This document shows, one piece after another, positions 1-64,000 of a stretch of 64,000 nucleotides of DNA. The notes beneath the pieces were generated by a model. It was given only the letters and a program-made list of their open reading frames with translations. It was not told the DNA's origin and did no database searches. The first letter of the stretch is position 1. Each line of letters opens with the position of its first letter. This DNA is from Paralvinella palmiformis (lineage: Eukaryota; Annelida; Polychaeta; Terebellida; Alvinellidae), in the NCBI GenBank assembly GCA_025642065.1, contig JAODUP010000677.1, positions 272,501 through 336,500 on the forward strand, read 5' to 3'. Made by a program: the position numbers and the translations under genes.

Positions 1-374
1 TTCACTGTGCACATACATATGCAGGTTGCAACAGCTAGAATATAAAATATACATTTAAATACTAATTATATAAGTTAAATAAATATAAAATTAACAAACA
101 TTATTTAGTATCCTCTAAATCAATAAATATCAAAAGTATTATTGTACAAAGACAATCGAACGTCCAATATTTTATGTTGGCATGTGCATGGTACACCACA
201 ACATATTAAAGATATTAATTAGTATTCGAGGAATAATATTAATAATTAATTTAGAACGCACTTCTGGTGATTTTTTTTTTTTTAATTCTTATTTATTAAT
301 TTTCTTTGGTTTCAGGATCTGTGATCATGAAACAGGGATGGCATAGGAAAGTGCTGGTCACTTTTATTGAGAGG
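1..374. other. AT-rich sequence, nothing recognised
   Basis: Very AT-rich with short A and T runs and no open frame of note on either strand. Confidence 0.6.
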
Positions 375-555
375 TTGTTCATATCTCCACCCGCTTCACT
401 CATGGGGATCAATATGGAAAGATGGAGCGAAAATACCCCGAGGGTGGTCACTGCCAGGGTGTATTACGTACTCAGAGGATATTAACGTCCCCCTTTTGTT
501 AAAATTAATTCAATGGAGACGGCAGCCATTTAAGATGGTCAGTTACCCACTAAAC
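375..555 (-). mobile_element. SINE fragment (same family as 43968-44280)
   Basis: Read on the - strand, the stretch from the GTCAGTTACCC side through GGCTGCCGTCTCCATTGAATT, the ACGTTAA block and the CCATCTTTCCATATTG block matches, with changes, the body of the SINE at 44080-44200 (GGCGTCTCCACTGAATT, GGGGGACGTTAA, CCATCTTTCCATACTG). The tRNA-like head is missing or beyond recognition. Confidence 0.6.
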
Positions 556-724
556 ATTTTAATATTAGCCACTAATATATAACAATATCGTATAAATTAT
601 TAAACACAAAATAATAATTGACTAAAGCCACGCAATTTGTTACTGAAGTTGAACCATTTATAATGGCATAAATGGGCCAATGTCAATGAGTTGGTCTTGT
701 TTCACACCATTTTGACAACCTATA

Positions 725-1065
725 GGCCGTTTCGAAACGGGACCATCACGTTTCGCAACCGGTATGGTTTTTAGAATGCCTGCCCGTTTAGCAACCACGT
801 GACGACGAAATGTCGCGCTGTTATTTCTAAATTTGCTGTAATATTGGCCAGTTGTCTAGCAAAATGATATGTTGTTGTGAAAATTAAATTGACCTTAAAT
901 TATATAGACCTAGCTCTATATATAGATTCTGAAAACAGTTGTTGAAAACTGCCCGTTCTGTTTCAAAACGGGAAGCGGATCAACCGAATCAACAATTACA
1001 AAAATATATACTTTTCAGAAATAATTTTTAAGGACAATTTTGCGAAACGGGTCGGTACAGTCTAG
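725..1065. repeat. Cluster of CCGTTTCGAAACGG-like inverted motifs
   Basis: The motif appears as GGCCGTTTCGAAACGGG (about 727), ACGTTTCGCAACCGG (about 748), TGCCCGTTTAGCAACC (about 781), CCCGTTCTGTTTCAAAACGGG (951 onward) and GCGAAACGGG (about 1041). The spread in both orientations over about 340 bp suggests an unnamed MITE-like element. Confidence 0.4.
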
Positions 1066-1107
1066 ACGTGGGGTCATCAAAGTCTGTTTATTATATTTAA
1101 GCCCTCT

Positions 1108-1485
1108 GATTCAATTCTGAAATTGGTGGGCAATTCCAGAATTGGAATTGCTTATCTAAAAAATGGAATTGGAATTCCAGTTCCATTTATTTTAAATAAA
1201 CATTTTGAATTGGAATTGATAAATTTCGAATTAGAATTGAAGTTTGCTACAAATAATTAAAATCCACGAATTAATTTACCATTTAATTTTTTAGTGAGAA
1301 ATATTTCTTCCATGACAATCCTACTTGGAATATAAAATATTCAGAGTTATTACTCAGAGTGGGTATTCGGAGTACTTACTCATGGTCAAAAGTAGTAGGT
1401 AAAAAAGAGTCGGTAAAATGGTATTGAATTGGTAAATTTAATGTGGAATTGACGATATGGAATTAATTGGAATTGACCCCCCATG
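1108..1485. mobile_element. GGAATTG-rich MITE-like element, copy 1
   Basis: The element is full of GGAATTG/CAATTCC. Its left end reads GGTGGGCAATTCCAGAATTGG and the reverse of its right end reads GGGGGGTCAATTCCAATTA, so it has imperfect terminal inverted repeats. The interior, with TACTCAGAGTGGGTA, GTACTTACTCATGGTCAAAA and AGTAGTAGGTAAAAAAGA, recurs at 10035-10312. The GGTGGGCAATT style of end is like some hAT MITEs, but no transposase is seen. Confidence 0.6.
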
Positions 1486-1499
1486 TCTGGTACAGTCTC

Positions 1500-2160
1500 G
1501 CGAGAACAACCCCCGCCATTGACCTGAAAGAAAATTAGACCGAGCACTCAAAGGGTTTGATTGGGCCGCCATGACCAAACAGCGCTGACTTCCGTTAGTT
1601 GCAACACGCAACGTGATTTGTGGATTATAATTTTGTGTGTGCAGAGAATCTGTATTACTCCTGTCCCATTATGTGCCATCAAATGTCGTTTTATGCAAGT
1701 CCGTAGATCTAGTCTAGTTGGGCTCAAACGCCAGAGACAGGGGTTGTCGAACAGGCTAAATATAATAAAACTTAATCTCCCTAAACAAAACGCTTTAACG
1801 GCTATTTTAAATGTGTTCCTTACCGATGAAAATATATTCCTTTTGCATTACTGCCACGATATATGCAACTAAAGACACAAGAAGAATTCACCATGATTAT
1901 AAACCTGATTTTAGCAGTTTGCGTTCAGGTTTTCCCCCACCGGAAGTTGGGACCTATTTGCAATCAAATCGGCGGCCATGCACGGGCTAGTTTTTCTTTC
2001 AGGTCAGGTCAATGCCCTCCACCAACTAGATGGCTCGAACATGGATTTGTGAAATGAATGAATGAATGAATGATTTATTTCAAAACTCTACAATATTACC
2101 ATTACAACAATAGTTATGTACTACATACAAATATATATCATTTAAGATTGTAATTACAGT
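1500..2160. other. Unassigned upstream sequence
   Basis: Slightly richer in GC than its surroundings. Short open frames of 103 and 64 codons have no recognisable domain. A short GAAT/AATG repeat is at about 2052-2073. Confidence 0.4.
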
Positions 2161-2175
2161 AATGGATAAGAAAAG

Positions 2176-2176
<1 letters not shown>

Positions 2177-2241
<65 letters not shown>
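2177..2241. repeat. (TA)n microsatellite
   Basis: More than 30 uninterrupted TA units directly before the GGACATTTAGCCAAC repeats. Confidence 0.95.
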
Positions 2242-2245
<4 letters not shown>

Positions 2246-2255
2246 TATATAGGGT

Positions 2256-3390
2256 TACCAGGACATTTAGCCAACGGACATTTAGCCAATATTTGCAGGG
2301 GGACATTTAGCCAACATTCAAAATTTTCATCTTACATCTACATGTATATTGTTATATTTTGAGTGTGTGTATGCTCTGTCAATATTATGTTCTCTTTATG
2401 GATGTTGCAAATATAACCCTATCTTTAGATAAGATGTTAGCAACATAATAATTATTGCTGCTTTTTGTACAATTTGTATATTTATATTAATGTATACTGT
2501 TTTCTCCGGTATTATACATAAATATAAATAATGATATGTCAGGGTTGGGAGTTTTTTTACACAGACGTTATTAACACCGTTAACTACTTAACTATATCTG
2601 GTATGTGGGTTATTACTACTTGTATATACGGCAGATAATCTACTACTAGTACTAGTAACAGAATAATCCTCTATCCAATGTTGACACATACATGTATTGT
2701 AATGTTAAGATGTGACTGCATAACCCAGTTGATATATCATAGTTTTAAAATGTGACTTAATTTTACCTCAGTATAGAAAGCCTGTCTGAATTTAATTTGA
2801 AACAGTGTTACACTTTCTCATGATCATAGTGTTATATCACCTTGATACATACCTACATGTTGGCTTAAATTATTGAACTAATACTGTGATTATTATTTGA
2901 TATCTAGCCTTTAGTACTGTATAAAGGTGGAAGACTAGAGAATTCCATTTGGGAACATTTTTTAAATGTTGCCGTTGGAAATAAGAAATGTGCAAAGTGC
3001 AAAAAGTGTGATCATCAGCAAGCTAATAATAGTCCACTACACAAAATGTTCAATGGATTCAGTTTCATCAGCATCAAGTGAGCGAATATTTTCAAACTTT
3101 GTAAATATTCACACTAAAGTGCACAATCTTCTATGCAACAGTAAAGCTTTTAAGATGGTATTTTGCTATAGGATTCTCAGAGGCAGTGCTGAATTAGACT
3201 ATTTAATTGTTCAGATAGACAATCTTCACTTTGTGTGCAGAAGAATAATAACTGTCATTATTTTGTTATATTCCCACTATTCATGTAGACATTCATGTGT
3301 CAAATATTAGGGTGTAGGACAGTTGCTCTCCCGAACAGTTGCTCACCAAACAAAATGAAAAAGTGGACACTTACTCACCAGTGAATTGTT
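2256..3390. mobile_element. Decayed DNA transposon region with ACATTTAGCCAA end repeats
   Basis: The left part has three copies of ACATTTAGCCAA (about 2262, 2278 and 2301). The right part at 3318-3380 has related GGACAGTTGCTC and GAACAGTTGCTCACC motifs. A hAT-type transposase remnant lies between them. Whether one element spans the whole stretch is an inference. Confidence 0.4.
3046..3219 (+). pseudogene. hAT transposase C-terminal dimerisation fragment
   Basis: In the + frame of 2966-3310 the segment SVSSASSERIFSNFVNIHTK followed by VHNLL, then FKMVFCYRILRGSAELDY resembles the hAT C-terminal motif (SSAxxERxFSxxGxxHxKxRNRLxxExxxKLVFCYRxLRG). The rest of a transposase is not seen, so it is a broken remnant. 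Confidence 0.55.
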
Positions 3391-3399
3391 AATGAGGAA

Positions 3400-6270
3400 A
3401 AATTCAAAAAAATTAAATGATTTTTAATTCAGAAATATATTTCTTAGTATCATATTACCTATATAATTATTGGGATGAATATTACCAATTATACATATCA
3501 TTTAATTAACAAAAGTAGAAATTTGGGGGACCAGCATAGCAATATTTGCTGTCTTCCCACTGGCCCCAAATATATGCGTGTTGTGTGTGTGTGCGCGCGC
3601 TTCAGTGCAGCCAGGAGGCAGAATCCCAACCCCAGATATAATCAATATAAGTAAATTAATTTAATTCATATAATTACAGAATAGTAGGTTATGCTTGAAC
3701 ACAGGACAGGAGACCACTTGCGTAAAGTAATAACTATAATGTTGTAAGCGGCCGGGAAATTTCAGGTCAAAGGTCGATTATGTCTGCCGAATAACAAATA
3801 TAAACAGAAGTTTCCAGCATCTGATCTAATAATTTTATCCGAAAACTCTACGTTCGTTATACTTTTTAATTCTGAGAAATAAGTGTTTTTCTTGGCGTTT
3901 ATCTCTTAACAGGTAGGTGTCATAAATGTTGATGTACGAGAGATCTAAATGTTATTTCGTGAACTGTTAAACTTGAAGCTGATTTGTTTTAGATTTGGTC
4001 TAGCCTCTAGCCAGTCTAGGTCTTTGGTCTTTATAGATCTAGAACTTAGAAGTCTATATAATTTGAGCCGGCGTCCAGTCCTATTCAGCTATTGGCTATT
4101 GTAATCATCATGTTAATGTGTAGAGTTATACTTATATTATAGCTAAACAAATCGCAGTGTTGAAGTGGCAAGTATGAAGTATCATCTCTAAATTCTCAAA
4201 TAACGGGTGAAATGATATCTGACCTGTTATTTGAGGATTTTGTCATAACTTGTTTATTTATAGATCTATTAACATAATTCAGATAATATCTGCATGCCTT
4301 GTTTAATTTCTTCTATGCCTATTGAATGCACATAAAATTATATAAAATCAAAAATGCAGAATAGACAGGTTTATGACGTGACAGTATCATTAACTGTCAA
4401 AAGCCTATTTATTTTTCATAATAAATTTACGGCATATTTATCCCAGATATCCCTGAAAAGTAGTTTTTAGAATGGCTTGAATTATTCATATGTGATTGAT
4501 ATATAGTATTACAATAATAAAATTAGTATACAATGAGTTAAGGCCTCATTATTATAGTCTATGATAATTATACACTAGCATAGTTTGTGCCCTAAATCAA
4601 TTGACAGGATTGGTCTGTTAATTTTGTTTCTAGAGATAGGGGACAGTCTTTATTCAATATATCTACATCTATTCATTAATTGGAGACAAGCAAGACACTA
4701 CTACCATATTAGCCTGGTACTGGTGTATATCTGTGGTTGACCATGTATGCTATAACGCTTATGTGGCAAGAGCTCAAGATATTTGCTAATATTCTTCTAT
4801 AAATCCGTCTTATTAGATTTCACATGAAATCACAGCTAAACATAGTTATCTTCATGGGTGGCTTCAATAAAGCCAAAGGGGGTATATGCTTGGGGGTGGG
4901 GGTGACCTCCAGCCAAAATGTAATACATCCTCAAACCAGTCACAAACTGTCAGAAATATATATATATTTCATAATTATTGGCATAGTTCAGTATAGCTCT
5001 AAAACCATCCACAAACAGCGGGTGGTAGACCTACCCAGCCCAAGATATGGAATCTCCTTGGTAACAAGAAAACAGCTATGCTGGTATTTTATCATAAGAT
5101 GCCTAGATGACTTTTGTGATTTGAATGATGTGTATAGATGTACAATGTATATAGATGTATGAAATGGACTGATAAACTTGTACATAGAGGAAGATTATGT
5201 GAGCTAGTTGTGGTAACTGATTAAAAATATCTTCAGATTTTTTCTGTTGTTACTGAATTTGAAAATGTAATAATATAGATTAACACACTATACTATGTTG
5301 ATGTCTATAATATATAATTCTACTAAATCTGATATATATATATATAATAATAATCCAATACTAATTTTAAGCAAAATATATCAACTGTGTAAGTTGTTTT
5401 TAAAATAAACAAAAATAGCAAATATATATTTATGATAGTTTTCTAACATCTTAAAGACATTTATAACAATTATAAATCACTATCATAAACCCAACCCTGA
5501 TGGATGTAGTAGTTAGATACCAAAAATTTGTACTGTACTGCACAGTGAAATTATATATCCAGATATTTTAACGAAGTTAACATCAAATTAATAAAAAGGA
5601 CATTTTAATTTATCAGTAAAGTTAGCCTATAGATGATACTGTCAACTACCGGTACACACACAATAAATAAATATATATGTATATAAAACTTGTTAATGTT
5701 ATGTGTGATAAACTGTTAGTTTTCTAAAAATAAAGCAGACCAGTTTGTGGATTATGACTTAAGTGTGGATGCTATGTGTGAACCTTGATTAAGTCTGGTG
5801 ATAAAAAATAAGTAAATCAAAGGTGAATTAACTCCTGTTTTCTATTCAGATTTATTTAATTAAATTGATTTTTTTTCAACCTTCTTGACAATCTCATAAG
5901 AAATTATTTGTAATTCTGAAACTAAATAAATAAGTGGAATATCATAATATTAACATTTCATTCATAGCAATTCTGAAGAATTAAAGCAAAGCTGTTATGT
6001 ACAAATTTAAACTTTATTTAAAACTACATACAGTTAAATCAACTGGCTATAGCAAAGTGATTAATCAGGTAAGTATAAATTTAAGATAATCTGAAAAAAA
6101 TCAATATCTTGATTTTTTTATGTTGATTAAGTCGATGATTTAATCAATTTGATTACATCAAAGCCAACTCTGTTTCTATTCCTAGGAAAGGTTGAAGATT
6201 TGATGTTTTATTACATTGGTTAGCATTAGCTGTCATTAATGGGAACACTCTTTTAAATCACTCAGTGTTT
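3400..6270. other. AT-rich intergenic sequence, nothing recognised
   Basis: No coding signature on either strand. It holds short (GT)n/(GC)n near 3579-3600, TA runs near 4960 and 5330, and many homopolymer tracts. The open frame at 4824-5162 has no recognisable motif. Confidence 0.5.
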
Positions 6271-6279
6271 TAATAACAT

Positions 6280-7270
6280 CTGGTTAAAAATACTCTCAAA
6301 CTTATTATCGTATGTCACCCACTACTAAACAAGAAAAATAAGCTGACACTTACATATTTCTTCACCGAATTTGAAAGCTTTGTCGATAAATACTACCTGG
6401 ATCCTGTCTTATAGTTATAACGGGTGACTTTAGCATCCACTGGGATAATGAAACAAATTACTAAGAAAGAAAAAAACTCCATAAGATGATCCTGTCAGCA
6501 AATCTCCAGCAACATGTTATGGAACTCACCGACATTAATGGCCACATACTGGTACACTTGATCTGATTGTCACCTGTATTAATGATGACTGTCTGGGTTC
6601 AGAATCTGTTCGTGTTCTCAAATCATGCTGCTATTTACCTGGATCTCAAAATGAGTAAACCTCACCTTCAAGTGATAAACATGAACTATTGTCGGGTTAA
6701 ATCCATAGATTCAGCTAAGTTGTCTCCATATCATGCCAAGACAAGTATCAATCTAGAGAATGCTACGTCGTAATATAATATTGAGATATGTTGAATAATT
6801 TATAATCATATACAAGTAAAGTCCCATACAGTGGTACTCCACCTCACAGTACCTTAGTATGCTGATGAGATCCACAAATCCCAAAAACTTCTTCTTCAAC
6901 GACATCTTGAAAAATGTTCCAGCACTAAAAACTACTTCTAAGATCACTAATTGCTGATACCAAAGGGTCTAGTTTCATTGAGAGGAAAAAAAACAATCTG
7001 CTGGTAATCAGAATGATATCTTTAAAATTGTTGACAGACTACTTCATAACAAAAGTGATGCATGTATTCCAACCTGTTCTTCAAGATCATAGTTTGCCAA
7101 AACTATCAATCAGTTCTTCATCTCTAAAATTAAGAAAATTCACAATGAACTAGCTTGATAGCCAGGATTCAGAACTAAACGAACAGCCAGTTTGTGTGGA
7201 ACCATTGCTTCTCAGCTTCAAGTCGGCAACTTGCGATGAAGTCCTGATAAACATCAACATAGAATTATTT
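6280..7270 (+). pseudogene. CR1-like LINE ORF2 fragment (endonuclease and linker)
   Basis: Frames broken by stops and shifts spell LINE endonuclease blocks in order: PLLNKKNKLT, FFTEFESFVDKYY, TGDFSIHWDNE, LQQHVMELTDINGH, FSNHA, and later the linker HNKSDA-like and INQFFISKIKKIHNEL. These match the GDFNIHWD, LQQHV..THxxGHTLDLIIT, VSNH and FxxKIxxIRxxL steps of CR1/L2-type ORF2 proteins. No intact frame remains. Confidence 0.75.
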
Positions 7271-7856
7271 AATGTGTTTAAGTAACCATAATAACATTTC
7301 AAATAAATGCTTAATAAAAGTAGCTGACAATTAATGTGTGTTCATGACGACAAAGTTTTAACTGTATAAATGGTGAACATTGAAAAATTATAACAAACAT
7401 ATTTTTGTTTCTGTTTAATGGCACCTATTTACTTAGATCACTTTAGACATAGAAATTTAGATACCAAGTAATTTTACCTTGGTCTATGATCAAGAGAACT
7501 ATCATGAAGTTAAGTATGTGTGTGTACTATGTTGAAGAGCTTTTGAGATCTTTATATGACGACCACTGTTGTAACTTGTAGTATGTGGTGTATTGGATAC
7601 TTTATAAATGTAGTACCGGTAATTTGAAGGTGATGGTGATAATGATGATACAGACATCAATGTCATTCAGATGTTACTTAAAAGCCAGTATCTATCTATC
7701 TTAGAACTCGTATATTATAAACCACATTACACACTGATCTGTCTGTTGATTTAATATCACCATCTGTTAACTGTAGTCTCTAAATAGATTAATTACATCA
7801 TTAGAATAGTTAGTACCTCAATTTTCACCTGAAGAGGTGTTAATTAAGGCCATTGT

Positions 7857-7897
<41 letters not shown>

Positions 7898-8815
7898 TGA
7901 AAGATAACAGTATGATATTAATATTTTGCTAGATGTAATGTATTATCAAAATTTGGGCTAATATGGGAAGACCCCAGAACACTTACTGAAACACCCACAC
8001 ACACAAATAGAGAAAGAGAGTATTGATTTTAAAGCCTATCAGATGAAGTGGTAACATTTGTGTCTAGGTTAGTATTATATATATACTATTATATATTATT
8101 ATATATATATATAACACATTACTAAGTCAGGTCAGTAAGTAAGCCTGAGTGGTTGATGTAAACATTGTCTCTACTTGATGTTTTATCTTTATTTGGGACA
8201 CTTCAGTTTATCAATGTCAAACTAGATATAACTAGGTACTACTAACAATGGATATATGTACTATTACCAATAGCCAGATGTTGGACTGACTGCCTTCCAG
8301 TTAGTACTAAAGCAAGATGGAGACAGCAGCACCTTTAGGTCTGTTATAGTACTCAGTAATAGTAGATTGAGCTCAGTATATTCATAGCCATTGTGTTGTG
8401 TGTATGATAATAGCTGTAACCTGTCTCTGTCACGGGGCATATAACTTAAACTAAGTAAACGTTAGCTATCTACCTGGTTAATTATTTGTATCACCTGTAT
8501 GATGAATATCATAATAATTATGCATTTATATATGGTAGTTTGGTGATGTGTTTCGCTAAATTGGATAGTGCTATTTTGTGGAGTAGTATCAATTGTTAAC
8601 ACATTTATGGTGTACATCACCATTAATACAATATCACAATTTTGATATGAAACACGTGTATCACCCAGTTTTATATATTTCTGGTGTAATTTTCTGATTC
8701 TGTGTAGAATACTTCATGTCACTGATTTGCATTTTTTGCTGTTTTATTAACACATCAAGCATGTACGCACCATTTATAATGTCAACAGATTTCTAGAACA
8801 TCAACTCTTCAGTTA
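7270..8815. other. AT-rich intergenic sequence with a (GT)n repeat
   Basis: Contains a (TG)n tract at 7860-7897 and TA tracts near 8079-8113. No coding signal was found. Confidence 0.5.
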
Positions 8816-8990
8816 ATATCAGGGATGACAGTTTTCCGGATTTCTGGTTTTTCAAACTGGTTTGAAAAAATTCTTTTGCAAAAGTCATGTTTTATGTTCA
8901 CTCTAGTAGCAGACCTGTGCACCCTTCCAATTCTACTGTAATTGTTATGGAATTGAAAACTAAATACGGAAATACAGAATCGTTAGTTTT

Positions 8991-9272
8991 GCTACAGAAT
9001 TGCCGATCTCAAAATACAGAAAATTTCTCTGCAGGGTAATTAGGTTGCATAGTTATGTGTGTCAGTATCTCACAGCAGTGCACATTGTGAAAGGAATTTT
9101 TCTAAAGTTCGAAATTATAGAACAGACCAGAGAGCCTCTTAGAGATAACACCCTTCAAGCGCTACTACTTCTTAAAACTCAGTCAGGACACTCATTTGAC
9201 ACCAGTCACCAACATCTAAAAGAGGAACTCAGGAAGTTGAAGAGTGCCTACTATGAGGCAAATGAGCTGTAG
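8991..9272 (+). pseudogene. Unrecognised 90-codon open frame, possibly transposon-derived
   Basis: The frame includes SAVHIVKG-like CQYLTAVHIVKGIF and LRDNTLQALLLLKTQSGHSF, then HLKEELRKLKSAYYEANEL. The pattern of a VHIVK step followed by L-D-TLQALLLLKT is loosely like the end of hAT transposases, but the similarity is weak and the upstream part is absent. No splice signals link it to CROT. Confidence 0.25.
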
Positions 9273-9582
9273 AAACTTCATGCAAAATTGTAATCTTAGA
9301 TAACTGACTACTAGCTGATTTTGTGTTATATGGCAACAATGCCAAGAATGGGGACAATCATTTCCCTATGGAATTCTGTATGGTGTTGTACCAATCCAAT
9401 TTGAATCTTATGTAACTTGTATGTGAATTATGTGGAATATTATTATTTTTAAGTTATAAAAAAGAAAATTTTTGATTGTACTTTCTTTGTCTTTATTGAT
9501 GGCTGTGTATTTCTAATTTTAAAAATGTAAGTTTATGGAGAATACTGCTTTAAATGTATCTGTGTAATAACTGTTTCTCATT

Positions 9583-9584
<2 letters not shown>

Positions 9585-9618
<34 letters not shown>

Positions 9619-9680
9619 ACATGCATGCACAGAAGCATGTGTTTGTGCACATGTTAGTGTGTGTGTGTGTTCAGATGTGA
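9585..9680. repeat. (TG)n microsatellite before CROT exon 1
   Basis: Interrupted TG/CATG repeat about 80-160 bp upstream of the exon 1 acceptor. Confidence 0.9.
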
Positions 9681-9752
9681 GAGCGTGCACATGCTCAATT
9701 ATCTTTGAAGTAGCCATTATTTTAATGAATCTGTGTTTGTGGATCTTTACAG

Positions 9753-9944
9753 TTAACAGCATCACCGGCAACAACATTATGGTGTCATTGCCCAATGCCG
9801 TGACAACAGATTTCCTGACAGATGGCATGTCTATGCCTAAGGGTTTCATGAACGATGAAGAAAAGACATTTCAGTATCAGAACCAGCTGCCATCGCTGCC
9901 AATACCTAATCTGAGTGTCACACTGGCCAAGTATCTGGACTCAG
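9753..9944 (+). CDS. CROT: CROT exon 1 (first coding exon; ATG at 9779)
   Basis: The acceptor AG is at 9751-9752 and the donor GTAGGT at 9945. Since an acceptor is present, at least one 5' untranslated exon must lie upstream. ATG 9779 gives 55 codons plus one base. It contains TFQYQNQLPSLPIPNL, which matches the conserved start of CROT and the carnitine acyltransferase signature LPxLPxP. A second in-frame ATG lies nearer to the conserved part (MNDEEKTFQ) and would give a protein closer in length to the vertebrate form. Confidence 0.9.
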
Positions 9945-12550
9945 GTAGGTATCAATATATAGCTATTGTTGTGTTGAACATGATGTAGGCACTATCAATG
10001 AGGATCAACTATTGATCAAGGCATCTCATCATATGATCAATTCAATTCCAGAACTAGAATTGATTTTTTTTAAATGGAATTGATAAATTTGGAATTGGAA
10101 TTAAAGTTTCCTACAAAACAATTTTAATCAGCAAATTAATTTACCACTTCATTTTTTAATTCATATAATAAACTACTCAGAGTAGGTACTATGAGTAGGT
10201 GCTTGGAATAGGTAATAGGAGTAGCTACTCATGGTAAAAAGTAGTAGGTAAAAAAGACTTGAATTGGAATTGATAACTTTGATTTGGAATCAACCAAGTG
10301 GAATTGTCTGATATTAAATTATTTGCACCATCAGATTTGTTTGTCTTCGGTTTACACAAGGCATTACTGTCATCATTCATATAAATAATATCATTAGACT
10401 TACTCAACCGATATACTGGTGTACAATTGTTTATAATTAGATGAAAATAAATTACTAATCTGTTAACTTCCATTTACAAAATCCCTCCTGTTTACAGCTC
10501 GTAAACATATGCCATTCATATGTTATGTCTCTTGCCCAAAAGGATGTTTATGGTTATAGACAACTGAAACTGCCATTGCATCTAAAATTATTTCATCCCG
10601 CTTTTATTTAAATATTTTTGCCAAACATTTGTAGCCATAGTTTATTCAGTGCCTTATATCAGCCATATGACTATGACTGGACCATACGTTGTCTAATCAC
10701 CGTCTATACGAAAACTAACTTAATTTATAATATTCAAAAGTGAGTATTTTTAACGTACTAATAATAATGCATATTTAATAAAGCGCCCTTACTAGCAGGA
10801 GCCATTCAAAGGCGCTGTACAAATAATATGCAATATAATAATACTCCAAATGATATGTCTGTACAAAAACCTATAAGAGATTTAAAAGATATTTATTATT
10901 TATCTGTGAAAGCAACCTTGAACAGGTGGGTTTTTAGAAGAGATTTAAAATTTTCAAGACACGATGCATGTCTAATATCTGCCGGCTACCTATTCCACAA
11001 AGTGAGGGGCTGCAACACTAAATGCACAATCACCATATGACTTGAGCCAAGACACTGGCACCTGCAATAGTATCTGACTGGGTGACCTGAGTTTTCGGGA
11101 TGACTTTCTAATGGAAACCAGTTCACACAGGTATTCTGGCACCATATCATTAATAGATTTATAAGTTATTAATAAAATCTTGAAATGGATATGCTATCTA
11201 ACAGGTAGCCAATGTAGTTTTTGAAGAATTGGGGTGATATGATCATATTTTCAAGTATTTGTCATTATGCAAGCTGCACTATTCTGAATTCATTGGAGGC
11301 GATTGATGTTATAATCAGATATGCCACATAACAGGGAGTTACAATAGTCTATACGAGATGTAACAAAAGCATAGACTATAAGTGCTTCTTGCGTCAAGAA
11401 TGCTTAATCATCTGAATCGAATGCTGTTTTAGCCAGAGTCCCATTCAATTCGATATTTAATGAATAAACTCTTTCATTATGAAATATATAACAAAAACAT
11501 GTTTACATTGAGACAATTCCATATTAGTAGAAACATAGGAAATTACTTCAATATCTTATATATAATAATAGACATAATTGACAAGAGTTTTATAATTATA
11601 GAGAGCCTTTGGATTATAGGACTCAGTAGTCTGTCTCCTCCGTCCTAGCTATGTATTTAGTTAAATACATTACTAAAATGTTAAAAAAGGGAGCCACAAA
11701 TTATTTTAGGGGTGTTATCATTTACAGTATTTGTTTTTAATTTTCAGTTTCAGTTCTCAAATTGGTTCACAGAATGTGTCATTTAACTCAACTACCGGTA
11801 GCTCATTTATTCACATTTCAAAATGCTAGTTAGAAAACTCCTAAAGAAATCTTAGTACCATGCCAACGTTTGCCAGTTGGCATAGGAATGAGGAACACTA
11901 ATATATTTATGTGCGTGTCCATGCCTGCACACATTTACACACTGTATATTTTCTTTTTCAGTAAAACCCTTTTTAACTGATGATCAACTTCATGAAACAC
12001 AGGCCCTACTAAAAAGATTTGAATCTGGTGAAGGGAGAGTTTTACATGAAAAATTTGTGGAGAAGTGCAAGAACAAACGTAACTGGGTGAGGATATTTGG
12101 CGATGCTCAAAGATTAATTGTTATCACATTAATTTCCTACATCGGATGATTATAGAGCAGAGAACATTTGGAAAGGTCAGAGTTGAAAATTGTGATAAAA
12201 AGCGCCGGAACACTGAATGACAACTTCTTGGGTTTCGACGCAAATCATAATCTGCAAGACTGTCGGTTGCGGATGTAGTTTAGTTTTAGTGAAATAATTT
12301 GAGTTAATTTCTTTACATCTAATGTTATGTATGCGGTATGTTTCAGCTTGAGAAGTGGTGGGAGGAATATGCATATCTGCGTATCAGAGAGCCACACACT
12401 CCATTTGTCAACTTCGCTGGTCCTGGTCCCTATATAGAGAAATACTGGGCACCGAAGGATGGGTCTCAGATAGAAAGGGGGGCCATGGTGTTATGGTTTG
12501 CCCTACAGTACTGGTTGGTTATTAGACAGTGAGTATATTTTTGTTGGTCT

Positions 12551-12630
<80 letters not shown>

Positions 12631-13492
12631 AATACACGGTACTTGAATATGTAAAACTGAAGTGTCGTCTAAAATGGCCAAGATCTTTCAGCCCAAGATT
12701 TCTTCGCTCATTTTCTCTGGTTACGAGTTTGAGAAAATTGGAACGTGTCTATTTTCAGTACCAGTCAACCTTTCTGGACACATACAGTAGAACTTTCTTT
12801 CCGTAAACCAGCCAAACCATAATCAACCTAAAGTAAACATAAACTTCTAAACCAGCCAAACCATAATCAGCCTTTAAGCCACATACTGTAAGGTCACATC
12901 TTTGATGTTTGCTAATTACTAAAGTAAACATAAACTTCTAATATATCTTTCGTTGTCAATTCATTCACTGTTCAGAGTAATGAGCGTAATGTGTGATAAC
13001 AATTATTGGACGGATGCTTAAAGTAATTTGTTTCTGTTAAGAAACCAATTAAATTATAACGGCATTATTGTCACATACATAATACTTATATATGTGTTTT
13101 CCATTGTTGTTAGTTTTCATTTTCAAGACATGATTAATTGTACTTCAGTGATATCATTAATATATTATACACCTTGTAGGTATCAACAGGTATCGGTTCA
13201 TTTTTGTTTATCATATCTGTTAATATGGTATAAGGTTCCAGAAAACATACCTGTATCTAATTTGACTTAGCTGGTAAAGTTGTTCTTCTCAAAGCTTATA
13301 TGTTAAAACATAAGCTAACTCAGTCAGAGATATCAGTAAGTTATTCAAATTGATGTATATACAGTGTACTATCATATGAATGTTCACACGTATCATTCAC
13401 CACCAAATGCTGACAAAGGAACTTGTAAAAACCAACCACTTGTCTAAACCTGAATTTTCTTCTGTACTGAACAATATTAGTTCAGACAAGTT

Positions 13493-13533
<41 letters not shown>

Positions 13534-15687
13534 GTGTGTGTATGTGTGTGCATGTGTGTGTGTGTGTAAAATGCATGACTATTTTACCTTATAAACACTA
13601 CAATATTGTTTCATGCGGCTATTAGTTTCAACTGTCAGCACATTTCTGTGGCGTGTGTATTCTCTTCTCAAACAAAACTAAACTTAATCTAGGCCATTTA
13701 CAAGGAATAAAATCTAATACAGCATGTTTTTCCAAAAATACATGATAGTAGAAATTCTATCATAATGTGTAGAAATCTCATTCAAAGTACTACACTTCTT
13801 CTGCACAGTTTAGTACATTGAATGGACAAGCATATATATAAATTGTTACACAAATGATGAATGAAGTTTACAGCATACTATGTGCACAATATAATATCCT
13901 GAAAATATAACAAAATGAAAAACCTGTCAATCAATGCTATATATATATATATATATATATATATTAGTATTTTTGACTGATCTTCAGCTTGTAATCAGTC
14001 ATTAATTACCTGTCCAACCTTCTCATCCATAGGTGGGAGATAGTATGAAGTATACTTATGTATACTTATGTCATAATTTCATTTTTAATTGCAGATTTGT
14101 TTTATTTTTTATCTATGATTGAAACAAAGTTTCAAAATATTTTTGGCTACATCGGTCCTCACGATAAACTAAATCGGGCGAGTGATCCCCATTGATTGAG
14201 ATGTGAATGCTGCTCATAAAATCACAGTATTAACTAATATTGAGAGTAAACTAGTCATTTTTGTATCTAACTGGATTACGGTAGTCTAAGCGTATTTCTG
14301 GGAGTTCAGAATGAGGTTATTAAGAACGTGTGATATTTATGATGAATAACTGGTGAATGTTTGCCATTATTTTGCCACTTTTGTTTACCCCCATAACCCA
14401 CAATTTGTTTTTCCTAAACCCACTCCCAAGTTTTACATTTTTATTCCACCCAACTCACATAATTTAAACTCTAGCTCACACTAATATTCCCCATTAACTA
14501 TGGCATCTGTATATGAAATGTTCCCATTTTATCAAGTAGTTTCATTTTGTATGCCATGTATGAAGTTAGTTGTAATACATTTTTTCAGATTAATACACTT
14601 TATGCAGGTTTACTAATAAATATATTTTATCATTATATAAATTTATAAGTATGCATTTGTGATAATATTCATTATAGATCTTGTTTTAGTTAGTGATTTG
14701 TTGTATGTCCACAAACTGAAGTATAAGGATACAATGTCCCCTGGAGGTATTTTGGCATTGGGCATTATAGTGTCCTCCGGATAAGTTATGATAGTATGCA
14801 GCATCCAAGTGGACTATGTGGCCTCAAAAATAGGGTTAAAAGGTCTGAATAGGCAAAACACTGTGGTCTTTATGCCATTAGATTCAGACATATCTGGGGA
14901 ATAAAATTCATCTTGGGGGGACACCAGATCTTTTTACACCAGTCTGTGGTCAACAAACCAATAATATTGTGTTCACGCAGTAAAAATTGATCACGTAGAT
15001 GCAGTTAATCCCGAGATCTTAAATTCTTATGAAGTTACATAGATGTCTACATTCATTCTACTAGTGTATACTTAATTAAAGGAGTGTCTTAAATTATACC
15101 AAAATTATTTCACAGATTTTATCAATCCATTCACTGGCCATAACATACCACAAACAATTATTGCACACACGTCAGCTGTCACTATCATTCACGATAATAT
15201 TGACATAATTAAAACAATGTTTTTCGGTGTTAAACTGTTACATTATCTCCGACGAGACTAATTTCTTCATGATTCTACATAAAATATGCATCATATTCAA
15301 TTTCCTGACACCTACCTAGCACCATAGATAGAGATAGAGATTTATTGACATAAATATATACTCAGTGAGATATCAAGATACATTGTTAGGTAATATTATT
15401 ATGTCTGATATAAGTACATAGATTTCCAGAAACTGACCCACAATATTGCCACCCATATAGTTATAACTGGAATAGCCCTAAAACATTAAACATAATCCAC
15501 TGATTTAATATAAATTTTTCATTCTGTTTGTTGGTGATATAGACAGCGCTTACAAGTGGAACGAGGTGGTGGTAAAACTGTCTGGTGTATGGAACAAATC
15601 CATCGCCTCTTCAATGGATGTAAAACACCTGGATTTGAAGTTGATAAACTACATCATCACTTTAAGACAGGTAAATATACATAATAA

Positions 15688-15729
<42 letters not shown>

Positions 15730-16205
15730 CACTAATAATTATTTTACAGATCACTTTATAAATTATCAGTTGTTTGTGAATGTCAGACTGATATGAATAA
15801 TTTTATCGTGAAAGTAAACACTATGAAAAGCTGTTTTTAAAGTAATGGTAAATTAAAAGATGTATACACAGTTGAAAAGATGCATATTATATATGCTGTA
15901 ATTATTCTGCATATACTAAACAGTGTAAATTTTAATATAAATAATATCATATAAATCCCCCCCCCTATTATTACTGCCACACACTGACCATAAAATGTTT
16001 ATGGTAATCTGTGAATTAATTGACAAGCTGTCAGGATCATTGACAGTGTTGATCATGATGGTTTGGGTTAATAAAGGATCAAAAGCCACGTGTAATGAAC
16101 CACCCCTAAGGCTGTTTGCCAAAAAAATGCCTCCCCCACTCTAATGCCACCCCACCACAACGCCAACTTTCAGCCAGGTCCCAAAGTTGGCATAAAAGTG
16201 AGGTT

Positions 16206-16258
<53 letters not shown>

Positions 16259-16342
16259 TATTTATGGATATAATATTGTAAATAATATTGTAAAGCGCCT
16301 TAGAGCAGCTTCTAGCTGAATAGGGCATTATATAAATATCAC

Positions 16343-16384
<42 letters not shown>

Positions 16385-16427
16385 AATTGTTTAAAATAAA
16401 TTAAATTTTAGAATGTATTACCCTAAA

Positions 16428-16475
<48 letters not shown>

Positions 16476-16848
16476 TCTTAAAATACTAATATCTGTATTT
16501 GATGTAGTTACCATAGACAGTATAAGACATCTACTCATTAACCACACAAGTTAATATGATCTTTCTCTATTTATTATCAACAGAGGAAGAAGGTAGCTGT
16601 CCCACTTATGTTGTTGTTACATCAAATGGACGAATGTACAAACTGAACATTGTACATGAAGATGGCAGCATTCTGACTGTACCCGAATTGGAGGTATACG
16701 AGCCTCTCCATCGTGTCATTTTGTATATAGAATTATTCGTCTATCATCTTGATTTAAATGGGTTTTGAGTGGCCATCACAGTTATGACTGTGTGATGTAA
16801 TGATGCAATGTCATGCGCGATGAGGTATTTTCAACATACACATCTGTC

Positions 16849-16882
<34 letters not shown>

Positions 16883-19800
16883 TGTATATAGTAAGGCTAT
16901 ACTCAAGTAAAAACTCGCCATTCAACCTTGAATTGTTTCAGTGAAGCACTTGATATTAATTTGTAGTAAATGTGTAAGTGCAACAAATGTTGCAGCTCTA
17001 ACTTAAGCATTTTTATATTGGTGTGTGTGTGTGTGTGTGTGTGTGTGAGTGATTATAGTTTATACTCGATATTTTCTGATCAGATTAAATTGAGAACAAT
17101 CCGAGATAATAGCACAAGACTGGGACCAGGTATTGGGCTGGGCACTCTCACCACAGAAAACAGAACGACGTGGGCAAAGGTACAGTATAAGATGAAGATT
17201 ATTAATGCACGACTTGAAACGTATACCATTAACATATATGAATTATATCAGTTTTAAGTTATTGTCATGATCCAGGCTAGAAAACTGAAGACAAACAATG
17301 TTGATGGCTCCGAACCATTTCCTGCTTTCTGTCATGAATTTATGTTGCAAGAGTTTAGCTTTTTAGACTTTAAATCTACCAATTCATATGTTCATTTCAG
17401 CTTCGGGAGCATCTTCTCTCCCTCCACCCTGATAATAAATGTTGTCTAGTTACTGTTGAGGAAGCCATTATGTTAGTGGCACTTGATGACAGAAAGCCGA
17501 ACAACTTGCAAGAGGTCAGTATGACAATGGTCATCTTCTAAATGTTACACAAGTAAAAAAAACATTCAGTCCAAGTTTTTAATACCATTAGAATGAGATA
17601 ATAATGTTTATATAATTGATTAAACAATTGAAATGCAGAATCCATTAGTTTCTTTTTGTTTATTAGAAAGTCTACCCAAGTTGAAAATGTCAGATTTATT
17701 TCTGATTAAAGAAGCCTGAGATAAAAACATTAGTTTTCCACGTGAAGTTTCAATTTGTTTGTATTTCTGCCTCCGTCCAATGTTACTAGGCCTGAAAGTG
17801 TGTGTTGAATTCTAACATTGCAAAATCTGTAACGGTACAAAAATAAGTAGTGAGAATTACCTGCAGATTCACAGTTTGTCGAGTTATATACTGAGCCACA
17901 GGTCATTTTTGACATACACAAAGATCTGGTGAGAATCTGATAGGGGCAATGTGGGAGTCTACCCTTTGAGAACAGTAGCATATCATTTATTTCCACTTTG
18001 ACCGTACAATTCTGACAGCTGATTGTAAACAAAACATCAACCCTTGGCTCTTCAGTACGCATGCTGTTATTTGTCGTTTAGCCTGTGGGCTGAGAATTCT
18101 GCCCAATGGCAGAGCTTCTAACATCAGACCCTGGTAGTTTGTTTGGTGGAAAGAAGAAATAATCCAAATTATCGCACACCAGAAGGGGGAATGAATTTGA
18201 CGGATTTATCCTCAGATCATCTAACTATCCCCAGTCCATGCCTTTCCTTATAAAATTTGGATCCAGATCAAGTCAGGTCACTTATGTCCTGGCTTAGTCA
18301 TCCTCATTACCTTACCAGCCCCCCCCCCCATGCTCAACCTACTAACTGATGCCCTTATCGGGTCATTTACATAAATCTGACAGTTCTATAGATGCTCCTC
18401 GTTACAAGAATATAAAACTATCTGCAAAAGGAATTTCAATCTAAAGTTTCCTTTAGCTATTTCAGTAATGTATCATTCTGTTTTGATCAACTATGCTGTA
18501 ATCATCATAAATATGCTTTGTTTTTTAAATGTTTTGTAGCTCTTCAGGACCACCCAGTCTGTGTGTGACTTCAAAATAGTGGCACCCACATATGAATTAT
18601 AGTCAATTAACCAGCACTTTAAACTGGATTATTTATTTTGTGGTTAATTGTGTTGATATTTTGACATCAGTTAAAATTTGAATGTGCACATATTTCTATT
18701 AGTCCTGAAAATTGGAAATGAAGATGAACCATTCTTTTAACTGTGTATTAGAACAAACAGACCTTCGTGTGGCTGGTCTCATTTGTTCACGTGGCAGTTC
18801 ATAACTGTTATTTGTGTTTTATTTATTATGCTTAGATAAAATATATATGTATAAAAAATCTTATGTTGTCATGTACTCAAAAAGAAAGCATTTGGACTGG
18901 TAAAACATGATTCTTCATCTACGAACAACAATCACCATATATTTTGACTATGTCATATCTCTATGGGGTTCAACACATAAAACCTCATGTGAACAAAATC
19001 TTCATCAAGCCAAAAAATGTAACCAGAATCATGACTGGAACACGGTACAATGTGCACACTAATCCAGTGTTCAAAAAATTTAAAGTTGCTAAACTTGATG
19101 ATTTATAGAAATTACATATATCCAAATACACACATATAAATTTCTTCAAAGAACAATCCTGCCCCCGCTCACAATTCTCTTTTTTTCATAAATGAAATGA
19201 TCCACACACATGACACCCAAAATAGACAAAATCTGCATGTAGTACAACGACAAATTTCAATAACATCCAAAAGTCTACGCCCCAGGGGTCCAGCTATATG
19301 GTACTTGACTCCAAAATAAATGACTGCTAAAAACAATCGAGTCATTTGGCAATCATTTTAAGAAGATCAATAATTATTAATGTTTGTGGTGTCACTGAGC
19401 CATGCCTAGAGTGTATTGCCACGATTGTCACAGCTGTAATGTATTAATCCTGGTTTTTTTGTGACATATTCCCCTGTCCTGTTGAACTACAGGCCCTCGG
19501 TCACTCATCACTAATTACAACAGAGGTGTCACAGGTAGACAGCTCGAGTATCTATGTAACACCTCGGCAAGCATGTAGCTATGTACATATGTATTTGAAA
19601 AAATTGGATTATGGTATTATGTAAATGCTTGCTGAATAAATATATCCATCAATCAATCAATCACGTTATAGCAGAGCCACACTGTGTCTTTCTGCTAACT
19701 GTACCAATTCATTTACCTACCGATTATCTTGATAGCAATATTTAACTCTGATATAAAATCTCTGAAATAGTAAGCATCAAATGAAGTATTGATTAAGTGC

Positions 19801-20623
19801 CCAAATTCTTACTGCCGCCAGTGAAAATGATAATAAACTGATTTATGCCAGTTAATTGGTTTAAAAAGTTGAAATTCAACTTAGTTTCTAATCAGATATC
19901 ATAGAAATATATCTACTTGATTCTGTTAAATAAATCCTCCAAACTTGTAGTTGTTCACCTGGATGCCAACTCGTTCATAAATTATCAACTTTTCAGTAAT
20001 GAGACGTTTCCAGAGAGGGAGTTGTGACTGTAAAACACCTTGATGCTACAGTGATCTCCAATTAACGTTATTTGACTTTATTTATCATTGTTATTTCATA
20101 TATTCATCAACTTTATTCTAATTATTTTCCTTATCTGTCTGTAGCTGGCAGTAGAAAGTCTGTGCGGAGATCCCTCTAACAGATGGTTTGATAAGACACT
20201 CCAGTTATGTATCTTCGACAATGGGTCGGTGGCTTGTAATGGTGATGTAAGTATAATTATGGGATGTTTAGATCTATTTTACTTTTACGACGTGATGCGT
20301 AACGATGTAAACAATGTAAACCGCATTCACTGGACTACTCGGCTTAAGAATAGACCTGTCTTAAAAGAACACCTGTCTGGTTTGATTAAAGAGGTTACCT
20401 ATATTATATTTTTCTATTATAAGGTAATTGGTAAATAATTATTTAGGTCTCTTTTGTTGTATATTTATAAGCTGATAATTTTATTATGATAATTGGTGTC
20501 TGTGTAACAGCTCATTCATTAACATGTGTTTATATTGTAGGTCATACTTGCAGTTTGTGGTTTATTGGTTCATTTATAAATGGTCTTGCTTGATTACCAG
20601 TGAAAAATCTTTATCAGTAGGGA

Positions 20624-20657
<34 letters not shown>

Positions 20658-21072
20658 GGCACAGATAATACAGGAATAAGAAGATATTGTGGTTCATCCA
20701 GCCATGCAGAATGTCAACCTTAAATTCATTATACGCAGATGGAGTCACACAGAATACAGTGGCACTTCTTATCTGTTCATTGCTTCAAGTCTCCGTAATA
20801 AACATCAGCCATAAAACCATCGCTAGTTTAAAACGTTGCCAAGAACTGATCACTTAAAGTTTTATTGAAAAAAAGTTTTTTAAATTTTTTTTAATTATTA
20901 TTAGTCGTATTATTTTAATGCCATCAAGAATGCTATTTTTTTTTAGTTCTTTGATACACAGTTATACGATGAATAATGTTTTGTCATTGATCTGTAAGCA
21001 GTCCAAGAGTATTTATTGTTTTCACCAAACAGCAGTCTATATGCAAATGTTAGTCTCTTTATTTCTGTTTCT

Positions 21073-21127
<55 letters not shown>

Positions 21128-22546
21128 TTGCCTCCCTTTAATCCAAATATGGGAGACCTAGGCACTCAGAGAGATAGGAAGAGAGAGAGCTGTCGCAATA
21201 GCAAATAAGTTTTGGTGTGTTTCACCTTTTGATAATCTAAGATATGCTCTGATGGTGAGGCCAACAGAGCACTGCACTATAAACTTACAAGCCAGGGTTA
21301 TGAGGCCAAGTGATAATGGTGTTTGTGCGATATTTCCTTTGAGAGTCATCCATCAAGCTTTTTGTGATCAGCACCGAAGTTAAGAAAATTGATCACTCAC
21401 TGATCAGCTAGGAGTGTTAAGATTTATGTTATTCCTATAAAATGTTGTCTATTTCAACTGTTGTTCTGTACTGATGATGAGTTGATAACTTTGTACCATG
21501 TACATTACAGCACGCCCCCCACGATGCCATGGTGATGATACACCTCACAATGTGGACATTTACCGGAATATACACATCGGGTGTGGCATGGCAGGTAGCT
21601 CAGCAATGTGTTTGGTTACTAGAACAACAGGGTTTTGTGTTATTTTTATGTTGCTGTATTCCTGTATTGTGTGTGCATGTGTGTGTGTGTGTATGTATGT
21701 GTGTGTGTTCTACTAATCCCTCTTACTTGTCTTAAGTAAGCGTTATTTTGTTGTTGTTTGTTCTGACCTTTCCTCATTATTTCCATCTGTTAAAATGTCT
21801 ATTTTTCAAGTATATTAAGTTTACTTTGTTTCAGTTTCAATTATTAATAATAATAACTTTCTCTACCAGCTGTGAGGGGTTTAATGTCCAGTTTTGTGGT
21901 TTAAGATTTAGGTTCCGCCTGTGAGCTCCTTAATGTATTAGCTAGCTCATAAAATTGTAAAAAGGGCATTTGCCGTCCATTTAATTAAATAGTTAACAAC
22001 TGTTCAGTAATCCTAATGAAACACAAATTGGCACATGAAACTAAAAGAGGCCCCCAACAATGAAAGAGCCTCGGTTTGGGTAAAATATAACATTACGATG
22101 ATAATTGAGCCAGGTAAGCCAGTTTTAAGTGTTCTTCTGGACCTGTCTGTTGCCTTTGATACAGTTGACAAAAATGTACCTACTCTAAATTAAAAGACAT
22201 ATTTGATTTATCAGGTAAATTACCAGACTAGTTTCAGTCATTTTTGGAACAATGCTCCTTGAGAGTATCTGTTCATAGTATTTAATTATTCTGTCATTAT
22301 TATCTGGTATGCCGCAGGGTTCAGTTCTGGATCTTTTGGTTGTGACAATGTATACATGGCTTCTTGTTATGATTTGCCCAATAATATGACACACTGTGAC
22401 ACATACTCAAAAATAGGATCATATCACCCCAATTCTCCAAAAAGTGTATTTGATACCTGTTAGACAACAATTCTATTCAAAATTATAATTAATTAAATAA
22501 AAATTATAAAAAGCAACATGGCTGGATATCTATATCTATCCTTGTG

Positions 22547-22583
<37 letters not shown>

Positions 22584-25500
22584 CATGGTCTCCAAGCTGA
22601 TGTCATCATCAGTTGTCATATTACTGTCATTCACTTGGCCAGGTAACCTCCAAAGATAATCAGACAGAATGAAAGATAAACACCCTTATGACATAGCCTG
22701 GCCAGAGTTTGAACTCAGGTGCTATAGCTCTGTAATGTACCACATTACCGATGAGGCCATGGAGGTGCCGTACCTATGTCTAAGATAGTTTGTTCAATTT
22801 TCAATGTTTATACGTAATATTCGGCTGTTAGCCGGTAGCCTGATGATAGATGAAGACTGTTTTCATCACATGTTGTCCTTTACTTGTTCAACCAAGTTCT
22901 GGCACATACAGCTCAGTGGATAGCTAAAGGTGATCAGTATCAATTAACTTATTAATGGATATTTCCAAGTTATTTTCTGTTCTTGAATGAGTTTGTGTAG
23001 GTTTAGAAGATCAGCAGGACAATGACAGTCAGCATCTTTGTCCAGATTGCCCACGAGCAATCCTTACATGGCTTGGTATCTAAATCTGCAAGATAGTCGT
23101 CACTTGTGTTGTTGGTTGAATACATTTCCTGACATATCATGACATACTCTGAAACATCATCAGCTCCATGTGCAGAAAGAATGAGTTCATGTTTGAAGCT
23201 TGTGTCTGTGCGTGTCTTCGCGTATGCTTGTAAACCCTTCAGTCAGGATTTCTTCCCATGCTCCAGGTTCATCAAGGCTATGATCCAACCACTGGAGCAA
23301 CCGAACCAGTCTCTACGATCATTTCATTTCGTTATCTCCGAGCTCATTCTGTGATCCAGACTGCTAATCCATAAACCATTGTATTTCTCCCTGTTGCTAT
23401 GGTTACAGCATGCTCCACATGATGCTATGGTGGTGATCAACTTAGCGTGGTGGCTAGATACAGCTGTGTTTTACTGCAACAAGAAGTGGAAGATTTGAAT
23501 GTTTCTTAAACCCGTCAGATTTTAGATGATGTTTAGCTTATCTAACAGTGTGGCAACATGTGTCAAGTCAAAACAAACCCATCTCTGTGTCATACGTTAC
23601 AAAAACTTGAAGCATCTATTATTAAAACGTTTAAATATCGTATAATTATCTGTTTCATGAAAGATCTTTTCGCTTATAATAAATTCTTACAGCTGTCGTA
23701 CCGTTATTAGTTCTGCAATACTATAATCTATATTTGTAGAGATTACCTCAGGTAGTGGCTGAGATAGGAATCAAATTGCTTAATTGTTTTGTTGTTGAAT
23801 AGAAGTAACTCATTGAAAATTAAGAGAGATAATTTACTCGAATGATTTATTAAAGACCTGGTGACCAGAGACAAGTGCTGCCACCTGTTTACTTTTCTGT
23901 TAATATATCTATTGAACATTCTGGTTGCATAGTGGTTACAGCACTGCACTGAAAATCTCCAGGTTGCGGGTTCGAATCTGGCTCAGACCCATGTTTGAGG
24001 AATTTGTTTCCCTAGCCATATGTCTCTCAGCTATGTGTCCCAACTGTGACTAGCATCGAGACCAAGCAACTGAATTCAACTCCACTTATATCTATGTATC
24101 TATAAAATTTATGTACAGGAACCTTCTAGATAGTAATATTGTCAACAACGTATCATCATCAAGCTAGATATGAAAGATATACCAAAAAATACCCATCATT
24201 CAGAATACATAAAGTTGTTTTCCACTCCACAATGTGGTATGCGAATATTGCATGCCGTCACCTCAATCCGTATACACCAATTGACACAACAAACATATAT
24301 CAGCTTTGTGGGCTTATACTTTCTTAACAAGACCTGACACACCAATACAAGAGGCGTCAGTTGGTGCTCGTTTTTGGTGCTTGTTAACAATTACATTGGC
24401 CATACCGGGAGCTGCTTTAATAATTCTAAGTGGATTAATGCTGTATTCTGTTTCCAGAAAAAGTTTTCTAAGGAATGTGCGTATATGAAAGATGCTGTTG
24501 GTTGATGGATGGAGTGACGGATGTTCGGGTGATTTAAGTTTAGGCAACAGTCAAACTAAGGAAATGTTGGGAAACAAACGAAAGTATCAAAGCAGAGAGT
24601 GACTTTAATAAACTGACATACGTCAATAGGAGAAAACATGTTGTTATTATACACGTCTCATGTCTGCGATGTAGCTTACTGTGGAACAAACGGTATCTTT
24701 AAAGTCAACACATTTGCCCGATGTTATGTCATCATTCTCTTGTTGAATCCATCATATCACAAGTTGGCTTCATTTTTTCCTCTTTAGGCACTTATTAATA
24801 TTGCTGAAGTAGCTTTTAACAAAAACAAACAGAGAGATGGTTTTGTTATACAATGTTTTGTCGCGTGTAATCTTTGGCTTGGCACCTTTATCTGTCTCGT
24901 GTTTCAGTAGCAGTGTATACACGGGTGTATATAGCAGGACATCGGTATAATATGTGGACCTTTAAGCCACCAGCTGTGGACTGGGACATACGGGGACTAT
25001 GTCTAAAGGGTAAAGGGCCATATGGGGATGTAGATTGAGGCCACCAGCTGCAGACTCGGACATAAAGGGAACAAGTCTAAGGATATCAGCTTTTGTCTCG
25101 GTGATATGGGGATGGGGAATAAGCCGATCGGCTGTGGATTGGGCCATATAGAGATGTAGTTTTGAGGCCACCATCTTTAGACTGGGCCCTATGGGGATGG
25201 AGTCTAAGGCTACCCGCTATGGGAGTAGATGGTATGGGGATCATGGAGTCTACCACCCGTCGACTGAATCGTATGGGGATTGAGTATGTGGTATGAAAAT
25301 GGAGTCTTAGCTCGCCAGAAGTTGACTCGGGACATGTGGGGATGGAGTCTTAACTTACCAGTTCCGCTCTCTGTAGAATGTGGGGATAGTGCTAAACCGG
25401 ACCTGTGGCCTGGGGATTAGGAAGGTGAAGTCTCAGTCTCCCACTTTTGACCTGGGGATATGCTGAATGGGGTTTAAGCACCCCCACCCCCCACACACAC

Positions 25501-25791
25501 ACCTTTAGACTGGGTCATGTTAGTTCATTAAAGGTTATTACCATGGGTTGTGGCGATATTCTCCATGTTCTTGGTTGGTTATTTGTAGGATATGAACATC
25601 AGTAGGTCAGTGAAGTGAATGAGTTGTCTGTCTCAGTTTAATATTGATAAAAGATATTGTCCATGTAACACCCTTGTGTGGCTTGACATCTGACATCGGT
25701 TTTTTGTTGACTCAATACATCACATACTACACCTATTAAGAGATGTATCTGTCGTGTAAAAATAGTGTGTGCAGCCTGAATGATATGTTAG

Positions 25792-25826
<35 letters not shown>

Positions 25827-28800
25827 CCTTCAGGTAAGATTTCTCCCTATAGTTTAGGCTCATCAAGGAAAGTGATTTAGCCGTGGTGTCAACAAGTACA
25901 GTTCTTGCCATCGTTCTGCGATCTCTGAACTCGTTTGTGATCTTCTGGCCCATATATGCCGTTTAGCATTCTATCTCTGCTTGTTGCTATGGTTACAGCA
26001 CGCCCCATGTGATGCTATGCCTTTAATATACTTATCACGGTGGATATTGTCAGCTCAGTTGGAGAACAAGACGAGATGGAAGGTTTGAATATTTCTTGCC
26101 TATCAGATTATAAGTGATGTATCGCTTAAGTCATTATTATGGCACCACCAAAATGTCTCAATGTCATACATTATAGGGTCCTCAAATGGCTATTAATAAG
26201 AATGTTGATCTTTACTTTGTTTAAGCAGCATATTATATGAGAGCTGGAGTTGTATTGATTGTGGCGGTTTAGCAATCTCGTGCTTTTTATTATACCATAT
26301 TAATTGATTCATCTGTAATTAATTCTCATCTATCTGTCTGTATCTTTTTGTGTATATTATCCATATCTCTGGAAGGAGAGTGAGGAAAGAAATTAATTTA
26401 GTGTTTGTTCTTGAATAGAACTTTCTCAAAATTGTCGAACTAGAAATACCTTTAAGAAAGCTCTAAAAGTGAGTGCGGGTAGAATCTTGGAGTGTCGTTT
26501 TTTTTAATCCCCAAATTTGGAATGGCCCATATGAGGATGGAGTATGAGGCCACCAGCTGTGGACTGTATCATATGAGAGTGAATTATCGTGTCACCAGCT
26601 CTGGACTGGTCCAATTATGATAAAGGATTATGAGGCCATATGCTGTGTTACAGTATTTTCAATGGGCAGTTTTCTAAATTCATGGCCAGTTTAATATCAC
26701 CCCCCCCCCCACTACAAGCCATAATTATTTGTATATTATAATACTCACAATTCAACTTTTGCCAAGTGAACCTCTGTGTTTACCATAAGTAATCACAAAT
26801 CTGAGACATCTAGATAAATGTTCACCAGCTCCAACCTTCTTTCCCAAGTGAATCCATGTGTGTACTTTAAGTAATCACAAATCTGAGACATCTAGATAAA
26901 TGTTCACCAGTTCCAACCTTCTTTCCCAAGTGAATCCATGTGTGTACCATAAGTAATCACAAATCTGAGACATCTAGATAAATGTTCACCGGCAAATTTT
27001 TCTATGATGATAAAGTTCCATATGCATATCACTATGTTATGTATTTAAGTAAATATTTGAATTTATAATTAACACTTCACTAAAAAGGACAATAAATGTA
27101 ATGATATCATTGATAATTCTGTTTTGATTTTGTCTTTTTCTGTTTTCATAATTGTTTTCATGGAGAAAAAAACACAATGTATGCCTGGAATTAAAAAAAA
27201 CCATCAACTTTATATGATGAGTGTATTTAAAGTAATCTTTCTTTATACATGTTATTTTTACATTTTTGCATGTCTTGGTTTGATTTATGTTTCATCTTAT
27301 CCTTAATACTGTCTGCTTTCTGATTTTGCACATTTCTGGCAACAATAATTTTGTGCTAAATTATATGCACCTTTTGTTTTACATTTGTCTTCCCGTAATG
27401 TAGAATATAATTTAATTTACATCTGGGAGATATACATACATTACAAGTTTCCGCATAACGTTTTTTTTCTTCAAATATCCTTAATTGTGCTGTATTTCAT
27501 TAAAAACATGTCTTTTTGATTATTAGAGCATTAACTACCCGGTAGATAAAACGTTATTTTTGAATGTTATGGAACTTAAAGCAGAATGATTAAGTGCATC
27601 TTGTTAAATTATAATACAAAGTTTCCAATGATCGAATCGTAGGGTCGCTGCGACATCCAGCCTAGTGCTGATCCAGAAGAACTCGTCTTCCATGTGGATC
27701 CTGTTATCGTGGAAGGCATATCACAGGCCAGAGCTCAGTTCGATCTCAATGTAAGTTATCTTGTGAGTGAGTAGGTAAGTGAGTGGGGGAGTTATTTGTT
27801 TAGCCTCAGCACTGGTCACGCATAACCTACAAAGTAACTGTGACTGAGAGATGACTTCTTAGGGTAATCGCAAATGCCGGATATGAGTTGGATTAGAACC
27901 TACAACTCGGAGGTTCGCAGTGCAGCACACTAACTACTGCACAGTTGGAGCACCCATAACTTGACTTTTATGTTGCTGATTAGCTAAACACTGACATATT
28001 ACATTATCACGCAAGATTCCAGACTTCTCACATCTCAGTCAAATCTTAATTTATCAGTTGACTGTTGATTAACTGGATCATAAAGGTATCCCCCTCCTCC
28101 CCAAACGTTTACCTTAAATATGTAAACAAAATAGGTCAATCATCCAGATTCTTAAAGAAACAACTTCTAACTTTGGTTGCCATAATAATTTAGTTAATCA
28201 GTGTTACCTGTGGAGTGTTTGTTTGTGTGATTTCCATGATTTTACCAAGTTTGGTGCCAGACCTGGGGTGGTTACATTTTGTATCTAGATACATTATATC
28301 TAGATACTTTTTTCAATGTAACTGAAATGTATCTAGATACATTTGTCAATTTTTCAAAATGTAACTGTAACTTATCTAGATACATTGGGAAAGTATCTAA
28401 ATTTCAGTTACATTTCAGATACATTCTAGATACATGATTATTTTAAATACTCATATAATGTAATTACACAATTTAACACTAATAAATATTGTCATTATTA
28501 TATATAATTTTAACATACATCCTGACAATTAATTGAGTGACCTTTAAAAAGTATTAGGAGAGTTGTGCTAATTGTCTCATCTTTCATGTTTTAAATTTTA
28601 ATGGTGAACTGGGAAATATTATCAACATAATAACTTGTGCTAATCGTGAAAGCCACCTTGAAGTCATCAGGCAGATAATGTCATGACACTAATTCTCATA
28701 GAAACATAAATAGTTTGATGTGTTTTGGCTAAATCATTTATAAACCTTGATTGCATCTTTCATGTTTTAAATCACAATTGTGAATTTAGAAATATGATCA

Positions 28801-31800
28801 ACATTAATAACTTATGCTAATCACCAAGGCACCAGTGAAGCCATCACAGATCATGTCCTGACACTAATAGCCCACAGAAACACAATTAGTGTTTGTTTGA
28901 TATGTTCTGGCCAAATCATTTATAAACCAAGAATTTCAGGTCATTGTCATCATAACCAGTTTTCAACGTATCATTGCTTGAACAAATACATTATTATATC
29001 GGATAAACCTTCACTATGACTATTCTTGACCATTTCGACATTCCTGGGCTGGACTGGTGTTCGTCAGCTGACCAGTTAGCATCAATGAAGCAGACCCTCA
29101 AGACAGAGGTCATGTGTATACAACAACCAACTGAACCGCAAGTTTCACAGGAAGATCTGGAACCCCCAGGAGGCGATCCAAGATGGTGTCCTTTATGGGG
29201 AATCGCAGGGTTCCCACAACAAGTTCATCAGCGGACAGTGAGATATCAGATTACTTTGGTCAGCAATGGATTGCAGAAGACACTGATGCATTACCTTATT
29301 GGCAGCAACAACAGCTGAACTTTCCGACACTCGGCAAGCTGGCTAAACAAAACCTCACTGTATCGGCCTCTTCCGCTCCAGTCGAGCGACTATTCAGTAT
29401 AGCTGGAGCTATCTTCCGGCAAGACAGATGCTCACTGAAAGACCATACATTCGAGACCCTTATGTTCATACGAATGAACTCCAAGTAGTATGTTTCTATT
29501 AAAGTTAACAATATGTGAATCAGTATGACCATACCAATGTTTTAACTGAAAATGAATAAACCTGAACAATATTTACTAGTCTTGTCTTTTCTTGTACACA
29601 AAAATATACACCCAATTACAACATACACCACACAGAAAATGTAACTGTAATACGTATCTAGATACATTCATAAATAATGTATCTAGATACGTAACTTTAT
29701 CTAGATACATTTGGAATCTATCTGCCCCGGGTCTGTAATTGATGCCAAAACATAATAACACTTCCATTCAGCAATTCTTCGAATTATGTTTATATAGCTT
29801 TGATTCTGAACTCGTAACTAGACAGCGGCTGCAGAATCTTGGATTATTAAATCCATTTAGACCATAGATTATAGACACCTTAAATGTAAACGATGAACAT
29901 ATCCAAGTTTTTAAGTTGTTGCTGTGTGTGTGTGTGTGTGTAAATCAAATGTGGAATAGTTATAGGTTTTAAGATAATGATTGTGTGTGACTATGTTTTG
30001 TACACAATACTCGGAAGCTCACTTCTTTCAACACAAACCACGTACAGATATGTTGTTTGTTCAGTTTCACATAACCTATAAATATCAAGATTGTATTTGA
30101 TTCAGTTCCTAAATGGCTTCGGTTATAACGAACTTAAAACAGATGGAAATAAACATCGACGTTTCAGGTCAAGGTTTTGCACATTACACACTGGAATCGG
30201 CTACTTCTAGTATTATTGAAAATTTTCCCAAAACAAATTGGTGATGATTGATGTTTTATGGCCACTTCTGTGCACATGGTAGGTATAAATGGGCCAGGCA
30301 ACCTCTAAAGGTTCTGAAAGGAAGTCAAATATGAAACAACCTTCAGCTATGCCCATGCCGAGACTCGAACTCAGGTGGTAGCGATCTGTGATCCAACACA
30401 CTACCAGTTAGATCACGGATGCGCCACTAAACAATCAGCCTCGGAATACCTCCAGATGGCTCTAGAATGGGTCAAATTTTTCCATTTTCCTGGCATTTTT
30501 CTTTCTCTTCTGTTCTCATCCCTGTAATACAGAGCAATTTATAATTACAATACTAGAAAATTAATGTTAATTGTTCACAAAAATATGGTATGTATATTCA
30601 GCTAAAATCTTAATAGTTTGTTTTTTTTGGTCTAAGCAGTACTTGTATGATGATGATGGTGTTGCTGGTGCTGCCGATCATGATCATGATCATGATAGTA
30701 CTTTACACATTGCTTTAATCAGCATGAATTGTTTTAAGGCATGTTACACTGAAAACAGAATTAAAATGTAAATTATGTGTTAATATGGTTTTATGCACAA
30801 ATACGCATAGGTGGCGTGAAAAGAAGATATGGTGTGTTTTTTTTCTTCTGTTGATAAACATTAAATAATCAGTCATAATCAAGATGGGATCTGTTCACAC
30901 ACACACATACACACACTCACACACACACACACACATACAGTGCTCATTGAAATCTTCGTTCTTTATATACCAGTAGTATCTTGTATTAGCCAGTGAATGA
31001 ATCCAATACAAGATTGTTTTTAATGATGATACTACTACTAATAATAATAATTATTATTATTTCATCACTAGGTCCTGTCTCTAGAACTTTGTGTTGACAA
31101 ATACAGAAAATACGGAAAGTCTTTGTTACGAAGCTATAATCATCATCCTGATACATTCATGCAGATGGCGCTGCAGCTAGCTTACTACAGGATGTATAAA
31201 AGGTATGACAGCCAACTGACATGACCTCAATAAAACAGTAACAATATATTTGATGATTTAGAACACGTGTGATATTCTAGATGTTGTGATGTCGGCTGGT
31301 TGAATGTGACCTCCATTCTAGGAAAATCTTTAGGGCCTTTGACTACTTATTTATCCAGTTCTTTGTGTCTTAGCTCATAACAATTAGAAGATATACTATT
31401 CTTTGGTATCTCAGGAAATGAAATATTAGATCAGGATATTAAAGAAATATATATGTATTTCAATTCGTCTTTAATTCTCTGCATACTATATAGAACTATA
31501 TTTGCAAGAATCTACGCTTTTAACCATTAACTCAACTACCAAACCATCAAAATTATATATTGTATTATGTTATATCATATATAATAATGTATTAATGTAT
31601 ACTTCCAACTTCGGCTATTTTCTTTGTCATTGTTTGGAGGAAATTCCTATTAATTTGACAGTTTGTTGGCGAATTTGATGCATGAAAGCATTAATGCTTG
31701 AAGTTATTTTTGTATTTTACATAAAACCAAACATGTTTTCACTTAGGTAAATCATATAATTCTGTAGTTGGTCATTAAAGGGCCCCGGAACAGTACAAAA

Positions 31801-31931
31801 ACACTTCAGCAGTGGTCATCCTCAATGAATTTCATCTGTTTGGTTTTATTCTGCACTCTTGGTAAGAGAAGAGTTCATTTCAGTTCCTCACCATGAACTA
31901 AGGATGTGCCCTAAATATAAATAACAACTAG

Positions 31932-31965
<34 letters not shown>

Positions 31966-34900
31966 TGGGGTAGATTAGCACCTATTAGAAATGGAGGAGA
32001 GGGCATAATGAAATTGCTCTGTTTTCCTGGAGCTCTATTTAAGATGGTCTAGTTGGAGATAAGACATTAAAATAATGACATCAGCAGTAGGGGTATCTGT
32101 ATCATTGTTTATGGGTAGATAATACTAGATATACCCCGAAAAATAATAAAAGGTAGCAGTTGTATATCAGATCAATTGGATCACTCCTTATTCAGTGATC
32201 AATTAGTTTATATTGCTATTATTATCATTGTCACATAACACACCGTTGCTAGGTGGCAACATCGGTGTAACTGGCTCTAACATATCACTCCTCATGTCAT
32301 AGTTTTTATTTTTATCTGTTGCTATTTTCAATCAAGTAAACAATTGAGATTTTCAGAGGCCATTTCATTTCGGATAGCAGCTGCTGAATGTATGACGTTT
32401 CCTTTCCAATTGACAGGCCAGCGCCAACTTATGAAACTGCAAGTACACGCAAGTTTTACCATGGACGTACTGAAACAGTAAGATCGTGTACAGTCGAAGC
32501 TGTGGAATGGTGTACGTCAATGTTAGACCCAACAATAAAGGTTTGTATTTTATATCACGTAAAAAGACGTGTAATTCAAATGAATATCGTAATTCAATGG
32601 CTTTGATCATTATTGCCATTAATTACAATTGCTTTGACACAGGTATGAAGTAATTGTGTAATTCAAATTAATATCGTAATTCAATGGCTTTGATCATTAT
32701 TGCCATTAATTACAATTGCTTTGACACAGGTATGAAGTAACTGTGTAATTCAAATTAATATCGTAATTCAATGGCTTTGATCATTACTGTCATTAATTAC
32801 AATTGCTTTGACACAGGTATGAAGTAACTGCGTAATTCAAATTAATATCGTAATTCAATGCCTTTGATTATTACTGCCATTAATTACAATTGCTTTGACA
32901 CAGGTATGAAGTAACTGCGTAATTCAAATTAATATCGTAATTCAATGCCTTTGATTATTACTGCCATTAATTACAATTGCTTTGACACAGGTATGAAGTA
33001 ACTGTGTAATTCAAATTAATATCGTAATTCAATGCCTTTGATTATTACTGCCATTAATTACAATTGCTTTCGCGAGGCAAACAAAACATCAGCGTAATTA
33101 TAATTTTTTTCTTTAAATATTTCATGCGACACCGGTGCCGTAATTTGAAAAATGGCCCACTTAATTATAGTATTGAACAATTATATTTCAATCTGAGCCT
33201 TGTAATATGTTACAGAATAAGAAGAAATTAGACTTGTTCAAGAGAGCAATGGATAAACATGTCACAATGATGAAGGAAACTGTTGATTCCCAAGGTCAGT
33301 CACAATGACAACATGTTTTTAACTTTACAGACTAGTTTATTAGTATTTCTGGGGGGTGTTCAGGTAAGTTATATGTATTATAAAACAAAAACAATTAATG
33401 GAGATATTTTTTAATTGTGAAATATATTTTTTGCTAACTTTATATTTTTTGTTATTTCTTGCAATACTTCTGTTAACATGGACTCTTAATATTTCATCTT
33501 GGTTACATAAACTTCTACTGAAATGTTTCTCAGCTGTCAAACAGTAATACAAATATATCACGAACCTCTCTCGTTTCTTCTGGATCTGTCAGTATTACCC
33601 TTTAAATCCTCCACCCCTCCTATCTACCATAACAATAACATTAAACTACTTGAAGCGTCTGAATGAATAGGAACTGTTTACTAACAAAAGTAACAATTAT
33701 AATAGTTAACGTTCATTTCAGGTTGTGATCGACACCTGTTTGGCCTTCAAATTACTGCTCTAGAAGAGAACTTACCGACTCCAGAGATCTTTACACATCC
33801 ATCTTGGACAAAAAGGTAATATGGATCAGCGTCTTTTAAATCCACTGTTGATAGAATCAATTGTAATAACGCAGGAAATAGTTTAAACTATCCAGACAGA
33901 GTATTTTTAGAAGTATGCCTGTGTCTGGTGTATAAATTAATAAAAAAAATTATTTACTGGATCTATTATTGACGTGTGGGGTTTATATTTTATGGTAAGA
34001 GGGTTGTTCTCATTGATGAACTTATTTAACAGCTTTACCAATGTTAAGTTGTTTATCATTTTCACTATTCAGTGAGTAAGTTAATGAGTGAGTTAGAGTT
34101 TGGGTGAGTTGAGTATGTGGGTAAGTGGGTTAGTCCTACAAAATCCAAAATGAAGGAGATTTAAGTTTGTAGAATATTTACGTCATATGTGGAAGGTGTT
34201 TTTAATATGCCCGAGGTGTTATTACGTATAACACATGTAGGTGTGGTCTTACGAGCTGTGTTTTATTGGTGTGATTAAGTTTTCTCTTATTTTCTCTTCT
34301 CCGATATACACCATTATTGTGTTGGCGTGTGTTCTATACGCGCTATATATTATTATGTGTGTTATATGTTCCAGTGGAGGAGGTGGTAACTTCATTCTGT
34401 CCACTAGTTGTGTGGGCTTCACTCCGTGTTTTGGAGGCGTCACTCCGATGTGTAAAGATGGATTTGGTATCTTCTACAGCATCACTAATGACTTGTGAGT
34501 AATTTGTTTATCATCGTAGTACAATAATGGTTAGATTATCTCTCTCTCTATTTCTCTCTCTATTTTTCTCTCTCACACGCTCACGTACACACGCACACAC
34601 AAACACATATATGCACACTTGTTCAAGGTCATTATTGTGCATGCATTAAATCATATTAAGCAAAGAGTACTAAAACTTAACAAATCAACTGCTGACTTAA
34701 CATTTGCCATACAATAGAAGTACATGTTCGTGACTTGGATACATTATCTCACTCTTCTATACGTTTTTAGAAGATCAATTGATGAATGTTAAGCTCATGA
34801 TATTCATTCATTATTACTATTTAATGTCTAAGCATTAATATAAGTTCATGAATTGAAAGTTAACTATTTACGGTTACTGTCATCTCTGCTAGAAGTAGAA

Positions 34901-37900
34901 CATTTACTGTCAGTCATCTCTGTTTATAGCTACAGTACTCTCAATCATCTCTTTACGGTTACTGTCAGCCATCTCTCTTTACAGTTACTGTCATCTCTGC
35001 TAGAACATTTACTGTCAGTCATCTCTGTTTATAGTTACAGTACTCTCAATCCTCTCTTTACGGTTACTGTCAGCCATCTCTCTTTACAGTTACTGTCATC
35101 TCTGCTAGAACATTTACTGTCAGTCATCTCTGTTTATAGTTACAGTACTCTCAATCATCTCTTTACGGTTACTGTCAGCCATCTCTCTTTACAGTTACTG
35201 TCATCTCTGCTAGAACATTTACTGTCAGTCATCTCTGTTTATAGTTACAGTACTCTCAATCCTCTCTTTACGGTTACTGTCAGCCATCTCTCTTTACAGT
35301 TACTGTCATCTCTGCTAGAACATTTACTGTCAGTCATCTCTGTTTATAGTTACAGTACTCTCAATCATCTCTTTACAGTTACTGTCATCTCTGTTTACAG
35401 TTACTGTCAGTCATTTGTGTTTATAGTTAATGTCAGTCATTATCATTTACATTATATAATTACTAATAATAATGATAAAGATTATTACAAGTAGTTACAT
35501 TGATATATAGATAGATTACTAACTCAGCTGGAAGTAATCAGTTTATATAGCGCTCTAGTCACCTAGATAGCTACTCTAAAGGGCGCTTTCCCATACAAAT
35601 AATCCTATCTTTTAGTAAAAATAATTCTACGTTATATTTAATTTAAAAAATGACGCTGCTACAAGAACTTGTAGATCGATTTAGTTCTCTGAATTCCCCA
35701 AAACGGTAATTTACAAACAATACGGAATTACACTTCTCGTTCCACGCGACGAGAAGATGATGATGATTGCCGTAAAACATCAATCATCATCATCTTCTCG
35801 TTCCACGCTACTACACGGCTTCACTGACCCGTAAACCACAGTAGATGTGGACTGTGCATGCGTCGTGGAAATTTTCTTTTAAATGACGCATTTATTTAAA
35901 TGACATTTTTTGGCTCCTACTCATGTCTGCCCTCTATTGAGTTAATCATTAGTTACTAGTTAGTCGGTAGGTGGCAGCACTCGCTACGCGTTATTTTCTC
36001 TCGACCAGGGAGGAGTTGGCCGTGATTAACCGTACACGTGTTTATCATTATTCGGCCACCTCCCCAATAACTGTCTGGCCAAAAGCTGTAGATCTGGCCA
36101 CTAAACGATTGAATCACCGGGAGAGATCCAGAAACGCTGCCCATCCCACCTGGATAATGGGAGTGATTAGGGGGCGCCCCGCAGCCTGAGATGCGGCGTT
36201 TAATCTAACCAGGTGGAACCCTCTTCTGAACTAATCGTCTGCCGGGCTCTACACATTTCAATCTCGTTAGCATCTGGTCTCCTCTGATAGTTAGAGGTGG
36301 GAAACTGCTGTCGTCGGGTTTGGGTATTATAATGTCATTGTGGTTTTGATTGAGTCTGTTAGACAGTTCATCAGTCAGCCGATCGATTTGTCTGTCCGTC
36401 GGTCAGTCTGTTTGTCTCTGTATGTCCGTCCGTCCGTCCGTCCGTTCGTCTGTCTGTCGGTATATCGCTATGGCTCTATACTTGTACCGGCCTGTGGGTG
36501 TATGTTATATAAGTTTGCTTGTCAGAAGATGAATTAATCAGTCGGACAGTGAGCGAGTGAGTGCTGTGCTTGCTGTGCTTGCTGTGCTGGTGGTCGTGCT
36601 GCTATGGGTGGGAAATGTCCAAATGGAATAGTTTATTGTAATAGTTATCAGACAAACATATTGTTTTAATTATGGCTGTGTGCTACACGCACACACACAC
36701 ACACACACGCACGCACACACACAGACACGCACATACACACAACACACACACACACACACGTTTTATTTATTTATTTTTAATTTCCCTATCCTAAGTCGGG
36801 GCAGGTTGTCTCTGTTGGATAGCCGTAACGCAGTTGGCTGCAGACTTTTAGTATATAGGTTCAAATATGTCTGCTCGGCTTTGTCTGAAGGGTGTTTCAT
36901 CTTCTACTTGACCGTTTTGCGGGTACCTCCGTTTGCACAAAATTTGCCGTAAACTCGCAACATTACACATACTACGCGAGTTTTTTGCCATCCATTCGTC
37001 GATTATCTGCCACCATCACCATGTCTCAGTACTGTAGCCTCTGTACTCTCTCTCTCTGTACGACAAACATTCCGATTATATCAGCAGTTGTTTATTGTAC
37101 TCGGTCCACCTTGTACCCAGTGTCCTGTACGCTTATCAGGTAAATTATCTCTAGTACAATATATCCCAAGTACAGTATTTTGTACAGTACACAGTGTCCT
37201 AGGTCAGGCTAATAATTAGTTTATATTTATTTTGTTTAACACTTTAGTGTTCTGGATTCTTTTTGTTGGAGGTGTTTACTTTATTGATCACTAGGATTAA
37301 AATAACAGACAAATGATGGCAGTGATGCTATCAATGTGTCTTTATAATATACAATGACCCCCCCCCCATCATTGAGCTTCAGACAATGCCTCTATGACAT
37401 AAAAATTTGATCAAACTCAATTTAAATCATAATCTCTCTCCCTCTCTCTGTGTGTGTGTGTGTGTGTGTTAGCAGTCGACAAGATAAAAGTGATACAGAG
37501 AGTCGTGGAATGCAATATTTTGTCGATTCATCCGGGATCTTAATTTTGAGTTGTAATTTTTATTTATGAGACCTATATACCTTCTGACCCCCCTCCCCCC
37601 TCAGAGATATAACAATTATTATAATAGAGGCGTGATGGGGGAGGATTTGGGGAGAACGTCAGTATTAAATTTCCTTTAGTCGAACCCCCCTCCCCCTCTC
37701 AGACTGATGCTTTTCCCATAGTCAGCCCTAACCTTCACCAAACTTCACGCACCATTTAGCCAAACAAATATCTAATGACTTCATCAGACATTACAGTTTT
37801 AAGAAAGTGACTCAGCCATTATAAGATAAACATATTCGTCCTCTCTTTTCGTATAAATATTTCATTGTCAATTTGTATTGGTCCTTTGTTTACGATGAAA

Positions 37901-38166
37901 GGCTCCAATCACTTTCTGGTTGATACTGAGTGTGAATTGTCTTCTTTTCGGAGGGGGGGGGTTCAATTTTAACAGCACCACAAGGCAAAGAGTAATGGCG
38001 TCTTATTAGCGCGGTTGGTCACAGACCGCTTGCACTGGCGTCAAACCCCGGTCGAGCCATTTTTGAAGGGTGTTCATTCTGCTGATTGTCCTTTATTTTG
38101 ACTGACTTCTCCCAGGTAGAACCAAGTCACTTCTAGGGTCAAAATAGGCATTATCCGTTGACTGTA

Positions 38167-38198
<32 letters not shown>

Positions 38199-40721
38199 CG
38201 AACTCACCACCTACTAGATCTGGTGACACAATAATGTTTTTAACAAAATCCAGATGTTACTTTCATGTGGTCGGGTTTTTTTCTCAAACGTTTTCTTCCT
38301 GTCCCATACGTCCAATGTATAACAAGTGCCAGAGCTAAATAAAACTTTCATATAATAATAATACTAATAATAATAATACGTGTGCTGTCAAACACATATT
38401 ATAATACTATATTACAATGTTTTTCACATTTTTTATTCGTTTTACATTTTGTTTGAGGTGTTCAGAGAGGAACGTGTTGTCTAATCCCTGTCTTCCTACA
38501 CAATAAATAGATAAGATATATTTCCCATAATTAAATTAACGCATACATTCCACTCTACAGGTGAGCCGTATGGGCTGATTAATATTGCCAGAGATAATAC
38601 GTGTCATCCAATTTCTGTGATGAATTCATATCACAGTTCAATCAATACACACTGTAGCAGATCCGAAAGATGCCTGGATACAGCAGCTAACAACATCAAC
38701 TAGTATTTGGTATCTCCCTTTATAACCACAACCAATAGTTATATGTTTTTATACAAAATGGCGGTCAAAATATGTATTGATTTTGTTTTCAGTTTAAGGC
38801 GTCTTTGACCAAGCTGTATAAGGAGCTCGCTATATGAAATATTATTATTATTATTACATGTATTATATTGCGTGTGTGTGTGTGCGTGTGCGTGCGTCAC
38901 CTGGTTCATACTAACAGTATCTTATCACACAATTCATAGTATAGGTTAGAGATTCTACGAGGAGTAAGGGGGAGGGGGGCTATATTGTTATGGCGTGGAA
39001 CATGTCGTGCTAATTAACCAAGGTAGCTCAGTGGTTAGTGCGCTAGACTAAAAACTTAAGGGATATCGGTTCGATTCCATCAACCGTGTTATTGACTCTT
39101 ATCGAGGTCACTAGTTAATTATATCCATAAACGTGTACCTACGATTAGTCGATAATTACTTTGCATGCGGATTACCAGTCTATAAATGGTAGTCACAAAG
39201 AGGACACTCCCCGGGCACTTGATCCTGATGTCAGATTGTACAGGTTCCTACCACTGAAACAGATCCTTTAAAGTGCCTTTGAGCAGACTACCCATGACTA
39301 TGTTGCTGTTTTACGGCCATTATTGGGGACGCAATATAGTAAAAGCCCCAAGCGACCTCCTAAGGTAATGAGACGCGAAGTGTAAGATGAAACATCCTTC
39401 AGACCGCACTACCAGTTTTGATATGCCGATGCCTCAATTTTGAGTCGAGTTGAATTGTTAAGTTTCGGTGCTCGTCAGACCTGGGACATTTGGCAGAGGC
39501 GAGGAACATATCTCATAAATACAGGTATCAGCCGGATTTGAACCCAGAAACGGGAGGTTTATAACGCATTGCTGAAATATCTTCGCCATCAGAATGCCCT
39601 GTCTGAAATAAAATTAAAAAGTTGGCTTGATAGATTTGATAAGAACTTCCAGTCATTATGGTAGATTTCACTAGACCGAAAATCAGCGAGTGAGCGCAGT
39701 GAGGGTTTCATTCATAAACTGCAAATTTATCCAATGTCAGTCACAACATGTCACAAAATACTGACAGGTCAAATAACAATAAAAGCAGTTTGAATCAATT
39801 ATAGTGATATGTATAAGACATGATGCGATGCACAAGCATAAAGCATTTTGATAGTGGGCCCCCTAGTTGTTCCATAAGACGCTTCGTCATTGGCCGAAAT
39901 GTGTAAACAGGTCGCGAAATAGCCAATCACAGCACTTCATACACGCTGTTTCGGAACAATTCGATTTGTGTGTCGGCGCGACCCAGAAAATTAATCGCGA
40001 CCATTAATGGCACCAGCTTCTTGTGAGTATACAGAAAACTTCTTTAATTAGTCGCGATATTCTTGAAAGATATCCCCCAAATGTGTGCATTAGCCCTGCT
40101 GGCTAATAACAGACATATTCTACTAGCCCATAAGTGTTTCTATTAGCCCGCGGCTAACGGGCTAGCGCTTATTTAGAACGATGTATATAAATGATGATAA
40201 GATAATGAGTGAATCTAATCTAATTAAATGTGTTTTGTCTCTGAATTATAAAAACCTGACACCGTCAGATCGTCTTTGTTAAACCTAATCCAGTATAGGA
40301 CGTGTTCAATGTACGTGGAGACTGGATCTGGTTAATCCCATGAAAAATGCTACACATATAAATAGGTGTTTTAGTATAATGCACATTTACTCTACACAGT
40401 CTACGTTACAATATGGTAATCAATCCGTTTCCTCCTTTGTTTGTCGTAACCCGAATGTAAAACTATCGATTTCGTAATAATTGATCCTGACGCCATTATG
40501 CTCAATTTAAGTAGGGTCAATTCCCAATTAACCAAGTTGTTGAGGAGAGACGAGTTTGATGAAGAGAAAACCCAATGAGTAATCTCCATTTGCATATTTG
40601 ACGTATTAGTTGAGGGACATCTTTGTGATCCGGCTAATTGAAATCCTGGTTAATTAAAGAATTTGATAAATCAGAAGTGACACTTGTGTTCACTTGTATT
40701 ATTAACCATTATCCATCTGTC

Positions 40722-40787
<66 letters not shown>

Positions 40788-41600
40788 GAGGGGGGCTAAT
40801 GATTTAGACAAGATTATTATTATGTGTCGTTTGTTGTTGTTATACTTCTTCTCCTAAAAAAGTCCAAACGTTGTTCTTAACTTTAGCATTAGATCACTTA
40901 ACGCACCGAGTACATCACTGTACCGGAAATTTCCAAGTGGGGGTTTCAAATCCAAGTGTTACTTACCCGTAATTATGGGATGATTATTCGAGTATTCACT
41001 TCTCGGCCATAATTATGTCCTATAGCTGTGACCAGAGCTGAGGCTAGACGAAATAATAGATTTGTTTATTCACATAATAGTGAACAGAACAATAAATCAT
41101 GTCTCATAACTACAAAGAAATTGGCCAAACGTCCGCCAGAAGTAAAGGGGTGAAGTAATAGATGAAACACCCTTCAGACATAGCAAAGCCTGGATTTGAA
41201 CCCCGGAGGAAGAGGATTGTGACCAACCGCGTTATCAGTTAGACAACGAAGACGCCCAAGATGAAATACTGTGTCCTATAATGTGGATTACCATAAAGAG
41301 CAGGGTCCATAGGTTTATAGACAGACTTGTGGCTAGAAATAAATAAAAACACGCAAATAAAAACAGATAGAGAGATGGACAAATAGATGGAGAGAGAAAT
41401 AGACAGTTACAAATATACGAACTGATCATTCTGACACAGGAATGGTCATCTTTATTATTATAATAGAGATTATCACGTCAATTGTTATCATCCGTGTTCA
41501 TCCAGACGTGATGACGTTTATCAGATTTCGAGGGAAGTGTCATTATTTATATGGAGATGAGAGATTTTTACATCTCAGACCTGGCGATATTATAATTTGC

Positions 41601-41631
<31 letters not shown>

Positions 41632-42234
41632 ATGGTGGGACAAGATAGGGATGGTATGATGGTGACATGAAACTCGTCAGTAACATGTCATAAACTGTGA
41701 GCAATGAATAATCAATACAAGTGCAAGTTTTTCATTGAAAACGCAACAACATGTTTGTGTGTGTGTGGGGGGGGGGAGATAATATAGATGGACGATTCAT
41801 CACCGTCCAACCAGCTGCTCATTTATTGCTGTGTCAGTCAGTGGTCACGTGACGGCTGATCAGTTGTCTCTTGTTGGAATCGAACCAAGAAGCTCCCGAC
41901 TTCTAGTCTGCTACTTTACCAATGGGCCATCGTGTTCAATCCATACTGCAATATTATGTAGATGTTAAGAGTATTTTTGTCATTAAAGCTATCTCAGTAT
42001 CTATTCAGTATTTCCTCCTGTCTGTTTTTCTATGACGACGACGATGATGATGATGATGATAGTGATGATGATGATGATGATGATGACTATTTATTTGTCT
42101 ATTTCAGCATCAGTGTGTTTGTGTCCAGTTGGAGAGCTGATGAGACCAGCAGCCGTGAGATGTTTGACAACATATCACAGAGCCTGGACGAGATGAGACA
42201 GCTTATCGAGTCATGTGATGCGGCTAAACTCTAA
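9779..42234 (+). CDS. CROT: Peroxisomal carnitine O-octanoyltransferase, complete multi-exon gene
   Basis: The coding exons are 9779-9944, 11962-12086, 12347-12528, 15543-15670, 16584-16693, 17084-17179, 17401-17514, 20145-20246, one of three exon-9 copies, 27643-27750, 31072-31202, 32417-32540, 33216-33294, 33722-33815, 34375-34494 and 42108-42234. Joined they give 629 residues; vertebrate CROT is about 612. The enzyme moves medium-chain acyl groups between CoA and carnitine so that peroxisomal chain-shortened fatty acids can leave for mitochondria. Visible marks are LPSLPIP (about residues 64-70 region of the N-terminus), HAPxDAM starting at residue 342 (catalytic His), YHGRTET at 463-469 and STS at 557-559 (carnitine and acyl binding), and the last three residues AKL, a PTS1 peroxisomal signal. 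The motif context (GD-HAP-D-AM, PEEL, FYHGRTET-RSCTVEAV) fits CROT rather than CrAT, CPT or ChAT. The start ATG agrees with the family N-terminus, but no in-frame stop separates it from the acceptor at 9751-9752, so an upstream exon could extend it. Upstream 5' UTR exons were not found. Confidence 0.95.
10035..10312. mobile_element. GGAATTG-rich MITE-like element, copy 2 (CROT intron 1)
   Basis: Shares with 1108-1485 the start CAATTCCAGAA-TAGAATTG, ATGGAATTGATAAATTTGGAATTGGAATT, the CTACTCAGAGTAGGTA block, GTAGCTACTCATGGTAAAAA, and AGTAGTAGGTAAAAAAGA. The ends are less complete than in copy 1. Confidence 0.6.
10775..11440 (-). pseudogene. CR1-like LINE ORF2 3' end (CROT intron 1)
   Basis: On the - strand the order is DYCNSLLCGISDYNINRLQ, QNSAACIM, DHITPILQKLHWLPVR, HFKILL, then MVPEYLCELVSIRKSSRKLR, WLKSYGDCAFSVAAPHF and FKSLLKTHLFKVAF. 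These are the classic C-terminal blocks of CR1/L2-type reverse transcriptases (DYCNSLLxGLP, DHITPxLxxLHWLPV, YGxRAFSxAAPxLWN). The 3' end at 10780-10820 has the AGCGCC...GCGCTTTATTAAATA pattern. Stops and losses make it a pseudogene. Confidence 0.85.
11962..12086 (+). CDS. CROT: CROT exon 2
   Basis: The acceptor follows a pyrimidine-rich tract ending in CAG at 11959-11961, and the donor is GTGAGG at 12087. The exon enters at phase 1 and ends at a codon boundary. It encodes VKPFLTDDQLHETQALLKRF and ends KCKNKRNW, aligned with the KPF...GKRNWLEEWW segment of CROT. Confidence 0.93.
12347..12528 (+). CDS. CROT: CROT exon 3
   Basis: The acceptor is TTTCAG and the donor GTGAGT at 12529. It encodes LEKWWEEYAYLRIREP, then VNFAGPGPYIEKYWAPKDGS and QIERGAMVLW, the strongly conserved N-terminal domain block of CROT (WW, VNFAGP, Y/HYW, GxxxERG). 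The codon split is CA|A. Just after the donor is a (CT)n(TA)n repeat. Confidence 0.95.
12554..12624. repeat. (CT)n(TA)n compound microsatellite
   Basis: About 25 nt after the exon 3 donor; CT units run directly into TA units. Confidence 0.95.
13493..13567. repeat. (CT)n(TG)n compound microsatellite
   Basis: CT units followed by interrupted TG units in intron 3. The rest of intron 3 (12625-15542) shows only AT-rich sequence and a (TA)n at 13938-13964; no coding signal. Confidence 0.9.
15543..15670 (+). CDS. CROT: CROT exon 4
   Basis: The acceptor AG is at 15541-15542 (GATATAG). A second AG four bases later (ACAG) would break the frame, so the first is required. The donor is GTAAAT at 15671. 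It encodes QRLQVERGGGKTVWCMEQIH and then RLFNGCKTPGFEVDKL, matching the MNQFRMLFSTCKVPG region of CROT. The GGGK stretch is less conserved than its surroundings. Confidence 0.92.
15690..15728. repeat. (TA)n microsatellite
   Basis: TA repeat 20 nt after the exon 4 donor. Confidence 0.9.
16208..16472. repeat. Three (TA)n tracts around a LINE 3' tail
   Basis: TA tracts at about 16210-16248, 16351-16381 and 16435-16472. The sequence between the first two is a LINE 3' end, which suggests that the repeats grew from its tail. Confidence 0.85.
16265..16350 (+). mobile_element. LINE 3'-terminal fragment
   Basis: TTGTAAAGCGCCTTAGAGCA then GCTTCTAGCTGAATAGGGC and ATTATATAAATA is the typical 3' end of CR1-like elements in invertebrates and is akin to the reversed 3' end at 10780-10820. 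Confidence 0.55.
16584..16693 (+). CDS. CROT: CROT exon 5
   Basis: The acceptor is CAACAG at 16578-16583 and the donor GTATAC at 16694. It encodes EEEGSCPTYVVVTSNGRMYK and ends GSILTVPELE, matching TESEG-SP-HIVVL-RGR and TPPEL of CROT. It is preceded by a cluster of three TA microsatellites in intron 4. Confidence 0.93.
17020..17049. repeat. (GT)n microsatellite in intron 5
   Basis: GT tract about 35 nt upstream of exon 6; another (GT)n is at 16851-16881 in the same intron. Confidence 0.9.
17084..17179 (+). CDS. CROT: CROT exon 6
   Basis: 32 codons, phase 0/0, acceptor CTGATCAG, donor GTACAG at 17180. It encodes IKLRTIRDNSTRLGPGIGLG and TLTTENRTTWAK, matching the conserved GPGIAALTSEERTRWAK block of CROT, including the R-WAK motif. 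Confidence 0.95.
17401..17514 (+). CDS. CROT: CROT exon 7
   Basis: 38 codons, phase 0/0, acceptor TTTCAG, donor GTCAGT. It encodes LREHLLSLHPDNKCCLVTVE then EAIMLVALDDRKPNN, the counterpart of the REYLIGLDPEN segment of the family. Confidence 0.92.
17520..18875. other. CROT intron 7, 5' part: nothing recognised
   Basis: No repeat family or coding exon was recognised. The - strand open frame at 17730-18062 has no known motif and no supporting splice context. Confidence 0.4.
18880..19662 (+). pseudogene. LINE ORF2 3' end with ATCA-type tail (CROT intron 7)
   Basis: Frames spell FDYVISLWGSTHKTSCEQ, then IKPKNVTRIMTGTRYNVHTN and PVFKKFKVAKLDDL, and GVQLYGT-like remains. This matches the YxxxxWGNTYKTxLxPLxxLQKKxIRIIxxxxYxxHTNPLFxxLKxLKLxDL block of Jockey/CR1-type reverse transcriptases. 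The element ends at TGAATAAATATATCC followed by (ATCA)n at 19645-19662, a usual LINE tail. Confidence 0.75.
20145..20246 (+). CDS. CROT: CROT exon 8
   Basis: 34 codons, phase 0/0, acceptor CTGTAG, donor GTAAGT. It encodes LAVESLCGDPSNRWFDKTLQ and ends VACNGD, matching GDP-RW-DKS and F-CN-D of CROT. The last residue (Asp) comes directly before the catalytic histidine, so the exon border falls exactly at the active site. Confidence 0.95.
20620..20656. repeat. (TG)n microsatellite
   Basis: TG tract in intron 8 between exon 8 and exon 9 copy A. Confidence 0.9.
21073..21125. repeat. (CT)n(TA)n compound microsatellite
   Basis: CT units running into TA units, the same compound type as at 12554; intron 8. 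Confidence 0.92.
21511..21594 (+). CDS. CROT: CROT exon 9, copy A (catalytic-His exon)
   Basis: Acceptor TTACAG at 21505-21510 and donor GTAGCT at 21595; 28 codons, phase 0/0, no stop. It begins HAPHDAMVMIHL and ends in AWQ, where the CROT pattern is RWK. The first codon is the catalytic His. It is the first of three copies of this exon and the one nearest exon 8. Its flanking introns show no evident likeness to those of B and C, so it separated from them earlier. Tail residues after HAPHDAM differ from the family more than those of copy B. Confidence 0.85.
22080..22480 (+). pseudogene. CR1-like LINE reverse transcriptase fragment (intron between exon 9A and 9B)
   Basis: The frame reads PVLSVLLDLSVAFDTVD, the RT motif LLDLSAAFDTVDH, followed about 150 nt later by GMPQGSVL-like (PQGSVL), and then near 22410-22470 a stretch matching the reverse of 11190-11245: the DHITPIL...PV region. 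The part after PQGSVL, including the YADD-type motif, is deleted. Confidence 0.75.
22550..22581. repeat. (TA)n microsatellite
   Basis: TA tract between the LINE fragment and the SINE copy. Confidence 0.9.
22640..22775 (-). mobile_element. tRNA-derived SINE copy (family A)
   Basis: On the - strand a degenerate B box (GAGTTCAAACTCTG) is followed by GCC-AGG, the TGTTTATCTTTCATTCTG block and GGTTACCTGGCCA, the body seen in other family A copies such as 30235-30425. It sits between exon 9A and 9B. Confidence 0.55.
22950..23640 (+). repeat. Segmental duplication unit 1 (around exon 9B)
   Basis: This stretch aligns with 25545-26215 around exon 9C. Shared marks are TGTGTAGG...ATCAGCAGG versus TTTGTAGG...ATCAGTAGG, TGGCTTGGTATCT versus TGGCTTGACATCT, GACATACTCTG versus CACATACTAC, GGTTCATCAAGG versus GGCTCATCAAGG, the common TTGCTATGGTTACAG before the exon, and TTTGAATRTTTCTT plus GTCATACRTTA after it. 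Confidence 0.8.
23409..23492 (+). CDS. CROT: CROT exon 9, copy B (donor site lost)
   Basis: The acceptor GGTTACAG is intact; 28 codons, no stop. It begins HAPHDAMVVINLAWWLD and ends in KWK, and of the three copies it looks most like vertebrate CROT (HAPFDAM-VN-YYVD, ending RWK). The bases just after the exon are ATTTGAATG, where copy C has GTTTGAATA, so the donor GT has become AT. Reading on gives an in-frame TGA at once. Unless the base is an assembly error, this copy should not splice normally and is either a dead exon or a poison exon. Confidence 0.7.
23925..24115 (+). mobile_element. tRNA-derived SINE (family B), intron between 9B and 9C
   Basis: A-box-like GCATAGTGGTTACAGCACTG and B box GGTTCGAATC at 23969-23978, then a body CAGACCCATGTTTGAGGAAT...GTCCCAACTGTGACTAGCATCGAGACC...CAACTGAATTCAACTCC that recurs inverted at 39425-39600. 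Confidence 0.75.
24120..24950. other. Intron between 9B and 9C: unassigned sequence
   Basis: Short open frames on both strands without known motifs. No repeat was recognised. Confidence 0.4.
24955..25455 (+). repeat. Degenerate minisatellite, about 55-60 bp unit, before exon 9C
   Basis: The unit approximates GGCCACCAGCTGTGGACTGG followed by GCCATATGGGGATGGAGTCTAA. Around eight to nine diverged copies can be traced by the phrases CCACCAGCTG, GACTGGG and ATATGGGGATG. Confidence 0.8.
25545..26215 (+). repeat. Segmental duplication unit 2 (around exon 9C)
   Basis: Partner of 22950-23640. The similarity continues through the exon (about 64 percent of bases by hand count) and for about 130 nt of downstream intron. 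A (GT)n at 25795-25824 lies in this unit and is absent from unit 1. Confidence 0.8.
25999..26082 (+). CDS. CROT: CROT exon 9, copy C
   Basis: Acceptor GGTTACAG and donor AAG|GTTTGA are both present; 28 codons, phase 0/0, no stop. It begins HAPCDAMPLIYL and ends in TRWK. The catalytic His and Asp are kept, but PL follows where the family has hydrophobic residues. The exon and several hundred bases of intron on both sides resemble copy B, so B and C are segmental duplicates. Confidence 0.82.
26515..26650 (+). repeat. Second block of the same degenerate minisatellite, after exon 9C
   Basis: GGCCCATATGAGGATGGAGT, ATGAGGCCACCAGCTGTGGACTG, and ATCGTGTCACCAGCTCTGGACTGGTCC are clear units of the 24955-25455 array. 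Exon 9C thus lies between two blocks of one minisatellite. Confidence 0.75.
26755..26997 (+). repeat. 82-bp minisatellite, three copies
   Basis: AATCACAAATCTGAGACATC starts at 26791, 26873 and 26955, exactly 82 bp apart, followed each time by TAGATAAATGTTCACC. The first unit is the most diverged. Confidence 0.93.
27643..27750 (+). CDS. CROT: CROT exon 10
   Basis: 36 codons, phase 0/0, donor GTAAGT. The acceptor (ATCGTAG) lacks a clear pyrimidine tract, which is notable for the exon just after a triplicated exon. It encodes GRCDIQPSADPEELVFHVDP and ends SQARAQFDLN, matching PLPEELIFIVDEKV and INQAKAQY of CROT. Confidence 0.92.
27780..27960 (-). mobile_element. tRNA-derived SINE copy (family B-like)
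   Basis: On the - strand an A-box-like CAGTAGTTAGTGTGCTGCAC and a B-box-like GGTTCTAATCC precede a body in inverted order to that at 23925-24115. Confidence 0.5.
28578..28930 (+). repeat. 176-bp tandem duplication inside the hAT remnant
   Basis: CATCTTTCATGTTTTAAAT starts at 28578 and at 28754. Both copies continue through CTTRTGCTAATC, TGACACTAAT, CATAGAAACA or CACAGAAACA, and end TAAATCATTTATAAACC or CAAATCATTTATAAACC. Confidence 0.8.
29016..29488 (+). pseudogene. hAT (ZBED-like) transposase, C-terminal part, frameshifted
   Basis: The first part (29016-29180) reads TILDHFDIPGLDWCSSADQL; the frame then shifts, and the second (29183-29488) reads EISDYF, ALPYWQQQQLNFPTLGKLAK and SAPVERLFSIAGAIFRQDRC, ending IRMNSK. 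This is the hAT dimerisation region (P-L-YW..N...P.L..LA...L.VPATSAPVERLFS.AG). The zinc finger and DDE catalytic parts are missing. Confidence 0.85.
29919..29942. repeat. (TG)n microsatellite
   Basis: TG tract in intron 10; a CA-type tract is at 30896-30938 in the same intron. Confidence 0.9.
30235..30425 (-). mobile_element. tRNA-derived SINE, family A, nearly full length
   Basis: On the - strand: head with GATCTAACTGGTAGTGTGTTGG, B box GAGTTCGAGTC, then AAGGTTGTTTCATATTTGACTTCC, AGGTTGCCTGGCCCATTTAT, ACCTACCATGTGCACAGAAGTGGCC and the end AAAACATCAATCATCAC. The tail TCATCATC is common to family A and may be a priming sequence shared with a LINE. Confidence 0.8.
31072..31202 (+). CDS. CROT: CROT exon 11
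   Basis: Acceptor CACTAG, donor GTATGA. It encodes VDKYRKYGKSLLRSYNHHPD and TFMQMALQLAYYRMYK, matching the FGKKLTKNKMLHPDTFIQLALQLAYYRLHG block that lines the CoA pocket. The second lysine of the K-x-x-K-x-K pattern is not obvious here. Confidence 0.94.
31934..31963. repeat. (TA)n microsatellite
   Basis: TA tract in intron 11. The remainder of intron 11 shows no recognised element. Confidence 0.9.
32417..32540 (+). CDS. CROT: CROT exon 12 (YHGRTET motif)
   Basis: Acceptor TTGACAG, donor GTTTGT. It encodes RPAPTYETASTRKFYHGRTE then TVRSCTVEAVEWCTSM, which is nearly the family consensus YETA-TR-FYHGRTET-RSCTVEAV-WC-SM. The Tyr and Thr of YHGRTET contact carnitine. The donor is closely followed by an 87-bp minisatellite. 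Confidence 0.97.
32569..33072 (+). repeat. 87-bp minisatellite in CROT intron 12
   Basis: Units start GTGTAATTCA/GCGTAATTCA at 32569, 32656, 32743, 32830, 32917 and 33004, exactly 87 bp apart; the last is partial. Each complete unit contains TTTGACACAGGTATGAAGTA, in which an acceptor-like CAG meets a donor-like GTATGA. The array starts 29 nt after the exon 12 donor and ends about 145 nt before exon 13. Confidence 0.97.
33216..33294 (+). CDS. CROT: CROT exon 13
   Basis: Acceptor GTTACAG, donor GTCAGT. It encodes NKKKLDLFKRAMDKHVTMMK and ends ETVDSQ, the helical segment before the GFDRHLLGL motif of the family. Confidence 0.92.
33722..33815 (+). CDS. CROT: CROT exon 14
   Basis: Acceptor TTTCAG, donor GTAATA. 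It encodes GCDRHLFGLQITALEENLPT and PEIFTHPSWTK, matching GFDRHLLGLLLIAKEEGLPVPELFTDP of CROT. Family Phe in GFDRHL is Cys here. Confidence 0.95.
33820..34374. other. CROT intron 14: nothing recognised
   Basis: AT-rich with a short GAGT/GAGTGAG-like stretch near 34070-34130. No repeat family or exon. Confidence 0.5.
34375..34494 (+). CDS. CROT: CROT exon 15 (STS motif)
   Basis: Acceptor GTTCCAG, donor GTGAGT. It encodes SGGGGNFILSTSCVGFTPCF and then GGVTPMCKDGFGIFYSITND, matching SGGGGNFVLSTSLVGY and the NGYGFFYHIRDD block. The STS triad helps bind carnitine. Confidence 0.96.
34875..35440 (+). repeat. 105-bp minisatellite with alternating unit types (CROT intron 15)
   Basis: CTGCTAGAACATTTACTGTC recurs every 105 bp (about 34999, 35104, 35209, 35314, with a variant first unit near 34888). 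Units alternate between CTCAATCATCTC and CTCAATCCTCTC, so the higher-order period is 210 bp. Each unit is itself made of shorter TTACAGTTACTGTCA-type subunits. Since 105 is divisible by three the array holds a long open frame that is not a gene. Confidence 0.95.
35520..35640 (-). mobile_element. Possible LINE 3' end, inverted
   Basis: On the - strand GAAAGCGCCCTTTAGAGTAG, CTATCTAGGTGACTAGAGCGC and TATATAAA resemble the AAGCGC...AGCGCTATATAAA end of CR1-like elements (compare 16265-16350). Confidence 0.4.
35749..35801. repeat. Perfect hairpin: 21-bp arms, 11-nt loop
   Basis: Arm 35749-35769 and its exact reverse complement at 35781-35801. The arms begin ACGAGAAGATGATG. The phrase CTTCTCGTTCCACGC occurs at 35733 and again at 35794, so there is also a direct repeat. 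Confidence 0.95.
35925..36330. promoter_or_regulatory. CpG-containing complex-sequence island in CROT intron 15
   Basis: The sequence is much richer in GC and CpG than the rest of the introns and lacks repeats; it includes GGGGGCGCCCCGCAG near 36170. It could be a conserved enhancer or an insulator. Open frames on both strands (62 and 72 codons) have no known motif. Confidence 0.35.
35927..35977. promoter_or_regulatory. Pair of divergent CTCF-like motifs
   Basis: On the - strand 35927-35940 reads TCAATAGAGGGCAG; on the + strand 35964-35977 reads TCGGTAGGTGGCAG. Both are close to the CTCF core CCASYAGRKGGCRS (two mismatches each). They face away from each other 23 bp apart in the last CROT intron. 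Function is inferred from motif only. Confidence 0.4.
36405..36465. repeat. Degenerate (GTCT/GTCC)n tract
   Basis: TCTGTCTGTC and GTCCGTCCGTCCGTCC units; followed at 36690-36760 by a CA/CG-type repeat. Confidence 0.85.
36815..36960 (+). mobile_element. tRNA-derived SINE copy (family A)
   Basis: A-box-like TAGCCGTAACGCAGTTGGCTGCAG, B-box-like GGTTCAAATAT, then GAAGGGTGTTTCATCTTCTACTT, GTACCTCCGTTTGCACAAAA and TTGCCGTAAA, in the same order as in 54190-54335. Confidence 0.65.
37988..38200 (+). mobile_element. tRNA-derived SINE copy (family A) ending in (GAT)n
   Basis: GGCGTCTTATTAGCGCGGTTGG and GGTCACAGACCGCTTGCACTGGCG resemble a tRNA head; B-box-like CGGTCGAGCC; body GAAGGGTGTTCATTCTGC; ends in (ATG)n at 38167-38198. 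Confidence 0.6.
39015..39090 (+). mobile_element. tRNA-like SINE head
   Basis: GGTAGCTCAGTGGTTAGTGCG (A box) and GGTTCGATTCC at 39068-39078 (B box). The sequence does not fold as a full tRNA cloverleaf with a 3' acceptor match that could be seen, so it is called a SINE and not a tRNA gene. Confidence 0.55.
39290..39600 (-). mobile_element. Two abutting inverted SINE copies (family A, then family B)
   Basis: 39290-39420 on the - strand has GGATGTTTCATCTTACACTTCG and GGTCGCTTGGGGC..., TGGCCGTAAAAC. 39425-39600 on the - strand has B box GGGTTCAAATCC, CATTTATGAGATATGTTCCTCGCC and TGTCCCAGGTCTGACGAGCACCG, matching 23965-24110. Confidence 0.65.
40725..40792. repeat. (TA)n(GA)n compound microsatellite
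   Basis: TA tract followed by GA tract in intron 15. Confidence 0.92.
41125..41262 (-). mobile_element. tRNA-derived SINE copy (family A)
   Basis: On the - strand: GGCGTCTTCGTTGTCTAACTGATAACGCGG (head, given in parts), B box GGGTTCAAATCC, then GCTTTGC-ATGTCTGAAGGGTGTTTCATC. The head is like that of 37988-38200. Confidence 0.75.
41585..41627. repeat. (TA)n microsatellite
   Basis: TA tract in intron 15; a GT/G-run is at 41754-41778. Confidence 0.9.
41870..41940 (-). mobile_element. tRNA-like SINE head
   Basis: On the - strand CACGATGGCCCATTGGTAAA (A box) and TTGGTTCGATTCCAAC (B box). Confidence 0.55.
42028..42087. repeat. (GAT)n tract before the last CROT exon
   Basis: GAC/GAT triplets up to about 20 nt before the exon 16 acceptor. 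In frame it would spell a poly-Asp stretch, but it lies in the intron. Confidence 0.9.
42108..42234 (+). CDS. CROT: CROT exon 16 (last exon, PTS1 AKL)
   Basis: The acceptor ATTTCAG follows a 7.6-kb intron; the codon split TT|C joins cleanly to exon 15. It encodes FISVFVSSWRADETSSREMF and ends CDAAKL before TAA at 42232-42234, matching RFVVACSAWKSCPETDAEKL of CROT. Ala-Lys-Leu at the very C-terminus fits the type 1 peroxisomal targeting consensus (S/A/C)(K/R/H)(L/M). A GAT-type trinucleotide repeat lies just upstream of the acceptor. Confidence 0.94.
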
Positions 42235-42479
42235 GTCACGTGACCACGCTAATCATGTGACTAACTCGAGACGTGACGTTGTTGACTCGAGCAAACCTAA
42301 CTTTGGTCATCTTACCGCGAGAGAAGTGCTAATCAGATTTCTAATAATTCGATATTTTTTTAATCCTTTCCCCAAAATTAATGCACATTTTAGCACAGAT
42401 TGTTTTCAATGGAAACATGTAGCCAAATTGGCATCACTAAAGAAATAATAATCTGTTTTACTAATGTACTGTCACAAAT

Positions 42480-42519
42480 CCTCTCTCTCTGTCTCTCTGT
42501 GTGTGTGTGTGTGTGTGTG
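42480..42519. repeat. (CT)n(GT)n microsatellite in the CROT 3' UTR
   Basis: CT units followed by GT units about 250 nt after the stop codon, before the candidate poly(A) signal. Confidence 0.85.
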
Positions 42520-42692
42520 GTTTTCTGTTCCCAATATTGATGTGCATTAAACAGCTATTAGGCAATAATCCTCTTCCTTAAGAGGGAGTTGGAAATATAA
42601 AAATCTGGGATTAAGTACTTGGAGGGACCCTACCAAATCAACACTTTTGGTAACACAGTTTCGAAAATCATAGTATTTCTTTTGACAGTTGT

Positions 42693-42698
42693 AATAAA
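42693..42698 (+). terminator. Candidate CROT polyadenylation signal AATAAA
   Basis: AATAAA lies about 460 nt after the CROT stop and is followed at about 30-50 nt by a GT-rich stretch (TTGTTGTGTAGTTAGTTATGTG region). A second AATAAA is at 43030-43035. Which is used cannot be told from sequence. Confidence 0.45.
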
Positions 42699-42719
42699 GG
42701 TTAGCGTTATAAAACAATA

Positions 42720-43960
42720 ATTAAGCCCTTGTTGTGTAGTTAGTTATGTGTACCCTCATACGGCTAGAAACGGTTTGTAAAACCTGCCCTAACCAGAGCT
42801 TTGTATAAAAACTGTGTGAGACGGGGTTACGCGGATATGATGTGTCTAGTTAGGTTTAGCTCCTCTTGTAATGGTGTTTAACTGAAGATGTCGTGTCTTT
42901 TACAGTCTAGGAGTAATACTCAAACTATGGCTTTTAATTGGAACCAAAATTAAAAGACGAATGACGACGTGGAATTCGTAAATATGTCGCATGTCACACA
43001 ACACTAGTCAGTTAATTTTGTTGTTTTGTAATAAATATTGAAATAATTGGGCATGATTCATCAGGGGATAGGTGTTATCAGTTCTAAACTTTTCGACGAT
43101 TCGCCACCACCAGTAGTCGTGACACTATCTCGTCCGTGACCAATAGATCCAGTATTCTGTTGTGGATCCTGTACGCCGCGTGTTTTCCGTGTTTTCCGAT
43201 GAAGATTGGGGTGTGACTCTGGGGAGAGGGTGGGGATAAAACGGGGTCAACATCGCCATCGTGTTGCCGCCCTCTTGTGGCTAGTTTTGTGTCCTCTAAT
43301 CCGTTCCGCCACCCCCCACCCACCCTCTATCATCGAGTCCATTGTCCGATCCGTTGACATTTAACAGCAACACTGATAGACATTTATTGGAAGGACAAAG
43401 GGGGAGGTCAATGATCGGAAAAGGCGTGAAATTATCATCAAAGTCCGCAGTGTCCGCTATCATGTTATTAATGGACGCGTATCAAATGACAACAATCATG
43501 TAATATTGGCCAACCAGCACCACCATCGACGTACACAAAGATAATGATTAATTATTGTTTGTGATAACTCACTCTAAATATTCATGTTTGTTAAACATTA
43601 TTCCACCCCGGAGACTGGGGGAGGTGGGATTTCGGTTACGCAGTGATTACGTTGTGTGTGTGTGTTCTTTTCCTATCTGAACAGCCACCTCCCCACCATC
43701 GCCCGGTCTTTATTTGATATATTACCCCCGGGGAGACACCCATCTCGTTATGGCCGGCTATGTTGTGATATTGGATCCACTCTCCTGGTAGCTAGGACCG
43801 AACAAAGTTCCCCGAACCACTTGATACTGGCATCCTGGCAGCTTTGCGATTACTGTACGAGCCGATTGTGCGGCTTCTGTTTGTGTAGAACTTGCTCGTA
43901 TTTGGTTTTAATCGTCGCCGGCTTTTGTTTTATCACTAAACGGTGATTTAGGTAATTAGC
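42720..43960. other. Intergenic, GC content rising; no gene recognised
   Basis: Contains the CTCF-like motif and open frames at 43084-43323 (-) and 43656-43946 (+) without known motifs. Confidence 0.4.
43267..43280 (-). promoter_or_regulatory. CTCF-like motif
   Basis: On the - strand CCACAAGAGGGCGG matches the CTCF core CCASYAGRKGGCRS with one mismatch (A at the fifth base). It lies just downstream of the CROT 3' end. Confidence 0.45.
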
Positions 43961-43967
43961 GTGAGCT

Positions 43968-44300
43968 CCGGTGGCCTAGCGGTTAAGCACCCGGCACTTG
44001 GTGCCAACGGTCACAGGTTCGAACCCCGTAAGAGGTCGAAACTTTTCCAGGGATTAATTTCTCGGCTCACAACATCGTGGGTGGCTGACCACGTTAAATG
44101 GTGCTGGCGTCTCCACTGAATTATTTAAAATAAAGGGGGACGTTAACAAAAAACCTGAGGGTATCTCGGCTCCATCTTTCCATACTGCTCCCCTGTGAGT
44201 GGGGGGGGGGGGAGGAGTTTTCTCAACCACGCTAACATAGAGGCTGTGCAGAATAAGCGACAGCCTGGGGATTCTCCCCGAACAACAAAACAAACAAACA
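43968..44300 (+). mobile_element. tRNA-derived SINE (family C), full head and body
   Basis: A box TGGCCTAGCGGTTAAGC at 43972-43988, B box GGTTCGAACCCC at 44016-44027, then TCTCGGCTCACAACATCGTG, GGTGCTGGCGTCTCCACTG, GGGGGACGTTAAC and CCATCTTTCCATACTGCTCC. The end has an AACAAACAAACAAAC tail near 44285-44304. The body recurs inverted at 375-555. Confidence 0.8.
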
Positions 44301-44774
44301 AACAGGTAATTAGCTCTTTTTTTTTGTATATGTTGTTTTCATATCGGCCATGGTTGTCGGGTTCGAACGCGTTTATGATTTAGTTCGTCAAACGTGATCT
44401 AGACGTCTGAGATGTTCCTTGTTTTAGGCCGAGCTAATAAAACTCGGCGTGCCATCAACATCATCCACCAGTCAAAAAGTAACATTTTAGAATCAATAAG
44501 AGACATCCTATATTCTATTTTAGTATCATTTCCTAGTGATACAACAGTTCGTGGCCACGTGATTGAATCGGTAGATTATTTATCATTACTCTTAGATGTT
44601 CATTATATATTTCGTTTAGTTATAATACACTTATTCTTCTTGCTGTCTAAACCATTGAATGCTATCCGTGGCTGATGTTAGCTGATAGAATCTTCACTCT
44701 GTAAGGTCTAATCTTTGTCTGTTGTTTCGTGTCTTGTTCTGTCTATATGTGCACCACCGTTTATCTCTCTTGGC

Positions 44775-44822
44775 CTGTACACGCACGTGCGTGCGCGCGC
44801 GCGCCCGTGTGTGTGTGTATGT
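44775..44822. repeat. (GT)n(GC)n mixed repeat
   Basis: ACGTGCGTGCGCGCGCGCGC then GTGTGTGTGTAT. Confidence 0.9.
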
Positions 44823-45137
44823 CGAACTGGCTGTCTTCCTTTTCGTCGGTATGTGCCTCTGCCTGTTTGACCTCCGCTTCTGACACTATCGATCTCTCTA
44901 GCTGGCTGTCCATCTGTGTACCAGGCTATTAAGAGGTACAGGTAATTAGTAACCGCGTACCTGTGATAGACCATCTAGGTGTATGCATCATTATTGTCGA
45001 GGGCATACAGTGACCTGATCTCATTAGGTATTCAGTACCATGTGTCTGCGATTTCTCTCTAAATGACAGTCGCCGTACTCTTACACCGACATTAAACTGC
45101 TATCTACTCGACAACGTAACACATTCTCTGACTGGCC

Positions 45138-45166
45138 ATTATATATATATATATATATATATATCA
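45138..45166. repeat. (TA)n microsatellite
   Basis: TA tract in the region downstream of CROT. Confidence 0.9.
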
Positions 45167-45389
45167 CATTCACCTTGAGGCGTCGCCTTTTATTCATTAT
45201 ACTAAAAAGGCACGTTCCTACTAGGACTTTAACTGCTATTTGACGCATTGAACTATTTATAATTTCAGATAACGTAATTATTCATCAGGGTTTTTTTTTT
45301 GTGTGTGGTTATTCTGTACTCTTGCCATTCAATCCGTTTCGCGTTCCATTACTTTCCCATTTGTTAAACGTACCAGCAGCGGATCGTCC

Positions 45390-45730
45390 TCGTTAGAGAT
45401 GTTAAAACTATGCCGAAGTAAAACGGTGCCAATTAATGACTGGGCCGAAGCGTTTAGCTAAAGATGAATGTTCATCCTATTCGGCGTAGTCGGCTGTCCT
45501 TAATTTAAAGATCTACGAACGTCATTTGTCTACTGATGGCTAATTAACTAGTATTAGCCACCGACCTGAGCTGTGTTAGTGCGGCGTTTAGCCGCGTCGT
45601 GGTCTAACAAAATCAGCCCGCCTCTGTAATAACCGGATCTCTCGCCTCAAACGGCGGCTTCGTGTCAATTTGGTTTTAAACTGGACTCTAATCTGACGAT
45701 GTCAATTATCGATGTTAAGTGATTGTTACG
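45390..45730. promoter_or_regulatory. Complex non-repetitive CpG-containing block, possible conserved noncoding element
   Basis: Balanced composition with frequent CpG, no simple repeats, several TAAT-core sites (for example GGCTAATTAACTAGTATTAGCC at 45538 onward, which is also an imperfect palindrome) and no open frame. This fits a regulatory element, but conservation was not tested. Confidence 0.3.
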
Positions 45731-47410
45731 TATTGTGAGGAGATGGCATGCGGGCTGTTTGTTTGTTTGTTCGTTGTTTTGCTTCCTTCACATCTGATTA
45801 TTGTTTATGTTTGTTGGCCTGGCCTGCTTCCTCTCGGCTACATCAGCAATATTAATGTCCGTTGGCCATAACAAGTCTATTGGTGGGATGAAGACAATAC
45901 TCTATGAAGATACATTAGTTATTGATAAATGCGAACAGTGTGGTCTATCCTTCTTAGTAGCGTACAGTAGTGTATGGTGTACTATATTTTGTTTACATTT
46001 GCACGCACGTATTACAATTATGATATGATTTGATGGACCTATTTAATTGGTTTTATTGCTTCATTTTATTGTCTATTGGTGTCTAAGTTTTAAAGTCTGT
46101 GTGTGTGTGTGTTAAATTCATTTATATGTTAAAAATTCTAATCTTACGGTATCTACCAGATGTTTTTAGTCACTTATCAGTATTTATATACTTATTGTAT
46201 TTTAACGCCCGTTCATTGTGTAACATCATACAATGTCCAGTGTTTCTGTTTTTTTTACCCGAAGTTGATTTTCTTTCGGGGGACATATATCGTTGATATT
46301 ACGTCCGAACCTCCACAATATGGTGACAGACTATTTGTGACTTGCCACTTGTAAATCAAATATAATTTCACGTGCGCTTACTGCATAAATATCTCATTGT
46401 TTTTGTGTCCTAGCAGTCTGATGTCCCACGGCCATATTTATACATACACATCGCGAGTTAGTTTTCGTTATACAGCTACAACGGATCTGGCGGCCGCCAC
46501 ACACACACCGCGCGCGCACACACACACATGTTGCCCAGAGACATGTTTTACCAGTAGTCGTAACCTTTGAACTGGTCAACGAGTGTCTGTAATTATATAC
46601 AATTTATTAATTTGCTTTCATCTGTATGTGAACTCTGGGACCAGGTAACAACTACCACAGTGTGTGTGTGTGTATGCATGGGGGTGGAGTGGGGGAGGGG
46701 GGACGTTGTAAATGAGAAGTTATAACATACTATGTTCTATATAATTATTTGGAGGTTTATTTATATGATTGGGGAGTGGTTTGATGTGCTGTCCCTTTCA
46801 CACAAACACATACACACCCTACACCTTAATAGGAACAGTTAGTATGTACATAGTAGCATCCTTACCAACCATCACATGCACACAAACTCACAGTAGAGAA
46901 GCATTATGATTATGCCAATATAATATTATTATGTTAATTTCTTTTAAATATTCTAATTATAATAAATGTTTACACAGACATTTTATTGACAGATTTACTA
47001 ACTAAAGCCATGGCTTTATGGATACCGTGTTATTATTATTTAGGAAAGTGGATTTATTTATTGATATATATATATATATATCCTGTTGTATTATTAGGTT
47101 TTTATCATTAAGGTATCAATCAACGATAATTGTCAGGATTTTATTATATTCGGATTATTAATATCGATATTCTGTAATTATTCAATCCGATATTATGTTC
47201 CATTTTACGTTTAAAGTCACATCCATAAAGTGGGGACCAATAGCATAACGACTTGGTAGTTGATGTTCTAATTCAATTGTCACAGTTTGTTTTCTTCATT
47301 TTTCTTTTGTTAATTCTCTTTGCAAGAAGCAATAATAATAATAAAAGCTTGTACGGTTATAGTCTTGTTTAATAAACTTCTCTTTATGCTGAAGCATGTG
47401 TCCTTTTAGG
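45730..47410. other. Intergenic: nothing recognised apart from simple repeats
   Basis: Short GT and CA tracts at 46099-46113, 46500-46528 and 46659-46673, and a TA tract at 47063-47081. Open frames here have no known motifs. Confidence 0.5.
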
Positions 47411-47490
47411 CTTTGCGTATAACTTGTAAAAAAAGTTGTCAACTATTTCTGATCCAGTACATCTTCGTTATAAATTACAAAATATTAATT

Positions 47491-47683
47491 TACAAACTGT
47501 GTGTGTGTGTGTGTGTGGCTCTCTCTGTCTATCGCCCCCTCCCACTGTGTGTGTGTGTGTGTGTTAGGGGGGAGATGTGTGTGTCTATGTCCATATCTCC
47601 CTTATTTCGTCCGTGTATGTGGCTCTATCTGTCTGTATCTATCTGTCACCCACTTTGTGTGTGGGTGTGTTTACCTCACTCAC

Positions 47684-47726
<43 letters not shown>

Positions 47727-47735
47727 TCCGAAGGA
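47491..47735. repeat. Interrupted (GT)n/(CT)n low-complexity block
   Basis: Several GT and CT tracts in a row produce long repetitive open frames of no coding value. Confidence 0.9.
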
Positions 47736-47739
47736 GAAG

Positions 47740-48430
47740 GAAATGCTATTTGTTTTCATGACAACCCCCCCCCTCGCACACCAGAAGCTAAAAGGATAGA
47801 AACTCGGATAACTGTATCAACTTGTCGTAAATTATGTAGCCATTATATAAAGAAAGAAATAACATATACTCCGGTGATGTTAATACTAACAAATAACATG
47901 TACAATATTGTCAAGTCTTATAGGATGGACGAATGTTATTTAACGACGTCATGTCTTATAGAGAGAGACCCTACTAAATACATACATCCAGTAATAGACT
48001 CGTCAAAGGGTAAACACAATGACGTATATGGCATTACGTTAACGTGTAGCAATCGATGAAGATGTTTGATGGCAGATATCCATCACCTCACCGTCTTCTA
48101 ATAGTCTTCATCATGTACACGTCTCCGGCCACGCTTCTTGAATATTACTATTTGAAAAGGCGCACGTTTTAAAAACATTTTGTTGACATTCCTACGTTAT
48201 TTTTTAGCTTCCTATTTTAATTTATCAAATAGTCATAATAATAATAATAATAATAATGTAGATTATATTAATACTTTCTTACTGACAGGATGTCAACGAT
48301 GTCGCCGAATAGTGGAACTATTTTATAATCTATAATGTTGACATTCAGATAATGACAATCATAATAATACGAATATAAATTTGTATGCATGCAATTTATC
48401 AGTTAAACTAAACATTAAAAGGGCAATAAA
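47740..48430. other. Intergenic: nothing recognised
   Basis: An ATA trinucleotide tract is at 48234-48255; otherwise no repeat family and no gene. Confidence 0.5.
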
Positions 48431-48439
48431 CATATAGTA

Positions 48440-48440
48440 C

Positions 48441-48485
<45 letters not shown>

Positions 48486-48619
48486 TATAGTTAATCTGTA
48501 TAATCTTCAGGTAATCAGATATTCAGGTAATATATCTATTGTTAAGTGAGATTTAATACACTTTGCCTGAAAATTTCAGGTAATATGCATATTACCTGAT
48601 TATAGAGATTAACTGTAAC

Positions 48620-48650
<31 letters not shown>
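48440..48650. mobile_element. 136-bp MITE (48484-48619) between two (TA)n tracts
   Basis: The left end GTTATAGTTAATCTGTATAA and the reverse of the right end GTTACAGTTAATCTCTATAA are terminal inverted repeats of about 30 bp that go on into CAGGTAAT. TA tracts at 48440-48466 (then GT) and 48621-48650 flank it. The middle holds the palindrome GTAATATGCATATTAC. Confidence 0.75.
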
Positions 48651-48653
<3 letters not shown>

Positions 48654-48828
48654 GAGACGCCACAATACCTGAGTTGCCCGGGGCCCTACACCCTTCAACA
48701 GATGTCTCTATTGAACAATGTTAATATATGAAAGGTGAGACTGGAAGATTTAAATACACGGCTTCTTCCTTATCTTTGGGAATAAATATGGCCAAAAATA
48801 ATTCCATGATAGCGGTAATTACTGGATC

Positions 48829-49457
48829 AACCTTCATCCGAGATTAACCTACAATTACTTCACCAACCTTCATTCGAGATTAACCTACAATTACTTCACC
48901 AACCTTCATTCGAGATTAACCTACAATTACTTCACCAAACCTTCATCCGAGATTAACCTACAATTACTTCACCAACCTTCATTCGAGATTAACCTACAAT
49001 TACTTCACCAACCTTCATTCGAGATTAACCTACAATTACTTCACCAAACCTTCATCCGAGATTAACCTACAATTACTTCACCAACCTTCATCCGAGATTA
49101 ACCTACAATTACTTCACCAACCTTCATCCGAGATTAACCTATAATTACTTCACCAACCTTCATCCGAGATTAACCTACAATTACTTCACCAACCTTCATC
49201 CGAGAGTAACCTATAATTACTTCACCAAACCTTCATCCGAGATTAACCTACAATTACTTCACCAACCTTCATCCGAGATTAACCTACAATTACTTCACCA
49301 AACCTTCATCCGAGATTAACCTACAATTACTTCACCAACCTTCATCCGAGATTAACCTATAATTACTTCACCAAACCTTCATCCGAGATTAACCTACAAT
49401 TACTTCACCAACCTTCATCCGAGATTAACCTACAATTAGTTCACCAAACCTTCATCT
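48829..49457 (+). repeat. 36/37-bp minisatellite, about 17 copies
   Basis: Unit ACCTTCATCCGAGATTAACC followed by TACAATTACTTCACCA, with an extra A (ACCAAACC) in several units that gives the 37-bp form. Early units have CATTCG and later ones CATCCG. Confidence 0.97.
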
Positions 49458-49499
49458 CGTACGGAAGATTATCATTATAATTAGGTCCATTCACTGTAT

Positions 49500-50000
49500 T
49501 CAGTTACCAAGATTATGACGAAAATAGATGGGAAACATATTTAAAAAAAACATAGAAAATATATTCCCTTAAAAGAATATCACAAAAATAGGTAGAATTA
49601 ATATAAACACACACATAAACATTTATATTTGTGCTAATGAAGTAGGTGTCTTCATATTTTTCTAACCCAGTTCTGGACATCGCATGAACAAGTTGAATCA
49701 CACTTCATTGTTGTATGTACATTTCGTTGACAGTATAAGCTGGTATAAAGTAGTACGCTGTTAGCCACACACCGGATGACCAAATGACCGGATGGAAAAT
49801 CTCCTATAAACGAAATCACGTAAACCCGGGAATGTTAGCCCCCCCCGCCCATTAGCTTAACCAACTTCTCATCATGGATGTGATAAATTGACGTCGGGGT
49901 CTAAACGCGTGGAAGAGTTCTACTCGACGAAGAAAAGCTAAAAGAAAAAAGCTTAATCTCTACCTTTCTGTGGATTACTCAACGAACTGACCTCTCCGTT
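49500..50000. other. Intergenic: nothing recognised
   Basis: AT-rich, then rising GC; a C-run at 49840-49850. No coding motif on either strand. Confidence 0.5.
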
Positions 50001-50330
50001 GACCTTATCGTGAAGAACAGATAAAACCGTCATTCAGGTAAACGAACTGACAACTCAGCCCCCGGTAACCCTTCTATTAATGCCCCCCCCCCTCTTTGTT
50101 ATTGATAAACAAACAACTCTCAACTGCCGGCAAACGGCATCCGGATTCGTCCTCCATCAAGGTTACGTCACCAAATCGATTGTTTGCTGAGACAACACGT
50201 TCATTTGGATGTAATTAGCCAAGCTTAATTGCTCGCTTTCGCCCGTAGACCCGCACGCAGTTCACTCTTGACGAGAACCGGAAGTTGGAACCATGGCTCT
50301 CAAACCAATCACAAGTCTGGATCATATTTA
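50000..50330. promoter_or_regulatory. Complex CpG-containing block, possible conserved noncoding element
   Basis: Non-repetitive, with CpG and homeodomain-type cores such as GGATGTAATTAGCC and GCTTAATTGC near 50207-50232, and repeated CGAACTGAC at 49983 and 50043. Function is inferred only from composition. Confidence 0.28.
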
Positions 50331-50404
50331 TTTTCATATTTATTAAACAGATGTTGTGTTTAGGATGTCGGTACTTATCCGTGTTGTTGATATACCGTAA
50401 TATC

Positions 50405-50560
50405 ATTGTTTAAGACAACCGAGGGGCGCTCTCGTGACGCGTTTGGGATTGATTCCCAGTACTGGCTGTCTCTGTGGGATCTTTCAGCTTGCAGTAAATG
50501 ATTCGGCCCGATCATAGCAAATCTCGAAATTGGGTTCGAATCTGGATCTTACGTGTGTCT
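50405..50560 (+). mobile_element. tRNA-like SINE remnants
   Basis: Two B-box-like phrases, GGGATTGATTCCCAG near 50447 and GGGTTCGAATCTGG near 50532, follow a GGGGCGCTCTCGTGACGCG head. Probably two overlapping degenerate copies. Confidence 0.4.
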
Positions 50561-50609
50561 GCATGGGCTTTTCCCCCACTGACTCACCCCTCAATATATT
50601 CAATATATA

Positions 50610-51142
50610 CAGTAAAACTCGCATATATCGAAGTCCAGGCGACCTACGAAAACAATTCGATATACACGTATTTCGTTATAACCGAAGTTATATAAATAAC
50701 ATTTATCAAATAATTGATGAAATGATAATATAGTCAGAAGAAGTCAATAATATATCAATTTATTATTAACCATATTTCACCTCTATTTATACACCATTTC
50801 GATGTTTCAGCACATCGTTTGTTTCAAATAAATTGCAATTAACACATTTTAAAATTTGTTGGTGAAACTGATATTTTCTAATTGGTTTATAACAATTCGA
50901 TATAGATGTACATGTACGCGTAGTTCATTAGGTTTCTCTTGATGCCACGGAGATTCGAAGATCCATCGGTGATAATCTATGACAATTCGACATATGCGTA
51001 GTAAATTACAATGCTTATGATATATAAAATTCGAAATAAACAAAGTTGTTCACTATGAAAGTAAATAGGAGTTTGTCGGAACCAACAACATACTTCGCAG
51101 GTATTTCGTGCTAAGCGAGTTTGAATTATCCGAGTTTTACTG
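50610..51142. mobile_element. pogo/Tigger-like MITE, 533 bp, TA target duplication
   Basis: Starts CAGTAAAACTCGCATATATCG and ends, reversed, CAGTAAAACTCGGATAATTC. It is flanked by TA at 50608-50609 and 51143-51144. The ends with ATATATCGAA and CAATTCGATAT motifs are typical of pogo/Tigger elements, and several AATTCGATAT sites occur inside. It holds no transposase, so it is non-autonomous. Confidence 0.88.
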
Positions 51143-51169
51143 TAATTGCCCTTTCCTTAAATGATGTTG

Positions 51170-51300
51170 TCGGCCTTTAAATCTGGGTTCGAATCCCCAG
51201 TATTACCGGTGTGGGATGTTTCATCCCATCATCCGTTCTGCTTAGGCAGTATCCCGTCCGCCATATATCCCATGTAGGAGCTAAACAAAATAGTGGACAA
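51170..51300 (+). mobile_element. tRNA-derived SINE copy (family A-like)
   Basis: B box GGGTTCGAATCCCCAG near 51186 and body GGTGTGGGATGTTTCATCCC. Confidence 0.5.
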
Positions 51301-51377
51301 AAGAGAACGTGAGGCTCAAAATTATGAATAATAATTCAACAGGGGATAAGAAATACAGGCCAGGCCGATTGGTAAGT

Positions 51378-51380
51378 TCC

Positions 51381-51427
<47 letters not shown>
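51378..51427. repeat. (TTA)n microsatellite
   Basis: About 16 ATT/TTA units. Confidence 0.95.
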
Positions 51428-51429
<2 letters not shown>

Positions 51430-51430
<1 letters not shown>

Positions 51431-51990
51431 TGCCGCTGCTGTTACTGCCATTATAGTTTTACTGAAGATGCAAAATATGATTATGACACTGTTTACATCG
51501 ACTGTCCAAACAGAACTGCTCGATGATGGCCGGTTTATAATAAAGAAGACCAACCCTAAAAGCTTCCCGTATCTCCCACAATGTTTGTTATTGTGACTTC
51601 AGCTTACATTAATGGCCACCAATAAATCATCGCTGTTGAAGGCCAGTCCGTGTCTAATTAGTTCTGGAGCATCGCTGACACGTAATGGATCCGGAACCCG
51701 AAAATATCCCTCTTCCGTTTGGCGCATCGTTCTCCGATGATGCCGCTTTCCGGATATATGGATCGCCGGTTTCTATACGTTAGTGCACGTTGGGTGCGGG
51801 TGGCTGGGATGGGGAATGATGGGTGGGTGGTGTAGCGGCGATGGAATATTTAGATGTTGCCGGGTTTTGGGTGCGAAAATCATATTTTTGAGACTCTGAG
51901 TAAAAAAATATTCTAGGTTAAGTCTAGGGAAGAATTTCTCTTGGTTGGCCTGCCCTTTGGGTGCGGGGAACTGAAGTGGCCTACCCGGAT
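51430..51990. other. Intergenic: nothing firmly recognised
   Basis: Complex sequence near 51600-51720 with TAATTAG and CpG, possibly regulatory; no gene. Confidence 0.4.
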
Positions 51991-51995
51991 CACAC

Positions 51996-51997
<2 letters not shown>

Positions 51998-52030
<33 letters not shown>

Positions 52031-52064
52031 TGTGTGTGTGTTATGGAAACGTAAATATATAGAA

Positions 52065-52149
<85 letters not shown>
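51998..52149. repeat. (GT)n and long (TA)n tracts
   Basis: GT tract at 51998-52041 and two TA tracts over 52070-52149. Confidence 0.95.
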
Positions 52150-52153
<4 letters not shown>

Positions 52154-52521
52154 GGCAATTTAAAAATATTGAAATAGATGTCTTTATCATTATAGCCTTA
52201 TATAGTTCATTGTTGTTACCCGGTTGTTGTTGTTGTTGTCGTATTTTGTCTGTTTGGTTATTTCTAATTTTCCGTTATTCATGTTCCGTATTTTGTTTCA
52301 GTAATGTGACTTTTAGTCTTCCCTCTAAGTTTATGTCTATAATAATTCGTTATGATATGACTTGTGTCGAGGAAGAACAAATTGTGTAGAGTCAAAGTGG
52401 CTCTTACTTTGACTGTTTGTTTATAGACGTAGATAATACGTGGATGTTTTAAATCATCTTTCTCCACTGTTTGCTGAATTATTGTGATCACTTAGACTAA
52501 GTCATCATGCCACGTCGACAA

Positions 52522-52554
<33 letters not shown>

Positions 52555-52725
52555 GTACTCCTGTTATAGTATATGTACCTATTGTTGCTATTACTGCTGT
52601 TCTTGTTGCTGCAGCTAGTGCTGCTGCTGCTGCTGCATGATGATGATAACGATGATGATGATGATAATTATGTCGATGAAGTCGAAGATGATGATGATGA
52701 TGATAATAATAATAATCATTATAAC
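52522..52725. repeat. Trinucleotide repeat cluster: (ATA)n, (TGC)n, (GAT)n
   Basis: AAT units at 52523-52553, GCT/TGC near 52605-52637, GAT/GAC near 52638-52712. Confidence 0.9.
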
Positions 52726-52789
52726 AATAAAAAATGATTATTTATCATTGTATTGTTATTAATGTACTCGAGGTTGTTACTCTTATCGT

Positions 52790-53240
52790 ACTTTGACTAC
52801 ATCTCATTCGTTCCAACCTCCGGTTGTCAATCGTTTTAAACAAATGGACTCGAAAATAATTTCAAAGTAAATAAGCGAATGAGTGATGCGATTGTTCGAC
52901 CACCGGAGACCATCTTTGTTCGCTGCTAAAAGAGATCCCAGACATCCCCAACATCCCAAAAAGAAATCCGTACATCTTACACGTGTCATCGTCTGTGTTG
53001 CGCATCGGCTGGATGTCCACTTCCGGGTGAACGGTCAATTAACCAGAGAAAACAATACAAATGGAAGACTGCTAAAAGTCTGCCACTCAAAGTGTTCCGC
53101 ATAACGAGGCCGTGATTTACTACACGCCACGTTTTAGCACATGCCGCCTACCATAAGTCGAACGTGATTGGTCGGACAGGTGATCGTGATCTAAACGTGG
53201 TCCGTCCTCACGGAACTCCCATCCGTCCCTCAAACTGGTA
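52790..53240. other. Intergenic complex sequence, no gene recognised
   Basis: Moderately GC-rich with CpG; open frames on both strands (61 and 73 codons) without motifs. Confidence 0.4.
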
Positions 53241-53359
53241 TTGAGATAATCTATTTTTCGAGGCCATTAGTCGAAATAATATTACTTCGAAATTATATTT
53301 TAGTAGTTAATGCCACGTATATATATTTATAAATTCTAAATAATTAAAAATATCTGGGC

Positions 53360-53361
53360 TT

Positions 53362-53417
<56 letters not shown>
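53360..53417. repeat. (TA)n(GA)n compound microsatellite
   Basis: Same compound form as at 40725. Confidence 0.93.
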
Positions 53418-53420
<3 letters not shown>

Positions 53421-53499
53421 AGTTTATTTCAGTATTTCTCGAGTGTAGAATCTTCAATATGAGAATAACATTTTCAACGTTTTACAGTACTCCGTTGTA

Positions 53500-54180
53500 C
53501 TAGTTTATCCCAAGAACCGATCTAACAACATGCACTGATTTGAATTAATACGAAATGAACAACACAATACGACCACAACCGGTTGTTGGTTCGACCAGGT
53601 GGTTAGTCCAGCTACTAGTCGTTGTTGCCGAGGAAGAGAACCCGTTGTCTGTGGCCCCCCGACACCGAACCAATCTATTCCGACTCTGAACCGTAAACTA
53701 TTTGTTTATACGAGAAGCTCGGCATATTTCCGGACGTCCTTTGGTCTTAGCTGACGACCACTTCTACTGGCGGATCCTCACTCGGCGGCCCAACGCCGAT
53801 ATTTATCTGTTGGAGTTCAGCTGCTGAGGCGATCAACGAACTTTCTGCCGACATCGCGTCGATGTTGTCCTGAGAAAGCTGGAATCCAATTCTCCCCTTC
53901 CTCCTCCACCAACCCCATCACCCTCCCCTATTATCTCTATTTCCTGGGGGGGAGAATGATTGTTACGGATGACTAAATGGCTGTAATTTTGACCGAAGTT
54001 CTGGAGACATCGTTAGTTTGGAAGTCGTTTTGCAGCCGTTTGTTTGTTTGTTTGAACCCTCAAAAATCGGTGATGTCTGAATACCTTGAAACAAATAAGT
54101 AGATTATACATCATTGTAAACTAAGTACTAAAACAGAAACAGCTAAACCTATATATACATATTGTATAGGTTAAAGATTA
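53500..54180. other. Intergenic complex sequence, no gene recognised
   Basis: GC-richer with CpG at 53570-53900, then AT-rich. No motif-bearing frame found. Confidence 0.4.
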
Positions 54181-54189
54181 AGTGAGTAA

Positions 54190-54340
54190 TGTACTTTGCC
54201 ATTGAACGTTTGCGTGGGCATATCTGAAGGGTGTTTCATCTTTGACTTCGCTTCATTACGTTGGAAGTCGCTCGGCCCATTTAGCCTACCATGTGCGCAC
54301 AAAAATGGCCGTAAAAACACCAATCTTCATCATCATTGAA
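54190..54340 (+). mobile_element. SINE family A, 3' body
   Basis: GAAGGGTGTTTCATCTTTGACTT, CGCTCGGCCCATTTAGCCTACC, ATGTGCGCACAAAAATGGCC, GTAAAAACACCAATCTTCATCATC is the same order as the - strand of 30235-30345, ending in TCATCATC. Confidence 0.75.
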
Positions 54341-54344
54341 CGTT

Positions 54345-55370
54345 TGCAAGTCATTTCAGCATTTAAAAATCTGCTATAAATATGATATTGAATAAATTAT
54401 CAATTATTGTACGCGAGAAAAATACTATTAAAAAAGGCTTTAGTTAAAACAATGTGAAATTATATGTTCCCCTTGATGAAGGCTTCATAAAGGTATCGCT
54501 TTGAAGATGGTAATTAAGCGATAATTAAGATAAGGAGGTAATTAGCATTCTGCGAGTTTACTATCAAAATCTACACGATGTCAACAAAACAAAAATTTGA
54601 ATGTTTAATATGATATCTAGATGTACATTTTTTTATTTTTTTTATTTTCTCCCTTCACGTTATGGATTTTCTGTGATAGTGACACAAAAAAAATGGAACA
54701 TTGTGATGCTCGTATGACAACATACTCCCTAAAGCTCCCCTGTCATCATTCCAGTCATGAATGGAAAAAGCTTTGATATTCCTCGCCTCGCCCCAAACAA
54801 CTACACCCCCCCCCCCCCCAGACCATTTTCCTATTATAACTTCTACAGTTCTGTTCGTACTAACTCTATAAGGGGAGGGTCCCAATGAGCCTTATGGAGA
54901 TTGTTATTAAATTAAAGCGATTTGTCATGGAGATCACTTGGTATGAATTTCAAGAAATAAAAATTGTTTGTCATGTTTTAAATTTGATCAATTTACGTTC
55001 TCGTCTGGTGAGAAAAACAAAAATCAAACAAAACCAAATTAAACTACCGCGTCTGGGGAGTCTGTTTTCATCTTATGCGGGGACAGTCTTATTGATCAAT
55101 GGTTTATCTTGTAAGTTATGGCTTTAAATGTTTAAGGCTAACCCGGATGCGGTTATATCAATGTCGGCTCCGCTGTTTCCATTCTCGCATTCGAGACATT
55201 TTTCTGTTCGGGTGTGGCCTCTGTAATGTGCGTTTTGTGGAAATTGTAAATAAAGTTCAGTGGAACACAGTACTGTGTGGCCCTCTGCTCGTTTTGTCGA
55301 CCATATTTCACGACCGCCAACGTACACAAAGAAAGTTCCAGTGTGGGCAGCCTCTACACCCAATAGTCCT
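54345..55370. other. Intergenic: no recognised gene
   Basis: AT-rich to 55050, then more balanced. Open frames 54885-55127 and 55124-55363 (-) lack known motifs. Confidence 0.4.
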
Positions 55371-55389
55371 CACGTCGACCACCAATCAT

Positions 55390-55800
55390 CCTCCCAACCA
55401 CCCACCCACCCACTCACCCACCCACCGACCAAACCTCAGCCACCCTTTTCATTCCCTGAGAGCAACTTCATCACGTTCACCTGTTGGCGAAAATCACTGT
55501 CCAAGTTCCATCACTTATGCCGCTTTTCTCGGCCAACCTTCCACGGAGATCATCGGCGTGGATGGGGCTGCTAGGCCATTGTTTAGACAAGTCTCGGTCT
55601 ACAACTGTACTGAGAGAGAGAGAGAGAGAGAGAGAGCATTGCGGCCAAAGATCTATGGTTGGCCAAGTGAACACAACTCTTGGCTGTTTGTGTTGTACGA
55701 AAACAAACGTTTCACCGGGGATTCCAGCGAGATATCAGACTTCGGACTGCTTACGTTATCCGGGATTCTACACACAAACACGTAAACACACTAACGCGCG

Positions 55801-55843
<43 letters not shown>
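55390..55843. repeat. Low-complexity CCACCCA, (GA)n and (CA)n tracts
   Basis: CCCA/CCAC units at 55395-55428, GA tract 55612-55635, GC/CA tract 55795-55843. Confidence 0.85.
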
Positions 55844-55845
<2 letters not shown>

Positions 55846-56439
55846 ACTCCCCAATTATAACTGTCATGTCTCTTTCCGGTGATGTGAAACAACAGAAAGC
55901 TGATAAAGTAGTTATACGTACGTTTCAGTATGAAAAATATCCACTTAGAGAGAAGAACCTGATGAATCATCCAGATGTTGAATTCACGATTGCTGTTTCT
56001 CGGCACCGGAGGCTAAAACAAGACAAAAAGACAAATTCGGATTGCGACTCAGCAATGATGATGCTTTGAAAAACTAATCCCTTTGAAGTACATTTCGTCC
56101 AACTGAACGATAAAAAGAAAGCCGTTTGTCAATTATTCTGTAGTAAATCATATCACTTTGTGTATATAACCGTATTAACAAGTGTAATTTATATTATGAA
56201 TTGGGCAAAAAAAGGGCGAGAGGGGGGCTAAAACAAGGAATAGACTAGTAAAACCCTAATTTTTGTCATATTTTTCGTAATATATCCGAGAATTGCGATC
56301 AATCAATCAAAGTTCATATACGAATTTTGACACGACAAATTTGTGCTAATGCTCTAAGCTTACGGAAGACGTAAATGATGGGCAATCTGGAACTTTATTA
56401 TGGTCTACACAACATTATAAGTTATCTATCATAAAGTAG

Positions 56440-56560
56440 TGGACGCTTCCATGGCTCATTTGGAAGAGCGCGGCGCTGCAGACTTCCGGGTCTCTGTTCG
56501 AATCTCGATAATATACTTGTGTCTTCGAGGTGTTTCATCTGATCATTTCAATTCCTATGG
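56440..56560 (+). mobile_element. tRNA-derived SINE copy (family A)
   Basis: Head GGCTCATTTGGAAGAGCGCGGCGCTGCAG (A box and anticodon-like part), B box TGTTCGAATCTCG near 56498, then CGAGGTGTTTCATCTGATC. The 25-bp minisatellite begins where its body should continue. Confidence 0.65.
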
Positions 56561-56574
56561 AGCTGTTTCGGGTT

Positions 56575-57040
56575 TGTCAGAGGACACAAATGATGTTTTA
56601 AGTCAGAGGACACAAATGACATCTTAAGTCAGAGACACAAATGACATCTTAAGTCAGAGACATAAATGACATCTTAAGTCAGAGACACAAATGACATCTT
56701 AAGTCAGAGACACAAATGACATCTTAAGTCAGAGACACAAATGACATCTTAAGTCAGAGACACAAATGACATCTTAAGTCAGAGACACAAATGACATCTT
56801 AAGTCAGAGACACAAATGACATCTTTTAAGTCAGAGGACACAAATGACGTGTTAAGTCAGAGACATAAATGACATCTTAAGTCAGAGGACACAAATGACA
56901 TCTTAAGTCAGAGACACAAATGACATCTTAAGTCAGAGGACAAAAATGACATCTTAAGTCAGAGGACACAAATGACATTTTAAGTCAGAGACACAAATGA
57001 GGTCTTAAGTCAGAGACACAAAAGACGTCTTAAGTCAGTG
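56575..57040 (+). repeat. 25/26-bp minisatellite, about 18 copies
   Basis: Unit GTCAGAGACACAAATGACAT plus CTTAA; some units read GTCAGAGGACAC (26 bp). The ends show more variants (GACGT, GAGGT, AAGACGT) than the middle. Confidence 0.97.
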
Positions 57041-57439
57041 ATGGTCATTAACAGACAAAAGAAGACACATTATTGTCTTCATTTTTCGTGTATCTATTGT
57101 TGTCTTACCCGTCTATATTGTAATTCTTATTAAGCGAACTCTAACATGTTCTTCAGTTGACTCAACTATGAGCCATTACTCGGCAATTTGGAGCTCTGGA
57201 AATTAGTTCTTGCCTCAAGTAAAGTATGAAGTTCTTAGACTGTGTACGGGATTAGATATGAACACTCCCCCGCCCCCCTCAAAGCAACTAACCAAAGCCT
57301 CAACAAATACCGATATTTCGTTTTTCTCCAAATAAGTTTTTAGATTCTCCAAACTACCCCAGACATCGTCCAGCAAAAATTAGCATTCCTACACCACCAC
57401 AATTTAATATTTCTATACGCGAAATTATCCTGTTTTACA

Positions 57440-57602
57440 GTAGAACATTGTACGCTAAATGGACCTAGCCACCTCCAAATGTAATGAGTTAAATTGAGTG
57501 ATGAAACAACCACCAGTCTCATAAGCATGTCGGGATTTGAACCGAGGAACTATACATGTCGATGGCCAACGGCGCTACTTGTTGGACAATGGAGACGTCT
57601 GA
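57440..57602 (-). mobile_element. tRNA-derived SINE copy (family A)
   Basis: On the - strand AGACGTCTCCATTGTCCAAC, AAGTAGCGCCGTTGGCCATC, B-box-like CGGTTCAAATCCCG, then GGTGGTTGTTTCATCACTC, GGTGGCTAGGTCCATTTAGC. Confidence 0.65.
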
Positions 57603-57771
57603 CCTTCTCGTGTGAATTCGTTCATTAGCCGGGAAGTTTCCCGGCTCTCAACTCCAGCTATTAATTGTAGATTTCTGTATCTTTAATCGACACGCAGATC
57701 CAGAGTCCCTGTCATCGATTCAAAATTTCAACCACAGACTCAAAATTACAAATTCAAGATTGGAACATCAC

Positions 57772-57894
57772 CTCAGTAGTAAAGTTTCTCATGACGGCCA
57801 GGGGACGATTCTGCAACCCGTTAGTGTAGTCCACCGCATTACGGACCTCTTGTACGAGGATCAGTGCTGCCCGTAGTTTGTTGGATGGTACATC
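57772..57894 (-). CDS. Candidate coding exon of an unidentified gene
   Basis: On the - strand a T-rich tract and CATGAAG (AG at 57895-57896) precede 41 open codons, followed by donor-like GTGATG. Phase would be 0/0. It reads DVPSNKLRAALILVQEVRNA then VDYTNGLQNRPLAVMRNFTT, ending E. Composition is protein-like and GC at third positions is higher than in neighbouring DNA. No family was recognised, no other exon of the same gene was found in the window, and chance is possible. Confidence 0.28.
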
Positions 57895-57959
57895 CTTCAT
57901 GAAAAAAATAATGTTGGATGTTTATCTCGGTCATACGTCCGAGATATAACTAGCACCGA

Positions 57960-58370
57960 TGTTAAACAGCCCACTCATCCACTCACTCTTTCACTCGATC
58001 ACCTGCAAAATATCAGAGTTCTTTGAGGAGATTTTCCCCGCACGTTTTCCTGAGCATGGAACTCCTGTCATACACAGTCTTATAAAATAACTTCAGTACG
58101 AATAAATACTAATAGTCGATCAGAGGTCTAGATTATAGATAAGTAAGTTAGATTCCCCCCTTTTTTCCTATAAAGTTGATTGTTGATTAAACATATAATT
58201 TCGACCCCGGTCGTTCACCGTGTCGACATTGCGCGCCTCAATCTATGAGACAAAAATGGTGAAATGAAACTATATCGATGGCCTACATAACACAATTCCC
58301 TGTTTTACATTACCTCATCCCCCTCGTACGGGCCCTTATCGGCCCCGTGTCGGCCAAACAGCATCGTTTG
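57960..58370. other. Intergenic: nothing recognised
   Basis: No motif-bearing frame or repeat family. Confidence 0.5.
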
Positions 58371-58414
58371 TTAGGATAATGGAAGGATTTCTAATGAGTA
58401 GGCTCTTCCACATC

Positions 58415-58428
58415 CCACCAGGTGGCGC
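58415..58428 (+). promoter_or_regulatory. CTCF-like motif, full consensus match
   Basis: CCACCAGGTGGCGC fits CCASYAGRKGGCRS at every position. It lies within a CpG-containing complex block at 58330-58570. Function is inferred from the motif only. Confidence 0.5.
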
Positions 58429-58596
58429 ACACTCCGGATACCGGACGTGGCTGCCGGAAGTGCTGTGGGATCACGAACCGTCGAGTGTGTTATCGTTTGT
58501 GAATTATCGTTTCTCGTGCGATATTAATTTATTTATTCCTAGGTTCGGAAAATATTCGGCAGATTGATGAACCCGCTGTACTAGGGCTCTATATCT

Positions 58597-58598
<2 letters not shown>

Positions 58599-58643
<45 letters not shown>

Positions 58644-58668
58644 TGTAGAGAGAGAGATAGAGAGAGCG
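58599..58668. repeat. (GT)n(GA)n microsatellite
   Basis: Long GT tract followed by AGAG units. Confidence 0.93.
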
Positions 58669-59070
58669 TTTCTGTTTACAGTTGTCCGTGGTACTATTTA
58701 ACTGTTAAATTTTGCTAATTTGTCTCCTTTTACCATTATCTATTCCAAGTTGTCTCAGTGATTAGCTCCGATGTGTCACATTATCTTATCTACAGCCTTA
58801 TGACGATAATGACTTATCTCTAATGACTGACATGTGCCATAGACCGTGTAGTCTGTATCTTAACGTAATAAGTCAGTTAACAAAGTGTGCGCTTCATCAA
58901 CCATAAATCGTTTTATATTGTCAAATCACACTCGCTTCTTCTACTAATCTTTGTTTATTTCAAGTAGACACGCTCAGTGCTTATCTCTCTTCTTCGGTCG
59001 CCAGAGTTTATTTCATATTTTTATTTAATTTTTATCGTCGTTTCTCTATAACTTGACTCTCCATAAAACG

Positions 59071-59072
<2 letters not shown>

Positions 59073-59107
<35 letters not shown>
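59073..59107. repeat. (TA)n microsatellite
   Basis: About 17 TA units. Confidence 0.93.
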
Positions 59108-59109
<2 letters not shown>

Positions 59110-59324
59110 CTATTAGCTGTACAACGACACAGGCCTCCCCCTCATTTGATTAATTAAATATTTCATTACTTAAATTATAAACGTAGGTATTGTTTATTTC
59201 AATTGAAATAAATTTTAGTTGTAAGTAGAATGCGTGGCTGCTTTATTTAGTCTAGCGCAGGTTTCAGCAGCGACGAGTGGTCGAAGGGTCAACGTCTTGG
59301 AAAATTAGATCATCAGACTGAAGC

Positions 59325-59425
59325 CTTTTAGTGATGGATGAAACATCCCATAAATACGAGTAGCGGAAGGATTCGAACTCACACCCCGGGCGTTTGTGTG
59401 CAATGTGCTATCTGAATGTCATAAC
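59325..59425 (-). mobile_element. tRNA-derived SINE copy (family A-like)
   Basis: On the - strand GACATTCAGATAGCACATTG, B box GAGTTCGAATCC, then TATTTATGGGATGTTTCATCC. Confidence 0.6.
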
Positions 59426-59623
59426 TTAATGGATTATAAATATGACTATATTTTCTTGGCGCTAAAATAAATAAAATAAAATGTATAGTTACATTTATGA
59501 CTTTTATGACGCAAGAAGGTTCAACAGGATGCCTAATGTAAATACTTAAAAATGGAATAGATCCACGTTAATTTATTTATGAGCCGTTTGTTATATGATT
59601 CATGACAAAAAGATGGGTGTGTG

Positions 59624-59868
59624 GGTGGGTGAGTGGTTTGGGTGAGTGAGTGAGTGAGTGAGTTTATGAGTGAGTGAGTGAGTTTATGAGTGAGTGAGTT
59701 TATGAGTGAGTGAGTGAGTGAGTGAGTGATTTGAGTGAGTGAGTGAGTGAGTGAGTGAGTGAGTGAGTGAGTGAGTGAGTGAGTGAGTGAGTGAGTGAGT
59801 GAGTGAGTGAGTGAGTGAGTGAGTGAGTGAGTGAGTGAGTGAGTGAGTGAGTGAGTGGAGTAGTGAGT
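59624..59868. repeat. (GTGA)n tetranucleotide array, about 240 bp
   Basis: Starts with interrupted units (TTTATGAGTGAGTGAG repeated) and then runs pure GAGT for over 120 bp. Confidence 0.97.
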
Positions 59869-60032
59869 GATAAAGCCATCTACTCTGACAACCCTTCAGT
59901 CACAAGGCCGCAGTAGGCCGATTCTAAACAGGGATATTACGAGATGGTTACTTGGAGTAGCCATCTTCAATTAGATACTAAATGAATCAGACATGTCCTA
60001 TTCAACGTATAATTTGTATTCTTATCTAAAGG

Positions 60033-60311
60033 TCACCTTGACCTATAATCTGGCCCGTTGAATGTATGTCTAAAATAAATGCTAGTGTATTCTCCGATGT
60101 TTATCACAAATATTTCGTCAAAACATCTATCCGACCAGTTGTCCGTAGATTCGACCGATGAGACTATAAAACAAAGTGGCCAGCGCTTTATCATCTCAGC
60201 CAATATACCTCTAATCTGACAGGATGTCATTACTTTATCATCGCCCACTAACCATCCACGTAACGGTGACGTCACATCATTAGACGCAGGTGTCCCTGGC
60301 TTAAACCACAA
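60033..60311 (-). other. Unrecognised 92-codon open frame
   Basis: Contains WLVGDDKVMTSCQIRGILAE and MIKRWPLCFIV. Not repetitive, and composition is plausible for protein, but no family or splice structure supports it. Confidence 0.15.
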
Positions 60312-60567
60312 ATCCTTATTCCGGCATTAAGTTATCCTTTCAGGATGCCAGGATTTAGGCGTGTACATCCGGTGTCCTGGTTAAGATCGGGATCAACCAA
60401 ACAAGGACAAAACATCATAATAAAATAAAGTGTCAGATATGTTGATGTTTTCTGTTGATAATAATGTAATGAGTATGTTAAAGATTATTACTGGTTTTGG
60501 TTTGATTTGAATAAAACTACTCAGAATTGATAAACGTATTCATGAAATCCAATAATAAATTTCTAGA

Positions 60568-60641
60568 GTATTATAATATATTATAATATATTATAATATA
60601 TTATAATATATTATAATATATTATAATATATTATAATATAC
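60568..60641. repeat. 10-bp (TTATAATATA)n satellite
   Basis: About seven near-perfect copies, each a near-palindrome. Confidence 0.95.
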
Positions 60642-60649
60642 AAAACTCG

Positions 60650-61260
60650 AATTTCTAGATAACCCCCAAAAATCTAAAATTGTTGCCATGACAACTGTTC
60701 TTATAATAGTTTATTTCAATTGTTATCCACACAAGTATTGGCTGTTGTTGTTGTTGTTGTTGTTGATTGTGTTGTTATATTTATTTATTAAACTGATTTC
60801 CTTCATTGCACTCATATTTTAATTTTTTGAATGCATTATTGTCAAATACCTGTATATTTTATAGTCCATTGTTTAATAATTGTGTGTAACTATGGATAAC
60901 AACCTTTTAACGACCTCTAACTTCATCCAGAAGGACACAGCGAACAAATTCAAAATCCAGAATTAACAGGACTGTATCCTGAAAAAGCCATAACTGAGCA
61001 ATTATTTATATTAGTAAGATTGATAACATGGAAGTTATTAACTGACATAATGTAGTCTCATTTGTAGGCTCATTCTGGATCTCCGATTATGATCTTTGTT
61101 GGTATAAATATCCAACATACGGGGCTTTAGGTTGGCGGATTCGGGGCGAACTGTAATCAGGAGTCACTAACAAACTAACTTTAATTAAATATTATTTACA
61201 AATAAATATTCATAAAGAGTGAAGTTGTACTTGTAAAGGTTGAATAATCTACCATAAATG
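60650..61260. other. Intergenic: nothing recognised
   Basis: A (TTG)n tract at 60740-60767; otherwise AT-rich sequence. Confidence 0.5.
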
Positions 61261-61264
61261 ATTC

Positions 61265-61370
61265 AGAAATTGATAGATAGACATACAATCAGACAAACAA
61301 ACAGACAGATAAAGAAAAAGACAGAAAGACAGATAAAGAAATAGACAGACAGACAGACAGATAAAGAAAA

Positions 61371-61405
<35 letters not shown>

Positions 61406-61601
61406 TAAAAAGATATTTCAGACAGACAGATAAGCAGACAGACAGAGAAACAAAAAGACAAACAGAGAGACAGATAGATAGGCAGGTAGACAGATATTAA
61501 AACAGCTGGACAGACAGACAGACAAATGGATAGATAGACAGACCAAAAGATACTGAGAGATCAACAAAAAGGCAGACATGCGGACAGACAGGCAAACGGA
61601 C

Positions 61602-61649
<48 letters not shown>

Positions 61650-61775
61650 ACAGACAAAAGACAGATAAAAAGAAAAGACACTGAGACAGACAGACAGACA
61701 AACAGGCAGATAGACATCGAAACAGACAGACAGACAAAAAGATGGACAGATAGACAGACAGACAAGCAGGAAGCT
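61265..61775. repeat. Degenerate (GACA)n array with an internal (TA)n
   Basis: About 500 bp of CAGA/GACA units with AAAG and TAGA variants; a TA tract is inserted at 61603-61646. The open frames on both strands are only repeat translation. Confidence 0.97.
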
Positions 61776-61859
61776 TATCTACAAATATATAAAGAGAAAC
61801 AATACGGTTTATATTTAACACACACACACACACACAATTGCTACTAGTGCGTTGACCCA

Positions 61860-62200
61860 TTGGAATGACATTTAACAAATTCTTCACGACTCAATTTAAT
61901 CCTAGACCCGACATGTGTATAAAACATATTTGCCATATTTTCAAATATTATAAGGATGTTTTACCCAGTATAATGGAACCGTGTACATTGTTTTACATAT
62001 AACGCTCTATTTGAGAATGTCACACAATTCGACAATGGTGGAGGGGGGGGTTCGAATGAAACAAATGAGTATTATTTCAACATTGTTTTTATATCTATAT
62101 TCTGAAAGTATTTTTGTCAATAATAAATACTCCATCTCCGATTTCAAAATACTCATGTAGGTTTAAGTACTCGTAGCGTTGTAATTGAGTACATTCGTAA
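61860..62200. other. Intergenic: nothing recognised
   Basis: AT-rich; a short G run at 62041-62050. Confidence 0.5.
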
Positions 62201-62204
62201 GGCA

Positions 62205-62295
62205 TTACACACGCACGCACGCATACACAGAGAGAGAAGGGAGGGCATGCACGCATGCACACACACACACACACCGAGAGAGAGAGAGGGGGAGA
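62205..62295. repeat. (CA)n/(GCAC)n/(GA)n mixed repeat
   Basis: ACACGCACGCACGCAT, then CACACA and GAGAGA units; another CT/GT tract at 62563-62609. Confidence 0.9.
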
Positions 62296-62794
62296 TAGGG
62301 TGATAGTTCAAATATTTGTTATAAATGCCAAACGATTTAGGAAGTTCTCATATACACATGTTCTGGTCACGTGACAGACGATTTAAGTGGGCAGACGATA
62401 ATTAGACTGAGTAAACAGGTAAGTAAAGCTAGCTCATGTAGGGGATGTTTATTTATTTTGACATCTGGTAAACATGCATGAAGATGTGGTAGAGATAAGA
62501 TTTTGTGCCGTGGCTGGTTTGTTTTCAACGGGAATCGTCTTGATGCACGTGGCTGCCAGATTATCTCTCTCTCTCTCTCTCTCTCTGTCTGTCTCTGTGT
62601 GTGTGTGTGAGATTTTTTTAGAAGGATCATATATTGTACAAATTACTTCTAAGTGATTCATTAGGGAGGAGTTGAGCCGTTTTAAGATGTGTATGCCTAT
62701 AATATTTCACCAGTTCCCTGAGAAAATTATATAACTTTGATTATCATTAACAAGAAGGCGCCTGCGTATGTGTGTCCGCGCGTGAGGAACTAAA

Positions 62795-62885
62795 ACACGC
62801 TAATTGGCCCACAACCGGTGCCATATGGCAGCGGAAGTGACGTCAGTGAACTAACTAGCTCCTAATTGGTCGGTTATTGGTGTCA
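62795..62885. promoter_or_regulatory. Promoter-like cluster: three ATTGG boxes, ETS and CRE sites
   Basis: ATTGG (reverse CCAAT) at 62803-62807, 62865-62869 and 62876-62880; GCGGAAGTG (ETS type) at 62831-62839 overlapping a perfect CRE, TGACGTCA, at 62838-62845. A further CTATTGGC is at about 63047 and CGGAAGTG at 63093. The mix is typical of CpG-type promoters. The gene it might serve is not in the window, and direction is unknown. Confidence 0.4.
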
Positions 62886-62949
62886 CTCAGAAGAGAAGAA
62901 GTCATTAACTATCGCAGAAGTCGGCCAAGAAAACGACTTAACTTATATA

Positions 62950-63480
62950 ACTCTAGATATATCAGATAACGAGAGATTAGATAAGATAGTAGAGAAGCTA
63001 TCACCATTTAACTAACCTTCCATCGCTATTTCATACAATCGACCTGCTATTGGCTTATATTGTAAATAATAAGGGGGCGTGTTTTTTGGAAACGGAAGTG
63101 AGGGGTGGATGGAATAATAGGTCAGATTAGGTGATTAAGGTGGGTGATGATGGTGTATTGTTGTGTCAACCGGGAAAACCCCACCGAGGAATCCGGGTTT
63201 GTGATGGAACCAGTGGTCCTACATGAGTCCCCGGATCTGGCCCAGTGACTTTGTTAATCTAATTATGATAAGATATCAATACGTTGTGGGACACAGTGGC
63301 ATACGGAGAATAATTTTATTAATAGTGCTGGTTGCTTAGAAGGTTGATATTGGTTGTTGTGTGAGCGTGGGGGGAGGGGGCGTGATTAGATGGTTGGTGT
63401 CAGTTATCAGGAAGGGCAGTGCGAGTTGTTTTGTGGGTCAGAGCGTGTAGAAAATCGAATTGTAATGAGTGAGTCAGTGA
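62950..63480. other. Complex CpG-containing sequence, no gene recognised
   Basis: Non-repetitive; could be part of a 5' region or regulatory DNA linked to the cluster at 62.8 kb. Confidence 0.35.
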
Positions 63481-63578
63481 GTCAGTGGATCGATCTGTCT
63501 GTCGGTCAGTCAGTGCTATTTGGGCTGAATAAAATATCTGCAATTGATGTTTTCGTCGTCAATAAGAATTATAACTAC

Positions 63579-63582
<4 letters not shown>

Positions 63583-63625
<43 letters not shown>

Positions 63626-63668
63626 CACAAAAATCTGTGCTCACACCTTTATTATATGTAACACACAC

Positions 63669-63700
<32 letters not shown>

Positions 63701-63720
63701 TGTGTGTGTGTGGGGGGGAA
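63583..63720. repeat. (TA)n and (GA)n(GT)n tracts
   Basis: TA tract 63583-63626 and GA/GT tract 63667-63717. Confidence 0.93.
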
Positions 63721-63920
63721 TATTAACAATACAGTAAGCGGCTTGTATTATTATCCATCAACAAGTTGTAGCGATTATAAATATAATTATATCTTTATAA
63801 CATGGTAATAACTATATTAAGTATACCATATAATTGGGGGGAGGTGTACGCGCGCATAACAGTACACGTGCTCGGTAATATACTTTCTTTCGTATGAATT
63901 GAAGCTAAGATGAATGACCT

Positions 63921-63921
<1 letters not shown>

Positions 63922-63987
<66 letters not shown>
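63922..63987. repeat. (TA)n microsatellite at window end
   Basis: More than 30 TA units. Confidence 0.95.
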
Positions 63988-63990
<3 letters not shown>

Positions 63991-64000
63991 CCACATAATA

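Follow-up and report, generated by a model that had tools for sequence, protein, structure and literature searches.

In Paralvinella palmiformis, exon 9 of the gene for CROT (peroxisomal carnitine O-octanoyltransferase, an enzyme of fat metabolism), which encodes the catalytic histidine of the enzyme, is present in three tandem copies within the 64,000-nucleotide stretch of DNA analysed in this study (the window). The tandem triplication is certain; exon 9 alone is triplicated within CROT, and each copy, here called a, b and c in the order of the gene, comprises 28 codons in phase 0/0 and keeps the catalytic His. We tentatively favour, as a reading that falls somewhat short of an even chance, an alternative-exon array in P. 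palmiformis CROT, in which copies a and c can be spliced and copy b has recently been disabled.

The CROT gene and the three copies of exon 9

The gene was modelled with tblastn, using human CROT as the query, and with splice sites placed by hand. Fifteen exons were found between 9833 and 34494 on the + strand, with phases consistent throughout; the start codon of exon 1 was our own choice. The exons other than exon 9 are listed below, those without a further remark resting on tblastn and splice sites.

9833-9944, + strand: CROT exon 1
11962-12086, + strand: CROT exon 2
12347-12528, + strand: CROT exon 3
15543-15670, + strand: CROT exon 4
16584-16693, + strand: CROT exon 5
17084-17179, + strand: CROT exon 6
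17401-17514, + strand: CROT exon 7
20145-20246, + strand: CROT exon 8, the common upstream exon, ending in phase 0 ahead of the catalytic His; donor GAT/GTAAGT
27643-27750, + strand: CROT exon 10, the common downstream exon, phase 0; acceptor CGTAG
31072-31202, + strand: CROT exon 11
32417-32540, + strand: CROT exon 12
33216-33294, + strand: CROT exon 13
33722-33815, + strand: CROT exon 14
34375-34494, + strand: CROT exon 15, carrying GGGGNFILSTS

Outside exon 9, all 14 donors are GT and all 13 acceptors are AG. A full-length search against proteins, with a query that carried copy b, found the deposited P. palmiformis protein LSH36_677g03010 (P0004, 548 aa), which matches the model with 97% identity across 93% of the query length. 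This protein matched PF00755 with an E value of 3.4e-154, and its best match in the PDB was CROT with 501.8 bits, as compared with 257 for the acetyltransferase and 211 for CPT2; by whole-length similarity, the gene is CROT and neither CRAT nor CPT2. The species is a deep-sea vent annelid of the alvinellids, and the mollusc relatives that had been proposed for comparison in the original prediction were misplaced.

The three copies of exon 9 are as follows.

21511-21594, + strand: exon 9 copy a, HAPHDAMVMIHLTMWTFTGIYTSGVAWQ; acceptor TTACAG, donor CAG/GTAGCT; the copy present in the deposited protein
23409-23492, + strand: exon 9 copy b, HAPHDAMVVINLAWWLDTAVFYCNKKWK; acceptor GTTACAG, donor position AAG/ATTTGA (no GT)
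25999-26082, + strand: exon 9 copy c, HAPCDAMPLIYLSRWILSAQLENKTRWK; acceptor GTTACAG, donor AAG/GTTTGA

The original prediction had described three 84-nt open segments here, each preceded by AG, in phase 0/0 and beginning HAPHDAM, HAPHDAM and HAPCDAM, and every one of these particulars was matched exactly. The copies lie head to tail with equal phase and length between the common exons. The introns measure 1,264 bases between exon 8 and a, 1,814 between a and b, 2,506 between b and c, and 1,560 between c and exon 10. A profile was built from 23 CROT homologues that we picked from 120 listed matches (11 named as annelids, molluscs, a brachiopod and a nemertean, and 12 taken as lophotrochozoan by similarity). 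When both strands of the 64,000 bases were scanned with it, exactly three stretches exceeded 8 bits, namely copy b, the most family-like (47.1 bits), copy a (34.1 bits) and copy c (34.0 bits). The best scores on the + strand of two shuffled windows, which served as the control, were -5.8 and -11.1, and a chance origin of the three matches was thereby ruled out. Together with the gene model and the PF00755 match, the scan upholds what had been proposed of the gene, namely that it is CROT, that the exon carries the catalytic-His motif and that the triplication is a true tandem one. When the spliced model was compared with the window by tblastn, no other exon was found to be duplicated; one extra row, on the minus strand at 44861-44703 with 28% identity and an E value of 0.088, appears to be a chance match.

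The residues shared by the copies number 13/28 for a and b, 10/28 for a and c and 12/28 for b and c over the whole exon. After the motif they number 6, 4 and 6 of 21, respectively (19-29%), so that the 40-50 percent once estimated for this part was too high. The family-critical residues (HAP.DAM, an aromatic residue at position 15 and W27) occur in all three copies, and H1 together with W27 marks each as the 28-residue catalytic-His segment of CROT. W27 is found in 192 of the 193 homologues whose segment was recognised; no segment was recognised in 2 of 195. The length of 28 residues that the original prediction gave for this segment of CROT holds for all three copies, but the ending RWK given there occurs only in copy c, copies a and b ending in AWQ and KWK.

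Exon 9 of the deposited protein is copy a exactly. The C-terminus of this protein, TKR, arises where the exon 14 donor is read through to the next stop, and exon 15 is absent; the deposited sequence is thus a computed model and no proof that copy a is used. Since exon 15 with its GGGGNFILSTS is missing, the database entry breaks off inside the core of the enzyme.

The last CROT exon, encoding about 45 C-terminal residues, was not recognised in the 29.5 kb past exon 15 (34495-64000). The best candidate, obtained by tblastn of the C-terminal parts of the 23 homologues against 34301-64000, had an E value of 0.48, lay inside a tandem repeat and was rejected. A long last intron, strong divergence or misassembly are possible explanations. 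This unrecognised exon, in a region rich in tandem repeats, would also suit a gene that is failing or a region that is misassembled, in which case the copies would say little on function. We consider this very unlikely, because the 14 other exons are open, consistent in phase and bordered by GT-AG, the conserved regions of exons 12, 14 and 15 are intact, and the exon-by-exon identity to the 23 homologues is mostly ordinary, although exon 5 ranks lowest and exons 2 and 10 stand near the bottom.

Splice sites and possible exon choice

Splice sites were scored with a small matrix built from the 14 donors and 13 acceptors of CROT itself. The acceptors of copies a, b and c scored 7.6, 4.2 and 4.4, the gene's other acceptors ranging from -3.4 to 8.9. 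The donors of a and c scored 4.9 and 6.0, so that both splice sites of these two copies lie within the range of the gene's other sites, whereas the donor position of b scored 0.6 and falls below the leave-one-out range of the other donors (1.0-9.7). Mutually exclusive exons should each have a usable acceptor and a usable donor; a and c have both, and b has AT where the donor GT should be. At 23493 copies b and c differ by one transition, b carrying A. A substitute donor for copy b was sought among 12 GTs in 23430-23550, and none of them gave a full-length in-frame exon; 3 of the 12 gave open in-frame exons, of only 21, 24 or 57 nt. Judged by these letters, copy b cannot be spliced as it stands in the present assembly.

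Under the favoured reading of an alternative-exon array, copy b would have lost its 5' splice site recently, or the A would be an assembly error or a null allele at that site. That all three copies are alive, with such an error or null allele at 23493 or with a rare non-GT donor at copy b, appears improbable. Copy b does have the best family score, a good acceptor and a donor neighbourhood that is 36/46 identical to that of copy c, but the given sequence has AT at this position, the following acceptor terminates in AG, and the site is unlike a U12-type donor.

In the present haplotype, either copy a, the probable default, or copy c would then join exon 8 to exon 10 in frame. The resulting CROT isoforms would be alike except for the 28 residues of the active-site cassette, one of which lies at the floor of the acyl pocket; the use of copy c, the inclusion of one copy per transcript and an effect on the substrate are what we infer. 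Transcripts with copy b or c were not found, as 124-residue isoform queries matched only the unspliced exon-10 open reading frame of the window itself, and P0004 was the only Paralvinella-named entry among 120 listed of 1,262 matches and among 120 listed of 845. No swapped-exon isoforms were apparent in other species among the listed homologue pairs that were more than 75% identical outside the segment, in a homologue set clustered at 90%, which would hide isoforms; the largest gaps within the segment occurred in mammal-like pairs, with 50-57% identity inside it. No paper describing exon choice in CROT was found by title or abstract in the open-licence literature.

Several devices that could enforce exclusivity were considered. 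The length of 84 nt is a multiple of three, so that double inclusion, of a and c for example, stays in frame. With 1,814 and 2,506 nt, the introns between the copies are too long for steric closeness to be the device, and copies a and c both have GT-AG borders, so exclusivity is not enforced by spliceosome type. An exploratory docking scan of pairing with the regions ahead of the copies, covering 313 intron windows, yielded for b and c a best energy of -33.0 (at 25381) versus -31.3 in one shuffle set, and for a, b and c together a best of -27.0 versus -29.0 in shuffles, with no clear common docking site. A protein regulator of exon choice is possible. The idea that the gene chooses among active-site cassettes, with which the original prediction began, thus stands in part: the retained residues argue that the copies were coding, but the choosing itself is countered by the lost donor of b, the proline at position 8 of c and the failure of these searches to find an exclusivity device.

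The same symmetry of the copies permits joint inclusion. Accordingly, copies a and c might be included together as a 28-residue insertion, copy c might be the only one used, or the exons might regulate productive splicing. The chance of any such other use seems slight, since the pattern used revealed a doubled segment in none of the 193 homologues whose segment was recognised, and two consecutive catalytic cassettes would probably break the fold.

The active site and related systems

In mouse CROT numbering the segment extends from the catalytic His 327 to Trp 353 plus one further residue; besides this His, exon 9 supplies the first part of the helix that follows. Position 9 of the cassette aligns with residue 335, a Met in 1XL7 that is replaced by Val in 1XMD; copy a has M here, copy b V and copy c L. 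Among the 193 homologues, position 9 is L in 128, M in 32 and V in 8; all three residues also occur in ordinary single-exon homologues, and each copy is thus within the natural range. Met335 of mouse CROT reportedly lies at the floor of the acyl pocket and is important for catalysis, results ascribed to Jogl et al. in 2005. On these residues, a difference in activity between the cassettes is plausible and a change in acyl-chain preference is possible. Mouse CROT (1XL7/1XL8, with the variants 1XMC, Met at 323, and 1XMD, Val at 335) belongs to the same family and has the same 28-residue segment after the catalytic His. However, the mouse protein contains a single exon copy and 1XMD was designed, whereas the Paralvinella copies are natural M, V and L variants at residue 335. 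If the proposed array is real, the swapping of the catalytic-base segment would amount to a natural series of variant active sites in a carnitine acyltransferase, for which 1XMD offers a solved mutant at position 335 as a comparison.

Alternative exons in tandem are familiar from structural and signalling proteins. In the genes for muscle myosin heavy chain, Dscam and pyruvate kinase M, copies of a single internal exon, symmetric or matched, follow one another head to tail between common exons, as they do in CROT; exclusive use is established in those three genes, whereas in CROT it is a possibility. Among metabolic enzymes, the tandem exons of pyruvate kinase change physiology strongly, and those of COQ2 do likewise. 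In rat CROT, exon repetition in the mRNA arises by trans-splicing; the rat genome has one copy of each repeated exon, whereas the Paralvinella copies are in the DNA.

The closest precedent for the CROT array is that of the a and e exons of COQ2. Exons 6a and 6e are described as mutually exclusive and as switching the substrate of a metabolic enzyme in helminths and in annelids including Alvinella, a close relative of Paralvinella, and exclusive splicing of COQ2 is reported to find support in transcripts from other alvinellids (PMC12403961, PMC7434440). COQ2 resembles CROT in being a metabolic enzyme whose tandem homologous exons have equal length and replace part of the substrate-binding core. 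COQ2 has two exons, both spliceable, with function shown in C. elegans, whereas CROT has three, one of which has no donor. Moreover, exon 9 of CROT carries the catalytic base itself, unlike the COQ2 exon, and exon 6 of COQ2 is 134 nt in C. elegans, so that double inclusion shifts the frame, which the 84 nt of CROT exon 9 do not. By analogy with COQ2 and quinones, the worm might tune its peroxisomal acyl-carnitine metabolism through spliced catalytic cassettes, each bringing its own residue (M, V or L) to the equivalent of position 335, with chain preference or activity varying with tissue, temperature or oxygen; we regard this extension as unlikely.

Probable coding history and the duplicated block

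Copies b and c are embedded in a duplicated block with intron flanks.

23169-23540, + strand: duplicated block with copy b and intron flanks, 67% identical over 378 columns to 25768-26128
25768-26128, + strand: duplicated block with copy c and intron flanks, the counterpart of 23169-23540

Copy a has only 35 bases around the motif in common with copy b. Between b and c, nucleotide identity is 54/84 in the exon, 138/193 in the far 5' flank, 28/32 in the last 32 bases ahead of the exon and 36/46 in the 3' flank. The exon is not better conserved than the far intron flank (p 0.26), and the acceptor flank is better conserved than the exon (28/32 versus 54/84; Fisher p 0.02). In the proposed history, exon 9 would have been duplicated two or more times: an old duplication would have separated the lineage of copy a from the one leading to b and c, a later duplication of about 370 bases would have given rise to b and c, and the copies would afterwards have been retained as coding exons. 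A mobile-element origin of the b/c block was rejected, because no third copy of the block exists in the window.

Past coding use was evaluated from the residues and codons of the copies. Residues identical between copies fall at positions conserved in the family (permutation p 0.001 for a/b, 0.0001 for a/c and 0.003 for b/c). In the seven motif codons, a is separated from b by five changes, each of them synonymous, and b from c by two synonymous changes and two within codon 4, a family-variable position. These kept family residues and synonymous changes argue for past coding use of the copies. When 15 random substitutions, our one-branch estimate from the 138/193 identity of the far flank, were applied to b, the open frame, motif and W27 were kept in 2.3% of 5,000 runs. 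Starting from random homologues, 16 substitutions still reached the copy c score in 23% of runs, which leaves neutral decay possible if the ancestor was more typical. The b/c dN/dS of 0.448/0.66 (near 0.7) is weak. With regard to the family, mean identity to the 23 homologues is 0.320 for a, 0.340 for b and 0.315 for c, so that the copies are about equally far from it. In the leave-one-out comparison with the 23 homologues, a and c each scored above only one and b above seven. With a profile of 117 homologues, in which the homologues scored were part of their own profile, a (34.5) and c (42.1) both fell under the minimum of 48.7 and b lay above one homologue. At position 8, copy c has a Pro that occurs in 0 of 193 homologues. 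Overall, long past coding use of all three copies is likely, as read from these sequence comparisons.

The same data bear on the main alternative, somewhat less probable than the array, namely that only copy a is used and that b and c are relics of exon duplication, with c spliced rarely or never. It would agree with the use of copy a in the deposited protein, the missing GT of b, the helix-unfriendly Pro8 of c, the b/c exon identity no higher than that of the far flank, and the dN/dS near 0.7. However, copy b with its dead donor is the most family-like of the three, copy a is as divergent as c in the profile scan, outside codon 4 all motif changes between b and c are synonymous, and the deposited model, with its read-through of exon 14 and no exon 15, is a prediction and not evidence of use. 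Even with only a single copy in use, the locus captures an exon array in the course of gain and loss, in which the most family-like copy lost its splice site.

The surroundings of the exons contain further repeats, and Rfam found no family at threshold within the 64-kb window. Imperfect repeats of about 42 bases at 24963-25450 and 26504-26647 flank copy c and are perhaps connected with the b/c duplication. An 82-base unit in 2.8 copies (26758-26990) lies between copy c and exon 10, and an 87-base unit in 5.8 copies with 97% matches (32569-33070) occupies part of intron 12. Past exon 15, a 105-base unit is present in 4.9 copies with 97% matches (34896-35409), and a long open frame there arises from the repeat itself. 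Finally, an open frame in intron 10 (29135-29485, + strand) encodes a dimerisation domain of the hAT transposase type (PF05699, E 1.9e-13).
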